Assembly: GCA_016871195.1 (NCBI GenBank)
Contig: VFZN01000007.1
Location: 1 to 64,000, forward strand
Reading direction: 5' to 3'
Source of the DNA: Acidobacteriota bacterium
Lineage (GTDB): Bacteria; Acidobacteriota; Vicinamibacteria; Vicinamibacterales; UBA2999
Length of the DNA: 64,000 nt
Shown here: piece after piece, positions 1-64,000 of the stretch
Layout: the number at the start of each line of letters is the position of its first letter
Position numbering within the stretch: position 1 is the stretch's first letter
The notes under the pieces: generated by a model
Databases searched by the model: none
What the model was told of the DNA's origin: nothing
What the model saw: the letters and a program-made list of their open reading frames with translations, nothing else
Translations under genes and position numbers: made by a program

Positions 1-414
1 GTACCGCTGCACGCCGTCGTCAACTACGACGGACAGCTCACCAACCAGCGCGGCCTGCACGCGCGATGGGAAAGTGATCTGTTTGAACAGTTCCGCGCGG
101 GGCTGTCGGGCACACCGGCGCCGGTGCGCCCCGTCCGTGATCCGCGGACGTTCATGTTTGACGTGCTGCTGGCATCCAGCCGTCTCGTCCCCGACCTGCT
201 GGCCGCCGACAAGGCGGCCGCCGCCGGTCGCGAGTTCTACGACGAGGCCTATTTCGCCGCCTTCCGACAGGCGCAGTGGCCGGTGCTGAATCAGCGCATT
301 CTCGACTCGACCACGGCTGTGGCCTCGGTGATTGTCGGGGCGTGGGAAGCCGCCGGTCGCCCGGCGGTGCCCACCGAGTTTCCCCGCACCCCGAGGCGTG
401 TGCCCCGTCCCTGA
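1..414 (+). CDS. 3' part of a possible zinc-dependent S1/P1-nuclease or phospholipase C-like protein
   Basis: Only the last 137 codons lie in the window; the frame is open from base 1 to the TGA at 412-414. The visible part begins with PLH, followed by NYDGQ and then RGLHARWE, a spacing of His, Asp and Glu that recalls the C-terminal zinc ligands of S1/P1-type nucleases and related phospholipases. The rest is helical with a Pro/Arg-rich tail. The N-terminal half with any signal peptide is outside the window, so the family call is tentative. The following gene begins three bases after the stop, suggesting co-transcription. Confidence 0.5.
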   Translation, partial: VPLHAVVNYDGQLTNQRGLHARWESDLFEQFRAGLSGTPAPVRPVRDPRTFMFDVLLASSRLVPDLLAADKAAAAGREFYDEAYFAAFRQAQWPVLNQRILDSTTAVASVIVGAWEAAGRPAVPTEFPRTPRRVPRP

Positions 415-417
415 CGC

Positions 418-1095
418 GTGACCGTCTATCTGATTTCCCTGCCCGATGGTCGGCGCGAACCCTACTTCGAGCCCGCCGTCGACCAGTCTCTGGCGGCCGA
501 CGCCGAGACGCGCGGCTGGCTGGCACGGCTGCGCTCGCGGTTTCTCGCTACCCTGCACGATCTGGAGCGGCGCGCACACGAGGCGCGCACAGCGGCGGCG
601 CCCCGGCGATGGACCGGTCGGCTCGAGCGGCAAATCGTGTCCTGGCTGGCCAGCCGCATCGTTGAGCAGCGACTGCTGTGGCATCTGCGAGGCGAGGCGT
701 CGGTGGCGCTGCATCATGCGGCCCGTGACGCGGGAACCGATGCCCTGCAGGCGATGCGCGATGAACTGACCCGCGACCGCGCACGGCATCTGCGCGGAGC
801 CCTGCTGCACGGCACGCTGCTGCTGCTGTCGGCACCGATTGCCGTCATCCCCGGCCCTAATCTGCTGGGCTATATGTTCACCTTCACGGCGGTGGGGCAT
901 GCGCTGGCATGTCTCGGGGCGCATCATGGCCTCCGTGACGTGCAGTGGCAGCCTGTGTCCGACGAAGCGCTGACCGCGCTCGGCGACGCCCTTCGGCCCG
1001 ATGCCGCACCGGGTGCCAGGGCCGAGGCTCTGGCGCGCCTGCCACTGACGCGGCTGTCGCTCTTCGTCGACCGGGTGGCCCCACCGACCGCGTGA
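418..1095 (+). CDS. Conserved membrane protein, similar to K+-H+ exchange-related (Mit_KHE1-like) proteins
   Basis: A 225-residue protein starting at a GTG three bases after the previous stop. It opens with [18 protein letters not shown], like the short beta-strand start of proteins annotated as mitochondrial K+-H+ exchange-related. The middle is Arg/Ala-rich and helical, and residues about 127-170 form a hydrophobic stretch containing the turn IPGPNLLGY. The family has no firmly established biochemical role in bacteria. The gene ends 13 bases before lpxD, and its stop overlaps the region holding the lpxD -10 box, so lpxD may be transcribed both by read-through and from its own promoter. Confidence 0.55.
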
Positions 1096-1101
1096 TATTC
1101 T
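1096..1101 (+). promoter_or_regulatory. Candidate -10 box of lpxD, leaderless
   Basis: TATTCT lies 7 bases before the GTG start at 1109, so the expected transcription start falls at or next to the start codon. No good -35 match is visible. Confidence 0.45.
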
Positions 1102-1108
1102 CCGAAGC

Positions 1109-2167
1109 GTGACCCTCGCAGCGCTTGCGACGGCGCTCGGGTGCCACCTGGAGGGCGATGGCGCGGTCTCCATCCGCGGCGTGGCGACGCTAGACCAGGC
1201 GGGGCCGGGCGACCTGACATTCCTGACCAATCCGCGCTACGCGCACCTGCTGGCTGCGACGCGTGCGTCGGCGGCCATCGTCGGGTCCGATGTGACCGAG
1301 GCGCCGTGCGCGCTGCTGCGCTGCGATGAACCGTATGTGGCGCTGGCTCGGGCCCTGACGCTTCTGATGCCCCCCGATCGACCCGCCGCGGGCGTGCATC
1401 CCACCGCGATTGTGGCCGCTGACGCGGAGGTGAATGCCACGGCGTCGATTGGTCCCTACGCGGTGGTCGATGCGCGTGCCCGCATCGGCGCCCGTGTCGT
1501 GCTGGGCCCGCATGTCGTCGTCGGCGCCGGCACGACGATTGGCGAAGATTCGTGGCTGCATGCGCACGTGACGGTGCGTGAAGGCTGCCGCCTGGGTGCG
1601 CGGTGCGTGGTGCAGAACGGCGCGGTCATCGGGAGCGACGGCTTCGGCTTCGCCACATCGCGGGACGGCGTGCATGTGAAGATTCCGCAGCGCGGGCCGG
1701 TGGTCCTCGAAGACGATGTCGAGATTGGGGCACAGACGACCATCGACCGCCCTGCGGTAGGCGAGACGCGTATCTGCGCCGGCACGAAGATCGACAACCT
1801 CGTCCAGATCGCCCACGGTGTCGTCGTGGGCCGCGGCTCGCTGCTGGCCGCCCAGGTCGGCATCGCCGGCAGCACGCGCCTGGGGGCGTATGTCACGCTG
1901 GGTGGGCAGGTCGGTGTTGCCGGCCACATCACGCTGGGTGACCGAGTGAAAGCGGTCGGGCAGACCGGCATCACCAGTTCGCTGGAGGCCGATGCCTTTG
2001 TGTCGGGATATCCCGCCATCGATAATCGCGAGTGGCGCAAGTCGTCGGTGCTGTTCCGCCGACTGCCCGAACTGCGCGAACGCATGAACGCGCTCGAACA
2101 ACGTCTCCGCGCGCTCGAGCGGCCCGATCCTGAAGACCGTGAGCCGCAATCGAGGAGACGCACATGA
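1109..2167 (+). CDS. lpxD: UDP-3-O-(3-hydroxyacyl)glucosamine N-acyltransferase
   Basis: LpxD adds the second hydroxyacyl chain, from acyl-ACP, to UDP-3-O-acylglucosamine in lipid A synthesis, in the cytoplasm. The 352 residues match the usual length (about 340). Residues 1-100 are the uridine-binding domain (including [10 protein letters not shown]), followed by a left-handed beta-helix of hexapeptide repeats ([21 protein letters not shown] and onward) and a helical C-terminal trimer region ([10 protein letters not shown]). The catalytic His is at 236 in QIAHG. The GTG start is preceded by TATTCT, and there is no Shine-Dalgarno. The ATGA overlap with the following M16 peptidase gene implies translational coupling. 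In many genomes fabZ and lpxA follow lpxD; here two M16 genes separate it from lpxB. Confidence 0.96.
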
Positions 2168-3507
2168 CACGGAGATGGCGCTGGCGTGTGGTGCTGGCGA
2201 CCGTGATCGGGCTGGCCACGGGTGTGCTGGCGGCGGCCGCGCGGCCCCCGAAGTTTGCCTACCAGCGGGTGACGCTGCCGAATGGTCTCGTCGCGATTCT
2301 GCACCAGGACCGGTCGACGCCGATTGTCAATATCCAGCTCTGGTATCACGTGGGCTCGAAAGACGAGCGGCCGGGCCGCACGGGCTTTGCGCACTTCTTC
2401 GAGCACCTGATGTTCAAGGGATCGCGCAACGTTGAGCCCGAGCAGCACACCTCGATCATTGCGTCGGTTGGCGGGCAGGCCAACGCCTACACGACGGAAG
2501 ACACGACCGTCTTCTGGCAGACCGTGCCGTCGCAGTACCTGCCGCTGGCACTGTGGATGGAAGCCGATCGCCTGGCGACGTTGCGCATCGACCAGGACAC
2601 CTTCGTGCGCGAACGCGAGGTCGTCAAGGAAGAGCGCCGGATGCGCATCGAGAACCAGCCGTACGGACGGCTGAACGAGATCATCTACGAGCAGGCGTTT
2701 ACGACCCATCCGTATCGGCACCCGGTGATTGGCAGCATGGACGACCTCAATGCGGCCACGCTCGAGGACGTGCGCGACTTCTACGCCACGTACTACGTGC
2801 CGTCGAATGTGACCGTGGTGATTGCGGGCGACTTCGACGTGGCCGAGGCCGAGGGGCTGGTGCGCCAGTATCTCGGGCGCGTGCCGAAGGCCGAGCGCGC
2901 CGTGCCCCGCGACATTCCCCGCGAACCCGCGCAGAAGGCCGAGAAGCGGGTGGTGGTGGCGGAAAACGTCCCGCTGCCGGCCGTGGTGGTGGCGCATCAC
3001 ATCACCTACGACGGCCATCCTGACGCGTATCCGCTGCACATCGCCGCCAAGGTGCTGTCGGACGGGCAGAGTTCGCGCATCTATCAGCGGCTGGTGTACC
3101 AGTCGGGGCTGGCGCTGACCGCCTTCGGGCAGGCCAACCTCATTGAACATCCGAACCTGTTCTATGCCGCGGCCATCGTGAATCCGGGCCAGTCGCCGGA
3201 GGCCGTGGAAAAGGCCCTCATCGCCGAACTGGACCGGATCAAGGCCGAGGGCGTCTCGCCCCGCGAACTGCAGCGATCGAAGAACCAGTTCGCCCGCGAT
3301 TACATTCTGGGCCGCGAGACGGTGCAGCAGAAAGCGACCCACCTGGCGCATGCCGAGGTACTGCACGCCGACATCACGACCGCCGACGGCGAGTTCGACA
3401 TTTTCCAGAACATCACGCAGGCCGATGTGAAGCGGGTCGCCGGCACGTATTTCACGCCGCAGTCGCGGGTAGTGATTCACATCATGCCGAAGGGAGGCCT
3501 GCAGTGA
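2164..3507 (+). CDS. M16 family zinc metallopeptidase (catalytic subunit)
   Basis: A 447-residue pitrilysin-type peptidase with an N-terminal hydrophobic segment (about residues 8-28) that looks like a signal peptide or anchor, so it should act in the periplasm. The inverted zinc motif HFFEH is at residues 77-81, and an acidic stretch at about 150-157 (REREVVKEE) supplies the third ligand. The C-terminal M16 domain holds the [11 protein letters not shown]-type region. Length and architecture match half-size M16B subunits, which work as heterodimers. Its partner is the next gene, overlapping by 4 bases (GTGA). The substrate is unknown. Its position inside a lipid A operon hints at a role in envelope quality control, which is inference. 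Confidence 0.92.
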
Positions 3508-4961
3508 GGGTCTTTTCGATTGCCGCCCTGGTGCTGACGGTGGCCACCACTGCGGCCGTGGCGCAGACGGCGCAGCAGTGGCCTCGCGAGTTCCCGCCCC
3601 GCCCCCTGCAGGCGCGGGCGATGGCATTTCCCCCGTTCGAGGTCAAGACGCTCGCCAACGGACTCACGGTGGTGGTGGTCAGCCAGAACGAGCAGCCGGC
3701 GATCAGCATGCGGATGATCGTGCGGGCCGGTTCGGCACAGGACCCGAAGGGCAAGCTGGGGCTGGCCATGCTGACGGCGGCGCTGCTCGACCAGGGCGCG
3801 GGCGCCCGCTCGGCGCAGCAGCTGGCCGAGGAAGTCGATTTCATGGGGGCGGCACTCGGCAGCGGCGCGGGCACCGATCTCAGCTTCATCAACACGGTGG
3901 TCATGAAGGACGACTACCTGAACGGTCTGGGCATCATGGCCGACGTGGCCCGGCGGCCGACGTTTGTTCCCGCGGAAATCGAGCGCCAGCGGCAGCAGGC
4001 GCTGTCGGCGCTGAAAGTCGCGGCCGAAGATCCCGAGTCTGTGGCCGACCTGGTGGTTGAGCGGCTCATCTTCGGCTTCCATCCCTACGGCATGCCCGGT
4101 TCGGGCACCGCTGACACAATCCGTGGGCTGACGCGCGACGACTTTGTGGCGTTCCATCGGCAGCACTTCGTGCCGAACAACGCCCTGCTCGCCGTCGTGG
4201 GGGACATCACGTCTGCAGACGCGCTGCGTGGCATCGAACAGCACTTCGGTGACTGGGCGCGCGGTACGGTGCCGCCCTTTACTCCCGTCGACCCGCCCCA
4301 GCCGACGCGACGCGTGATTGTGATCGACCGACCCGATGCTGTGCAGACCGAGATTCGGGTCGGGCACCTCGGCATTCCCAGGAAGCATGCCGATTTCGAG
4401 GCCGTGAGCCAGTCGGTGAAGATTCTTGGTGGGGAAGGCGGCAATCGCCTGCAGGGCGTGCTGCGCAGCAGCCGCCAGCTGACCTACGGGGCCTCGGCCG
4501 ACCTCAATACCTACAAGTGGTCAGGCGCGATCATTGCGCAGACGAATACACAGACGCCCAACACCGTCGAAGCTCTCAGGCTCATCGTGGATGAATTCGC
4601 CCGCCTGCAGCGGGAGAAGGTGAGCGACAACGAACTCGAGGCCGCGCAGGCCTATGCGGTCGGCAGCTACCCGCTCAGCATCGAAACGCCCGACCAGCTG
4701 GCGACGCAGGTGCTGAACATGCTGTTCTACGAACTGCCGGTCGACAACCTGCCGAAGTTCCGTGAACGGATCGAGGGCGTATCGCCCGAGGAGATTCAGC
4801 GCATCGCGCGGTGGTTCATCAGGCCCGACCAGCTGTCGGTGGTGCTGGTCGGCAACGCGTCGGCGTTCGTGGACCGGCTGAAGGGCGCCGGCTTTCCGCT
4901 GGTGGAACGCGTGCCGATTGGCCGGCTCGACCTGCTGTCGGCCGACTTTCTGAAGCCGTGA
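3504..4961 (+). CDS. M16 peptidase-like protein, non-catalytic partner subunit
   Basis: A 485-residue protein starting at a GTG that overlaps the previous stop. Residues 1-21 form a signal peptide ending in AVAQ. The fold is M16, but at the place of the HxxEH zinc motif it reads LTAALLDQG, so it cannot bind zinc in the usual way. The second domain keeps the RQLTYGA segment, whose Arg-Tyr pair contacts substrate in M16B heterodimers. This is the standard pairing of an inactive subunit with the active one upstream. It overlaps lpxB by 4 bases. Confidence 0.9.
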   Translation: MRVFSIAALVLTVATTAAVAQTAQQWPREFPPRPLQARAMAFPPFEVKTLANGLTVVVVSQNEQPAISMRMIVRAGSAQDPKGKLGLAMLTAALLDQGAGARSAQQLAEEVDFMGAALGSGAGTDLSFINTVVMKDDYLNGLGIMADVARRPTFVPAEIERQRQQALSALKVAAEDPESVADLVVERLIFGFHPYGMPGSGTADTIRGLTRDDFVAFHRQHFVPNNALLAVVGDITSADALRGIEQHFGDWARGTVPPFTPVDPPQPTRRVIVIDRPDAVQTEIRVGHLGIPRKHADFEAVSQSVKILGGEGGNRLQGVLRSSRQLTYGASADLNTYKWSGAIIAQTNTQTPNTVEALRLIVDEFARLQREKVSDNELEAAQAYAVGSYPLSIETPDQLATQVLNMLFYELPVDNLPKFRERIEGVSPEEIQRIARWFIRPDQLSVVLVGNASAFVDRLKGAGFPLVERVPIGRLDLLSADFLKP

Positions 4962-6100
4962 CGGTCATGATTTCGTGCGGCGAGCCGTCCGGCGATTTGT
5001 ATGCCGGCGCGCTCGTGCGTGCCCTCAAGCGGGCCGACCCATCGGTCGAGGTGTTCGGCATGGGCGGGCCGCAGATGGCGGCCGCCGGTGCCTCACTGCT
5101 GGTCGACTACCGCGGCCTCGCCGTCACCGGACTGACCGAGGTCCTGACCGCCCTGCCTCGTCTGTGGCGGACGTTGCAGACCCTCGTTTCCGCGGCCCGC
5201 ACGCGTCGTCCTGACGTCCTGGTGGTCATCGACTATCCCGATTTCAACTTCCGCCTGATGCGCGCGGTAAAAGCGCTCGGTATTCCCGTCGTGTACTACA
5301 TCAGCCCGCAGCTCTGGGCGTGGCGCGCCGGCCGCATGCAGACGATGCAGACGGTGGTCGACCGGGTGCTGCCGATATTTCCCTTCGAGGAAGCGCTCTA
5401 CCAGAAGGCCGGGGTCGACGTGCGCTTCGTCGGCCACCCCCTGCGTGAGATGACGGCGACATCGGCGAGTCGCGAAGTGCTGCGCGCCGACTGGGGCGTC
5501 GGTGCCGGCGCGCCGCTGGTGGCGCTGCTGCCCGGCAGTCGCGGCAACGAGCTGAAGACCCTGGCGCCGGTGCTGGCCGACGCGCGTGCCCGCATTCGGC
5601 AACACCTGCCGGCCGCCCGCTTCATCGTTGCCCGGGCGCCGCACGTCACGGACGCCTGGCTGGCGCCGCTGACGGCCGACCCCGACACACAGATCGTGGC
5701 CCACCGGACGGATGATGTGCTGAGTGCCTGTGATGTGGTGCTCACGGCGTCCGGTACCGCTACGGTGCAGGCGGCCATTCACGGCGCACCGATGGTCGTG
5801 CTGTACCGGCTGTCGGCCCTGACCTACCGGCTGTTCAAGCCGCTCGGCCGGGTGGACATGTATGCGATGGTCAACCTCATCTCGGGCCGTCGCATCGTTC
5901 GTGAGCTGATTCAGGACGAATGTCGTGCGGACGCGGCCGCGGACGAGGCACTGCGGATTCTGACCGACGCCGGGTATCGGGACCAGATGGTTCGCGACCT
6001 GGGGGCCGTGCGCGCCGCCCTCGGAGGCCCCGGGGCCAGCGACCGTGCCGCCGCGGCCATTGCGGACCTGGTCGAGGCCCGCCGGCACACCCCGACCTAG
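4958..6100 (+). CDS. lpxB: Lipid-A-disaccharide synthase
   Basis: LpxB (GT19 family) joins UDP-2,3-diacylglucosamine and 2,3-diacylglucosamine-1-phosphate at the inner membrane. From the GTG at 4958 the product is 380 residues, close to the family's usual 380. The open frame extends further upstream, but the GTGA overlap with the previous gene and the typical start region (MISCGEPSGDLYAG) favour 4958, or the ATG at 4967. Family landmarks are YYISPQLWAWR, the LPGSR motif, the LTASGTATVQAA stretch and YRLSALTY near the C-terminus. It is the last gene of the lpxD-M16-M16-lpxB chain. Confidence 0.95.
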   Translation: MTVMISCGEPSGDLYAGALVRALKRADPSVEVFGMGGPQMAAAGASLLVDYRGLAVTGLTEVLTALPRLWRTLQTLVSAARTRRPDVLVVIDYPDFNFRLMRAVKALGIPVVYYISPQLWAWRAGRMQTMQTVVDRVLPIFPFEEALYQKAGVDVRFVGHPLREMTATSASREVLRADWGVGAGAPLVALLPGSRGNELKTLAPVLADARARIRQHLPAARFIVARAPHVTDAWLAPLTADPDTQIVAHRTDDVLSACDVVLTASGTATVQAAIHGAPMVVLYRLSALTYRLFKPLGRVDMYAMVNLISGRRIVRELIQDECRADAAADEALRILTDAGYRDQMVRDLGAVRAALGGPGASDRAAAAIADLVEARRHTPT

Positions 6101-6147
6101 CCCCGCGAAGGCGCTCGCGCGCGCGCCGGCCCGGGAGACCTTCCTGA

Positions 6148-6153
6148 TATGAT
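6148..6153 (+). promoter_or_regulatory. Candidate -10 box of acnA
   Basis: TATGAT lies 13 bases before the ATG at 6167, giving a leader of about 6 bases. An upstream in-frame ATG at 6149 falls inside this box and so could not be used from this promoter. An alternating CG tract (6116-6126) lies just upstream of where a -35 would sit. Confidence 0.4.
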
Positions 6154-6166
6154 CCGCGGGTTGACC

Positions 6167-8848
<2,682 letters not shown>

Positions 8849-9916
8849 GTGCCCCTGACCTCAGCCGACGTCAAGGCAGAGGCGACGCGGCTGGGGTGTG
8901 ACCTGTGCGGGGTGGCGACGGCCGCCGCCCTGCCGGAACTGCAGTATCTCAACGAGTGGCTCGCCCGCGGATTTGCGGGCGAGATGCGCTACCTCCATCG
9001 ATCGGCCGAGACCCGCACCAGCATCGAATGCTTCCTCCCCACGGTCCGGTCCGTGATCGTCACGGCCACGCTGTACAACGCCGGTGAGGCAGACGCATCG
9101 GACCGTGCCCCCGATGCCGTCGAGGTGGCACGGTACGCACGGGGACGCGACTATCACGTGGTGCTCGCCGAGCGCCTCGAGGCACTCGTGGCGTGGATGC
9201 GCGCGCAGGCGGATACGCCGTTTGATGCCGCCATCTTCGTCGACAAACATCACGTGCAGGAGCGGTCGTGGGCCGCAGCGGCCGGCCTCGGCTGGATCGG
9301 CAAGAACGGCTGCGTGATTCATCCCGACCTCGGGTCGTGGCTGCTGCTCGCCGGGGTGGCGGTGAGCCTCGACCTTGCACCTGACCGTCTACAGCTTGAC
9401 CAGTGCGGGTCGTGCACGCTCTGCCTCGACTCGTGTCCGACGGGCGCGCTGGTCGAGCCCAAGGTGCTCGATGCCACGCAGTGCCTGGCGTATCACACCA
9501 TCGAGCTCGACGATCCCATTCCCGAGCCCTATCGGGAGGCGGTGGGGCATCACTGGTTCGGCTGCGATATCTGCCAGGCGGTGTGTCCGTGGAATCTTGC
9601 GCCCCCGCTGACGACCGATGCCACGTGGACCTCGCAGGGACGCCAGGGCATGCGGGCATCTGACCTGTGGCTCATGCCCGACCACGAACTGCACCGCGTG
9701 GTCGATGGCAGCGCGATGGAGCGCACGGGCCTGTCGCGCCTGAGGCGCACGCTGGCGCTGAACATCGGCAACAGCGATGACCCGTCGCTGGTCGGCGTGC
9801 TGGCGCGGCCCGGGCAGGGGGTGCGTAACGCGGCGCCGAGTGCCGACACCGCGGTCGTACGCGACGCGGTGGCCTGGGCGCAGGAACGCCTGCGGGGGCA
9901 CGACGAGCGGGAGTAG
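8849..9916 (+). CDS. queG: Epoxyqueuosine reductase
   Basis: QueG reduces epoxyqueuosine to queuosine in the wobble position of tRNAs, using cobalamin and two [4Fe-4S] clusters. The 355 residues match the family. Two ferredoxin-like clusters are visible: Cys186, 189, 192 and 196 (CGSCTLCLDSCP) and Cys239, 242 and 246 (CDICQAVCPWN). The N-terminal part holds LGCDLCGVA and GEMRYLHR. The start is a GTG immediately after the acnA stop, so the two are probably co-transcribed. The C-terminal region (ALNIGNSDDPSLVGVL) is the HEAT-like tail of the long QueG form. Confidence 0.95.
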   Translation: MPLTSADVKAEATRLGCDLCGVATAAALPELQYLNEWLARGFAGEMRYLHRSAETRTSIECFLPTVRSVIVTATLYNAGEADASDRAPDAVEVARYARGRDYHVVLAERLEALVAWMRAQADTPFDAAIFVDKHHVQERSWAAAAGLGWIGKNGCVIHPDLGSWLLLAGVAVSLDLAPDRLQLDQCGSCTLCLDSCPTGALVEPKVLDATQCLAYHTIELDDPIPEPYREAVGHHWFGCDICQAVCPWNLAPPLTTDATWTSQGRQGMRASDLWLMPDHELHRVVDGSAMERTGLSRLRRTLALNIGNSDDPSLVGVLARPGQGVRNAAPSADTAVVRDAVAWAQERLRGHDERE

Positions 9917-9919
9917 GAT
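9914..9919 (+). promoter_or_regulatory. Candidate -10 box of the UPF0301 gene, leaderless
   Basis: TAGGAT lies exactly 6 bases before the ATG at 9926 and overlaps the stop codon of queG. Confidence 0.4.
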
Positions 9920-9925
9920 GTTCGT

Positions 9926-10483
9926 ATGGCCGTCGACACCCTGTCGTTGTCCCCCGTCCTGCTGCTGGCCATGCCGCAGATGGCCGATCCCAATTTCCGG
10001 AAGGCGGTGGTGCTTGTGACCGAGTACGGCCCTGATGGGGCGTTCGGGCTCGTGCTCAATCGTCCGATGGACGTGCCGGCCATCAGCATCGTGCGGGCCG
10101 AGCCGCCGCTGGCTGTCGATCCCAATGTGCACCTCTTTGTCGGCGGGCCCTGCGACCAGACGCGCGCGTGGGTGCTGATGCGTGACCGTAAACGGGACGC
10201 GGAGGCGCATGAAGTGCTGCCCGGCATCTACTTGTCGGCGTCGCCCGATCTGGTGCGCGAGGGGTTGACGCATCCCGGCGGCAGCGGCCTGAGGATTCTG
10301 GTGGGGTATGCCGGCTGGGCGTCGGGTCAACTTGATGTGGAACTGGCAGAGTCGGCGTGGCTGATGGCCCCGGTCGATCCGACGCTGGTCTTCGATACCC
10401 CGGTGACCGAGATGTGGGAATCGGCCCTGCGGCGGCTGGGCACCTCGCCCGCGCTGTTGCAGGAAGGGGGAGGCGTGCAGTGA
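9926..10483 (+). CDS. UPF0301 / AlgH-YqgE family protein
   Basis: A 185-residue soluble protein of the YqgE/AlgH family. Features include LLLAMPQMADPNFRKAVVL at the start, the segment GAFGLVLNRPM, the glycine-rich turn VGGPCDQ and GYAGWASGQLDVEL. Structures exist for this family, but its biochemical role is not settled; AlgH was first linked to alginate regulation in Pseudomonas. There is no obvious Shine-Dalgarno, but a TAGGAT box sits 6 bases upstream. The gene is between queG and an M49-like lipoprotein, which gives no clear functional hint. Confidence 0.92.
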   Translation: MAVDTLSLSPVLLLAMPQMADPNFRKAVVLVTEYGPDGAFGLVLNRPMDVPAISIVRAEPPLAVDPNVHLFVGGPCDQTRAWVLMRDRKRDAEAHEVLPGIYLSASPDLVREGLTHPGGSGLRILVGYAGWASGQLDVELAESAWLMAPVDPTLVFDTPVTEMWESALRRLGTSPALLQEGGGVQ

Positions 10484-10514
10484 GACGGCCCCTGTCTGTC
10501 TGACTGAAGGAACC

Positions 10515-12230
10515 ATGATGCGCAGAGTGTTCATGACCATACTGGCCACCATTACGTCACTCATCACGTTGCTGGCGGCGTGCACCACCACGGCTCCCGA
10601 CCAGCCCGTGCCATCCGCGCAGGCGTCGCCGGAGCTGCAGCACCTGCAGGACTCGACGAAACGCTTTGAACCGACGGACCTGTCGGCCGATTTGTCGTTC
10701 CTGTCTGCAGGCGACCGCGTGGCGCTGGGGCACCTGGTGCGGGCGGCACAGGTCATGGACGCGCTGTATCTCCGGCAGGTGTGGGCGGGCAACGAGGCGC
10801 TGTTGCAGCACCTCAGCCAGGACGCCTCGCCGCTCGGGCAGGCGCGTCTGCGCGCGTTTGTCATCAACAAAGGGCCCTGGTCGCGCCTCGACCACAACGA
10901 GGCGTTCGTGGCCGGAGTGCCGGCCAAGTGCGGAGGTGCCACGTTCTATCCGACCGATGCCAGCAAAGATGAGGTGGCCCGATGGATCGACAGCCTGCCG
11001 GCCCAGGCCCGCACGGCGGCGACGGGATTTTTCACGGCCATCCGGCGCGACCCGCAGGGGCGGCTGCAGGCCGTCCCGTACTCGACCGAGTATCAGCCCG
11101 AATTGGCGCTGGCGGCGCAGCACCTGCGCGCCGCGGCGGCCGCCACCGACGATGCCAGTCTGCGGGCGTTCCTGGAAGCGCGCTCGGCTGCGTTTGCCAG
11201 CAATGACTATTACGACAGCGACGTGAAGTGGATGGCCCTGTCGGGCGCCATTGAACCGACGATCGGTCCGTATGAGGTGTACGAGGACGAGTGGTTCAAC
11301 TACAAGGCTGCGTTCGAAGCCTTTATCACGGTGAAGGACGCCGCCGAATCGGCCCGCCTGCAGCAGTTCTCGGCATCCCTCCAAGAAATCGAAGACAACC
11401 TGCCCATCGACGCCCGCTATCGGAACCCGACGCTCGGCGCGCTGGCACCCATCGCGGTGGTTAACACGGTGTTCTCGGCGGGCGACGGCAACCGCGGTGT
11501 GCAGACGGCCGCCTTCAACCTGCCCAACGACGAACGCGTCATCCGCGAACATGGCAGCAAGCGGGTGATGCTCAAGAACAACCAGCAGGCGAAGTTCGAC
11601 AAGGTGCTGCTGCCCATTGCGCAGGTGGCCCTGCGGTCGCAGGATCGCGGGCAGGTGGCGTTCGATGCCTTCTTCACGCACATCCTCATGCACGAGCTGA
11701 TGCATGGTCTGGGCCCGCACGGCATCACGGTGAACGGACGTACGACCACCGTTCGTCAGGAACTGAAGGACACCTACAGCGCCATCGAGGAAGCCAAGGC
11801 CGACATCTCGGGGCTCTTCGCGCTGCAGTACCTCGTGGACCGCGGACGGTTGCCCAAGGCGCTGGAAGAGACGATGTACATGACGTTTCTGGCGTCGGCG
11901 TTCCGCTCGATTCGCTTTGGGATCAGCGAAGCGCATGGCCGCGGTCAGGCGATTCAGCTCAATTACCTGCTCGATCAGGGCGCCTTCCGCATCGAGGCTG
12001 ACGGCACGTTCTCGGTCGATCCGCAACGGATTCGCGAGGGCGTCATCGGGCTGACGCGTGACATCATGACGCTGCAGGCTGAGGGCCGCTACGACCGGGC
12101 ACGCGCGCTCATCGAGACCCTCGGCGTCATTCGTCCGCCGGTACAGGCGGTACTCGACAAGCTGACGACGGTGCCCGTCGACATTGCTCCGCGGTTTGTG
12201 ACGGCAGACGCGCTGCTGGCCGGGCAGTAG
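10515..12230 (+). CDS. Lipoprotein with dipeptidyl-peptidase III (M49)-like domain
   Basis: A 571-residue protein. The N-terminus is a lipoprotein signal with lipobox LLAAC around residues 18-22, so it should be anchored in the envelope. The zinc site is HELMHGLGPH, with the first His at 393, and a second-helix motif EEAKAD follows about 35 residues later. This is the arrangement of M49-like proteins, including the M49-like half of some Nudix fusions, although classical DPP III has HExxxH rather than HExxH. GAAGGA lies 3 bases before the first of two adjacent ATGs, so the second (10518) may be the true start. Probably a zinc peptidase of unknown substrate. Confidence 0.82.
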   Translation: MMRRVFMTILATITSLITLLAACTTTAPDQPVPSAQASPELQHLQDSTKRFEPTDLSADLSFLSAGDRVALGHLVRAAQVMDALYLRQVWAGNEALLQHLSQDASPLGQARLRAFVINKGPWSRLDHNEAFVAGVPAKCGGATFYPTDASKDEVARWIDSLPAQARTAATGFFTAIRRDPQGRLQAVPYSTEYQPELALAAQHLRAAAAATDDASLRAFLEARSAAFASNDYYDSDVKWMALSGAIEPTIGPYEVYEDEWFNYKAAFEAFITVKDAAESARLQQFSASLQEIEDNLPIDARYRNPTLGALAPIAVVNTVFSAGDGNRGVQTAAFNLPNDERVIREHGSKRVMLKNNQQAKFDKVLLPIAQVALRSQDRGQVAFDAFFTHILMHELMHGLGPHGITVNGRTTTVRQELKDTYSAIEEAKADISGLFALQYLVDRGRLPKALEETMYMTFLASAFRSIRFGISEAHGRGQAIQLNYLLDQGAFRIEADGTFSVDPQRIREGVIGLTRDIMTLQAEGRYDRARALIETLGVIRPPVQAVLDKLTTVPVDIAPRFVTADALLAGQ

Positions 12231-12246
12231 TTGCGGTGCGGGCCTG

Positions 12247-12471
12247 ATGTTCGACTCGCTGCTGACGCTGGTGGTCGCGACCCTGTGCGGCGCGGCGGTC
12301 GGGGTCGAGCGTCAGTGGTCGGGGCATGCGACCGGTCCCGATGCCCGTTTCGGCGGAGTGCGCACGTTCACCCTGATCGGTGTCGCCGGCGGCATGGCGG
12401 GAGGCCTGTGGGTGTGGGGTGGTCCGGCCCTGGCGCTGGCGCTGGGCGTGGTGGCGCTGGTGGTGCGCTAA
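12247..12471 (+). pseudogene. Truncated N-terminus of an MgtC/DUF4010-type membrane protein
   Basis: This 74-residue frame begins LLTLVVATLCGAAVGVERQW and continues with GVRTFTLIGVAGGMAGGLW. That is the start of the MgtC/SapB-like domain found in proteins of about 150 to 420 residues. The reading frame stops at 12469-12471, inside what becomes the 3' end of the convergent uspA gene, so everything after the second or third membrane helix is missing. It is best read as a remnant left at the edge of the copper operon. A functional short membrane protein cannot be excluded. It lies 16 bases after the M49-like gene. Confidence 0.6.
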
Positions 12472-12480
12472 GCCACCACC
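12459..12480. terminator. Hairpin at converging gene ends (possible bidirectional terminator)
   Basis: GGTGGTG (12459-12465) pairs perfectly with CACCACC (12474-12480) around an 8-base loop. The loop holds the stop codons of both the MgtC-like fragment (TAA, 12469-12471) and uspA (TAG, reverse of 12468-12470). There is no T-run on either side, so termination strength is uncertain. Confidence 0.4.
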
Positions 12481-12905
12481 GTTGTCGGGACTACCAGAAC
12501 CGGTACGGGGGAGAGTTCGGTCACCCGGCGGCTGGTCGAGCCCAGGAGGAAGCGCTCGGCGCCGCCGAGGCCACGCTTGCCAATCACGATGACGTCGGCG
12601 CCACTGTCGGTGGCCTGCGCGACGATTTCGCTGGCCGCATTGCCCGAGCGAATCGCCAGCGCGGGTGTCGCGACGGGCAGGGCTTCCCGGCCCATGCGGT
12701 CGAGCAGGGCCGACATTTCCTGCTGGGTCTGTGCCGTGAGTGCGGCACCAGCCCCTGCCGCTTCGGCGCCGGCCTTCAGCAGCGGGTCCACCACGGTCAC
12801 CAGCGTCAGGCGCGCCCCGCATGTCCCGGCCAGCCGCATGGCGGCATGCAGGGCGAGTTCCGAGTCAGCCGAAAAGTCGAGCGGGCACAGGATGTGGGTG
12901 AACAC
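12468..12905 (-). CDS. Universal stress protein (UspA family)
   Basis: A 145-residue single-domain Usp protein with a GTG start. It opens FTHILCPLDFSADSELALHAA and ends with the nucleotide-binding loop GKRGLGGAERFLLGSTSRRV followed by SPVPVLVVP. The G-2x-G-9x-G(S/T) pattern suggests the ATP-binding subclass. The start lies 12 bases after the copA stop, so it is the last gene of the copper operon, a common partnership in metal-resistance clusters. A TAGGAT box overlaps the copA stop and could drive uspA alone. Confidence 0.92.
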   Translation of the reverse strand: MFTHILCPLDFSADSELALHAAMRLAGTCGARLTLVTVVDPLLKAGAEAAGAGAALTAQTQQEMSALLDRMGREALPVATPALAIRSGNAASEIVAQATDSGADVIVIGKRGLGGAERFLLGSTSRRVTELSPVPVLVVPTTVVA

Positions 12906-12917
12906 GGTGTCTTCATC

Positions 12918-15149
12918 CTAGCGCAGGTGCCGTAGCCGCAGGCTGTTGGTGACCACGCTGACTGAGCTGAAGGCCATGGCAGCGCTCGCCATCACCGGGC
13001 TCAGCAGCAGGCCCAGCGAGGGATAGAGCAGGCCCGCCGCCACCGGAATACCGATGACGTTGTAGACAAACGCCCAGAACAGGTTCTGCCTCATGGTCGT
13101 CATGGCGGCGTGTGCGAGACGCACCGCGTCGACCAGGGCCCCCAGGTCGCTGCGCATCAGCGTCACGCCGGCGGCCGCCGCCGCTATGTCGGTGCCCGAG
13201 CCCACAGCCACGCCGACATCGGCCCGTGCCAGTGCGGGGGCATCGTTGACGCCGTCGCCGACCATCACCACGCGTCGGCCCTCGCGCTGCATGCGTCGGA
13301 TGGCCTCGAGCTTGTCGCCGGGAAGCAGCCCGGCTTCGACATGATCAATGCCCATCTGCCGGGCCACGGCCTCGGCCGCCGCACGACGGTCGCCGCTCAG
13401 CATGGCGACGGCGAGCCCGCGCTGTCGCAGTGCCGCGATGGCCGCTGCGGCCGTCGGGCGCACCGTGTCGGCCAGAGCAATGACCCCTGCGGGCTTGCGG
13501 TCGATGGCCACACAGACGCATGTCTGGCCTTCGCGCGCCGCGTCGTCGGCCAGCGCCTGCAGGGCCTCGACGGCGACGCCCTCATCGGCCAGCATGGTGG
13601 CCGTGCCCACCAGCACATGACGCAGACCCACCGTGCCCCGCGCGCCCCGGCCCGCCACCAGCGAGACCATCGACACACTGGCCGCGGGAATCTGCAGCGA
13701 TTCCGCATGCCGCACGATCGCCGCGGCGAGGGGATGCTCCGAGCGCCGCTCGAGTGCGGCGGCCACCTTGAGCATTTGTGCGGCATCCACGCCCGGCATC
13801 GGCGCCACCGCCACCACGGCGGGATGTCCCACGGTGAGGGTGCCGGTCTTGTCAAAGACGATGACATCGGCCGAGGCGAGGCGCTCGAGCGGTTCGCCGC
13901 CCTTGATGAGCACGCCCATCGTGGCCCCGCGTCCCGTCGCGACCATCACCGCAGTGGGCACGGCCAGCCCCATCGCGCAGGGGCAGGCAATGACCAGCAC
14001 CGACACTGCGGGCATGAGCGCGCGGGCCCATGACGGCGAGTCGGGCAGCCACCACCACGCAGCCAGCGTGAGCGCGGCGATCGCGAGGACGACCGGCACG
14101 AACACGGCCGCGATGCGGTCGGCCAGCCGCTGAATGGGCGCCTGCGATGCCTGGGCCTCGCGCATCATGCGCAGCACCTGCGCGAGCGTGCTGGCCTCGC
14201 CCACGGTCGTGGCTTCGAGTTCGAAGGCACCGGTGTGATTGATCGTGGCGCCCACCAGCCGATCGCCGGGCCCCTTGTCGACCGGCAGCGATTCGCCGGT
14301 CAGCATCGATTCGTCGACGGCTCCGGTGCCGGTGCGCACGCGTCCATCCACCGGAATGCGCTCGCCGGGCCGCACAATGACGAGATCGCCTGTGCGGACA
14401 TCATCGACCGGGATGTCTTCCTCGAGCAGACCGCGCCGCACGCGAGCGTGTGAGGGACGCAGATGAGCGAGCTGCCGGAGGGCAGAGAGCGTCTGCGCCT
14501 TGGCGCGCGCCTCGAGGGCGTGTCCCAGCGACAGCAGCCCGAGGATGAACACCACCGCTTCGAAATACACCGGCGGCGTGCCGGCCGCCGTGGCCATGGC
14601 GTGAGGTTGCAGAGTGGCGGCCACTGACGTGAGATACGCCGCACCTGTGCCGAGTGCGACGAGCACATTCATGTCGCTGGTGCCGTGGCGCAGGGCTCCG
14701 GCAGCCCGGACGTAGAACTGGCGACCGGCCGAGGTCATGACGCCGGTGGTCATCACCAGCAGAGTCCACAGGCGCCACGGCTCCGCGTGTGCGCCGTCGT
14801 GCATGAGCGGCATGGAGAGCCACATGGCCACCGCTCCGGCGAGCAGGCTGCCTGCGGAACGGATCATCCAGGCCCGCGACTCGGCATGCTGCGCGGCTTC
14901 GCGTTCAGCGTCCTCCGCCAGGGCATCGGCCTGGGTGATCGGCACATGCGACCCGTAGCCGCTCGCCGTGATGGCCTCGACTAGCTGGCCCGCGCTGACG
15001 AGCGACGGGTCGTAGTGGACCGTGGCCGAGCCCATCATCAGGTTGACCGTCGCCTGCTGGACGCCGGCGGTGCCAGCCAGGGCGCGCTGCACGTGCGCCT
15101 GGCACGAGGCGCAGGTCATGCCCTCGACCGGCAGCGTGATTTCCGTCAT
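12918..15149 (-). CDS. copA: Copper-translocating P1B-type ATPase
   Basis: Exports Cu(I) from the cytoplasm across the inner membrane. It has 743 residues. The N-terminal heavy-metal domain carries GMTCASC (Cys13, Cys16). Several membrane helices follow, then an actuator domain with [11 protein letters not shown], the intramembrane metal motif CPC (Cys389, Cys391), the phosphorylated Asp433 in DKTGTLT, the nucleotide-domain SEHPLA motif and the hinge [12 protein letters not shown]. The last helices contain [11 protein letters not shown] and [15 protein letters not shown], typical of Cu(I) pumps. It overlaps the TolC-like gene by 4 bases, so the two are translationally coupled. Confidence 0.97.
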
Positions 15150-16411
15150 GGTGCCTCTGCCTCATCCTCATCGATCAGCAGCATCAGGCGCAAGGCGGCG
15201 AGTCGCAGAGTCTCGACGGCATCGACATACATCTCGCTCGTCTGGAACAGCGCCCGCTGCGAGAACAGCACCTGCGGATAGGACGCGGCCATCGCCCGAT
15301 AGCGGTCGAGATAGAGGCGATAGGCCTGTTCGGATTTCGGCAGCAGGTCGCGTTCGAGCGCCTGCACCTGCCGCTGCGCCGTGGCGTATCGTTCATAGTG
15401 CATCGCGAACCGGTCGGTCAGCCGCAACTCGAGTGCCGCGACCTGTGCGCGCTGCGCCGCCACGCGCGACGCGGCCGCCGCGACGCCGGCGGTGTTCCGG
15501 TTCCACAGCGGCACGGTGAGCCCGGTGCGTGCGGACCACGTCCAGAGTTCGGAGGGACCGAGCCGGTCGGGTTCCTGGATGAATCCGGCCGACAGGGACA
15601 GCATCGGTGCCTGCACCCGCCGTTCGGCCTCGCGCTGCCGTTCAGCGGCGATGACCGCGGCGCGCGCGACCTGCAGATCGGGGGCCTCGGCCAGCGCCTG
15701 TTGCAGCGCGGCATCGCGTCCCTCCGGCAGTGCCAGCGACAGGCCGTCGCTGCTGATCGGCTGGCGCGGCAGCGTGGGCTGCCCGGCACTCACCCCAAGG
15801 CGCAGCCAGTCACGCGAGAGGCGATTGTCGGCTTCCACCAGACTCAAGGCTGCGGAGGTCGCCTCGATTTCCGCCGCCAGCACGTCGGGCCGGTCGGCGG
15901 CTCCCGTGTTGAACAGCTGTTCCGTCACCGTGACGGCCTGGCGGGCCAGCTCTGCCAGTCGCGCCCGAACGGTCCGACGCTGTTCAGCGGCCAGCACGTG
16001 CACGTAGGCGGTCCGCACATCGAGGGAGATCTGACGCCGCACACGGTCAACACGGCGAGTGGCGACATCGGCCTCCGCGCGCACAGCCGATGCCCGTCGC
16101 GCGTACTGACCGCTGACCGGGAACTGCTGGCCCACCTGCAGACCCGAGACTGTGGCCTGTCGTTGGCGGCCCAGCCCTTCGACCGTAGACTCGACGACCG
16201 GGTTATCCCATCGACCGGCCTGCGTGCCCGCCGAGGCGGCGGCACGGGCCGAGGCCGCTGCCGCCTGTATGGCGGGGTGCGACTCGAGGGCCTGGGCCTC
16301 GAGTTGAGCCAGGGTGAGCGAGGGGCCGGCCGATTGCGCCAGCACGGCCGAAGCCCAGGTGCACAGGCCCAGCAGTGCGACCGCGCGAAGGAGATGAGGT
16401 CTGGCGCTCAT
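15146..16411 (-). CDS. TolC-family outer membrane efflux protein
   Basis: A 421-residue outer-membrane factor with a signal peptide (residues 1-25, ending SAVLAQ). It shows the two-fold repeat of TolC proteins: [22 protein letters not shown] near the N-terminus and a second long coiled region containing [10 protein letters not shown] and [13 protein letters not shown]. Proteins of this type (CusC/CzcC-like) form trimeric outer-membrane channels. Here no periplasmic adaptor or RND pump is encoded nearby; the partners in the operon are a multicopper oxidase and a P-type ATPase. It overlaps both neighbours by 4 bases. Confidence 0.9.
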
Positions 16412-17961
16412 CGGCTGCCCCCGGCCTGCGCGGCCTTTCGGGCCATGATGCGGTCATAGTCGGCGGGTGGCAGGACGCGAATGAGCGTCATCATGCCCAT
16501 CATCGACCCGGTCCAGCCGGGGCGCAGTCCGTCGCACTCGGGCTTGCTGGCATAGAGCTCGTCGGCCACCATCCACATGTCCTGCGGATACCCCTTCACA
16601 GCCCAGGCCTCGGGTGCCGAGGCGCCAATGTGCATGCTGTGGTCGACAGGAGGAGGCTGCGAGGGGACCGCGGCGTCGGGCGTCATCATGTGGCTCGAGT
16701 GATCGACGTGCGTGCCATGGTCGAGCGGCGCATTGGTGACGGCCTGCTCGATGTTGCCCGCGCCGAGGGTGCGGCCCATGCTCGGACCGAGGTGGTCGGC
16801 CAGGGCGTGGCCCTGTGTGAGGATGCCCATGCCCTCGTCCATACCGATGCCCGTCGGCATGCCCGGGCGTGACACCGAGAGGGGGCCGACCATCGACACC
16901 ATCTGGTTCATCATGTGGTGCGGCAGGTGACAGTGCACCATCCAGTCGCCGGGATACACCGCGTCAAACTCGATCTCACGGGCCTGGGCCACGCCGACAA
17001 TGACGGTGTTGCCCGGCATCCATGCGGCGCGGGGAATGCGTCCGCCCTCGGTGCCTGTGACGTGGAAGGTGTGGCCGTGCAGGTGAATCGGATGGTGATC
17101 CATCGAGAGGTTTACGAGGCGCAGGCGGATGCGTTCGCCGAGTCGCGCCACGATGGGGGTGGTCGCGGGACCTGCCTTCCCATTGATGGTCAGCCAGTTG
17201 AATTCCATGGCCAGCGTGTTCGGGACCGTGTTGTTGGGCAGGATGGCCCAGCCCTGGAAGATCATGCCGACGTCCCGGTGCACGCGCGGTTCGTGTGCGG
17301 TGACGGGATGGCTGATGAGCAGCCCGATCAGGCCCATCAGTTCCTGCATCGGGAAGTGCGAGTGATAGAAAAACGTGCCGACCTGATGCATCGTGAATTC
17401 GTAGGCGCGCTGCTCGCCGGGCTGCAGCGCCTCCGAGGCGAGGCCGGGCACGCCGTCGACATCCGGGGGCACTTCGAGGCCGTGCCAGTGCATCGCAAAG
17501 AGCTCGGGCAACCGGTTCTCGACGATGATGCGCACGCGGTCGCCCTGCGTCACTTCGATCGTGGGCCCGGGCATCGAGCCGTTGAAGCCCCACGCATCGA
17601 CGGGGCGACCCGGGACGAATTCGGTCTTCACCGGTTCGGCGCGGAGATGAAACACCTTGACGCCGTCTTCCTCGCGGGCTGTCAGAAGAGGGACGTCCGG
17701 GGTCTCCATGCGGATGGGCGTCGGACCCGGCGGTGGCAGCATCGGGGCATGGCTCCAGCGGCCTGACGAGACCGTGGTTGTCTCACTGGTCGCGGCCGGC
17801 ATGTGGTGGCCGGCATGCGGGTCGGCTGTGGGTGGCACGGCGACCTGCGGAGCTGGGGCGGGATGCGCGTGCTGGGCTGAAGCTTGGGCGACGGCAGACG
17901 CAGACGCGACGCTGGCACCCGCCAGCGCGCCGCGCAGAAAACGACGTCGGGATAAGGACAT
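16408..17961 (-). CDS. Multicopper oxidase, Tat-exported, with Met/His-rich regions
   Basis: A 517-residue oxidase, probably oxidising Cu(I) to Cu(II) in the periplasm. The start at 17961 gives a twin-arginine signal (MSLSRRRFLRG); an upstream in-frame ATG at 17991 would bury it. Copper ligands appear in the standard order: HWHG, HSHF, HPIHLHGH and HCHLPHH. His/Met-rich stretches follow the signal peptide (HAGHHM) and make up much of the C-terminal part, including GIGMDEGMG, HSSHMM and TGSMMGMMTLIRVLPPADYD. That C-terminal extension lies after the last copper motif, where most CueO-like enzymes end. It is the second gene of the copper operon. Confidence 0.95.
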   Translation of the reverse strand: MSLSRRRFLRGALAGASVASASAVAQASAQHAHPAPAPQVAVPPTADPHAGHHMPAATSETTTVSSGRWSHAPMLPPPGPTPIRMETPDVPLLTAREEDGVKVFHLRAEPVKTEFVPGRPVDAWGFNGSMPGPTIEVTQGDRVRIIVENRLPELFAMHWHGLEVPPDVDGVPGLASEALQPGEQRAYEFTMHQVGTFFYHSHFPMQELMGLIGLLISHPVTAHEPRVHRDVGMIFQGWAILPNNTVPNTLAMEFNWLTINGKAGPATTPIVARLGERIRLRLVNLSMDHHPIHLHGHTFHVTGTEGGRIPRAAWMPGNTVIVGVAQAREIEFDAVYPGDWMVHCHLPHHMMNQMVSMVGPLSVSRPGMPTGIGMDEGMGILTQGHALADHLGPSMGRTLGAGNIEQAVTNAPLDHGTHVDHSSHMMTPDAAVPSQPPPVDHSMHIGASAPEAWAVKGYPQDMWMVADELYASKPECDGLRPGWTGSMMGMMTLIRVLPPADYDRIMARKAAQAGGSR

Positions 17962-17970
17962 GACACACTC

Positions 17971-17980
17971 CGGAATTCCG
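17971..17980. repeat. Perfect 10-base palindrome upstream of the multicopper oxidase gene
   Basis: CGGAATTCCG sits 9 bases upstream of the oxidase start codon, in the 66-base gap after the first gene of the operon. It could be an operator, or it could be chance. No copper-sensing regulator gene is present in the cluster. Confidence 0.25.
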
Positions 17981-18027
17981 AAACAGAACACAGCCGCACG
18001 AACACGGCACCGATCGGACGGAGCGGT

Positions 18028-18462
18028 CTAGAGTCTGAGGGCGAGCGGGCGGGGAAATGAAACTAGTGGAGGTGCCGGCCCTGTCCCGGCCATCGCGGCT
18101 TGGCGGAGGCCCGCGTGAAATGACGTGGAGGCCGTGTCGACGCGATTGACGGCGACGGGAGCCTGCGGTCCCTTCGGCACAGACGTCAGCACCGCGGTCG
18201 CGAGCGCCTCGCAGTGTGCCGACGGACCTGCGGTGAGCGACGGAACTCTCAGACCCTCAATCACGGTGGTCGGCGCAGCGTCGGCCTGAGCCAGGTTCAG
18301 GCAGTGGTCGTGCTCGGATGATGGGGTCTCGATGAGCGCCGTCGTCTCTTCGGCGTGGTGGGCCGACGCGCACCAGACGTCGCACCACGGGGCGACCGCC
18401 GGGAGCGCGGCGACCAGCACGGCGGCCAACGCCGGGCGACGGATGAACGAACTACGCACCAT
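18028..18462 (-). CDS. Exported Cys/His-rich protein heading the copper operon
   Basis: A 144-residue protein of no family I recognise. The start at 18462 (MVRSSFIRRPALAAVLVAAL) gives a clear signal peptide. Just after it come WCDVWCASAHHAEE and then SSEHDHCLNL, a pattern of four Cys and several His that could bind copper. The C-terminal half is Ala/Pro-rich with little predicted structure. It is the first gene of the copper operon, 66 bases ahead of the multicopper oxidase, so a periplasmic copper chaperone or sensor role is plausible but inferred. Its start lies inside the 3' end of the broken acyl-CoA synthetase gene, with an 11-base overlap. Confidence 0.65.
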   Translation of the reverse strand: MVRSSFIRRPALAAVLVAALPAVAPWCDVWCASAHHAEETTALIETPSSEHDHCLNLAQADAAPTTVIEGLRVPSLTAGPSAHCEALATAVLTSVPKGPQAPVAVNRVDTASTSFHAGLRQAAMAGTGPAPPLVSFPRPLALRL

Positions 18463-20560
18463 CAGCTGGCAGTGTAACACGCGCATCGGCGGCGGCGGTC
18501 AGTGACCCGATCGGAGCTGCGATGAGCGGGTTGATGTCGACCTCGGCAATCGCCGGGCAGGCGACCATCAGCGCTTCGAGACGCCGGAGGATGTCTTCGA
18601 GGGCGGCGAGGTCGGTCTTGGGCCTCCCGCGGGCACCGTCGAGCAGGGGGAAGGCCCTGAGCCGACGCAGCCTGGCCTGAATGTCGCTGCGACGCAGGGG
18701 ATGCACGCCGAGGCTGACATCCTTGAACACTTCGACGAACACACCTCCGAGGCCGCACATCACCAGTGGCCCGAACCGCCCGTCACGCACCGCACCCGCG
18801 ATGACTTCGACACCAGCGGGCGCCTGCTGTTGCAGCACCACCGTTGCTGCAGGATCGACACGGCGCGCCCGCTCGAGCAGGGCCACCACCGCGGCGCTGA
18901 CGGCCTCGGGCGAGTGGAGTCCCAGTAGCACGCCGCCGACATCAGACTTGTGCACGATGACCGCCGAGCTGATCTTGGCGACGGCCGGAAGGCGCAACCC
19001 GGTCAGCGCCGCAGGCACCTCGTCCACCGACGCCACTTCGCGCCACGGCCACACGGGAATGCCGGCCCACTCAAGGACACGCTGGGCGTCGGCCAGCGTC
19101 ATCTGCCGACGCTGCTGGCGCGTGAGTGTGTCGCAGAGCGCGGTGATGGCAGCCCAGTCGCCCTCGGGCAGCGGCGCTGGGGGATCGACCGGGCGCTGTC
19201 GCGCGGTCCGATACCGCACCATCACCGACAAGGCCCGCGCCGCGTCTTCCCCGAACGTATACACCGGCAGACCGGCTTCCCTGAGCCGCGTCACCCCAGA
19301 GCCCTCGGTCATCGTGCGCATGAAGCAGACCAGCACGGGCTTCGTCAGGCCTCGCGTCGCCGCGATGATGGCGTCGGCCACTGGCGCCGGCTGGTTCGTC
19401 TCCAGCGCCGTGAAGATGACGATGAGCGCATCGACGCCGGGGTCGGCTGCCACCTGAGTGACTACGGCCTCGTATTGAGGCGCCTGTGCCGAGGCAATCA
19501 TGTCGATGGGATTGCGCACGCTCGCTTCCGGCGGCAGCAGCGCGCGCAGGGACGTGGTGGTCTCGTTCGTCAGGGTCGCGATCTGCAGGCCGCAGGCCAC
19601 GGCCGTGTCCGTGGCCAGAATGGCCGGGCCACCCGCATTCGTGATGACCGCAACGCGAGGGCCTGACGGCAGGGGCTGCGTGGCCAGCGCGCTGGCGTAG
19701 ACGACGCACTCTTCGACGGTGTCGGCGCGAATCACGCCGCTCTGCGCCAGCAGCGCATCGACAGCGCCGTCTGACCCGGCCAGGGCCCCGGTGTGCGAGG
19801 CGGCCGCTCGTGCCCCTGCGGCGCTGCGCCCGGCCTTCACCGCAATCACCGGCGTGTGTCGGGTCACACGCGCCGCGACGTCGAGAAACTTCTGCGGGTG
19901 CCCGAAGCTTTCCATGTAAAGCAGGACCACGCGCGTGGCCGAATCGTCGCCTCACTCGGCCAGCAGGTCGTTGCTCGACACGTCGGCCTTGTTCCCGAGC
20001 GAGACGAACATCGACAGGCCCAGGCCCCGCTCGTGCAGCAGGGCCAGCATGGCCTCGCCGACGGCACCCGACTGCGAGGCGAAGGCGATGGGGCCTGTGG
20101 CAGGGAGGCTGGCCGAAAACGAGGCCTGCAGGCGCACATCGTCGGCCATGTTCATGATGCCCATGCAGTTGGGGCCGACGAGCCTGATGCCGCACGCGCG
20201 CGCGACCTGCAGCACGTCATCTTCGAGGGCACGGCCCTCGGGTCCCGCTTCGCGGTAGCCAGCGGTGATGAGCACCGCCGCGCCGATGCGTGCGCGGCTG
20301 CAGGCGCGCAGGGTCTCGATGACGGCCGGGCGAGGCACCGCGATGATGGCCAGGTCGACCGGTGAAGGCAGGGCGTCGACCGAGGGTTAGCAGGTCAGCC
20401 CCTGCAGCTGTTCCACACGCGGATTGACCGGGTAGATGGTCCCCCGGAAGCCGGCGCGAATCAGGTTGTGAAGAATGGCGCCGCCAATCGCATAGCGGTC
20501 GCGGGAGGCGCCGACCAGGGCGACGGCTCGGGGACGGAAGAGCCGGTCGAGTGCGCCCAT
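18452..20560 (-). pseudogene. Acyl/acetyl-CoA synthetase (ADP-forming) with two in-frame stop codons
   Basis: A single uninterrupted frame of 702 codons encodes the fused form of ADP-forming acyl-CoA synthetase. Its parts are a CoA-binding domain (GASRDRYAIGG), ligase domains (SQSGAVGEAM, and the active-site His in ASHTGALAG) and an ATP-grasp domain (KISSAVIVHKSDVGGVLLGL). It is broken twice: a TAA at 20387-20389 after GLTC, where Tyr or similar is expected, and a TGA at 19952-19954 after DLLAE, where Trp is likely. The frame is the same on both sides of each stop and all other motifs are intact. This points to recent inactivation or to base errors in the assembly. The two different stops argue against recoding. 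It overlaps the zinc-ribbon gene by one base. Confidence 0.85.
18471..18476 (-). promoter_or_regulatory. Candidate -10 box of the copper operon, leaderless
   Basis: TACACT on the minus strand ends 8 bases before the ATG at 18462. It lies within the last codons of the upstream pseudogene, giving the operon its own promoter. Confidence 0.4.
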
Positions 20561-20784
20561 CAGTGCACGCGGCACGCCCCCGGGCCGTCGGGGTGACCGC
20601 ACGAGCCGCAGGGAGCCGCGGCGGCCATCGCCGTCCGGGCCGAGGGCGCGCTGACGGCAAAGACCGAGAGCTGCTTGGCCAGCTGCTCGCTGTCGCACGA
20701 CGGACACGCCAGACGCGTGCGTTCGCGCACCAGCAGCTCGAAGTGATGACCGCACGACTGGCACGCGTATTCGAACATCGGCAT
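20560..20784 (-). CDS. FmdB-type zinc-ribbon protein
   Basis: A 74-residue protein beginning [19 protein letters not shown], with a second CPSC pair about 20 residues on. This is the CxxC...CxxC zinc ribbon of the FmdB family. The tail adds a further [13 protein letters not shown], a common C-terminal variant. FmdB was named as a putative regulator of formamidase genes, and most members have no proven role. The stop overlaps the start of the acyl-CoA synthetase pseudogene (TGATG). A TATTCT box lies 6 bases upstream, and GAAGG within the spacer could act as a Shine-Dalgarno if transcripts start further upstream. Confidence 0.88.
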
Positions 20785-20790
20785 GCCTTC

Positions 20791-20796
20791 AGAATA
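20791..20796 (-). promoter_or_regulatory. Candidate -10 box of the zinc-ribbon gene, leaderless
   Basis: TATTCT on the minus strand, 6 bases before the ATG at 20784. Confidence 0.45.
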
Positions 20797-20815
20797 GCGC
20801 AGGCGCCGTGGGCGG

Positions 20816-20821
20816 TATACT
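20816..20821 (+). promoter_or_regulatory. Candidate -10 box of typA, leaderless
   Basis: TATACT, then a run of six G, then the ATG at 20828. The spacing is 6 bases. The divergent zinc-ribbon gene has its own box 20 bases away on the other strand. Confidence 0.5.
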
Positions 20822-20827
20822 GGGGGG

Positions 20828-22669
<1,842 letters not shown>

Positions 22670-22845
22670 GCGTCCCGGGGCGGAGGCCGCGGGGAACCTG
22701 GGCCGGCCCGCGGACGGGCGCCCTGGGGCAGCGGGTCCGCCCCCTTGAACCGGAGAGCCTGGGCCCCGTCGATGCGGGGGGCGTCGCCCGGGGATGGCCC
22801 ACGGCTGGTCAGGGTTTACATGTTCGCAACCCTCCACAATATGTA

Positions 22846-22874
22846 GTGACTCCAGCCCCAGTCTCCGCTACACT
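22846..22874 (+). promoter_or_regulatory. Promoter of the SWIB/H1-like gene
   Basis: GTGACT (22846-22851, 4 of 6 matches to the -35 consensus), a 17-base spacer and TACACT (22869-22874). This would give a leader of about 55 bases, unlike the leaderless starts elsewhere in the window. Confidence 0.55.
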
Positions 22875-22900
22875 CAGTTACCACCCATCGGGGGTCTAAC

Positions 22901-22923
22901 GACGCCAACTCTCGTCTGGCGTC
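22901..22923 (+). promoter_or_regulatory. Hairpin in the 5' leader of the SWIB gene, next to the ribosome binding site
   Basis: GACGCCA (22901-22907) pairs with TGGCGTC (22917-22923) around a 9-base loop. It ends one base before a strong Shine-Dalgarno (AAGGAGA, 22925-22931). It may stabilise the message or tune access to the ribosome binding site. Confidence 0.45.
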
Positions 22924-22935
22924 CAAGGAGAAGAG

Positions 22936-23316
22936 ATGGCCAAGAAAGCCAAGAAGGCGGCGAAGCCCGCCAAGACCGCGAAGAAGGCTGTGAAGAAGGC
23001 GGCGGCGAAGAAGCCCGCTGCGAAGAAGGCAGCGGCGAAGAAGCCCGCTGCGAAGAAGGTCGCGCGTACGCCGAACGCCGCATTCATGCGTCCGGTGATG
23101 CCAAGCGACGCGCTGGCCGAAGTGATCGGCAAGGCCGGCATGCCCCGTACCGAAGTCACGAAGAAGCTGTGGGCCTACATCAAGAAGAACGGCCTGCAGG
23201 ATCAGAAGAACAGGCGCATGATCAACGCGGATGCCAAGCTGAAGCCCATCTTCGGCGGCAAGGCGCAGGTCAGCATGTTCGACATGACCAAGCTGGTCGG
23301 TAAGCACCTCAAGTAA
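22936..23316 (+). CDS. SWIB/MDM2-domain protein with histone H1-like Lys/Ala tail
   Basis: A 126-residue basic protein. Residues 1-45 are repeats of the type KKAAKPAKTAKK and AAKKPAAKK, like the C-terminal tail of histone H1 and bacterial histone-like proteins, so they should bind DNA without sequence preference. Residues about 50-126 form a SWIB/MDM2 domain (PVMPSDALAEVIG, TEVTKKLWAYIKKNGLQD, ADAKLKPIFGGKAQVSMFDM). The same combination is known in Chlamydia and several environmental phyla, where a nucleoid role is suspected. It has its own promoter, a leader hairpin, a strong Shine-Dalgarno and a strong terminator, so it is probably well expressed. Confidence 0.93.
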   Translation: MAKKAKKAAKPAKTAKKAVKKAAAKKPAAKKAAAKKPAAKKVARTPNAAFMRPVMPSDALAEVIGKAGMPRTEVTKKLWAYIKKNGLQDQKNRRMINADAKLKPIFGGKAQVSMFDMTKLVGKHLK

Positions 23317-23334
23317 GGCGCACGTCGACCACGT

Positions 23335-23401
23335 ACAAGCCACGGATGCGTGGGATACCGGCGAGTGCCGGGTCCCCCGCATCCGTGGCTTGTGCGTTTT
23401 T
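23335..23401 (+). terminator. Strong intrinsic terminator after the SWIB gene
   Basis: A 16-base perfect stem (23335-23350 with 23378-23393) encloses a second small hairpin (CCGGC, loop GAGT, GCCGG). GCG and five T (23397-23401) follow. It is unusually long for a terminator, and its T-run overlaps the stop codon of the convergent dehydrogenase gene. Confidence 0.85.
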
Positions 23402-24815
23402 ACGGAAAGATGCCCATCTGCATGTAGGTGTGGGCGACCTTATGGATGGCACTGAGGAACGCCGCAATGCGGAGATCAGGCACGCCGGGATGCCGCCGCC
23501 GCGTGTCGAGCAGGTCGTGCAGCGCGCTGATCATCGTCTCTTCGAGGCCCGAATTGACGAGGTCGGCTTCATCGGGCCCCTTGGCAATCTCGGCGCGTTC
23601 TTCCTCGGTGAACCGCTTGCCGGTGGCCGTTTCGATGGCCCGGAGCATCTGCAGCTCATTCCGCTGTTCGTGACGCTTCGACATGCGGCCGAACCGCACG
23701 TGCGACAGGTTCTTGAGCCACTCAAAATACGACACCGTGACGCCGCCGGCGTTGCAGTAGATGTCGGGAATGACCAGTGTGCCCTTGGCGCGGAAGATCG
23801 GATCGGCGTCAGGCGTCGTGGGCCCGTTGGCCCCTTCGAGGATGATTCGCGCCTGAATTCGTGGTGCGTTCTCGGCAGTGAACACGCCTTCGAGGGCGGC
23901 GGGAATCAGTACGTCACACGGCAGTTCGAGCGCCGCCGCAGACGAAGGCAGGTTCGTGGCGCCGGGGAAGTTCAGCAGCGAGCCCGTCTGCTTGCGGTGC
24001 TGGAACACGGCCTCTTCGTTGAGCCCGGCCTCGCAGAAGATGGCGCCCTCGCGCTCGGCAAGGGCCACCAGCACGGCCCCGCCTTCGCGGCAGAACTTCG
24101 CCGCGTGATAGCCCACGTTACCCAGCCCCTGTACGACGACGCGCTTGCCCTCGAGCCCGAGTGAAAGGCCTAGCGGCTGCATGAGTTCCGTCTGCTGGCA
24201 GGCTTCGCGCAGTGCGAAGTAGAGGCCGCGTCCGGTGGCCTCGCGGCGTCCGCTGACTCCCCCCTGTGCCACCGGCTTGCCGGTGACGCAGCCCATTGCA
24301 TCGATCTGCGCGGGATTGAGGGCGGCGTAGGTATCGGCGATCCAGGCCATCTCGCGCTCACCGGTGCCGTAGTCGGGCGCGGGCACGTCGATGCCTGGGC
24401 CGATGAAGCCCTTCTTGACCAGCTCGTGGGTGTAGCGCCGGGTGATGCGTTCGAGTTCTTCCACCGTGTAGCGGGCGGGGTCGATGCGGATGCCGCCCTT
24501 GGCGCCCCCGAAGGGCACATCGACGATGGCGCACTTGTAGGTCATCAGGGCGGCGAGCGCCATGACTTCCTCTTCATAGACGTCGGGGCTGTAGCGGATA
24601 CCGCCCTTGACGGGCAGCTTATGGTGACTGTGCTCAGCACGCCACGCATGAATGACCTCGATGGAGCCATCCTGGCGGCGGAGGGGGAAATCGAATCGGT
24701 AGACGCTGTTGCAGCAGCGGATCTGGTCAAGCAGGCCTTTGGGGTAGTCCGTGAACGTTGCCGCCACGTCGAAGGATTGGTTCACTTCATCAAAGAAGTT
24801 CGCGTGTGCTGCCAT
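23400..24815 (-). CDS. gdhA: Glu/Leu/Phe/Val-family dehydrogenase, probably glutamate dehydrogenase
   Basis: A 471-residue NAD(P)-linked amino-acid dehydrogenase, interconverting glutamate and 2-oxoglutarate plus ammonia. The N-terminal domain holds [19 protein letters not shown] and the active-site region [11 protein letters not shown]. The Rossmann domain holds [16 protein letters not shown]. The segment [10 protein letters not shown] and the C-terminal [12 protein letters not shown] complete the family pattern. The length is somewhat above the 420-450 typical of small hexameric GDHs, mainly at the N-terminus. Specificity for glutamate over other amino acids is inferred. A leaderless-type promoter precedes it. 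Confidence 0.9.
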
Positions 24816-24821
24816 AGGGCT

Positions 24822-24827
24822 ACGCTA
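24822..24827 (-). promoter_or_regulatory. Candidate -10 box of the glutamate dehydrogenase gene, leaderless
   Basis: TAGCGT on the minus strand, 6 bases before the ATG at 24815. It is part of TACGCTA (24821-24827), whose TANNNTA symmetry also offers a plus-strand -10 box. Confidence 0.4.
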
Positions 24828-24846
24828 CCACGGTCGGCAGGTGGGC

Positions 24847-24852
24847 TACACT
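24847..24852 (+). promoter_or_regulatory. Candidate -10 box of the 24861 gene, leaderless
   Basis: TACACT ends 8 bases before the ATG at 24861. Confidence 0.4.
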
Positions 24853-24860
24853 CACCTGAT

Positions 24861-25367
24861 ATGGTTCCACCAATGGATGCGATGCGCCCGGCCCGCCTGT
24901 GGCGGCTGATGCCGTCCGACCTGCGACAGCAGGCGGCTGCGGCGTTCTGGAAGGACGACCAGGCCTCCCTCGAGCAGGCCGAGGCCGTCGGGGCGATTGC
25001 CCGGCAGATCAAGTTCCGCCCGCAGAGTGTGCTCTCGCTGAGTGACGAGAAGCGCACGCGGCATCTGGCGACTCTGCCGCAGGTCTCCGACCTGCTGGCG
25101 GCACGGCTGCTGGTCTCGTATCACCTCACGCATCAGCGGCCGATGATGGGCGCGTTCCTCGACGCCCTCGGCATCACCCACGACAACGGCCTGATCGCCG
25201 ATGAATCGCCATCATGCCCCACGACGGAACAGCTCGACACGGCGGTGCAGGCCCTCGGTGCGGCCTACCCGAAGGCCGATGTCGCGCGCTATTTCTGGAC
25301 GCTGCTCTGGCAGGATCCCGAGACCTGGGGTGGCCTCGAGGGGCGTGCCGCCCTGTCATTCGACTGA
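24861..25367 (+). CDS. Conserved hypothetical protein
   Basis: A 168-residue soluble protein with no motif I recognise. It starts MVPPMDAMRPARLWRLMPSD; the second Met at 24873 is also possible. The sequence looks alpha-helical, with blocks such as LRQQAAAAFWKDD, LLAARLLVSYHLTHQRPMM and VARYFWTLLWQDPETW. There are no membrane segments or signal peptide. It is 6 bases upstream of the TerC-family gene and probably shares its transcript. Codon use matches its neighbours, supporting a real gene. Confidence 0.7.
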   Translation: MVPPMDAMRPARLWRLMPSDLRQQAAAAFWKDDQASLEQAEAVGAIARQIKFRPQSVLSLSDEKRTRHLATLPQVSDLLAARLLVSYHLTHQRPMMGAFLDALGITHDNGLIADESPSCPTTEQLDTAVQALGAAYPKADVARYFWTLLWQDPETWGGLEGRAALSFD

Positions 25368-25373
25368 CGGACG

Positions 25374-26099
25374 ATGCCGACCGATGCCCTGCTGGCGCTG
25401 GTGACCCTGACGGTCCTCGAGATTGTGCTCGGGGTCGACAACGTCATCTTCATTTCCATTCTGGCGGGCAAGCTGCCGGCCGAGCAGCAGGATCGCGCCC
25501 GGCGCCTCGGGCTCATGTCCGCGATGGTCATGCGTGTGCTGCTGCTACTGTCGCTGGCGTGGATTATCCGGCTGACGGCGCCGCTGTTCTCGGTCGTCGG
25601 GCAGGAGATCTCAGGCCGTGACCTCATCCTGCTGGGCGGCGGACTCTTCCTGCTGGCCAAGGCCACCCTCGAGATCCACGAGAAGCTCGAGGGCGTGGAA
25701 GGGCATCGCTCGGCTACGGTCGCGCCGTCCTTTGCGGCCGTGATCGGGCAGATCATGCTGCTCGACATCGTGTTCTCGCTCGACTCAGTGATTACCGCCG
25801 TCGGCATGGCTGATCAGCTGTGGGTCATGGTCACGGCCGTCGTTCTGGCGGTCGGTGTGATGCTGGTGTCAGCCCGCGCGATCAGTGAATTCGTCAACCA
25901 TCATCCGACAGTCAAGGTGCTGGCGCTGAGCTTCCTGCTGCTCATCGGCATGTCGCTCGTGGCCGAGGGACTCGACCAGCACATTCCCAAGGGTTACATC
26001 TACTTTGCCATGGCCTTCTCGGTGTTTGTCGAGATGATCAACCTGCGGGTCTCACGCAAAGCGCCTGTCGAGCCTGTCAAGCTGCATACGCCCTATTAG
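25374..26099 (+). CDS. TerC-family integral membrane protein
   Basis: A 241-residue inner-membrane protein with about seven helices. The signature acidic segments are LEIVLGVDNVIFISILAGKLP near the N-terminus and MLLDIVFSLDSVITAVGMA in the middle; the Asp residues within the helices are characteristic. TerC/YkoY-type proteins are linked to tellurite resistance and, in better-studied members, to manganese export coupled to secretion. Which applies here cannot be told from sequence. It follows the small hypothetical gene by 6 bases and converges with the hydrolase gene. Confidence 0.93.
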   Translation: MPTDALLALVTLTVLEIVLGVDNVIFISILAGKLPAEQQDRARRLGLMSAMVMRVLLLLSLAWIIRLTAPLFSVVGQEISGRDLILLGGGLFLLAKATLEIHEKLEGVEGHRSATVAPSFAAVIGQIMLLDIVFSLDSVITAVGMADQLWVMVTAVVLAVGVMLVSARAISEFVNHHPTVKVLALSFLLLIGMSLVAEGLDQHIPKGYIYFAMAFSVFVEMINLRVSRKAPVEPVKLHTPY

Positions 26100-26126
26100 G
26101 AGTGCTGCCGGGCACTGATGCGCGTG

Positions 26127-26798
26127 TCAGGGCCTGACGGCATGCGCGCGCATCCATGCGACGACGGCCTGCTGCCACACGGCGTCGCTCTCGTCCTGGG
26201 TGCGCGTTGACCGTACGGGCACGCGGAAGCTGTGATCGGCGTCTGCCACCGGAATCACCGTTGAGCGGGACACGCCGGCTTCGGTGAGTGCAGCGGCGAC
26301 GCTGTCAGGTCCCCCGAATGCGTCGCGCGTGCCCTGCACGATGAGGAGGGGCGCCGTGAGGTGCGGCAGGTGCGATGTGCGGTCTTGTGGACGCCGGGCC
26401 GATGGTGGACGCAGCGGGTATCCAAGCGCCACGACGCCCGCCAGGGACGGCAGGGCCGCGTGCAGGTCCGCCGCCACGTGCGTGGCTACGCGGCCCCCCA
26501 GCGATTTTCCTCCAGCAAAGAGCGGCAGTGACTGGCGCGCCTCATGCACGGCACCGGCGACGTCCACGAACGCCGAGATGAGACGTGGCATGCGGTCTGG
26601 AAGGCGGCGGCCCTCGGCCATGTATGGGAAGTCGAACAGCGTGACCGCGACTCCCTGCGCGGCCAGCGCGGCAGCGGTCTGTACCATGAACGCATGCTGC
26701 CGGCCGGCGCCGGCCCCGTGCGCGAACACGAGTGTGGCCCAGCAGTCTCCGTCAGGAGCGTATTCCAGAGGCGCTGAGACAAGTGATGACACCGGCAT
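26127..26798 (-). CDS. Alpha/beta hydrolase, KANL3/Tex30-like (dienelactone hydrolase-related)
   Basis: A 223-residue hydrolase with no signal peptide. It shows FAHGAGAGRQHAFM (oxyanion region), the nucleophile elbow GGKSLGGRVA (Ser in GKSLG), a likely Asp in VQGTRDAFGG and a His in ADADHSFRVP. This is the pattern of small KANL3/Tex30-like hydrolases, whose substrate is unknown. The start at 26798 (MPVSSLVSAPLE) has a good Shine-Dalgarno (AGGAGA) and is preferred to longer in-frame alternatives that run into the divergent promoter region. Confidence 0.88.
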   Translation of the reverse strand: MPVSSLVSAPLEYAPDGDCWATLVFAHGAGAGRQHAFMVQTAAALAAQGVAVTLFDFPYMAEGRRLPDRMPRLISAFVDVAGAVHEARQSLPLFAGGKSLGGRVATHVAADLHAALPSLAGVVALGYPLRPPSARRPQDRTSHLPHLTAPLLIVQGTRDAFGGPDSVAAALTEAGVSRSTVIPVADADHSFRVPVRSTRTQDESDAVWQQAVVAWMRAHAVRP

Positions 26799-26875
26799 GT
26801 GTCTCCTACTGTAGTACCATCCGCGCAGCCTGTGCGCCACACGGGCGCCGTATCACGAGCAGGTTCGGGAGCGTA

Positions 26876-29155
26876 ATGGGCATTGCGGGTTCATGTCGGG
26901 GGACAGGCGCTGCGGCGCTTGTCCTAGTGTGCTGGATGGCGAGCGCAGCGTCGGGGCAGACACCCGCACCGGTTCAGGTCAACATCACATCGCTGGCCAG
27001 CCTGCCACGGCCGACAGGACAGGCCGTGCGGGTGGACGCCCCGCCCACCATCGACGGCGATGTGCTTGGAGACGCCGCGTGGAACCCCGCGCCGGTGATC
27101 GACGGGTTCCGCCAGTATCAGCCGAACGAGGGGCAGCCGGTTTCCGAGAAGACCGAAGTGCGGATGGTCTTCACGAAGGACACTCTTTACGTGGGTGTCG
27201 TCTGTTACGACAGCAATCCCGACGGCATCATCGTGGCCGATGCCCGTCGCGACAGTTCGCTCAGCAACACCGACTCGTTCCAGATGATTTTCGACACCTA
27301 CAAGGATGTGCAGAACGGGTTTGTATTTGGCACCAATCCCACGGGCCTCGAGTACGACGGCCAGGTGACCAATGAAGGGCAGGGCGGCGGCGGCCTGAGC
27401 GGCGCGCAGATGCAGCAGAGCGGGTCAGGCGGCGGGTTCAACCTCAACTGGGACGGTGCCTGGACCGTGCGCGCGAAGGTCAGCGAGATTGGCTGGACGG
27501 CCGAGTTCGCCATTCCATTCAAGACGCTGCGCTATCCCGCCGGCAGCAACCAGCGGTGGGGGGTTAACTTCCAGCGCAATATCCGTCGCAAGAACGAGGA
27601 GGCGTACTGGGCACCCATTCCCCGACAGTTCAATCTGTACCGCGTCTCCATCGCTGGCAACGTGACCGGCATTCAGCCACCGGTCTTCCGGAACTTCAAA
27701 CTGATTCCGTATGCGCTAGGTGACATGATCCAGTCCGGGGTGAATCCGGTCGATCCGAAGGAATCGGTCGAAGGCGGCGTGGATGCCAAGTACAACCTCA
27801 CGCCAAGCCTCACGGTTGATGCAACCTTCCGCACCGACTTTGCGCAGGTGGAAGTCGATGACCAGCAGGTGAACCTTGATCGGTTCACGCTGTTCTTCCC
27901 GGAAAAGCGACCCTTCTTCCTCGAAAATGCCGGCTTTTTCTCGGTGGGAAATTCGGGCGAGGTCGATTTGTTTTTCAGCCGCCGCATCGGGCTCGGGCCC
28001 AGCGGTGAGACCATCCCCATCATCGGAGGCGGCCGGGTCAGCGGCAAGGTCGGCCTTTGGAATGTTGGCCTGCTGAACATGCAGACCGAGTCGGTCCAGG
28101 GGCTGGCGCCGAGCAACAACTTCGGGGTCATCCGCGTCAGTCGCGAACTGCCGAACCGCTCGGCCATCGGCGGTCTGTTCACGAACCGGCAGGGTATGGG
28201 CGATTCGGCGCGGCCCAACGACTACGGCCGCACCTACGCGCTCGACGGCAAGCTCGGCATCGGACGCAACTCGCTCATCAACGGGTTTGTGGCACGCACG
28301 GAGACACCGGGTGTCACTGGGCGCGATCATGCGTTCAACGTGCGGGCGCGCGTGCTCTATCCCAAGTGGGACATTGACGCCGGCTATCAGGAGGTGGGCG
28401 ACAGGTTTAATCCGCAGGTAGGCTTCCTCGCCCGCGGTGGCTATCGCAAGCCCGACCTCCGGCTGATGACCCGCTTCCGGCCGAAGAACCGCTTCAAGCT
28501 GCAGGAAGTGCGCCCGCATGCGACCTTCCGGGGATTCTGGGGATTCGACAATTTCCAGGAGACCGGCTACGTGCACCTCGACAATCACTGGCAGTTCAAG
28601 AACAGCGCCGAGGTGCACACGGGCATGAACCTCACCCGCGAGGGCGTGCGCACGCCATTCCAGATTTATCCGGGCATCTTCGTGTCGGCTGGCACCTACG
28701 ACAACAAGGAAGCCCAGCTGGTCTTCATGACCAACCAGGGCGCGGCGATGTCGTACAACATCCAGACATTCATCGGGGGATTCTTCAGCGGCAGCCGCGT
28801 GACGACGAACCATACGGTGCGCCTGCGCCCGTCCGATACGTTCATCACCGAGCTGATCTATCAGCGCAATGACGTGACACTGCCGCAGGGGAATTTCGTG
28901 ACGAACCTGATTCGCACGCGCGTGTCGTATTCGTTCACGCCCCGCGTGTTCGTGCAGTCGCTCGTGCAGTACAACGACCGCGCCGACCTCTGGTCGGTCA
29001 ACCTGCGCTTCGGCTGGCTGCAGGCCGCCAACACCGGCCTCTTCATCGTCTATAACGACAGCCGGGGACTGTACGACCTGTTCCCGAACCGTCCCCAGCG
29101 CACCGACCGGTCGCTGACGATCAAGTTCTCGCGGATGTTCGACCTGCTGCAGTAA
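26876..29155 (+). CDS. DUF5916-domain outer-membrane protein with CBM9-like N-terminus
   Basis: A 759-residue exported protein. The start at 26876 gives a signal peptide (about residues 1-28, ending ASG) and has GGGAG upstream. Residues about 45-215 are a CBM9-like sandwich (PPTIDGDVLGDAAWNPA, LYVGVVCYDSNPDGI, DSFQMIFDTY). The rest is DUF5916, including FFPEKRPFFLENAGFF, and ends in a long run of alternating strands typical of an outer-membrane beta-barrel, with the last residues FSRMFDLLQ. Such proteins are abundant in Bacteroidota and Acidobacteriota; their ligands are unknown. Confidence 0.9.
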   Translation: MGIAGSCRGTGAAALVLVCWMASAASGQTPAPVQVNITSLASLPRPTGQAVRVDAPPTIDGDVLGDAAWNPAPVIDGFRQYQPNEGQPVSEKTEVRMVFTKDTLYVGVVCYDSNPDGIIVADARRDSSLSNTDSFQMIFDTYKDVQNGFVFGTNPTGLEYDGQVTNEGQGGGGLSGAQMQQSGSGGGFNLNWDGAWTVRAKVSEIGWTAEFAIPFKTLRYPAGSNQRWGVNFQRNIRRKNEEAYWAPIPRQFNLYRVSIAGNVTGIQPPVFRNFKLIPYALGDMIQSGVNPVDPKESVEGGVDAKYNLTPSLTVDATFRTDFAQVEVDDQQVNLDRFTLFFPEKRPFFLENAGFFSVGNSGEVDLFFSRRIGLGPSGETIPIIGGGRVSGKVGLWNVGLLNMQTESVQGLAPSNNFGVIRVSRELPNRSAIGGLFTNRQGMGDSARPNDYGRTYALDGKLGIGRNSLINGFVARTETPGVTGRDHAFNVRARVLYPKWDIDAGYQEVGDRFNPQVGFLARGGYRKPDLRLMTRFRPKNRFKLQEVRPHATFRGFWGFDNFQETGYVHLDNHWQFKNSAEVHTGMNLTREGVRTPFQIYPGIFVSAGTYDNKEAQLVFMTNQGAAMSYNIQTFIGGFFSGSRVTTNHTVRLRPSDTFITELIYQRNDVTLPQGNFVTNLIRTRVSYSFTPRVFVQSLVQYNDRADLWSVNLRFGWLQAANTGLFIVYNDSRGLYDLFPNRPQRTDRSLTIKFSRMFDLLQ

Positions 29156-30125
29156 CGTCGGCGAGCGCGCGGGCCAGGGCCATCACCGTCAACGGCGACG
29201 ATCCCTCGGCCTTGTTGTTGACCAGCACATAGGCGGGACGGCCCCGCTGCGTGAACTGCTGCACCACCGACACCACGTCGCGGCGCATGTCGTCGTCCGG
29301 CTCGACCAGCGCATCAAACGGGGAAAACCGTTCGCGCTGCGCCTCGTAGAACGTGCCGGGGCGCAGCAGCAGCCGCACAATGCCGAACGCGTGGTCGTCC
29401 GGAGGGACGACCTCGGCCTGCCGTGCGGGCATCGGCATCGCCGACCAGTAGTTGTAGGTATGCGCGACCCCCGTGCGCTGCAGCAGGGTCCGATACGCGG
29501 GCGTCAGGAGCCGGGCATCGCGCAGTTCCACGGCGTAGCGGAACTCGCGCGGCAGCGCGGTGAGAAAGACCTCGAGCCGTTCGAGCAGGGCCTCGGGGGG
29601 CAGCCGATGCGCTGCAGCGACCGGAGCCATCTCGAGGATGATCGGGCCGGTGCGGTCGTAGCAGGCCAGTGCGCAGGGCGCCAGCAGGTCGTCGATGAGG
29701 CGATCCACCGAGAGAAAGTCCGGATTCGGGCTGCTCTGGGACGTCGGGCCCAGGCGCTGGGCCATGACCGCAGCCGGGGCCTTGAAGCAGCATTCGAAGC
29801 CGTCCGGCAGCTGCGACGCGTAGGACCGCAGGTCCTCGACCGGAATGGGCGCGTAGTAACTGCGGTCGACCCCCACAATCGAGAGCAGGGGATGCCGGGC
29901 GTACTCACGCAGCCCTTCACGCGAGAGGGCCGTCTGACTGCGTCGGCCGCTGTAGACCAGTCCCTTCCATCCAGGAAACGACCACGAGCTGGTGCCGAAG
30001 CGCACGGTCGACGGCAGGGCCCGGGCCAGCTGAGCCGCCTCGGCGTGTACAGCAGCAAGTTGGGCGGCGACCGGGTCTGGCGGGTCAGGCGGTGCTGTCT
30101 CGAACAGTGCGAGCTGATCGGTCAT
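29121..30125 (-). CDS. DUF72 domain-containing protein
   Basis: A 334-residue DUF72 (YecE-like) protein with a TIM-barrel-type fold. Typical segments are VRFGTSSWSFPGWKGLVYSG, the helix-turn DRSYYAPIP, VELRDARLLTPAY and FVLVNNKAEGSSPLTV-like (YVLVNNKAEG). The biochemical function is unknown; the family was proposed to bind nucleic acid or sugars. Its 3' end overlaps the end of the convergent DUF5916 gene by 35 bases. The start shares a promoter box with the divergent rsgA gene. Confidence 0.92.
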   Translation of the reverse strand: MTDQLALFETAPPDPPDPVAAQLAAVHAEAAQLARALPSTVRFGTSSWSFPGWKGLVYSGRRSQTALSREGLREYARHPLLSIVGVDRSYYAPIPVEDLRSYASQLPDGFECCFKAPAAVMAQRLGPTSQSSPNPDFLSVDRLIDDLLAPCALACYDRTGPIILEMAPVAAAHRLPPEALLERLEVFLTALPREFRYAVELRDARLLTPAYRTLLQRTGVAHTYNYWSAMPMPARQAEVVPPDDHAFGIVRLLLRPGTFYEAQRERFSPFDALVEPDDDMRRDVVSVVQQFTQRGRPAYVLVNNKAEGSSPLTVMALARALADVTAAGRTSART

Positions 30126-30129
30126 GACC

Positions 30130-30136
30130 TATCCTA
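30130..30136. promoter_or_regulatory. Shared symmetrical -10 box between DUF72 and rsgA
   Basis: TATCCTA reads as TATCCT on the plus strand (8 bases before the rsgA GTG at 30144) and TAGGAT on the minus strand (5 bases before the DUF72 ATG at 30125). The whole intergenic gap is 18 bases, so one box can plausibly serve both genes. Confidence 0.5.
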
Positions 30137-30143
30137 TTGTGGC

Positions 30144-31220
30144 GTGAATGAGGCACTCGAGGCACTCGGCTGGGATTCGACGTGGGAGGCAGGCTTTGCG
30201 CCTCACGCGGCTGCTGGACTGGAACCGGCACGGGTGCTGATCGAGTTCAATCACCTGTACGGCAGCATGACGGGCGAGGGCGAGTGCCGGCTCGAGCATG
30301 CCGGTCGTATCAGACATCGGGCGATGGCGCGCAGTGAACTGGCGGCCGTGGGTGACTGGGTCGCGGTGCGGCGCAGTCCGGGGAGCCGCACCGGCACCAT
30401 CGAGGCGGTGCTGCCGCGGCGTAGCCGGTTTTCGCGCAAGGTGGCCGGTGAGCTGACCGAAGAGCAGGTGGTGGCCGCCAATCTCGACGTGGTGTTCCTC
30501 GTCATGGGTCTCGATGGCGATTACAATCTGCGCCGCCTCGAGCGCTACCTGCTGATGGCGTACGAGAGCGGCGCCACGCCCGTGGTGCTGCTGAGCAAGG
30601 CCGACCTGTGTGACGACCTCGATGTGCAGGTCGCCGAGGTGCATGACGTGGCTCCGGGATGCCCGGTACACGCGGTCAGCATCATCGACGGTCGTGGCCT
30701 GGCCGACGTGGCGGCATATCTCCCCGCAGGGAAGACCGGGGCGCTGCTGGGGTCGTCCGGGGCGGGCAAATCGTCCATCATCAACGCCCTGCTGGGCGAG
30801 TCGAGGCTTCGGACGGCCGAGGTGCGCGAGTCGGACTCGCGTGGCCGGCATACGACGCGGCATCGGCAGTTGATTGCCCTGCCGGGGCGCGGGCTCCTCA
30901 TCGATACGCCTGGCATGCGCGAGCTGCAGCTCTGGGCCGTGGGTGACGCCGCGCACGATACCTTCGACGACATCACGCAGCTGGCATCCGGATGCCATTT
31001 CACCGATTGTCGGCATCGGGCCGAACCGAAGTGTGCGGTGGTGGCGGCGGTGGCCGACGGTCGTCTGCCCGCAGCCCGGCTCGACAGCTTTCGGGCGCTG
31101 CAGGTCGAGAGCGAGGCGCTCAATGCCCGACGCGACGACCGCGCGCAGATCGACGAGCGTCGCAGGAACCGGGTGCAGCACAAGGCGCTGAAGTCGTTCT
31201 ACAAGGTGCGCGGCCGCTAG
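30144..31220 (+). CDS. rsgA: Small ribosomal subunit-dependent GTPase A
   Basis: RsgA (YjeQ) is a circularly permuted GTPase that matures 30S subunits. It is 358 residues from the GTG at 30144, with no ATG in frame nearby. The order is OB-fold (GDWVAVRR), G4 LLSKADL, G1 GSSGAGKSS (203-211), G2/switch (GRHTTRHRQL) and G3 DTPGM. The C-terminal zinc knuckle has Cys and His in SGCHFTDCRHRAEPKC. Length and order match the family. The start region begins VNEALEALGWD. Confidence 0.95.
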   Translation: MNEALEALGWDSTWEAGFAPHAAAGLEPARVLIEFNHLYGSMTGEGECRLEHAGRIRHRAMARSELAAVGDWVAVRRSPGSRTGTIEAVLPRRSRFSRKVAGELTEEQVVAANLDVVFLVMGLDGDYNLRRLERYLLMAYESGATPVVLLSKADLCDDLDVQVAEVHDVAPGCPVHAVSIIDGRGLADVAAYLPAGKTGALLGSSGAGKSSIINALLGESRLRTAEVRESDSRGRHTTRHRQLIALPGRGLLIDTPGMRELQLWAVGDAAHDTFDDITQLASGCHFTDCRHRAEPKCAVVAAVADGRLPAARLDSFRALQVESEALNARRDDRAQIDERRRNRVQHKALKSFYKVRGR

Positions 31221-31252
31221 GCAGGCGCGCGCAGGCTGACAGGGAGGCACCG

Positions 31253-32362
31253 ATGACGTGGGGACGCAGTGGAAGGCACACGGGACATGTGGCCATCATC
31301 CTGGCCACCGTGCTGGTGGCGACGGCAGGCCGCGCGACGGCGCAGCCGGTGCGGCAGGCGGTGATTGAGACGTCGGTTGGCACCATGGTGTGGGACCTGC
31401 TGACCGACAAGGCCCCGAATCACGTGGCGCTCTTTGTGAAGACCACGCAGGCGAAGGGCTTTGACGGCACCATCTTCCACAACATGGTCCCGCGCGGGGC
31501 CATTCAGGGGGGCGACCCGCTGACCCGCGATCCGAAGATGCGGGGGAAGTACGGCACAGGCGGCCTTGGCAAGCTGCCGCTCGAGCCGTCCGATGAACGC
31601 ATGACCCGCGGGGCGGTGGCCTCCGTGAGGGTCTCGGGGCGCCCCGATACGGGAGGCACCCAGTTCCTGCTGTGCGTCGGCGACCAGCCCGGCCTGCAGG
31701 ACAAGTTCACGATCTTTGCGCGAGTGGCCGAGGGCATGCGGGTGGCCGAGAAAATTGCCGAGATCCCGCTGCACGCCGATGGCCTGGCTGCTGAGCGCGT
31801 CACCATCACGCGCGTCACCCTGCGCGACAAGCCGGCCCCGCTGCCCGATCCGTTTTCCACGGAATCGGTCGAACAACTGGCCGCCTATCGCGCCGTGCTC
31901 GAGACCTCGATGGGCAACATCACCGTGGCCCTGACGCCCGATAAAGCGCCCGACCACGTGCGGCAGTTCCTGCGGCTGGCCGAGAGCGGCGTCTACACCG
32001 GCATGAGCTTCCACCGGGTGGTGAAGGGATTTGTCGTGCAGACCGGGCACGTGCCGACGCGGCGTGAACCCCTGGACGAGCGGCAGCAGGGTTTTGTGCG
32101 GTCGCTGAAGGCCGAATTCAACGACCAGCCGCACGTGCTCGGCACGCTCTCCATGGCCCGACTCGAGGCGCCCGACAGTGCCACCTCATCGTTCTTCATC
32201 GTCACGGGAACGGCGACAGCGCTGGACGGTCAGTATTCTGCGTTTGGGCGGGTCGTTGAGGGCCTCGATGTGGTGCAGAACATCGAGGCCGTCCCGGTCG
32301 ACGGCGAGACGCCGGTCGACCGGGTGGAGCTGGTGCGCATTCGAGTGCTGCCGCCCCAGTAG
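31253..32362 (+). CDS. Exported protein with two cyclophilin-type peptidyl-prolyl isomerase domains
   Basis: A 369-residue protein with a signal peptide (about residues 1-32, ending ATAQ) and a good Shine-Dalgarno (AGGGAGG). It holds two tandem cyclophilin domains, residues about 36-200 and 220-369. Domain 1 keeps the IQGGD and GGTQF segments, but the catalytic Arg position in FHR is Asn77. Domain 2 keeps FHR (Arg255), but IQGGD reads VQTGH and TQFFI reads SSFFIV. So each domain lacks part of the normal active site. It likely acts as a periplasmic folding helper; activity is uncertain. Confidence 0.9.
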   Translation: MTWGRSGRHTGHVAIILATVLVATAGRATAQPVRQAVIETSVGTMVWDLLTDKAPNHVALFVKTTQAKGFDGTIFHNMVPRGAIQGGDPLTRDPKMRGKYGTGGLGKLPLEPSDERMTRGAVASVRVSGRPDTGGTQFLLCVGDQPGLQDKFTIFARVAEGMRVAEKIAEIPLHADGLAAERVTITRVTLRDKPAPLPDPFSTESVEQLAAYRAVLETSMGNITVALTPDKAPDHVRQFLRLAESGVYTGMSFHRVVKGFVVQTGHVPTRREPLDERQQGFVRSLKAEFNDQPHVLGTLSMARLEAPDSATSSFFIVTGTATALDGQYSAFGRVVEGLDVVQNIEAVPVDGETPVDRVELVRIRVLPPQ

Positions 32363-32377
32363 CGGTCGCACGAACCG

Positions 32378-33796
32378 TCAGCGGCTGGCGGCCAGGGTGA
32401 TCACCACATCGCGCAGGTAGTGGACGAAGCGGAAGAGCTCGTCTTCGCGGATGCGCTCCTGGTCGCTGTGCGAGCCGAAGCCCAACGGGCCATCTTCGGT
32501 GTCGATGGCGGGACCGACGCCGTAGCACTGAATGCCCTTCGAACGCATCTGCGCCATGTCGCTGGCCCCGGTGCCCATCGTGGGCAGCACATCGACGCTG
32601 TAGTGCTGCCGTACCTTCGTTTCGAGCATCGAGAAGGCCTCCGTGGTCAGGGAGGAGATGCCGGCCGGACGATAGCGGTCGCGGAACCATCGCACTTCGA
32701 CGTTCGGGTCGTTGACCACCGTGCGGACCATGTCGAGAAACTGATCCTGGTTTTCGTCGGGATGCAGGCGCACATCGATGGTGGCCTTGGACTCGGAGGG
32801 AATCACGTTGTAGCGATAGCCGCCATCGATGATGGTGGGGACAAGCGAGGTGTGCAGCATCGACCAGTGCTGCGGTTCGTTGTCGAGCATCCAGGCGGCG
32901 GCGGGCTTGTGGACGGCCGGATCGGGATTGAGCACATCGCGATAGCGCGCCGCGGCCTCGGGGGTGGCGGCGGACGCGGCCAGCTTACGGAAGTAGGTGC
33001 CGGTGGTTTCGTTGACGCGGAGGGGCGGCACCCACATGGCCACCTGACCAACGGCCGCGGCCAGGGCATTGACGGCATTCTTCCGCGAGGGCACCGAGCC
33101 GTGGCCGGCCGGTCCGCGGGCGATGAGTTCAATGGGGCGCGGCTCTTTTTCCGTGGTGCCGACGTTGGCCCGCAGATAGCGACCGCCCGTCCGGACGATG
33201 CCACCGCCTTCGGCCAGGCAGTACTCGGCGTTCACGGCATCGAGGTGCTGGTCGATCATGAACTGGGCGCCCACGTCAGGCGCGCCCTCTTCGCCCGATT
33301 CCGCGAGGAAGATGACGTCGCGGTCGAGCGGTGTCTTCGCCCGATGCAGCGTCAACAGAATCATCAGATTGGCGACCAGGTTGTCCTTGTCGTCAATCGT
33401 GCCGCGGCCGTAGATGTAGCCGCCATTGCGCTCGGCGCCGAAGGGCGGGAAGGTCCACTTCTTCGGGTCGACGGTGACGACATCGGTATGGCCCATCAGC
33501 AGGAGAGGTTTCTTCCTGCCATTCCCTCTGAGGCGCGCCACAAGATTCGGCCGCTGCGGGTCCTTGGCGTAAATCTGTGAGGCGATGCCTTCCTTATCGA
33601 GCACGCCCTTCAGGTAATTGACGGCGCGAATCTCATTCCCCGGAGGACTGCTGGTGTCGAGGCGCACAAGCGCCTGGAAGTGCTGCAGCGTTTCGGCCTC
33701 AAGCGCAGCGCGGTCGGGGCCTTGTGCGGTGAGCCGTGGGCCCGCGAGGGCCACGAGCACGAGCAGGGTGAAGGCGGTCGAGCACATTCGTCGCAT
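32378..33796 (-). CDS. Exported M20-family metallopeptidase
   Basis: A 472-residue peptidase with a signal peptide (MRRMCSTAFTLLVLVALAG, cleavage near LTAQ). Zinc-site segments are LLLMGHTDVV, GRGTIDDKDNLVAN and LAESGEEGAPDVGAQF, plus a C-terminal His in FGSHSDQERI. The dimerisation (lid) domain lies between. M20 enzymes are carboxypeptidases or deacylases working on small peptides or N-acyl amino acids; the substrate here is not predictable. A TACGGT box sits 6 bases upstream. The coding frame continues upstream of 33796 without a convincing earlier start. Confidence 0.92.
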   Translation of the reverse strand: MRRMCSTAFTLLVLVALAGPRLTAQGPDRAALEAETLQHFQALVRLDTSSPPGNEIRAVNYLKGVLDKEGIASQIYAKDPQRPNLVARLRGNGRKKPLLLMGHTDVVTVDPKKWTFPPFGAERNGGYIYGRGTIDDKDNLVANLMILLTLHRAKTPLDRDVIFLAESGEEGAPDVGAQFMIDQHLDAVNAEYCLAEGGGIVRTGGRYLRANVGTTEKEPRPIELIARGPAGHGSVPSRKNAVNALAAAVGQVAMWVPPLRVNETTGTYFRKLAASAATPEAAARYRDVLNPDPAVHKPAAAWMLDNEPQHWSMLHTSLVPTIIDGGYRYNVIPSESKATIDVRLHPDENQDQFLDMVRTVVNDPNVEVRWFRDRYRPAGISSLTTEAFSMLETKVRQHYSVDVLPTMGTGASDMAQMRSKGIQCYGVGPAIDTEDGPLGFGSHSDQERIREDELFRFVHYLRDVVITLAASR

Positions 33797-33802
33797 GGTG
33801 TG

Positions 33803-33808
33803 ACCGTA
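33803..33808 (-). promoter_or_regulatory. Candidate -10 box of the M20 peptidase gene, leaderless
   Basis: TACGGT on the minus strand, 6 bases before the ATG at 33796, in the 35-base gap after dinB. Confidence 0.4.
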
Positions 33809-33831
33809 GCACAGGTGCCAGGGCGGCCGGA

Positions 33832-34920
33832 TCACTCGAAGGGGAGGCGGTCGCCGGTGTCGACGTCGGCCCCCCGAGGGGCGACAAACGGCGTGTCTGA
33901 CAGGTTCTGGACACTGACGCCGAGGAGACGGACGGGGCGGTGCCGCACCTCGGTGCGGTCGAGCAGCTGCACGGCACGGTGCGCCAGCTCTCGGGGCTCG
34001 CGGGTGGCGGGGGTCGCCGAGTGGCTGCGGGTGATGGTGGTGAAGTCGTTGTAGCGCACCTTCAGCGTGACGGTGCGGGCATACAGGGTGCGCGCCGCAA
34101 GCCAGACGGCGGCCTCCTCGGCCATGGTCGTCACTTCGCGGCAGATGTCCGGCAGCGTTGTCAGGTCCGCGGGATAGGTGCACTCGGCGCCAGACGACTT
34201 GGCCGGGCGGTGGGGCTGCACGGAGCGGTCGTCGTGCCCGTGCGCGAGGGCGCGCAGCCACGACGCCTGATGGCCCGCGGCCTGCTGCAATGCGTCCAGC
34301 GGGCGGTCGCGGATGTCGGCGCAGGTGAGAAACCCGTGGGTGTGCAGGCGCTCTGCGGTGCGGGGGCCAACGCCCCAGAGGTGTTCGACGGGCAGCCGCT
34401 CGAGGAAGGCCGCGACACGTTCGGGGGCAATCACTGTCAGTCCATCCGGCTTCCGCCACCCCGACGCCAGCTTCGCCAGAAACTTGTTCGGTGCCACGCC
34501 GGCCGACACGGTCAGCCCTGTCGCCTGACGCACCTCGGTTTTCAGTCGGCGGGCAACCGTGACGGCCAGGGATTCCTCCCACGCGTTGTGCGTCACGTCC
34601 AGATAGGCCTCATCGAGCGCGAGCGGCTCGACGAGCGGCGCCACCGCCCGGTAGAGGCTGAAGATCTGCTGCGACACGGCTCGATACCTGGAAAAATCCG
34701 GCCGTACGATGATGAGGCCCGGGCACATCCGCACGGCGCGCGCCATGGGCATGGCCGAGCGCACCCCGAACCGGCGTGCTTCGTAACTGGCCGCGGCAAC
34801 GACGCTTCGACCGGACGGATCGCCGCCAACGGCCACCGGGTGGCCCCGCAGCGCGGGATTGTCGCGCTGCTCGACGGACGCGTAGAACGCGTCCATGTCG
34901 AGGTGCAGGATCTTCCGCAT
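33832..34920 (-). CDS. dinB: DNA polymerase IV
   Basis: A Y-family translesion polymerase of 362 residues. Catalytic segments are ILHLDMDAFYASVEQ and LDEAYLDVT (the acidic pair); the steric-gate region and the thumb helix-hairpin-helix (LPVEHLWGVGPRTAERL) are present. The little-finger domain follows (KSSGAECTYPADL). The C-terminus lacks an obvious QLxLF-type beta-clamp motif within the last residues. It starts 12 bases after dut, so dUTPase and the low-fidelity polymerase share a transcript. Confidence 0.95.
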   Translation of the reverse strand: MRKILHLDMDAFYASVEQRDNPALRGHPVAVGGDPSGRSVVAAASYEARRFGVRSAMPMARAVRMCPGLIIVRPDFSRYRAVSQQIFSLYRAVAPLVEPLALDEAYLDVTHNAWEESLAVTVARRLKTEVRQATGLTVSAGVAPNKFLAKLASGWRKPDGLTVIAPERVAAFLERLPVEHLWGVGPRTAERLHTHGFLTCADIRDRPLDALQQAAGHQASWLRALAHGHDDRSVQPHRPAKSSGAECTYPADLTTLPDICREVTTMAEEAAVWLAARTLYARTVTLKVRYNDFTTITRSHSATPATREPRELAHRAVQLLDRTEVRHRPVRLLGVSVQNLSDTPFVAPRGADVDTGDRLPFE

Positions 34921-34932
34921 GGAGGCGGTGGT

Positions 34933-35367
34933 CTATCGCGGCCCGGTGCTGCCGAATCCGCCTCGGGAGGGGCCGTCCATGGCCTCGACCTCCTCCCACG
35001 TGACCGCCGGGGCCCGCAGCACGATGCCCTGGGCCAGGCGGTCGCCCACCTGCACCTCAACGGCTGTCTCTGTGATGTTCAGTAGCTGGATCCGAATCTC
35101 ATCGGTCGGGCCGCAATAGTCCGCATCGACCACACCGATGCCGTTGGCCACCATGAGGCCGCGCTTCAGCGGTGTGCTGCTGCGGGCGAAGATGCCAAGG
35201 AAGTGTCCGGGCGGCACGGCGATGACCAGGCCCGTGCCGACCAGTCGGATGGCGCCGGGCGGAATCGTCACCGCTTCCGCGGCGGTGAGGTCGAAGCCGG
35301 CGGCACCGTCGGTGGCCGGAGCAGGGAGGGTGGCGGTGGCCCGGATGCGGGCAATGCGCAGGCGCAT
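34933..35367 (-). CDS. dut: Deoxyuridine 5'-triphosphate nucleotidohydrolase
   Basis: A trimeric dUTPase of 144 residues, hydrolysing dUTP to dUMP to keep uracil out of DNA. All five motifs are present: DGAAGFDLTA, FARSSTPLKRG, GVVDADYCGPTDEI, VGDRLAQGI and the Gly-rich tail RGGFGSTG. The start at 35367 gives the normal N-terminus (MRLRIARIRATATLP); a longer open frame upstream runs antisense to the M16 gene and is rejected. A TACTAT box lies 6 bases upstream. Confidence 0.95.
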   Translation of the reverse strand: MRLRIARIRATATLPAPATDGAAGFDLTAAEAVTIPPGAIRLVGTGLVIAVPPGHFLGIFARSSTPLKRGLMVANGIGVVDADYCGPTDEIRIQLLNITETAVEVQVGDRLAQGIVLRAPAVTWEEVEAMDGPSRGGFGSTGPR

Positions 35368-35373
35368 GGGAGA

Positions 35374-35379
35374 ATAGTA
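35374..35379 (-). promoter_or_regulatory. Candidate -10 box of dut, leaderless
   Basis: TACTAT on the minus strand, 6 bases before the ATG at 35367, within a 42-base gap shared with the divergent M16 gene. Confidence 0.4.
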
Positions 35380-35382
35380 CAA

Positions 35383-35397
35383 GACCGGTGCCCGGTC
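35383..35397 (+). promoter_or_regulatory. Small hairpin just upstream of the M16 ribosome binding site
   Basis: GACCGG (35383-35388) pairs with CCGGTC (35392-35397) around a 3-base loop, followed 2 bases later by the Shine-Dalgarno GGAGG (35400-35404). Confidence 0.3.
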
Positions 35398-35409
35398 GCG
35401 GAGGATGCC

Positions 35410-38286
35410 ATGACGCGCGTGCAACGACGATGGAAGTGGGGAGTGTCCGGACTGCTGTCGTTCCTGATCAGCCTGTCCGTGCTGGCACAGGGACCGGCCC
35501 CGCAGGCGACGCCCGTCACCCCGCCGTCTTCCCAGGCGCTGCCGGCGGATCTGGTGCTGGCTGCCCCGCTGCCCCGCGACCCGGCCGTGCGCGTGGGGCG
35601 GCTCGAGAATGGGTTGAGCTACTACATCCGGCAGAACGGCCGGCCGGCGCAGCGGGTGTCGCTGCGGCTCGCCGTGAATGCTGGCTCCCTGCAGGAGGCC
35701 GACGACCAGCGCGGTCTGGCGCATTTCCTCGAGCACATGGCCTTCAACGGCACCGAGAATTTCAAGCCGGGAGAGCTCGTGGCCTTCCTCGAGTCGATCG
35801 GGGCGCGCTTTGGTCCGCACGTCAATGCCTCGACCAGCTTCGACGAGACCATTTACATGCTCGATGTACCCACCGACCGCGAGGGCTACGTCGACCGCGG
35901 GCTGCTGGCCCTCCGCGATTTCGCAGCCGGTGTGCAGTTGCTACCGGCCGAAGTGGACCGTGAGCGGGGAGTGGTGCTCGAGGAATGGCGGGGACGCCTC
36001 GGCGCGTCGGCCCGCATCACCGACCAGCAGATTCCCCTGATCTTCAGGGGCTCGCGCTATGCCGACCGGTTGCCGATCGGCACGCCCGAGATCATTCAGA
36101 CGGCGCCGCGCGAGCGACTCGCGGCGTTCTACCGCGAGCACTATCGACCGGACCAGATGGCGGTGGTGGTGGTGGGCGACCTGGCCCCCGACGCTGCCGA
36201 ATCGATGATTCGGGCGCGTTTTTCCGGGATTCCGGCGCGTGCGACGCCCGTGGCTCCGCTGAACCGTGCGGTGCCCGGCCATGTGGAACCGCTGGTCAGT
36301 GTGGTGACCGATCCCGAAGCCCAAAGCTGGACGGTGACCCTCGGCATCAAGGGCACCCCGGCGGAACAGCGGACGGTGGCGGACTATCGGGCCAGTCTCG
36401 TGCGTCAGATGCTCGAGCGGATGATGAATCCGCGCCTTCGCGAGCTGTCGCAGCGCCCTGACGCTCCTTTCCTGGGAGCGCAGGCGGGCATCGACACCAT
36501 CGGCCGGTCGCTGCAGCTGTTTGACCTCAGCGCCGCCGTCCCCGAACGCGGGCAGGTGGCCGGGCTCGAGGCGCTGGTCACGGAAGCCCGTCGCGTTCAG
36601 CGGCATGGCTTCAGCGAGGCAGAACTCGACCGGGCCCGTCGTGAACTGCTGGCCGCGTATGACCGGGCCTATAACGAGCGGGCAACGTCCGAGAGCCCGA
36701 GCTTCGCCCGCGAGTATGTGTCGCACTTCCTGGAAGGCGAGCCGATGCCCGGCATCGAATTCGAGCATCGTCTGGCGACCGCGTATGTGCCGACCATCAC
36801 GGTGGCCGAGGTGGTGGCCGCTGCGACGTCGCTGCTGTCGGCCGAGAACCGGGTCGTGCTGGCCGTCGCTCCCCGGAAGGCCGACCAGCCGCCGGCCACG
36901 CGCGAGGCCCTGCTGGCCGCCGTGGCGCGTGCCGAAGTCGCCGATGTCGGCCCGTGGCGCGATGACACGTCAGGGCGCACGCTGGTCAGCACGCCACCCA
37001 CACCGAGCCGGGTGACCGGGCAGCGCACGCTCCCGGCTATCGGCGTCACCGTGCTGACGCTCTCCAATGGGGCCGAGGTCTGGCTGAAGCCCACGGACTA
37101 CAAGGCAGACCAGGTACTGTTCGGTGCGCAGGCGCTCGGGGGGACCTCGCTTGCAGACGAGGCCGATTTCTTCAGTGCCGACCTGGCCTCGGCCCTCGTG
37201 TCGGTGGGCGGTATGGGGGGCTTTTCGCCTGTCGACCTCGGCAAGATGCTGGCCGGCCGCATCGCGTCGGCCTCTCCGCAGCTGGGCACCTACACGCACG
37301 AAGTCGGGGGCGCGTCGACGCCGCGTGATCTCGAGGTGGCCCTGCAGTTGAACTACCTGGCGTTCACGGCGCCGAACCTCACGCCCGAGGCGTTCGACTT
37401 GCTCAAGCGGCGTTTGGGCGCGGTGCTCGACAACCAGGCGCAGAATCCCCGGGCGGTCTTCGGCGAGCGGGTGAGCCTGGTCAACCAGTCACAGCACTAC
37501 AGCGCACGCATGCTGTCGGTGGCCGACCTGCCGAAGCTCAAGCTCGAGACGATGCAGGCCTACTATCGGGCCCGCTACAGCAATGCGGCCGACTTCACGT
37601 TCTTCCTGGTCGGGGCCTTCGACACGGCCGCGGTCACGCCACTCATCGAGCGCTGGATAGGCGGGCTGCCGTCGACCGGGACACGCACGGCCCGGTTCCG
37701 CGACACGGGGGTGCGGTTCCCCGACACACCCGTGCGCGAGCAGGTGCGCAAGGGCCGCGAGCCGGCCAGCCAGACGGTGATTAGCCTGTTTGCCGACCCG
37801 GGGCAGGATGAATTCGAGCTGCACCGCCTGCGTGCCTCCACGTCGGTGCTGAGTCTGCGGCTGCGTGAGCTGCTGCGTGAGCAGCTCGGCGGCACCTACG
37901 GCGTCTCGGTCGCCTTCGATTCGGCCGCACCGATGAAAGGCTACGGCTCGGTGGTGGTGAAATTTGGCAGTGCCCCGGACCGCGTCGACACCCTGACCCG
38001 CGCCGTATTCGACGAGGTCGCGCGGCTTGTGAATGAGGGCCCATCGGCTGAGGATGTGGCGAAGGTGAAAGAGATGGAGAAGCGTGACCTCGAGACCAAC
38101 GCCCGCCAGAACGCGTATTGGATGGGATCGCTGCAGACTGTGCTGCTGTACGGCTGGGAACCCGAGAGCATCGCCCGGCGTCCTCAGCGTGCAGAGCAGC
38201 TGACCCCGGCGGTGCTGCACGAGATGTTCCGCAAATATTTCACGACCGATCGGGTCACCGTGGTCTCGCTGATGCCCGAGGCATGA
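35410..38286 (+). CDS. Full-length M16 zinc metallopeptidase (PqqL-like)
   Basis: A 958-residue periplasmic peptidase with four M16 domains in one chain. The start at 35410 has GGAGG 5 bases upstream and gives a signal peptide (about residues 1-27, ending VLAQ). The zinc motif HFLEH is at residues 105-109, with the downstream acidic stretch DRERGVVLEEWRGR. The second half resembles the inactive half of PqqL/pitrilysin-type proteins and keeps EQLGGTYGVSV. It is independent of the two-subunit M16 pair near lpxD. It may degrade peptides imported or released in the periplasm. Confidence 0.93.
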   Translation: MTRVQRRWKWGVSGLLSFLISLSVLAQGPAPQATPVTPPSSQALPADLVLAAPLPRDPAVRVGRLENGLSYYIRQNGRPAQRVSLRLAVNAGSLQEADDQRGLAHFLEHMAFNGTENFKPGELVAFLESIGARFGPHVNASTSFDETIYMLDVPTDREGYVDRGLLALRDFAAGVQLLPAEVDRERGVVLEEWRGRLGASARITDQQIPLIFRGSRYADRLPIGTPEIIQTAPRERLAAFYREHYRPDQMAVVVVGDLAPDAAESMIRARFSGIPARATPVAPLNRAVPGHVEPLVSVVTDPEAQSWTVTLGIKGTPAEQRTVADYRASLVRQMLERMMNPRLRELSQRPDAPFLGAQAGIDTIGRSLQLFDLSAAVPERGQVAGLEALVTEARRVQRHGFSEAELDRARRELLAAYDRAYNERATSESPSFAREYVSHFLEGEPMPGIEFEHRLATAYVPTITVAEVVAAATSLLSAENRVVLAVAPRKADQPPATREALLAAVARAEVADVGPWRDDTSGRTLVSTPPTPSRVTGQRTLPAIGVTVLTLSNGAEVWLKPTDYKADQVLFGAQALGGTSLADEADFFSADLASALVSVGGMGGFSPVDLGKMLAGRIASASPQLGTYTHEVGGASTPRDLEVALQLNYLAFTAPNLTPEAFDLLKRRLGAVLDNQAQNPRAVFGERVSLVNQSQHYSARMLSVADLPKLKLETMQAYYRARYSNAADFTFFLVGAFDTAAVTPLIERWIGGLPSTGTRTARFRDTGVRFPDTPVREQVRKGREPASQTVISLFADPGQDEFELHRLRASTSVLSLRLRELLREQLGGTYGVSVAFDSAAPMKGYGSVVVKFGSAPDRVDTLTRAVFDEVARLVNEGPSAEDVAKVKEMEKRDLETNARQNAYWMGSLQTVLLYGWEPESIARRPQRAEQLTPAVLHEMFRKYFTTDRVTVVSLMPEA

Positions 38287-38302
38287 ACCCACGACCGTTA
38301 GA

Positions 38303-38308
38303 TACAAT
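38303..38308 (+). promoter_or_regulatory. Candidate -10 box of ettA
   Basis: TACAAT ends 11 bases before the ATG at 38320, giving a very short leader that could include GAGG (38311-38314). Confidence 0.4.
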
Positions 38309-38319
38309 CCGAGGTTTGC

Positions 38320-39999
<1,680 letters not shown>

Positions 40000-40008
40000 G
40001 CCCTCGCC

Positions 40009-40506
40009 ATGACCGAACGTGATGCCCGGGCGATTGCCGCGGTGCTCGGAGCACAGATCCGGCAGGAAATCGCGACGACGGTTCGGGTACTGCGCGCCAT
40101 CCCCGAGACGGGGCGGGGATGGCGCCCCGATCCCATCAGTCGGACCGCGTGGGACCTCGCGGTGCATCTGTGCCGGTCGGAAGAGTGGTTTCTCACGGGG
40201 CTGCTGACGGGCGACTTTGCACAGGGTCCGCAGGAGGCGCCGGCGGCCACGCTGGACGGGCTGGTGGCGTGGTACGCGTCGGTGGTGCCCTCGAAACTCG
40301 AGGAGGTGCTGGCGCTCGAAGACGCAGTCCTGGCGTCCTCCGTTGATTTTTACGGCACACCGCTGCCGCGTGTCGTCCTGTTGCCACTCTTCATTGGCCA
40401 CTCGGCGCATCACCGGGGGCAACTCTCCTCGGCGCTGCGCTCGATGGGTGCACGCGTGCCGAGCATCTACGGCAGCAGTGCCGATCAGTCGTGGAAGGCC
40501 GTATGA
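40009..40506 (+). CDS. DinB-family (four-helix bundle, putative metal-dependent) protein
   Basis: A 165-residue protein of the DinB/DUF664 superfamily, unrelated to DNA polymerase IV. It has the metal-ligand spacing of the fold: a first His in AVHLCRSEEWF, and the terminal HSAHHRGQLSSALRSMG with two or three His. Members include thiol-dependent transferases and many of unknown role. The stop overlaps the start of the following gene (ATGA). Confidence 0.88.
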   Translation: MTERDARAIAAVLGAQIRQEIATTVRVLRAIPETGRGWRPDPISRTAWDLAVHLCRSEEWFLTGLLTGDFAQGPQEAPAATLDGLVAWYASVVPSKLEEVLALEDAVLASSVDFYGTPLPRVVLLPLFIGHSAHHRGQLSSALRSMGARVPSIYGSSADQSWKAV

Positions 40507-41612
40507 CCCGTCGTCTGCTGCGTGCGTCGCTGCTGATCTGGACGGTCATCGTGACGGCGTGTGCGCCGGCACCTCCCGACCTCGTGCTTACGGGAGGGCG
40601 CATCTTCACGGCGACCGACGCGCAGCCGTGGGTCGAGGCGCTTGCCATCCGTGGGGACCGCATTATCGCCGTGGGCAACACGGCCGAGATCACCGCGCTC
40701 GCCGGTCCGACGACGCAGCGTCGCGCGCTCGAGGGGCGCATCGTCGTGCCGGGGTTCAACGATGCGCATGTGATTGACCCGGGGGGCGATGCGGACGCCG
40801 TGCGCGCGGTCCTCGCCAGGGGGCTGGCAATGGGGGTGACGTCGGTGCAGTGGTTTGCGGGCGAGCGCACGGTCGCGGAGGTGGCGCGGGTCCTGCGTGA
40901 GGCGGCATCGCCGGCGCGGGTGCGCGTCTTCCGGATGCCTCGACCAGGCCCTGCCGGGATGACCATCGACAGTCGCCCGCACCTGCCACCGCAGCCCACA
41001 CTGCGCATTGACATCAGAGGGTTTGGTTTCCGTCTCGGAAGCGATGACCGCGACCGGATCCGGCAGGCGGTCGGCTGGGCCTTCGGCACGGAAGACCTGC
41101 TCGCCGTCGAAGCGACAGACGAGGACGGGCTGCGTGCCTATGAGGCGGCGCTGACGTCGACGGGCGTAGCCGAGGTCTGGCGCCGTAAGCGCCCGAGGAT
41201 CGACTGGCCCAGGCAGCCTCTTGATTCGGTGCTTGGTCTTCTGCGCGACTACGGGATCAGCGTCGTGCAGGGCACCCGCGGGGACGCCGTGCTCCAATCA
41301 CGTGTCTTACCAGTCGGTGCGATGGCCGTTGGTACGGGCAGCGGCATTCAACCCTTCGAGGAGTTGGCCTGGCTGATGTCTCCCGAACGGGGGGCGACGG
41401 CATGGACGGGCATCGAGGCGCTGACGGCCATGACGCGCGGAGGTGCGCTGGTCGAATTGCAGGGGCGAGACAAGGGATTTCTGGCGCCAGGCGCACTGGC
41501 CGATGTGGCTGTGCTGTCCGATGACCCTCTCGCGATGACGCCGGCCCGCGCGGGCCACATGCGGAGCCTGCTGACGTTGGTTGGAGGAGAGGTCGTTCAC
41601 GATGTTCCCTGA
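40503..41612 (+). CDS. Amidohydrolase-like lipoprotein lacking metal ligands (pseudoenzyme)
   Basis: A 369-residue protein with a lipoprotein signal (lipobox VTAC, about residues 15-18). The frame is that of YtcJ-type amidohydrolases: LVLTGGRIFTATDAQPWVEALA, GRIVVPGFNDAH, GVTSVQ, and at the end GALADVAVLSDDPL. However, the HxH ligand pair reads HVI (His89-Ile91), and the expected HAIGD, EH and SD metal positions read EATDED, DW and TG. It is about 180 residues shorter than typical YtcJ proteins (about 550). Frame and codon use are intact, so this looks like a maintained non-enzymatic relative rather than fresh decay. It overlaps both neighbours. Confidence 0.78.
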   Translation: MTRRLLRASLLIWTVIVTACAPAPPDLVLTGGRIFTATDAQPWVEALAIRGDRIIAVGNTAEITALAGPTTQRRALEGRIVVPGFNDAHVIDPGGDADAVRAVLARGLAMGVTSVQWFAGERTVAEVARVLREAASPARVRVFRMPRPGPAGMTIDSRPHLPPQPTLRIDIRGFGFRLGSDDRDRIRQAVGWAFGTEDLLAVEATDEDGLRAYEAALTSTGVAEVWRRKRPRIDWPRQPLDSVLGLLRDYGISVVQGTRGDAVLQSRVLPVGAMAVGTGSGIQPFEELAWLMSPERGATAWTGIEALTAMTRGGALVELQGRDKGFLAPGALADVAVLSDDPLAMTPARAGHMRSLLTLVGGEVVHDVP

Positions 41613-43410
41613 TCTTCGGACGTTTGTGCACCAGCTGCGGCGGGACCGCGACATCGTCGAGATCACGGCGCCGGTCGATGCCGAACTGGAAGCGGCCGAA
41701 ATTCACCGGAGGGTGATCGCGGCCGGTGGTCCGGCATTGCTGTTCAGCAACGTACGGGGCAAGGCGTTTCCTCTGGCCACGAACCTGTTCGGCACGGCCC
41801 GCCGGGCTGAGCTCGCCTTTGGTGAGCGCCCCCTGCGTCTCATCCGCGAGATTGTGCATCTGGCTGAAACGATTCTGCCGCCGACGGCGGGGAAACTTTG
41901 GGAGGCGCGCGGACTCGCGACCGAACTGCTGAAGGTGGGCCTGTCGCGCCAGCGGTCCGGACCGGTCACCGAGGTGGTATCGTCCACCCTACGTCTCGAT
42001 CAGTTGCCGGCCCTGACATGCTGGCCTGAGGATGGCGGGCCGTTTGTCACGCTACCTCTCGTGTACACCACACCGCCGGATGGTCGCGGGGCCCCGAATC
42101 TGGCGATGTATCGCATGCACGTACACGACGCACACACGACCGGCATGCACTGGCAGATTGGCAAGGGCGGCGGCTTTCATCACCAGCTTGCCGAGGCACG
42201 TGGAGAAGCGCTTCCGGTCACGGTGTTTCTGGGCGGGCCACCTGCGCTGATCCTGGCAGCCATCGCCCCACTACCGGAGAACCTGCCCGAGCTGATGCTG
42301 GCGTCCCTCATCGCCGGTTCCCGACTGCCGCAGGTGCCCGGCCCCAACGGCCATCCGCATCCGCTGGTGGCCTCGGCCGAGTTTGCTCTGATGGGGGAAG
42401 TGCCCGCCCACGTGCGCCGTCCGGAAGGCCCTTTCGGTGACCACTACGGCTATTACTCGCTGCGGCACGACTATCCGGAGTTCCGCGTGCGGCAGATTGC
42501 CTATCGACATGATGCCATCTACCCAGCCACGGTCGTCGGCAAGCCGCGGCAGGAAGACTTCTACATCGGCGACCTGCTCCAGGAGTTGCTCTCGCCGCTG
42601 TTCCCGCTCGTGATGCCGGCCGTGCAGCAGCTATGGTCCTACGGCGAGACCGGCTATCACTCGCTCGCAGCGGCGGTGGTCAAGCAGCGCTACAAGCGCG
42701 AGGCGATGGCCAGTGCGTTCCGGATTCTTGGCGAGGGGCAACTGTCGCTGACCAAGTTCCTGCTGCTGACCGACCGGCACGTCGACCTCAAGGATTTCCG
42801 GGCAACGCTTGAGCACATCCTGTCGCGCACCGATCCGCGCACCGACTTGTACGTGTTTTCGAATGTGTCGATGGACACGCTCGACTACAGCGGGCCCACC
42901 ATCAACGAAGGGTCAAAAGGGGTGTGGCTCGGCGTCGGCGATCCGGTTCGGGACCTGCCCCGGCAGTTTCAGCCAGCGGTCGCCCCCCCGCGCGACGTGC
43001 GCGATGTGCGTGTCTACTGCGGGGGCTGTCTGGTGGTCGAGGCGTCGAGCTACGCAGCCGACCGCGAGGCACCGGGTCGCTTGGCGGCGCACCCCGCCTT
43101 CGCCGGCTGGCCGCTGGTCGTGGTGTCCGACGATGCCTCGAGAGCCGTGCGCAGTGACATGAATTTTCTCTGGACCACTTTTACGCGGTTCGAGCCGGGG
43201 GCTGACATTCACGCGGCAGACACGTCGGTTGTTCGACACCATGTGTGTTACACCCCGCCGGTCGTGATCGACGCGCGGATGAAGCCGTGGTACCCTGCCG
43301 AGCTGTCGTGTCGTGACGACATTGCCCGGCGTGTCACCGATCGGTGGCGCGAATATTTTCCGGACAATGCCGTCGAGATGGGCGATAGCGAACGAGGACA
43401 TCTGGCGTAA
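41602..43410 (+). CDS. UbiD-family decarboxylase
   Basis: A 602-residue prenyl-FMN-dependent (de)carboxylase. The start at 41602 (MFPDLRTFVHQL) lies within the end of the preceding gene, with GGAGGAGAGG about 9 bases upstream. Family segments include MHWQIGKGGGFHH, VFLGGPPALILAA, PEGPFGDHYGYYS and FSNVSMDTLDYSGP. UbiD acts on 4-hydroxybenzoate derivatives in quinone synthesis, but the family also covers many aromatic acids; the substrate here is open. No ubiX (flavin prenyltransferase) gene is in the window. Confidence 0.92.
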   Translation: MFPDLRTFVHQLRRDRDIVEITAPVDAELEAAEIHRRVIAAGGPALLFSNVRGKAFPLATNLFGTARRAELAFGERPLRLIREIVHLAETILPPTAGKLWEARGLATELLKVGLSRQRSGPVTEVVSSTLRLDQLPALTCWPEDGGPFVTLPLVYTTPPDGRGAPNLAMYRMHVHDAHTTGMHWQIGKGGGFHHQLAEARGEALPVTVFLGGPPALILAAIAPLPENLPELMLASLIAGSRLPQVPGPNGHPHPLVASAEFALMGEVPAHVRRPEGPFGDHYGYYSLRHDYPEFRVRQIAYRHDAIYPATVVGKPRQEDFYIGDLLQELLSPLFPLVMPAVQQLWSYGETGYHSLAAAVVKQRYKREAMASAFRILGEGQLSLTKFLLLTDRHVDLKDFRATLEHILSRTDPRTDLYVFSNVSMDTLDYSGPTINEGSKGVWLGVGDPVRDLPRQFQPAVAPPRDVRDVRVYCGGCLVVEASSYAADREAPGRLAAHPAFAGWPLVVVSDDASRAVRSDMNFLWTTFTRFEPGADIHAADTSVVRHHVCYTPPVVIDARMKPWYPAELSCRDDIARRVTDRWREYFPDNAVEMGDSERGHLA

Positions 43411-43433
43411 CGGCATCGGACGGATACTTCGAC

Positions 43434-43818
43434 GTGACCGACCCAGCGAATCACGATGTTCTGGTCCGGGTGCGAAGCCGCTACCTCAAAAGAGCGCAGC
43501 GCCCCCGCTGACGATCGAGATGTTTTTGTTTACCATGTGACCATCACCAATAATGGGGGCGATACCCTGCATCTCATACGCTGCCACTGGGTCGTGACCG
43601 ATTCCAATGGAACCTCCTACGAAGTGCATGGCGCTGGAGTCGCGGGGGAACAGCCAGTTCTGAAGCCACGCATGGCATTCGATTACACAAGTTTCTGTAC
43701 GCTGAAAACGCCGGTAGGGTCCATGCACGGCACCTACACGATGGTGACCCACACAAAGGTGACGCTTCGGGTGCGAATTCCGCCTCTGACCCTGACCGTG
43801 CCTAACGTGGTGACCTGA
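43434..43818 (+). pseudogene. apaG: apaG (DUF525 protein), frameshifted in a C5 run
   Basis: The N-terminal part reads VTDPANHDVLVRVRSRYLKRAQRP in one frame (GTG at 43434) and the rest reads ADDRDVFVYHVTITNN, HWVVTDSNG, GAGVAGEQPVLKP and TPVGSMHGTY in another. The latter is classic ApaG. The two join if one C is removed from CCCCC at 43502-43506; as written, the first frame ends at a TGA a few codons later. So the gene carries a +1 insertion, or the assembly has a homopolymer error. ApaG is a small fibronectin-type protein linked to Co2+/Mg2+ effects. The coding order and intact flanks suggest the damage is recent. Confidence 0.82.
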
Positions 43819-43820
43819 CG

Positions 43821-45704
43821 ATGACGGTGATGCAGACAGGAGCGCCACGAACTGGCGCCGTTGCGGAGACGCGACAGTCGTCGGCGCCGGCCCGGACTGG
43901 CGAGGGTGATCCGAAGAAGCCCATCAATCGCACAGCGGCCTGGCGCGAAGCGCGGGCCCTGCTCTATGCCCATCGGCGGCGGCTGCTGCTCGGGCTGGGG
44001 CTGATGCTGATCTCGCGATTATCGGGCGTGGTGCTGCCGGCGCTGTCGAAGTACGTCATAGACGATGTGTTCGGCAAGGGCCGCACCGACCTGCTGCCGC
44101 CGATTGCGCTGACGGCCGGTGCTGCGACCGTGGTGCAGGCGGTGACAAGCTTTGCGCTGTCGCAGCTGCTGGGCGTCGCGGCGCAGAAGGCCATCACCGA
44201 CATGCGCATCCGCGTCCACGCCAAAATCATGCGCCTGCCGGTGCGGTACTTTGACTCGACCAAGACCGGCGTGCTGTTGTCTCGCATCATGACTGATGCG
44301 GAAGGCATCAGGAACCTGGTCGGCACCGGCCTGGTGTCGCTGGTCGGCGGGCTGGTCACGGCAGTCATCGCGCTGGGCGTGCTGCTGTATCTCAACTGGC
44401 GCCTCACGCTGATCACGGCGATGGTGCTGGCGGTATTCGGTGGCGGCATGGCCTACGCATTCAAACTGTTGCGACCGCTGTTCCGCGAGCGCGGCAAGAT
44501 TCAGGCGGAGGTGAGCGGGCGCCTGACCGAGGCGCTCGGCGGCATCCGTATCGTGAAGAGCTACACCGCCGAGAAGCGCGAGGAAGCGGTGTTTACCCAG
44601 GGGGCGAATCGGCTGTTCAGGAACATTGCGCAATCGATGACCGGCGTGTCGGCGACCACGGCCGGCAGTACGGTGATTGTCGGCGTGATTGGCGTCATCA
44701 TGATCTGGATCGGCGGCAGCGACATTCTCGCAGGCCGGATGACGCTCGGCGACTTCATCAGCTACATCTTCTTTATCGGGCTGCTGGCCGCGCCACTGAT
44801 TTCCATCGCGAGCATTGGCACGCAGATCACCGAGGCGTTCGCCGGGCTCGATCGCATCCGCGAGATTCTCGATCAGGAAACGGAGGATGAGGCTGACGCG
44901 ACCAAGGCGCCGCTGACGGACGTCCAGGGCGACATCCGGTTCGATGGCGTGTGGTTCGAGTATGTCGATGGGCAACCGGTGTTGAAGGACGTGAGCTTTC
45001 ACGCCGCGCCGGGCACGACGACGGCCCTGGTGGGGTCGTCCGGGTCGGGGAAGAGTACGCTCATCAGTCTGGTGATGGCCTTTAACCAGCCGCTACATGG
45101 ACGTGTGCTGGTGGACGGGCGCGACCTGGCGTCGATTCCGCTGCACGATTACCGCTCGAGGCTGGCCTCGGTGCTGCAGGAGAGCTTCCTGTTTGACGGC
45201 ACGGTGGCCGACAACATCGAGTATGCGAAACCCGAGGCGACGTTGGAACAGATTCGTGAGGCGGCGCGCATCGCCCACTGTGAGGAATTCATCCTGCGCT
45301 TTCCAGAGGGCTACGACACGATCGTCGGCGAGCGAGGTGTGAGGCTGTCGGGCGGGCAGCGCCAGCGCGTGTCGATTGCGCGTGCCATTCTGGCGCAGCC
45401 GCGCGTGCTCATCCTTGACGAGGCCACGTCGAGCCTCGACAGCGAGAGCGAGGAGATGATTCAGGACGGGCTGAAGACGCTGCGGGCCGGGCGCACGACG
45501 TTTGTGATTGCGCATCGGCTGTCGACGATTCGCAGCGCCGACCAGATTCTTGTGCTCGAGGGCGGCGAGATCGTCGAGCGGGGGTCGCATGCCGCCCTGC
45601 TCGACGCCAACGGCCGCTATCGGCAGCTGTACGACAAGCAGTACCGGCTCGAAACGAACCGGTTCATCAACCCGGGGGAAGACTGGACGCCTGCTGACGT
45701 CTGA
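43821..45704 (+). CDS. MsbA-like ABC exporter (fused permease and ATPase)
   Basis: A 627-residue half-transporter, working as a homodimer in the inner membrane. Six helices span about residues 50-340, then comes the ATPase with ALVGSSGSGKSTLISL (Walker A), QESFLFDGTVADNI (Q-loop), LSGGQRQRVSIARAIL (signature), VLILDEATSSLDSE (Walker B) and IAHRLSTI (H-loop). A 40-residue polar N-terminal extension precedes the first helix. The closest functional models are lipid A or multidrug exporters; the lipid A flippase role is possible but unproven, since no lipid A gene is adjacent. Confidence 0.92.
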   Translation: MTVMQTGAPRTGAVAETRQSSAPARTGEGDPKKPINRTAAWREARALLYAHRRRLLLGLGLMLISRLSGVVLPALSKYVIDDVFGKGRTDLLPPIALTAGAATVVQAVTSFALSQLLGVAAQKAITDMRIRVHAKIMRLPVRYFDSTKTGVLLSRIMTDAEGIRNLVGTGLVSLVGGLVTAVIALGVLLYLNWRLTLITAMVLAVFGGGMAYAFKLLRPLFRERGKIQAEVSGRLTEALGGIRIVKSYTAEKREEAVFTQGANRLFRNIAQSMTGVSATTAGSTVIVGVIGVIMIWIGGSDILAGRMTLGDFISYIFFIGLLAAPLISIASIGTQITEAFAGLDRIREILDQETEDEADATKAPLTDVQGDIRFDGVWFEYVDGQPVLKDVSFHAAPGTTTALVGSSGSGKSTLISLVMAFNQPLHGRVLVDGRDLASIPLHDYRSRLASVLQESFLFDGTVADNIEYAKPEATLEQIREAARIAHCEEFILRFPEGYDTIVGERGVRLSGGQRQRVSIARAILAQPRVLILDEATSSLDSESEEMIQDGLKTLRAGRTTFVIAHRLSTIRSADQILVLEGGEIVERGSHAALLDANGRYRQLYDKQYRLETNRFINPGEDWTPADV

Positions 45705-45758
45705 GGCGCGCGGGATCCATCCCCGAGGCCTTGTCGGCATGCTGCGAGGGAGCATCGA

Positions 45759-46784
45759 ATGAACCAACAGTGGTACATGGCAGTGGGCGGCCACCAAGTC
45801 GGCCCGGTGGCTGAGGATGAGATCATCAGCCAGTTACGCAACGGCACTATCGACGGCGATACGCTCGTCTACACCGCCGGCATGGTGACGTGGCAGAAGA
45901 TCAGGGAGGTGGCCACCTTCGCGCCCTTTCTGACCCAGGCGGCGATGGCCGGGGGCCCTCCGCCGCCGCCCCCGCCTGGCATTCCCGGCCGAGTGGCGCA
46001 TGAGATCGACTTTGTCATCCACGGGAATGAGATGCAGTTTGTCGAGGTGGAACTCGATCCGGGCGAGGCAGCCGTAGCCGAGGCCGGCGTGTTCATGTAC
46101 ATGACCCCGGGCATCCAGATGGAGACGATCTTCGGCGACGGACGCGCACAGGCGTCCCGGGGGATGTTCGATGCGCTGGTTGGGGCCGGCAAGCGCCTGC
46201 TGACGGGCGAAAGCCTGTTCATGACCGTCTATCAGAATCAGGGGCAGGGCAAACAGCGGGTGGCGTTTGCCGCCCCGTATCCAGGCAAGATCCTGCCGAT
46301 GGACCTGAAGGCACTTGGCGGCCAGCTGATTTGCCAGAAGGACTCATTCCTCTGCGCGGCGCGTGGCGTGAGCGTGGGCATCGCCTTCCAGCGAAAACTG
46401 GGAGCCGGACTGTTCGGCGGCGAGGGTTTCATCATGCAGAAGCTCGAGGGCGACGGTCTCGCCTTCGTGCATGCAGGCGGCACCATCCATGCCGTCGACC
46501 TGCGTCCCGGCGAGACACTGCGCGTTGACACCGGGTGTCTGGTGGCCCTGCAGGCGGCCGTGCAGTACGACATTCAGTACGTGGGCAACATCAAGACCGC
46601 GCTGTTCGGGGGCGAAGGCATCTTCTACGCAGCGCTGACAGGTCCCGGCCGCGTCTGGCTGCAGTCGCTGCCATTCAGCCGTCTGGCCGACCGCATTTAT
46701 GCCGCCGCACCGCAGACCGGTGGACGTCGCACGGAAGAGGGCTCGATTCTCGGCGGGCTGGGCGATCTGCTCGACGGCCGGTAG
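45759..46784 (+). CDS. GYF_2 domain fused to an AIM24 (TIGR00266-type) domain
   Basis: A 341-residue protein. Residues 1-55 are a GYF_2 domain (QQWYMAVGGHQVGPVAEDEI, ending VTWQKIREV). Residues about 65-78 are a linker with seven prolines in a row (GGPPPPPPPGIPG). The rest is an AIM24/TIGR00266 double beta-sandwich (GDGRAQASRGMFD, GAGKRLLTGESLFMTVYQN, LFGGEGFIMQKLEGDG). GYF domains bind proline-rich peptides, so the protein could bind its own linker. No signal peptide or membrane segment is present. Confidence 0.9.
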   Translation: MNQQWYMAVGGHQVGPVAEDEIISQLRNGTIDGDTLVYTAGMVTWQKIREVATFAPFLTQAAMAGGPPPPPPPGIPGRVAHEIDFVIHGNEMQFVEVELDPGEAAVAEAGVFMYMTPGIQMETIFGDGRAQASRGMFDALVGAGKRLLTGESLFMTVYQNQGQGKQRVAFAAPYPGKILPMDLKALGGQLICQKDSFLCAARGVSVGIAFQRKLGAGLFGGEGFIMQKLEGDGLAFVHAGGTIHAVDLRPGETLRVDTGCLVALQAAVQYDIQYVGNIKTALFGGEGIFYAALTGPGRVWLQSLPFSRLADRIYAAAPQTGGRRTEEGSILGGLGDLLDGR

Positions 46785-46800
46785 GGCTACAACACGGGTG

Positions 46801-46829
46801 TGCCCCCGGCCAGTCTCGCGCCGGGGGCA
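46801..46829. terminator. Strong hairpin between the AIM24 and MBL-fold genes
   Basis: TGCCCCCGGC (46801-46810) pairs perfectly with GCCGGGGGCA (46820-46829) around 9 bases. It has no T-run. It begins 16 bases after the AIM24 stop and ends 3 bases before the next gene's -10 box, so it may end the upstream transcript while leaving the downstream promoter free. Confidence 0.5.
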
Positions 46830-46832
46830 TGC

Positions 46833-46838
46833 TACGAT
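46833..46838 (+). promoter_or_regulatory. Candidate -10 box of the MBL-fold gene, leaderless
   Basis: TACGAT, exactly 6 bases before the ATG at 46845. The -35 region is occupied by the hairpin. Confidence 0.45.
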
Positions 46839-46844
46839 GCCCCG

Positions 46845-47780
46845 ATGCGTCGATTGATCATCCTGATGCTGGCCGCCAGTCTCGGAGTGGCGGGGACTGC
46901 CGGGGGGCAGGTTCGCACGGCCTACCCGGACAGACGGGGCGTGGCGCTGTCACAGTTTCCCCGCACCATCAAGCTGGCGGACCACGTCTACGGCTACGAA
47001 GAGATCCGGCAGCCGGGCTTTACCACCGTCAGCCTGTTCGTCGTCGGGGCCGACGGCGTGTTGCTGGCCGACGGGCAGGGCAGCGTCGCCGCGACACAGG
47101 CGCTGGTTGATGCGATCGGGGCGGTGACGCCCAAGCCGATTCGCTGGTATGTCGTCGGGTCGGATCACGGCGACCACACCGCAGGCAACTCGGTGCTGCC
47201 GACGGATGTGCGTTACATCATCCATCCCCAGTCCCTGGCGCAGATGCAGCGTGATGCGGCTCGGCCTGCGCGTGGGGCCGGCGCACCGCAGGTGGTGGTT
47301 CCCCCCGCGGCCATGACGGGTGACACGGAAACCATCAACGTTGGTGGCATCGAGGTGCGGGTGCTGTTTCTCGGGCGGGCCCATACGGGGGGCGACCTCA
47401 TGGTGCAGTTGCCGGCACAGCGACTGCTCTTCATGAGCGAGGCCTATCTCAACCGCGTGTTTCCTGCGATGCGATCGGCATATCCGTCAGAGTGGGTGCG
47501 CGTCATCGACCGTGCGCTGGCACTTGACGTCGACCGGTTCGTGCCGGGTCACGGATTCATTGAGGAGCCGCATGTCTCGCGCGAGGAACTGGTCGAGTTC
47601 CGCAAGGCCCTACAGTTCGTGATTGCCGAAGTGCGGGCACTCAAGGCGCGTGGCCTGACGGTCGACGATGCCGAGCGGCAGGCGAACTGGGGCCCGTACA
47701 CAGAGTGGTTCCTTCGCGAACAGCAGGCGCCGATTGCCGTGCGGAAGGTGTATGACGAACTGGAAGGGAGACTGAAATGA
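46845..47780 (+). CDS. Exported MBL-fold metallo-hydrolase-like protein with altered metal site
   Basis: A 311-residue protein with a signal peptide (MRRLIILMLAASLGVAG, cleavage near GGQ). The fold is metallo-beta-lactamase, but the HxHxDH motif reads SDHGDH (Ser106 in place of the first His; His108, Asp110 and His111 kept). The later ligands appear as AHTGGD (His kept), SEAY where a GD pair is usual, and PGHGF (His kept). It may bind one metal or act differently from standard hydrolases. Upstream in-frame extension is rejected because the promoter and signal peptide fit 46845. It overlaps the next gene by 4 bases. Confidence 0.87.
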   Translation: MRRLIILMLAASLGVAGTAGGQVRTAYPDRRGVALSQFPRTIKLADHVYGYEEIRQPGFTTVSLFVVGADGVLLADGQGSVAATQALVDAIGAVTPKPIRWYVVGSDHGDHTAGNSVLPTDVRYIIHPQSLAQMQRDAARPARGAGAPQVVVPPAAMTGDTETINVGGIEVRVLFLGRAHTGGDLMVQLPAQRLLFMSEAYLNRVFPAMRSAYPSEWVRVIDRALALDVDRFVPGHGFIEEPHVSREELVEFRKALQFVIAEVRALKARGLTVDDAERQANWGPYTEWFLREQQAPIAVRKVYDELEGRLK

Positions 47781-48211
47781 GCCAGGCCACTGCGCAGTCA
47801 TTCGAGAAGCACGCGCACCACCCGGTGCCGACCTACATCGCCTTGCTGCTGTGGCTGGGCGCGCTGATGGCGTGGCTCGGGTCGCGCTTCATGGGGTGGG
47901 ATGCTGCCGATGTGTCGATGGGCCTGTTGTTCGGTGCCGTCTTCATGGCCTTGTCGATGGGCCGCATCTACACGGTGCGCCTGCAGGACCGCATCATCAT
48001 GCTGGAAATGAAGGTGCGCTGTGCCGAGGTGTTGCCGGCCGGCGAGGATGCGCGCCTTGCCCAGTTGACGCCCAAGCAGATGGTGGCCCTGCGCTTTGCG
48101 TCGGATGCCGAACTTGGCGACCTGCTCGACCGTGCGGTGCGTGAACGCCTGTCGCCTGTAGACATCAAGCGTGCGGTTACGCAGTGGCGGGCCGACCACC
48201 ACCGAACGTAA
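47777..48211 (+). CDS. DUF6526-like membrane protein
   Basis: A 144-residue protein with two membrane helices (about residues 19-36 and 46-62: PTYIALLLWLGALMAWLG, MGLLFGAVFMALSMG), followed by a soluble tail containing RLQDRIIMLEMKVRCAE and AQLTPKQMVALRFASDAEL. This matches proteins annotated DUF6526, of unknown function. It is translationally coupled to the MBL-fold gene (ATGA overlap). Confidence 0.75.
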   Translation: MSQATAQSFEKHAHHPVPTYIALLLWLGALMAWLGSRFMGWDAADVSMGLLFGAVFMALSMGRIYTVRLQDRIIMLEMKVRCAEVLPAGEDARLAQLTPKQMVALRFASDAELGDLLDRAVRERLSPVDIKRAVTQWRADHHRT

Positions 48212-48239
48212 CCGGGCCTGATCGCTGGATGGCCGCACT

Positions 48240-48473
48240 GTGACGCCAGACGAAAAACAGGAAGTGCTCAAGCTGCTCGAAGCGCACGAGCGCACGCTCG
48301 CTGTCTGCCGGGCGTGTGCCGAAACGACCCGCGACCTGGCGTGGGAAGTGAAGCGAGGCAGTGCCCCTCAGGCCGAGGCGCTGGCGGCGACGGCTGACGA
48401 GGCGTCGCGTGTGCTCAACGACCTGGGCCAGGTCGAACTGATGCTCGCCGAGATGAAGGCGGCCCTCTGGTGA
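48240..48473 (+). CDS. Small hypothetical helical protein
   Basis: A 77-residue protein starting at a GTG 28 bases after the DUF6526 gene. It is rich in Ala, Glu and Leu (EKQEVLKLLEAHERTL, EALAATADEASRVLNDL) and should form helices or a coiled coil. Two Cys occur as CRAC. I recognise no family. It sits in line between two co-directional genes with normal codon use, which is the main support that it is real. Confidence 0.55.
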   Translation: MTPDEKQEVLKLLEAHERTLAVCRACAETTRDLAWEVKRGSAPQAEALAATADEASRVLNDLGQVELMLAEMKAALW

Positions 48474-48483
48474 ACGCACCCGC

Positions 48484-49533
48484 ATGACGCAGGGGTTGAT
48501 GACGTGCGAGATCTCTGATGCCGTGGTGCTGATTACAGGGGCTGGCGGTGAAGTAGGCCACGGCCTCATCGGCCGGCTGTCCGCAGCGGGCCGGCGTGTG
48601 GTGACGCTCGACCTGCAGCCCCTCGCACCCGCGCTGGCCGAGGGCGTAGCTGCCGAATATACCGGTACGATCCTCGACGGTGACCTGCTCGCCAGGGTGT
48701 TCCACGCACACCGCGTCGACGCCGTGTTTCATCTGGCGGCGTTGCTCTCAACCAGTGCGGAGCGCGATCCGCAGCATGCGCATCGTGTGAACGTCGAGGG
48801 CACTCTGGCGCTGCTCGAACAGGCGCGCCAGTCGGGCGAGCGCCACGGCCACACCGTCCGGTTCCTGTTTCCATCGACGATTGCGGTGTACGGCCTGCCG
48901 TCGCGTGCCGTCAAGCAGCGATCCGGTCGCGTGAGCGAGGATACCTTCACACAGCCCACCACGATGTACGGCTGCAACAAGCTGTACTGCGAGCACCTGG
49001 GGCGCTACTACGCACGGCACTATCGCCAGGGCGCTGCGGCCGGGTTGGTGCCGGCGCTGGACTTCCGTGGCCTGCGTTTTCCCGGGCTGCTGTCAGCCGA
49101 CACGGTGCCGAGCGGAGGCACATCTGACTATGCCCCGGAAATGATTCACGCGGCGGCGCAGGGGCAGCCCTATGCCTGTTTCGTCGGGCCGGACACCTGG
49201 CTGCCGTTCATGGCCATGCCTGATGCGGTCGACGCACTGCTGCAACTGGAGCAAGCGCCCCAGGCGTCGCTCACCCGCACGGTCTACAACGTCTCAGCGT
49301 TCAGTGCGTCAGCCGACGCCTGTGCCCGAGAGACGATCGAGGTATTTCCCCTGGCCCACATCACCTGGTCGCCCGACGTCAGACGCCAGGGCATCGTCGA
49401 CACATGGCCCGCCGATGTGGATGATTCGAGCGCGCGCCGCGACTGGGGATTCTCGCCGGCGTATGACTTCAGGTGCACGTTTCGGGACTATCTGCAGCCG
49501 GCCGTCACTGCGCGATACGCGCGCCGCTCCTAG
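48484..49533 (+). CDS. NAD-dependent L-threonine 3-dehydrogenase, epimerase-type
   Basis: A 349-residue short-chain dehydrogenase of the UDP-galactose epimerase-like group. The NAD motif is LITGAGGEVGHG, and the catalytic Tyr162 and Lys166 are in YGCNK, with an upstream Ser in FPSTIAVYG. The segments GGTSDYAPEMIHAAAQGQPY, RPDT-like GPDTWLPFMAMPD and WPADVDDSSARRDWGF are typical of epimerase-type threonine dehydrogenases, which oxidise threonine to 2-amino-3-ketobutyrate. No 2-amino-3-ketobutyrate CoA ligase gene is adjacent. The start could also be the Met at 48499. Confidence 0.82.
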   Translation: MTQGLMTCEISDAVVLITGAGGEVGHGLIGRLSAAGRRVVTLDLQPLAPALAEGVAAEYTGTILDGDLLARVFHAHRVDAVFHLAALLSTSAERDPQHAHRVNVEGTLALLEQARQSGERHGHTVRFLFPSTIAVYGLPSRAVKQRSGRVSEDTFTQPTTMYGCNKLYCEHLGRYYARHYRQGAAAGLVPALDFRGLRFPGLLSADTVPSGGTSDYAPEMIHAAAQGQPYACFVGPDTWLPFMAMPDAVDALLQLEQAPQASLTRTVYNVSAFSASADACARETIEVFPLAHITWSPDVRRQGIVDTWPADVDDSSARRDWGFSPAYDFRCTFRDYLQPAVTARYARRS

Positions 49534-49553
49534 GGGGGCCAGGCCTCACCGTC

Positions 49554-50537
49554 ATGCGCTGCATCGAGATTGTGTCGCCGGGCGGGCCAGAGCAGCTGCG
49601 GCTGGTCGAGCGCCCGTCCCCTGTGCCGGCCGCGGGTGAGGTGTGTATTGCTGTCAAGGCCGCCGGGGTCAATCGCCCCGACGTGCTGCAGCGCTACGGC
49701 AAGTATCCACCGCCCCCAGGGGCCAGTGATCTTCCGGGACTCGAGGTGGCGGGTATTGTCTCTGCCGTCGGTGCCGGCGTCCGGCGCTGGCGCGAGGGCG
49801 ACCGGGTCTGTGCGCTGGTGGCCGGTGGGGGCTATGCGGAACGGTGCGTCGCCCCCGAGGGACAGTGCCTGCCGTTGCCGGGCGGCTGTGCCTGGCATGA
49901 GGCCGCCGCGTTGCCGGAGGCGATCTTCACGGTGTGGACGAACGTGTTGGAGCGCGGCGCGCTCGCGGCCAGCGAGTGGCTGCTTGTGCACGGCGGCACC
50001 AGCGGTATCGGCACCACGGCGATTCAGCTGGCCTCGGCACTCGGTGCCCGTGTGGTGGCGACGGCGGGCAGCGACGAGAAGTGCGCGGCGTGTGTCGGAC
50101 TCGGAGCGGTCGCGGCCTGGAACTACCGTACGGTCGACTGGGTAGCGGCAGCCCGTCACCTGACGGAGGGCCGGGGTGTCAACGTCGTACTCGACATGGT
50201 GGGCGGTGACTACACGCCGCGGAACCTCGCAGCGCTGGCCGACGCCGGGCGACTCGTGCAGATTGCCTTTCTCGGGTCGCCCCGTACCGAAGTCGACCTG
50301 TCGGTCGTGATGCGCAGGCGGCTGTGGATCACGGGGTCGACGCTGCGCCCACGGACGGTGGACGAGAAGTCGGCGCTGGCGCGGCAGGTCGAGGAACAGG
50401 TGTGGCCCCATATTGCGGCTGGACGCGTGCGGCCGGTGATGGCTGCTCGGTTTCCCCTCGCGGACGCGGCCGACGCGCATCGCCTCATGGAATCCAGCCG
50501 CCACATCGGAAAAATCGTGCTCGATGTCGGTGCCTGA
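49554..50537 (+). CDS. NAD(P)H quinone oxidoreductase (zinc-free MDR family)
   Basis: A 327-residue medium-chain reductase of the PIG3/QOR type. It opens MRCIEIVSPGGPEQLRLVE and has the typical AAGVNRPDVLQRYGKYPPP, the NADP-binding VHGGTSGIGTTAIQLA, and ITGSTLRPRT near the C-terminus. No zinc-ligand cysteine cluster is present, in line with quinone reductases. The start at 49554 fits the family; a longer frame upstream overlaps the previous gene. It overlaps the MFS gene by 14 bases. Confidence 0.93.
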   Translation: MRCIEIVSPGGPEQLRLVERPSPVPAAGEVCIAVKAAGVNRPDVLQRYGKYPPPPGASDLPGLEVAGIVSAVGAGVRRWREGDRVCALVAGGGYAERCVAPEGQCLPLPGGCAWHEAAALPEAIFTVWTNVLERGALAASEWLLVHGGTSGIGTTAIQLASALGARVVATAGSDEKCAACVGLGAVAAWNYRTVDWVAAARHLTEGRGVNVVLDMVGGDYTPRNLAALADAGRLVQIAFLGSPRTEVDLSVVMRRRLWITGSTLRPRTVDEKSALARQVEEQVWPHIAAGRVRPVMAARFPLADAADAHRLMESSRHIGKIVLDVGA

Positions 50538-51681
50538 GCGGCTGTTCACGGCGCGCTTTGCGCTCATGTTCAGCTTCAGCTTCACGGTCTTCCTGGCCGC
50601 ATTCCAGCTGCTGCCGACGGCACCATTCCAGATTCTCGCGCTGGGTGGCAGTCAGGGTGAGGCCGGGCTGTTTCTCGGGCTGCTCACCTATGCGTCGGCG
50701 TTCTCGGCGCCCCTGACAGGCGCGGTGGCCGATCGCATCGGCAAGCGACGCATGCTGCTCTCCACCTCGTCGGTGATCGCCGTGCTGTCGGCGTGCTACG
50801 CCGTGACGCCGGGCTATGAGTGGATGCTGGGGCTCGTGCTGGTGCACGGCGTCTTCTGGAGCGGACTGCTGACCGCCTCGGGGGCATACGTCACTGATCT
50901 GCTGCCGTCCACTCGACGCACCGAGGGCCTCGGATATTGGGGATTTGCGAGCATCATGGCCGTGGCGATTGCCCCGTCCGTCGGCCTGTGGGTGTTCGGG
51001 CGCGGCGGTTGGACCATGGTGTGCCTAGAGACGACGGTGCTGCACGTCGTCATGGCGGTGATTGCGTGGCGGCTGCCAGCCGACCGCCCGCACGTCACCA
51101 GCCAGCCCCTGCGGCTGTCGACGCTGGTTGAGTGGCGTGTGCTGGTGCTCGGCGGCACGCTCTTCCTGTATGCGTTTTCGTACGGCGGCATCACGAGCTT
51201 CGCGGCGCTGTATGCCGACCAGCTGTCGATTACGCCGCGAGCGCTGTACTTCACAATCTTTTCTCTGACCATCATGGTCACGCGACCCTTCATCGCGCGC
51301 TACGCGGACGTGACCGATCACCGGCGGGTGATCGTGGCCTGCCTGCTGCTGGTCGCGACAAGCATGGTGGTGATGTCGATGGCAACCAGCCGCGATCTGC
51401 TGATGCTGTCGGCGGTGTTGTTTGGCACGGGCTTCGGCTCGGCCTATCCCGTGATGGTGTCGGCGCTGATGAAGCGGGTGCCGGCCGCGCGACGCGGCGC
51501 AACCTTCGGCGCGCTGATTGGCGCCTTTGACACCGGCATCGGCAGCGGTTCGATTGCCGTCGGCTGGATGGGGCAGTGGTGGGGCCTGTCGACGGCATAC
51601 GCGGTCGCGGCTGCCCTGGCGGCCTGTGCCGTGCCCTACTACGTGTGGGCCGAGCGGCGGTTTGCACCACCGACCGACTGA
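50524..51681 (+). CDS. Major facilitator superfamily transporter
   Basis: A 385-residue membrane protein with about 12 helices. MFS hallmarks are the loop between helices 2 and 3 (GAVADRIGKRRML) and a second-half counterpart (ARYADVTDHRRVI). The N-terminus (LFTARFALMFSFSFTVFLAAFQL) resembles the drug/sugar efflux subgroup annotated YfcJ/YhhS-like. The substrate is unknown. It starts within the end of the quinone oxidoreductase gene, so the two are co-transcribed. Confidence 0.92.
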   Translation: MSVPERLFTARFALMFSFSFTVFLAAFQLLPTAPFQILALGGSQGEAGLFLGLLTYASAFSAPLTGAVADRIGKRRMLLSTSSVIAVLSACYAVTPGYEWMLGLVLVHGVFWSGLLTASGAYVTDLLPSTRRTEGLGYWGFASIMAVAIAPSVGLWVFGRGGWTMVCLETTVLHVVMAVIAWRLPADRPHVTSQPLRLSTLVEWRVLVLGGTLFLYAFSYGGITSFAALYADQLSITPRALYFTIFSLTIMVTRPFIARYADVTDHRRVIVACLLLVATSMVVMSMATSRDLLMLSAVLFGTGFGSAYPVMVSALMKRVPAARRGATFGALIGAFDTGIGSGSIAVGWMGQWWGLSTAYAVAAALAACAVPYYVWAERRFAPPTD

Positions 51682-51711
51682 ACGACGGCGTCCGCCATCG
51701 TGCGATGAACC

Positions 51712-54700
51712 TCAGCGTGACGGTTCGTAGGCCAGAATGGGTCGCAGCCACATTTCGGCCTCTGTCACGGGCATGCCGGCGCGCGCCGCATAGTCGGCCA
51801 CCTGGTCGGCATTCACGCGCTGGATGTTGAAGTAGCGGCTGCCTGGATGCGATAGATAGAGACCGCTGACGCTGGCGGCCGGTGTCATCGCACACGACTC
51901 CGTGAGCGCCATGCCGATGGCCCGGGCGCCCAGGAGATCGAAGAGGCGGCGCTTGAGGCTGTGGTCGGGGCAGGCCGGATAGCCGAAGGCGGGGCGGATG
52001 CCCTGGAAGGCCTCGTCGATCAACTGGTCGTAACTGAGGGCTTCGGTCAGGCCCCAGTCCGTGCGCGCGCGCTGGTGCAGATACTCGGCGAAGGCTTCGG
52101 CGAGGCGGTCGGCCAGGGCCTTCACCAGGATGGCCGAGTAGTCATCATGCGCCGTCTCGAACCGCCTGACGACCGCGTCCGCGCCCAGACCGGCCGTCAC
52201 GGCGAAGGCCCCGACATAGTCGGTGATCCCGCTGCCGACCGGCGCCACAAAGTCGGCCAGCGACCGGTTGGGCTTGTCATCGGCAATGATCTCCTGCTGG
52301 CGCAGCATCGGGAAGCGGACGACCTCCTCGCCCTGACGATCACCGACACCGTAGAGCACGAGGTCGTCACGGTCGGCATTGGCGGGCCAGAAGCCGTACA
52401 CGCCGCGGGCACGCAGCTGCCGGCCCGAGATTAGGCGTTCGAGGAGGGCCTGACCGTTCGCGAACAGATCGCGCGCGGCAGGGCCGTGCACGGCGTCGTC
52501 GAGGATGGCGGGATAGCGGCCTTTCAGTTCCCAGGCGCTGAAGAAGAACGTCCAGTCAATGTATGGCACCAGTTCCGCTAGGTCGAGGTCGACCTGCCGA
52601 GGTCCGGTGAAGGCCGGCACGGCCGGATGCGCATAGTCGAGCACCTGGCGATTGGCCCTAGCCTTGCTATACGGCACCGTGGGTCGCTCGGCACGCAGGG
52701 CATACTGCGCACGCAGCGTCTCCTGGGATGCCCGGGTCTCGCCGATGAAGCCCTCACGTTGGGTCGGGCTCAGCAGGCTGCCCACGACGTCGGTGACCCG
52801 AGACGCATCCGGCACATGCATGGTCGGTCCGCTGTATTGCGGGGCGATCTTCACGGCGGTGTGCTGCTTGCTGGTCGTGGCCCCGCCAATCAGCAGTGGC
52901 ATCGTCAGGCCGCGACGTTCCATTTCCGAGGCAACGAAGACCATTTCGTCGAGTGATGGTGTGATGAGCCCGCTCAGCCCGACGGCGTCTACCTTATGCG
53001 CGATCGCCTCGCTGAGGATGCGGTCGCACGACACCATCACTCCGAGATCGATCACCTCGTAGCCGTTGCAGCCGAGCACGACGCCGACAATGTTCTTACC
53101 GATGTCGTGCACATCGCCCTTGACCGTGGCCATCAGCACCCGTCCCTGGGCTCCTCCTCCGGCCGCCGCCTTTTCCTCGGCCATGAAGGGTTCGAGATAC
53201 GCCACGGCCCGCTTCATCGCGCGTGCGCTCTTGACGACCTGGGGCAGGAACATCTTGCCTGCGCCGAAGAGATCGCCCACCGTCTTCATGCCGTCCATCA
53301 GCGGACCCTCGATGACCTCGATGGGGCGACCGAGGGCCTGTCGGGCTTCTTCCGTGTCGGCTTCGATAAAATCGACTACGCCGTGTACTAGGGCATGGGC
53401 CAGTCGCTGTCCCACAGGCGCGGCCCGCCACGCCAGATCGGTTTCACGACGCGAGGCCGAGCCCTTTACGGTCTCGGCAAAGCGGACCATCCGGTCGGTG
53501 GCATCGGGTCGCCGGTTGAAGAGCACATCTTCCACGTGCCCCCGGAGGTCGTCGGGAATGTCCTCGTACACGACCAGTTGCCCGGCATTGACGATGCCCA
53601 TATCGAGGCCGGCGCGGATGGCATGAAAAAGGAAGGCCGAGTGCATGGCCTCGCGTACGACGTCATTCCCGCGGAACGAGAACGACAGATTGCTGATGCC
53701 GCCGCTGATGTGTGCGCCTGGGCAGGTGGCCTTGATCTGCCGCGTGGCCTCGATGAACGCGAGGGCATAGTCGTTGTGTTCTTCGAGCCCGGTGGCGACG
53801 GCCAGCACGTTCGGATCGAAGATGATGTCCGTCGGGTCAACGTCGGCCTTCGTGGTGAGCAGGTGGTAGGCGCGCTGGCAGATAGCCACCTTGCGCGCCA
53901 CGGTGTCGGCCTGCCCGGTTTCGTCGAAGGCCATGACCACCATGGCCGCGCCATAGCGGCGGACGGTGGCGGCGCGTTCCAGAAACTCGGCTTCGCCCTC
54001 CTTCAGGCTAATCGAGTTCACGATGGCCTTGCCCTGCACGCACTTCAGGCCGGCTTCGATGACCGACCATTTCGAGCTGTCAATCATCACTGGAATGCGG
54101 GCAATTTCGGGCTCGGTGGCAATGTAGTTGAGGAACCGGGTCATGCACCCGGCCGAATCGAGCATGCCCTCGTCCATGTTCACGTCGAGGATGTTGGCAC
54201 CGCCACGCACCTGTTCAAGCGCTACCTCGGCGGCACCGGACCAGTCGCCCGATGAGACGAGCCGGGCGAACTTCCGCGAGCCGGTGACATTGGTGCGTTC
54301 GCCGATCATCTGGAAGTTTGCCTCGGGCCGCAGCACCAGCGCTTCGAGTCCGGACACCCGGGTCAGTGACACGTGCTGTTCGGGGCGCGGACGCGGTCGT
54401 GGGGCCACGCCGTCGACCGCTCGGGCAATCGCCGCGATGTGGTCGGGGGTGGTGCCGCAGCAGCCGCCGATGATGTTGACAAAACCACTAGTCGCGAAGT
54501 CGCGGATAAGGCCCGCTGTTTCTTCGGGGGCTTCGTCGTACTGACCGAAGGCGTTGGGCAGGCCGGCGTTCGGGTAGCACGTCACATAGCCCGTCGCGAT
54601 GCGGGCGAGTTCGGCCAGGTAGGGCCGCATGTCGCGTGCACCGAGGGCGCAGTTGAGGCCGACGGAAAACGGACGGGCATGCTCGACCGAAATATAGAAC

Positions 54701-55389
54701 GCGTCGAGGGTCTGACCCGAGAGGGTGCGGCCACTGCGGTCGGTGATGGTGGCCGAAATCATGACCGGCAGACGTCTGCCCCGCTGGGCAAAGGCGGCAT
54801 CGATGCCAACGAGGGCGGCCTTGGCATTGAGCGTGTCGACGATGGTTTCCACGAGCAGCAGGTCGACGTCCCCTTCGAGGAGGCCGAGGGCCTGTTCGCG
54901 ATAGGCCTCGGCCATGTCGCCAAACGTGATGGATCGCAGGGCTGGGTTGTTTACGTCAGGCGACAGCGACAGCACCTTGGTGGTGGGGCCCATCGACCCG
55001 GCGACAAAGCGCGGGCGGCCGGGCGTGCGCGCCGTCCACGCGTCTGCGGCCTCACGGGCGACGCGTGCACCGGCCACATTCAGCTCATAGGCCAGGGCCT
55101 CGAGTCCGTAGTCGGCCTGTGACACCGCGGTCGAGCTGAAGGTGCAGGTCTCGATGATGTCGGCACCGGCTTCGAGATACTGCTCGTGTATGGTGCGAAT
55201 CGCGTCAGGTCTCGTGAGCACCAGGATGTCGTTGTTACCCTTGAGATCGTGCGCGTGTGCAGCGAAGCGGGCACCACGGAAGTCGGCTTCACTGAGGTGG
55301 AGGCGCTGCACCATGGTGCCCATCGCCCCGTCCAGAACGAGGATGCGCGAGGCCAGGGCCTCTTCAAGTCGGAGCTGTGTGGGTGTCAT
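51712..55389 (-). CDS. metH: Cobalamin-dependent methionine synthase
   Basis: A 1225-residue enzyme transferring methyl from 5-methyl-THF to homocysteine through methylcobalamin. Domains in order: homocysteine-binding (zinc cysteines in VGLNCALGA and [11 protein letters not shown]), pterin-binding (NVTGSRKF), cobalamin cap and B12-binding (the axial His761 in [11 protein letters not shown]) and the C-terminal SAM-dependent reactivation domain ([22 protein letters not shown]-type). All domains are full length. It overlaps the ArsR-methyltransferase gene by 4 bases (TGATG-type junction at 55386-55389), so the regulator and enzyme form one operon. Confidence 0.97.
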
Positions 55390-56345
55390 GATTGTCGGGC
55401 CTTCCGTCGGCGTGCAAGCGTGCCTGTGGCGAGCAGAACCACAAAGGGATCGCCGGCCGTGCGCGCGCCGACGCGCACCGAGACCCGCGAGAGACCGGCG
55501 GCAGTCAGCAACGCGCTCAACCGTTCATCGGTGAACCCGAGCCAGGCGTCGCCGAGGCGCTGCCGGACCCACGTCTCGTCGTGGGCGCGAAGGTCGAGCA
55601 CCAGTAGCCGACCCCCGTCCTTGAGCACCCGCACGGCCTCGGCCAGGGCCAGGGCTGGGTCGGGGGCGTGATGCAGAGCGTGCGAGAGCATGACCAGGTC
55701 CATCGACTGGTCGTCGAGCGGAATACGCTCGAGCTCGCCACGCTTCCAGGTGATGTTGCGCAGGCCGCGCCGCGCCGAGGCGGTGCGGCCACGGATAAGG
55801 ACGTCAGGTGATCGGTCGATGGCGATGACTCTGCGGGCCCACTGTGCCGCTTCCATGGCGAGATAGCCCTCGCCACAGCCGATATCAGCCACGTCGAGCG
55901 CGGGCAGCAGCATGCCGAGTGCCCGTGACCAGGCCTTCCAGCTGCGCCCCGGCACCAGTTGCCGGTGGTCACGGGCATCAGCCTCGGCCCGACGGTCGAA
56001 GTTCTCGCGGCGCAGCCGCAGCACCTCCTGCACGCGCGCATCGTCGGCGCGGGCGTCTGGGGTGGAGGCCGCCTCGTCGAACTGGGCGTCGAGGGTGGTC
56101 CACAGAGCCGAGTGTTCCTGACGGAACGACGCCGCCACGCGATAGTAGGTGAACGTGCCGTCACGGGCCTCCTCGATGAGGCCGGCCTCTTTCAGGAGGC
56201 CGAGGTGCCGCGACACGCCCGACTGGGCCATGGCGAGGATACCGGTGAGTTCGGTGACGTTGAAGCGTTCGTGTGCCAGCACACGCAGCAGCCGGAGACG
56301 GGCCGTATCGCCTAGGAGGCGATAGAGAGTGGAGGCCTGCTGCAT
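55386..56345 (-). CDS. ArsR-type regulator fused to a SAM-dependent methyltransferase domain
   Basis: A 319-residue two-domain protein. Residues about 5-85 are a winged helix ([40 protein letters not shown]). Residues about 130-310 are a class I methyltransferase ([17 protein letters not shown], the Asp in [29 protein letters not shown]). No arsenic- or zinc-binding Cys set is evident. ArsR-family regulators of methionine-cycle genes that sense S-adenosylhomocysteine (SahR) are known in Proteobacteria, and coupling to metH suggests a similar job here (inference). The start at 56345 fits the promoter; longer frames are rejected. Confidence 0.88.
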
Positions 56346-56361
56346 ATCTATCAATGTAGAT
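56346..56361. promoter_or_regulatory. Candidate operator of the arsR-metH operon
   Basis: ATCTA (56346-56350) and TAGAT (56357-56361) form an inverted repeat with a 6-base spacer. It directly abuts the regulator's start codon and covers its -10 box, a position suited to autorepression. Confidence 0.45.
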
Positions 56362-56381
56362 GATGCGATGCCCGCCTGCAA
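56353..56381 (-). promoter_or_regulatory. Promoter of the arsR-metH operon, leaderless
   Basis: On the minus strand, TTGCAG (56381-56376), a 17-base spacer and TACATT (56358-56353), then 7 bases to the ATG at 56345. The -10 overlaps the inverted repeat. Confidence 0.5.
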
Positions 56382-56563
56382 GGGCGATTGCGCCCGGGCC
56401 CAGCCGCGGAGGATAATCGGCCGGCTGTACGACCGACAACCGTGCCAGGTGTGCAGGCCTGACGGGCAGGCAGGCAATCTGGTGCCACGAACGCTGATTC
56501 AGGCAGGAGAGGTTGCGCACGACCCACCGCAGGGCGGTGACGGTCGGCGCCATCTGAACGACC

Positions 56564-59437
56564 ATGGGCATCCTCGATAAGTTCCGAACGTCCCCGAAGA
56601 CCAACCACGCCGACCCGGCCGTCCGCATCGAGGCGCTGCGCGCCATCGAGGCCGATGATCAGGCCGTTTTCGCCAGTTTCGCCAAAGACGATGCCGACGC
56701 GCGCGTGCGTCGGGTGGCCGTGGCCCGCGTCACCGACCCGGTGGTGCTGGGCGATGTGGTGCGCAACGACGCCGATGATGCCGTGAAGGCACAGGCCCTC
56801 GAGCAGTTGGTGGATCGCGCCAGCCGACACGATGTGACCATCGCCGGTCCGGCGCTTGAGGCGCTCATGGAGCTGGGCCACGGGAAGGAACTGGCGCAGG
56901 TAGCCAAGGCCGATGGGCCAGAGGCGCTGCGGCGGCGTGCGGTGGAGGCCCTGACGGATGCCCGGCTGCTCGGCAGCATTGCGCGGCATGCCGTCCTGGC
57001 CAGTGTGCGGTTGCTGGCGGTGAGTCGTGTGCACGACGCCGGCGAGCTCGAGGCGGTGGCCCTCCGTGGCGAGCACGGCGATGCCGCCGTGGCCGCGATG
57101 GATGCCATGGCGACGCCCTCTGCAGAGTGGCTGCAGTCCGCCGCGCAGAAGGCCCGCTCGAAGGCGGCCCAGAAGCGCGCTCGTTCGATGGTGCGCGCGC
57201 GTAACGCCGCCGCCGCTCCGGTGCTCGATGCCCCGGCCGTGGTCTACAGGGAGGCCGATCAGGCACAGGCGCATCTGCTGGTCGGTCAGATGGTGCAGCT
57301 GCAGTCCGAGTCAGATCCCGGCGCCGTGCGCGATGGCTACGCCGGCACGCGCGTGGCTTGGGTGGAGCTGCTGGCCGACGCCGACGTTGAGCCGGCCACC
57401 GTCGATGCCTTCGAGGTAGCCTCGTCGGTCGTGCGCGACCGCATCGCGGCCGATGATGTGGCTCGGCTCGACGAGGAACGTGCCCGGCTGGCCCGCGAGC
57501 ATGAGCAGGCTGGGCGAGCGGTGGTGTGTGCGCAGGTCGAGGGGCTGCAGGGTGCGGCGATTCCGGACGGCCTCACGTCGGCGCGTGCCGCGTGGGAGGC
57601 GCTGCCCGAGATGCCCGCCTCGTGGGCGGGCGATCTGCAGCGCCGCTTTGACGAAGCCTGTGCGGCGGCAGAAAAGCGCCACGCACGGCACGAGCGTGCG
57701 CGCGACCTGGCCGACCGGGTGCCGACGCTGGTGCCCGAGGTCGAGGCGCTTCTGTCCATCGACAGTCACGCTGACGCGCGCACGCAGTGGTTTGCGCTGC
57801 GCAAGCAGTGGCAGGCTGCCGCCCGTGTCCTCGAGCTCGACCCGGCCCTCGTGACCCGCTACGACGCGGTGGCCGCGGTGTTCGATGCGCGCGAACAGGC
57901 GCTGCGCGAGTCGAAGGCCGGTGAGCAGCAGCAGAAGCTGCAGCGCCTGCAGGCGCTCGTGGCTGATCTTGAGGGCCGTGCGGCCGCCGACACGCTGACG
58001 CTCAAGACGGCCGACGACCTCATGAAGGCCCTCAAGCTGGCCATGGGCACGATGGGGGCGCTGCCCACCAAACAGGATCGCGACGACCTCACCGTCCGGA
58101 TGCAGGCGGTGCGCACGAGCCTGGCGCCGCGCATTCAGGAGCTGCGCGAAGGGGAAGAGTGGAAGCGCTGGGCGAATGTGCAGGTGCAGGAAGAGCTGTG
58201 CACGAAGATGGAAGCCCTCATCACGGTGGCCGACGCCGAGCCCGAGAAGGCCGGTACCGAGATGAAACAGCTGCAGGAGCGCTGGAAGGGCGTTGCGGCG
58301 GCGCCTCGCTCGCAGGCCACGACGCTGTGGACGCGGTTCAAGGCGGCGCAGGACCAGGTGTACGAGAAGTGCAAGGACTTCTTTGCCCAGCAGCAGATAC
58401 AGCGCGCCGAGAACCAGGCGCGCAAACTGGCCCTGGCCGAGCAGGCCGAGGCGATGAAGGATTCGACGGACTGGATGAAGACGGCCGAGGCCATCAAGGC
58501 CCTGCAGGCAGAGTGGAAAACCATTGGCCCGGTCACCCGGGGCAGCGAGCGCGCTCTGTGGGAACGGTTCCGTGCGGCCTGCGACGCGTTCTTCACGCGC
58601 CGGCAGGATGACCTCAAGCAGCGGAAAAACGACTGGACCGAGAACCTGCGCCGCAAGGAGGCCCTCGTGGCGGAGGTCGAGCAGCTCTCACAGTCGTCCG
58701 ACTGGGAGAAGGCGGCGTCGCGCATCAAGCAGCTGCAGGTCGAATGGAAGGGCATCGGACCGGTCAAGCGCTCAAAGTCTGAGGCTATCTGGGAACGCTT
58801 CCGTGGGGCCTGTGATGTGTTCTTCGAGCGATTCAAGAACCGCGACCAGGTGGCGCTGCAGGGCAAGGTCGCCGACCGCGAGACGGCCGTGGCCGAGCTC
58901 GAGGCCCTGGTACCAACTGACGACCAGGCGCCGGCACCGGCGGATCTGTTTGCCCACGTCCAGGCGGCCCGAGCGCGCTGGGTGCAGGCCCCAGAGCTGC
59001 CACGGCATGTGCTTGCGCCGCTGGCCGATCGCGTCAATACGGCGCTGCTGACCCTGGTGACGCGGTGGCCCGAGGCGTTTGCCGGCACCGACCTCGATCC
59101 GACGGCGACGCGCGACCGCATGACCCGGCTCATCGCGAAGGTCGAGAAGCTGCTGCCGAACGAGGTTGCGGAACCGGCGAAGGCACTGTCGCCGGCCGAA
59201 CTGCTGGCCCGCCAATGGCGCGAGGCTCTGGCGGCCAACACCATGGGCGGCGGAGGTGTCGCCCGACAGGCTGAAGACGCGCGCCAGCGTGCGGCAGAGC
59301 AGGAAGTGCGCGCCGCGCAGGCGGCATGGAACCGCCTGGGGCCTCTGGCCGACGAGGAACGCAAGCCGCTGCAGGAGCGGTTTGATCGCAGCGTGCGGAA
59401 GTTCTTCGAGATGAAGCGTCGGGCGAGCCGGGCCTAA
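56564..59437 (+). CDS. DUF349 repeat protein with HEAT-like N-terminus
   Basis: A 957-residue soluble protein of unknown function. Residues about 10-220 look like HEAT-type helical repeats (DPAVRIEALRAIEADD, DADARVRRVAVARVTDP). From about residue 525 come DUF349 repeats, each with the pattern W-K-x-I-G-P-V-x-R ... LWERFRAACDAFF: near 525-610, 628-700, 706-760 and a partial one at 921-957 (WNRLGPLADEERKPL, then FEMKRRA). The central part is Ala/Arg/Glu-rich and probably long coiled helices. No signal peptide or membrane segment. The ATG at 56564 lacks a clear Shine-Dalgarno. Confidence 0.85.
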   Translation: MGILDKFRTSPKTNHADPAVRIEALRAIEADDQAVFASFAKDDADARVRRVAVARVTDPVVLGDVVRNDADDAVKAQALEQLVDRASRHDVTIAGPALEALMELGHGKELAQVAKADGPEALRRRAVEALTDARLLGSIARHAVLASVRLLAVSRVHDAGELEAVALRGEHGDAAVAAMDAMATPSAEWLQSAAQKARSKAAQKRARSMVRARNAAAAPVLDAPAVVYREADQAQAHLLVGQMVQLQSESDPGAVRDGYAGTRVAWVELLADADVEPATVDAFEVASSVVRDRIAADDVARLDEERARLAREHEQAGRAVVCAQVEGLQGAAIPDGLTSARAAWEALPEMPASWAGDLQRRFDEACAAAEKRHARHERARDLADRVPTLVPEVEALLSIDSHADARTQWFALRKQWQAAARVLELDPALVTRYDAVAAVFDAREQALRESKAGEQQQKLQRLQALVADLEGRAAADTLTLKTADDLMKALKLAMGTMGALPTKQDRDDLTVRMQAVRTSLAPRIQELREGEEWKRWANVQVQEELCTKMEALITVADAEPEKAGTEMKQLQERWKGVAAAPRSQATTLWTRFKAAQDQVYEKCKDFFAQQQIQRAENQARKLALAEQAEAMKDSTDWMKTAEAIKALQAEWKTIGPVTRGSERALWERFRAACDAFFTRRQDDLKQRKNDWTENLRRKEALVAEVEQLSQSSDWEKAASRIKQLQVEWKGIGPVKRSKSEAIWERFRGACDVFFERFKNRDQVALQGKVADRETAVAELEALVPTDDQAPAPADLFAHVQAARARWVQAPELPRHVLAPLADRVNTALLTLVTRWPEAFAGTDLDPTATRDRMTRLIAKVEKLLPNEVAEPAKALSPAELLARQWREALAANTMGGGGVARQAEDARQRAAEQEVRAAQAAWNRLGPLADEERKPLQERFDRSVRKFFEMKRRASRA

Positions 59438-59444
59438 GCCCGGC
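59427..59444. terminator. Hairpin with the DUF349 stop codon in its loop
   Basis: GCCGGGC (59427-59433) and GCCCGGC (59438-59444) form a perfect 7-base stem whose 4-base loop CTAA contains the TAA stop. It lies between the converging DUF349 and speA genes, without a T-run. Confidence 0.35.
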
Positions 59445-59458
59445 CCGGTGCCACCTGG

Positions 59459-61414
59459 CTAGGCGTTTGGATCTTCCAGATAGGTATAGCCCATCAGCGC
59501 CTCCTCATAGAAGCGCAGCAGGCGTCCGGCCTGCTGATCTTCCATGCGGGAGGCGATGACGGCGGCTTCCACGTCGCGGCGGAGCTTGCTCATCAGGCTT
59601 TCCGAGTCGAACTCGACGTATTTGAGCACCTCGCGCACCGTATCGCCCTTGATGATGTGCTCGACGCGCGCGCCATCCTCGCCGTTACTGGCCAGGCTGA
59701 CATGCACGGCGTGGGTGTCGCCGAACAGGTTGTGCAGGTCGCCCAGAATCTCCTGATACGCCCCGACCAGGAAGACCCCGAGATAATACGGCTCGCCATT
59801 GAAACGGTGCAGGCGCACGGTCTTTTTGACGTCGCGGCGGTCGATGAACTGGTCGAGCTTGCCATCCGAGTCGCACGTGATGTCGCCGATGACGGCGTGG
59901 TTCACCGGCTCTTCATTAAGCCGGTGAATCGGCATCACGGGAAACAGCTGTTTGATGGCCCAGCTGTCGGGAATGGACTGGAACAGGGAGAAGTTGCAGA
60001 AATACGTGTCTGACAGCAGCTCCTCGAGCTGCTGCAGGTCTTCGGGGACTTCGTCCATCGTGTGCGTGAGCTTGCGAATTTTTTCGCAGATGGCCCAGAA
60101 GAGATTCTCGGCGTGCGCTCGCTGCTCAAGGGGCAGGTAGCCGCCGCTGAACAGGTTCATGGCCATGTCGAGCGCCTGCTGCGCGTCGTGATACGCCTCG
60201 AGGGCGTTGCGCTGGGTGACCGATTGGTGGGTCTCCATCAGGTCGATCAGCGGCTGCTCGAAGTCGTCCCGCAGGGCGTCGGGCACCCTCTCGGCGCCGA
60301 AGCCGCTCGTGCCCAGGACGTTGAAGATAAGCATGCTGTGATACGCCGACACGGCGCGGCCGCTTTCGGAGACGATCGTGGGGTGCGCGACGCCTTCCTC
60401 GTCGCACACCGTCTGGATGTGATAGACGACGTCGTTCGCGTACTCTTCGAGCGTATAGTTCATGGACGACTCGAAATTGGTCTGCGAGCCGTCGTAGTCG
60501 ACCCCGAGACCACCACCCACGTCCATGTACTGCAGGCCGGCGCCGTCCTTGACCAGGTCACAGTAGATGCGGGCGGCTTCGTTGAGGGCGTTCTTGATGA
60601 TGCGGATGTGCGTAATCTGGCTGCCGAGATGGAAGTGAAGCAGCTTGAGGCAATCACCCATGCCGCGGCGCTTGAGCTCCTCATGCCCGCGCAGGATCTC
60701 GGTCACCGTCAGTCCGAACTTCGAGCGGTAGCCGCCGGACGACTGCCAGCGGCCCGAACCCTTGGCGGCCAGCTTCACGCGCATGCCGATCGTCGGGCGC
60801 ACACCGACCTTCTCGGCGTACTCGAGAATCATCTCGAGCTCGGTGTACTTCTCGACCACCGGAATGATGTTGCGGCCCATCTTCTGGGCCAGCATCGCCA
60901 TCTCGATGAATTCCCAGTCCTTGAAGCCGTTGCAGATGATGGGCGTGTCGTTGGTGGCGAGCGCGGCCACCGCCAGCAACTCGGGCTTGCTGCCCGCCTC
61001 GAGGCCGAATCCATACTGCGCTCCGAACTTGAGGACTTCCTCGACCACCTGGCGCTGCTGGTTGACCTTGATCGGATACACGCAGCAGTAGCGGCCCTGG
61101 TACTGGTGCTGCGCCATGGCCTGCTGAAACGCGCCATGAATCTCACCGAGCCGATGTTTCAGCATATCGGTGAAGCGGATCAGGATCGGCACCGAGAGGC
61201 CGCGCAGCTGCAGGCGGTCCACCAGACGCTTGAGGTCGATCCCGCGGGCCGGCTCCTTGGTGGGATGCACGAGCATCGTGCCGTCGGGGCTGACCGAGAA
61301 GTAGCCCTGGCCCCAGCGGAATACGTCGTACAGGTCGGTGGCGTCGGTGGTCGTCCACGGCGTGGTGCCGTGGGCAACGCCGGAATTGAGGCGCGGGCTC
61401 GCGAGGGTGCTCAT
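59459..61414 (-). CDS. speA: Biosynthetic arginine decarboxylase
   Basis: A PLP-dependent enzyme of 651 residues making agmatine from arginine, the first step of the ADC route to putrescine. The PLP Lys lies in VYPIKVNQQRQVVEEVL. Other family segments are GFKDWEFIEMA, KFGLTVTEI, LHFHLGSQI, MDVGGGLGVDYDGSQ and ESGRAVSAYH; near the C-terminus SIPDSWAIKQLFPVMPIHRL and GDITCDSDGKLDQF. The start at 61414 gives MSTLASPRLNSG. Longer frames extend upstream without support. No agmatinase or agmatine deiminase gene is in the window. Confidence 0.95.
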   Translation of the reverse strand: MSTLASPRLNSGVAHGTTPWTTTDATDLYDVFRWGQGYFSVSPDGTMLVHPTKEPARGIDLKRLVDRLQLRGLSVPILIRFTDMLKHRLGEIHGAFQQAMAQHQYQGRYCCVYPIKVNQQRQVVEEVLKFGAQYGFGLEAGSKPELLAVAALATNDTPIICNGFKDWEFIEMAMLAQKMGRNIIPVVEKYTELEMILEYAEKVGVRPTIGMRVKLAAKGSGRWQSSGGYRSKFGLTVTEILRGHEELKRRGMGDCLKLLHFHLGSQITHIRIIKNALNEAARIYCDLVKDGAGLQYMDVGGGLGVDYDGSQTNFESSMNYTLEEYANDVVYHIQTVCDEEGVAHPTIVSESGRAVSAYHSMLIFNVLGTSGFGAERVPDALRDDFEQPLIDLMETHQSVTQRNALEAYHDAQQALDMAMNLFSGGYLPLEQRAHAENLFWAICEKIRKLTHTMDEVPEDLQQLEELLSDTYFCNFSLFQSIPDSWAIKQLFPVMPIHRLNEEPVNHAVIGDITCDSDGKLDQFIDRRDVKKTVRLHRFNGEPYYLGVFLVGAYQEILGDLHNLFGDTHAVHVSLASNGEDGARVEHIIKGDTVREVLKYVEFDSESLMSKLRRDVEAAVIASRMEDQQAGRLLRFYEEALMGYTYLEDPNA

Positions 61415-61426
61415 GGTCGGACCGTC

Positions 61427-61432
61427 AGAATA
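61427..61432 (-). promoter_or_regulatory. Candidate -10 box of speA
   Basis: TATTCT on the minus strand, 12 bases before the ATG at 61414, just after the stop of the thioesterase gene. speA could be transcribed alone or with that gene. Confidence 0.35.
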
Positions 61433-61451
61433 ACGTCGCCGTCCTCGGAAG

Positions 61452-61865
61452 TTAAGAAAAATCCGGCCCACTCCCGGCCGGCAGCCCGTCGGGCGCGACC
61501 GGAATGGGCTGTCCGGTGGCGTCGACGGCCACCAGCACAACCTCAGCGTCCGTCACCTTGACGCGCTCGCCGCGGTGACCGGCACTCCAGCGCTCCGCCT
61601 CGACCTCGACCCAGACGGTGACCGAAGTGCGTCCCACGCGACGCGTCTCCGTGTAAAAATTCACCAGGTCGCCCACGAACACCGGGGCATGAAATTCCAC
61701 CGCGCGCATGGCCGCCGTGACGTAGCGGAGCGGCGCGACCTTACGGGCCTCGACCGCAGACGCCAGATCGATATGCGACAGGATGACGCCGCCGAAAATG
61801 GTGCCCAGCTGGTTGGTGTCTTTCGGCAGGAGCAGCACTTTGATGGCCGGGATGCGTTCAGTCAT
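61452..61865 (-). CDS. Acyl-CoA thioesterase, hotdog fold (YciA/BACH-like)
   Basis: A 137-residue single hotdog domain. It matches YciA-type thioesterases: KVLLLPKDTNQLGTIFGGVIL with the catalytic Asp-Asn pair region, SHIDLASAVEARKVA, and AMRAVEFHAPVFVGDLVNFYTE. These cleave a range of acyl-CoAs in the cytoplasm. It sits 37 bases upstream of speA on the same strand, which gives no obvious functional link. A TAGAGT box lies 6 bases upstream of the ATG. Confidence 0.9.
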   Translation of the reverse strand: MTERIPAIKVLLLPKDTNQLGTIFGGVILSHIDLASAVEARKVAPLRYVTAAMRAVEFHAPVFVGDLVNFYTETRRVGRTSVTVWVEVEAERWSAGHRGERVKVTDAEVVLVAVDATGQPIPVAPDGLPAGSGPDFS

Positions 61866-61871
61866 GTCTGT

Positions 61872-61877
61872 ACTCTA
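61872..61877 (-). promoter_or_regulatory. Candidate -10 box of the thioesterase gene, leaderless
   Basis: TAGAGT on the minus strand, 6 bases before the ATG at 61865. It is part of TACTCTA (61871-61877), which is also a TANNNT box on the plus strand. Confidence 0.45.
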
Positions 61878-61881
61878 CACT
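61876..61881 (+). promoter_or_regulatory. Candidate -10 box of thrB
   Basis: TACACT ends 11 bases before the ATG at 61893 and overlaps the divergent thioesterase box by two bases. Confidence 0.4.
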
Positions 61882-61892
61882 TCGATTCCGTC

Positions 61893-62825
61893 ATGATTGC
61901 GGCATTTGCTCCGGCCACCGTCTCGAATGTGTCGTGTGGCTTCGATGTGCTGGGCTTCGCCCTCGATGCCCCAGGCGATCTGGTCATCGCGGAACCCTCG
62001 TCAGAGCCTGGGGTCGTCATCCGGGCCATCGAGGGCGACGGCGGGCGACTGTCGCGGGATGTCGGGAAGAACACCGCCGGCGCGGCCGTGGCGGCCCTGC
62101 TGCAACACCTGCAGGCCGCGAGGGGCGTGGCTCTCACGATTCAGAAGGGGCTGCCGCTCGAGAGCGGAATCGGCTCGAGTGGCGCGAGCGCGGTGGCCGC
62201 CGTCGTGGCCGTGAATGAACTGCTTGGGCGCCCGGCATCGTCAGCGGTGCTGCTGGCGTGTGCGATGCAGGGAGAAGTGGCCGGATGCGGTGCCGCTCAT
62301 CCGGACAACGTCGCGCCATCACTGCTAGGAGGCTTTGTGCTGGCGCGGCAGGTCTCGCCACCCGATGTGGTGCGGTTGCCGGTGCCCGAGGGGCTGGCGT
62401 GCGCGCTGCTGCATCCGCATCTCCGGGTGAACACCGGCGAGTCGCGAGCGCTGCTGGGCGACATGGTGCCGCTGAAGGATGCCGTGCGGCAGTGGGGCAA
62501 CCTCGGAGCGCTCGTTGCCGCGCTGTACACAAGCGACCGCGCGCTGCTCGCGCGCTCGATGGTCGACCTGGTGGCCGAGCCCAAGCGTGCGGGGCTGGTG
62601 CCGGGCTTCTACACGGTGAAGCAGGCTGCCCTCGATGCCGGTGCTCTGGGCGCCTCGCTCTCCGGGTCAGGGCCGTCGATCTTCGCGCTCACTGCGACGG
62701 TCGCCGATGCCGAGCGCGTGGGTGCAGCCATGCAGGTGGCATTTGGCGCGATATCTGATGTGGGCAGTGATCTGCACGTGTCGCTGGTGGGTCGCGCCGG
62801 GGCGCGCGTGGTCAGCCTGCCATGA
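61893..62825 (+). CDS. thrB: Homoserine kinase
   Basis: A GHMP-family kinase of 310 residues that phosphorylates homoserine for threonine synthesis. It starts MIAAFAPATVSNVSCGFDVLG, typical for ThrB. The ATP-binding loop is LPLESGIGSSGASAVAAV, and the C-terminal GHMP motif is GASLSGSGPSIFAL. The length matches the family. A longer frame upstream runs antisense to the thioesterase gene and is rejected. Its stop overlaps the thrC start (ATGA), so the pair is translationally coupled. Confidence 0.95.
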   Translation: MIAAFAPATVSNVSCGFDVLGFALDAPGDLVIAEPSSEPGVVIRAIEGDGGRLSRDVGKNTAGAAVAALLQHLQAARGVALTIQKGLPLESGIGSSGASAVAAVVAVNELLGRPASSAVLLACAMQGEVAGCGAAHPDNVAPSLLGGFVLARQVSPPDVVRLPVPEGLACALLHPHLRVNTGESRALLGDMVPLKDAVRQWGNLGALVAALYTSDRALLARSMVDLVAEPKRAGLVPGFYTVKQAALDAGALGASLSGSGPSIFALTATVADAERVGAAMQVAFGAISDVGSDLHVSLVGRAGARVVSLP

Positions 62826-64000
62826 TGTGCGTCAGTACCCGGGGGCGTGCGCCGCGCGTCAACTTCCGCACTGCTGTGCTGGCGGGCCTGGCGCCGGATG
62901 GTGGCCTCTATGTGCCCGAGTCGTGGCCCCGCCTCGAGGCAGACGCGTGGCATCGCCTGCGTGGAGCATCGCTGGCCGAGATTGGCGTGGCGACCATGGG
63001 GGCCTTCATGGACGACAGCCTCGACGGGGCCTCGCTGCGGGCGCTGCTGGCCGAGGCCATCAACTTTCCGGTCCCGATCGTTCCCTTGACCAATGACCTG
63101 TCCGTGGTTGAGCTCTTCCACGGACCGACGTTCGCGTTCAAGGATTTTGGCGCGCGGGTGCTGGCGAGACTGATGTCACGCTGGCACACCGATGACGCGC
63201 ATCCGCTGACGGTGCTGGTGGCGACGTCCGGCGATACGGGAGGAGCAGTGGCGCAGGCGTTTCACGGTGTCCCGCGCACCCGTGTGGTGGTCCTGTATCC
63301 CCATGGGCGAGTGAGCGCCGTTCAGGAAGCGCAGTTCACGACGCTCGGGGGGAATGTGCGGGCCGTGGCCGTCGAGGGCTCCTTCGACGACTGCCAGCGG
63401 CTGGCCAAGGAGGCCTTTGCCGATGCAGGCCTGCGTGACGCCGCGCACCTGACCTCAGCCAACTCGATCAGCCTCGGCCGTCTGCTGCCGCAAATGGTCT
63501 ATTACGCCTGCGCCGCAGTGCAGCATTGTGGTCCGGCGCCGCTGGCCATCTGCGTGCCCAGCGGGAATGTGGGGAATCTGGCGGCCGGCCTGATGGTGCA
63601 GCGCCTCGGGGCACCCATCGTGCGGTTCCATGCCGCGACCAACGTCAATGACACGGTGCCGCGCTATCTAGAGACTGGACACCTCGAGGTGCGGCCGTCA
63701 GTGGCCACGATCTCGAACGCGATGGACGTGGGTAATCCCAGCAATCTCGAACGCGTACGCTGGATGTTCGGCGATGACCTGCAGGCCGTGCGGCAGCGTG
63801 TGGGAGGTAGTGCCCACGGAGATGCGGAGGTGCGCGATGCCATGCGTACGCTCGACCACGCCTTCGGATATGTGGCGGATCCGCACACGGCCGTCGGCTA
63901 TCTCGGGGCCCAAGTGCACTTGGGCAGGCATCCAGGCGACCATGTGATGGTGCTGTCGACGGCACACCCCGCCAAATTCGGGGACGTAGTCCACGCCGCC
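62822..64000 (+). CDS. thrC: Threonine synthase, 3' end outside the window
   Basis: The frame is open from the ATG at 62822 to the window end, 393 codons; the usual length is 400-480, so only the C-terminus is missing. It makes threonine from O-phosphohomoserine with PLP. The start MMCVSTRGRAPRVNFRTAVL is followed by APDGGLYVPE, the PLP Lys107 in FAFKDFGARV, the phosphate-binding ATSGDTGGAVAQAF and the late segment TAHPAKFGDVV. A second ATG at 62825 is also possible. Together with thrB it forms the end of the threonine pathway. Confidence 0.95.
   Translation, partial: MMCVSTRGRAPRVNFRTAVLAGLAPDGGLYVPESWPRLEADAWHRLRGASLAEIGVATMGAFMDDSLDGASLRALLAEAINFPVPIVPLTNDLSVVELFHGPTFAFKDFGARVLARLMSRWHTDDAHPLTVLVATSGDTGGAVAQAFHGVPRTRVVVLYPHGRVSAVQEAQFTTLGGNVRAVAVEGSFDDCQRLAKEAFADAGLRDAAHLTSANSISLGRLLPQMVYYACAAVQHCGPAPLAICVPSGNVGNLAAGLMVQRLGAPIVRFHAATNVNDTVPRYLETGHLEVRPSVATISNAMDVGNPSNLERVRWMFGDDLQAVRQRVGGSAHGDAEVRDAMRTLDHAFGYVADPHTAVGYLGAQVHLGRHPGDHVMVLSTAHPAKFGDVVHAA

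Follow-up and report, generated by a model that had tools for sequence, protein, structure and literature searches.

The window, that is, the whole stretch of 64,000 nucleotides that we analysed, carries at 40503-41612 (+) an uninterrupted frame of 369 residues with the following neighbours and signal.

38320-39999 (+): gene for a product that we take to be an ABC-F-type ATPase from its two ABC ATPase motifs and that family synteny places at the upstream edge of the conserved slot
40009-40506 (+): DinB-family protein, upstream neighbour, overlapping the next gene by 4 nt (Pfam DinB, 45.8 bits; synteny)
40503-41612 (+): shortened, ligand-poor lipoprotein of YtcJ/Amidohydro_3 fold, 369 aa (ORF, translation, Pfam, homologues, AlphaFold2 model)
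40503-40562 (+): lipoprotein signal, residues 1-20, ending in VTAC, with Cys20 as the predicted lipidation site (sequence)
41602-43410 (+): UbiD-family decarboxylase, downstream neighbour, overlapping the preceding gene by 11 nt (Pfam UbiD, 224.7 bits)

The open frame, the lipoprotein signal and the tight overlaps with both neighbours had all been described in the first-pass annotation, and we recovered each of them. Downstream of UbiD, the window also encodes an ApaG-domain (DUF525) protein of 120 aa (43456-43818), conserved at this place in the family, and a protein with GYF_2 and AIM24 domains (45759-46784), conserved further downstream. No defence-related match was obtained with PADLOC.

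The 369-aa protein matched the Pfam family Amidohydro_3 (PF07969) with 46.5 bits, above the curated cut-off of 29.7 and most strongly at residues 305-366, indicating homology to this family. Its signal sequence closes with the lipobox-like VTAC, whose Cys20 is shared without exception by the seven short homologues described below; judged by its sequence, the protein has the signal peptide and lipobox Cys of a bacterial lipoprotein and is predicted to be lipid-anchored via Cys20. The AlphaFold2 model, obtained with 51 sequences, had a mean pLDDT of 92.3 and a pTM of 0.90 (an intact orthologue reached a pLDDT of 92.4). It comprises the full beta-sandwich and eight barrel strands (residues 85-91, 112-119, 139-144, 169-178, 200-204, 232-234, 253-257, and 274-277), i.e., the beta-sandwich and (beta/alpha)8 barrel of the amidohydrolase fold. 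With VIA-align, residues 22-369 gave Z values up to 34.0 against amidohydrolases (triazine hydrolase and deaminase structures), while Foldseek matches included the CRMP non-enzymes. The solved YtcJ-type amidohydrolases (PF07969; 3ICJ and 3IGH) share with the protein the beta-sandwich and barrel, the strand order and the C-terminal GALAD..VLS.D motif (20% identity, Z about 30 with VIA-align), but the 369-aa protein is without five of the six metal ligands and some 190 residues close to the active site.

The ligand columns were defined from 46 intact homologues, which read H, H, K, H, H, and D there and deviate no more than once in any column. The corresponding residues of the 369-aa protein are H89, I91, G175, E203, W235, and G279, the first His of HxH being the sole survivor. 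The altered sites are as follows.

40767-40775 (+): former HxH motif, now H89-V90-I91, first His kept and second gone (sequence, alignment)
41025-41027 (+): place of the bridging (carboxylated) lysine, taken by Gly175 (alignment; Gly in all seven short members)
41109-41126 (+): former HAIGD motif, now E203-A-T-D206-E-D (alignment)
41202-41207 (+): former EH motif, now D234-W235 (alignment)
41334-41339 (+): former SD motif with the catalytic Asp, now T278-G279 (alignment)

The alignment thus agrees with the initial reading of these motifs as HVI, EATDED, DW, and TG. The accompanying statement that every metal-ligand motif was lost holds for the motifs, all of which are broken, but not for the ligands, H89 still being present. 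The HxH, bridging Lys, two His and Asp that define the Amidohydro_3/YtcJ enzymes are not found together in this protein, nor in the other short members, one of which (G002) retains the last ligand Asp. Set beside the predicted structure, these data describe a predicted complete fold in which five of the six ligand positions are changed, and the protein would have no catalytic activity.

One could imagine instead that the old barrel now houses a new enzyme, metal-independent or with a differently placed site. The barrel is complete in the model, and some changed residues located at or near strand ends are conserved, namely G175 and D206, on which all seven short members agree (the D206 column being occupied by Gly in intact enzymes), and also F118 and M145. 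However, the alignment revealed no new invariant cluster of His, Cys, Ser or Glu at the strand ends, no substitute metal site was visible when the protein was aligned with its homologues, the former ligand positions 91, 203, and 235 vary freely among the short members, and D206, which directly precedes the helix 207-220, may simply cap it. We thus consider a new enzyme quite improbable.

Besides the ligands, three blocks of 128, 48, and 18 residues are absent when the protein is aligned with the intact syntenic orthologue of genome G042.

40776-40781 (+): deletion 1, a loss of 128 residues (G042 91-218) that connect beta1 to the helix after it (alignment, secondary structure of both models)
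41043-41060 (+): deletion 2, placed approximately, a loss of 48 residues (G042 312-359) from the loop that follows beta4 (alignment; the placement depends on the alignment within a few residues)
41271-41276 (+): deletion 3, placed approximately, a loss of 18 residues (G042 432-449) from the helices that follow beta7 (alignment, model secondary structure)

The protein is 173-197 residues shorter than the intact syntenic orthologues (542-566 aa), close to the 180 or so first estimated. The first two blocks are missing in all seven short members and the third in six of them, G035 having at this place residues that show little likeness to the intact loop. The first block is the insert that YtcJ enzymes carry between beta1 and the next helix, together with its conserved His (His163 in G042). 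According to the secondary structure of the intact orthologue model, the missing blocks are connections following barrel strands. In amidohydrolases these connections lie on the metal-binding side of the barrel, and the three lost segments would thus adjoin the active site, as judged from the secondary structure of the models.

The same short protein was present in two other genomes of its own genus (51-54% identity) and in four of a second genus (44-47%). The seven short members (G000, G002, G003, G005, G035, G039, and G041) therefore cover two genera of one Acidobacteriota family. In the six other genomes the protein is likewise ligand-poor, of similar length and located at the same ABC-F/DinB/short gene/UbiD locus, so that the search for same-length homologues suggested at the outset returned proteins sharing both the ligand and the segment losses. 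A third genus (G024) has an eighth short copy, with the ends of its deletions displaced by a few residues. We did not recover the short form outside the family of the seven, either in the best 80 of 504 loci of a GTDB contig scan or among 162 genomes from the same order. The homologues refute an artefact of assembly or annotation, which was conceivable insofar as the related sequences come from genome assemblies, mostly metagenomic: the same two large deletions recur in seven genomes at 44-54% identity, and the probability of such an artefact is negligible.

The gene order is conserved in the family: M16 peptidase, ABC-F, DinB, short or intact YtcJ gene, UbiD, ApaG-domain protein, and ABC exporter (the M16 peptidase and ABC labels being our assignments from sequence motifs). 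UbiD was present in 39 of 43 family genomes and ABC-F in 38 of 43, and the DinB gene occupied the slot in most relatives examined. The YtcJ gene itself is much more variable. It has the short form in the seven members and G024, and retains its full length and every ligand in G042, G031, G034, and G036, as well as in G038, where it is split over two contigs; in G001 the slot is cut by a contig edge. Relics were detected in G032, where the frame is broken, and in G028, where only 45 C-terminal codons are left, whereas the slot contained no YtcJ gene in G010, G017, G006, G030, and G021. The two relics show that the gene is dispensable in some lineages. In both relic genomes, an O-acyltransferase of MBOAT type (87 bits with Pfam in G028) and a 342-residue partner without Pfam match lie between the upstream gene and the relic (L174:3781-6335 in G028, L143:5331-7777 in G032); at this place, gaps of about 6.3 kb are seen in G035 and G042.

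The 359 codons common to the seven short genomes are free of stops. Using IQ-TREE codon models (GY+F3X4), we obtained an ML omega of 0.084 for the seven short genes and of 0.075 for the intact ones. By region, omega in the short genes was 0.03 (residues 22-91), 0.07 (92-309), and 0.09 (310-366), and fixing it at 1 worsened the fit by about 430 lnL units overall and by 261 in the barrel. Pairwise NG86 dN/dS was higher, 0.26-0.41 between short genes vs. 0.17 for the intact pair G034-G031. Third-position differences of about 0.5 indicate that synonymous change is near saturation, which makes the omega values rough and accounts for the difference between the ML and NG86 estimates, both of which are well below 1. 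Plain decay of the short clade was thus excluded by the shared losses, the stop-free codons and the low omega. Protein-level evolution is nevertheless several-fold faster in the short protein than in the neighbouring ones, the identity of G005 and G039 being 65% here, compared with 92% for UbiD and 98% for ABC-F.

The overlap with UbiD raises the possibility that the frame is kept mainly to give ribosomes access to the UbiD start, the protein itself being unimportant. The stop of the short gene overlaps this start in all seven short members (1-17 nt), including the six other short homologues, in which the overlap with DinB does not recur, whereas the intact orthologues tested have gaps of 3-9 nt. 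Such translational coupling would not, however, constrain amino acids throughout the protein, whereas each of the regions gave an omega of about 0.03-0.09, and we regard this explanation as very improbable.

The gene could also be a relict in slow erosion, its catalysis lost, its remaining constraint limited to folding and to keeping clear of toxic misfolding, and its disappearance under way. This would fit the relics of G028 and G032 at the same locus, the fast protein evolution, the pairwise dN/dS above that of the intact pair and the long branch of the short G024 copy. On the other hand, the frame has been kept through all indels in seven genomes of two genera, omega is far below 1, barrel included, specific replacement residues are fixed, and a useless gene would hardly have persisted over a divergence of 44-54% identity. 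We thus find slow erosion rather unlikely.

The gene tree differs from that of the neighbouring proteins. In the neighbour-protein tree, G042 branched within the second genus, beside G039 (support 100). The tree of the gene itself, by contrast, united the short proteins of the two genera in a single clade that excluded G042. An AU test of a grouping of G042 with the short copies of the second genus rejected it for the whole alignment (p about 1e-4) and for the barrel (about 6e-5); when only the N-terminal 85 columns were used, the grouping was not rejected. The same test on the whole alignment, together with the identity of the first two deletions, makes it less likely that the two genera underwent truncation independently. 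The intact G042 gene (L136:10953-12653) has an N-terminal part compatible with its genus and a barrel that is not, and the closest relatives of this genome by ABC-F (98-99% identity) carry the short form. The sandwich parts of G024 grouped with intact copies from the same genus (the alternative had AU p values of 0.006 and 0.004), in conflict with its barrel, which sided, if weakly, with the short clade (p 0.038). These conflicts could be due to recombination of the part that encodes the barrel or to differential loss of old duplicates. It is a tentative suggestion, and one we hold with some doubt, that the dead lipid-anchored YtcJ protein, deprived of the segments beside its active site, acts as a membrane receptor or scaffold whose barrel module has passed from lineage to lineage through recombination at a single locus.

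Considering all these data, the 369-aa protein is very probably a retained non-enzyme, and we favour, with moderate confidence, its interpretation as a selected pseudoenzyme: an enzyme homologue that has lost its catalytic residues and is kept by selection, with losses common to seven genomes. The relics in G032 and G028, the fast protein evolution and the near-saturated synonymous sites speak against this interpretation, and within the gene neighbourhood we identified neither a partner nor a ligand. The original proposal that the protein was selected as a non-enzyme is in line with what we observed, same-length homologues sharing the losses and dN/dS lying well below 1. The ancestor would have been a full-length lipid-anchored YtcJ-type amidohydrolase encoded in the ABC-F/DinB/UbiD locus. 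The two-genus lineage would then have shed almost all metal ligands and three segments close to the active site while retaining, as the sequence and the model show, the beta-sandwich, the eight barrel strands and the lipoprotein signal. The product would most likely have become a membrane-held non-catalytic binding or scaffold protein; a binding protein had also been suggested at the outset. Its contact surfaces may be those common to intact and short orthologues, such as the 156-172 loop (D-S-R-P...P-P-Q-P...R...R-G) and the segment 226-232 (W-x-x-K-R-P-R). D156, P162, Q164, R168, R172, K229, P231, and others are fixed in both sets and mostly not in outgroups, making them the best candidates for a retained surface. 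The 3.1 Mb genome G000 encodes at least 12 further Amidohydro_3 matches above the cut-off, six of them exceeding 290 bits; these proteins are possible partners of the short protein or sources of the lost activity.

Pseudoenzymes of this kind are already known, since both CRMPs and pDHO are amidohydrolase-fold non-enzymes. The animal CRMPs have likewise kept the fold, largely lost the metal ligands and taken another role, CRMP-4 retaining two of the six metal-binding residues and having Leu at the bridging lysine, but they are cytosolic members of the dihydropyrimidinase branch in which an active-site-like cavity persists (PMC4051505). The pDHO chain of Pseudomonas ATCase and its fungal counterpart are also inactive chains of this fold; the former is required for ATCase activity, and the latter lacks the zinc ligands and is described as being of the same size as the active enzyme (PMC7053772). 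In contrast to our protein, which is shortened and by prediction lipid-anchored, pDHO has a known partner. A literature search covering few subscription journals returned no described pseudoenzyme of the YtcJ branch. What would be new here is the shortened, predictedly lipid-anchored YtcJ version of an amidohydrolase-fold pseudoenzyme.

These results call for caution with the name "amidohydrolase" when it derives from a C-terminal profile match, since it can cover non-enzymes. The intact same-locus orthologues (G042, G031, G034, and G036) have the same gene neighbours and the same locus-specific motifs as the short protein, from which they differ in having all ligands and the three segments. 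One orthologous locus thus offers a natural series from the full enzyme to a shortened, dead but selected protein, a broken relic, a 45-codon relic and an empty site, so that close relatives allow a direct test of how an enzyme becomes a pseudoenzyme and is then lost.
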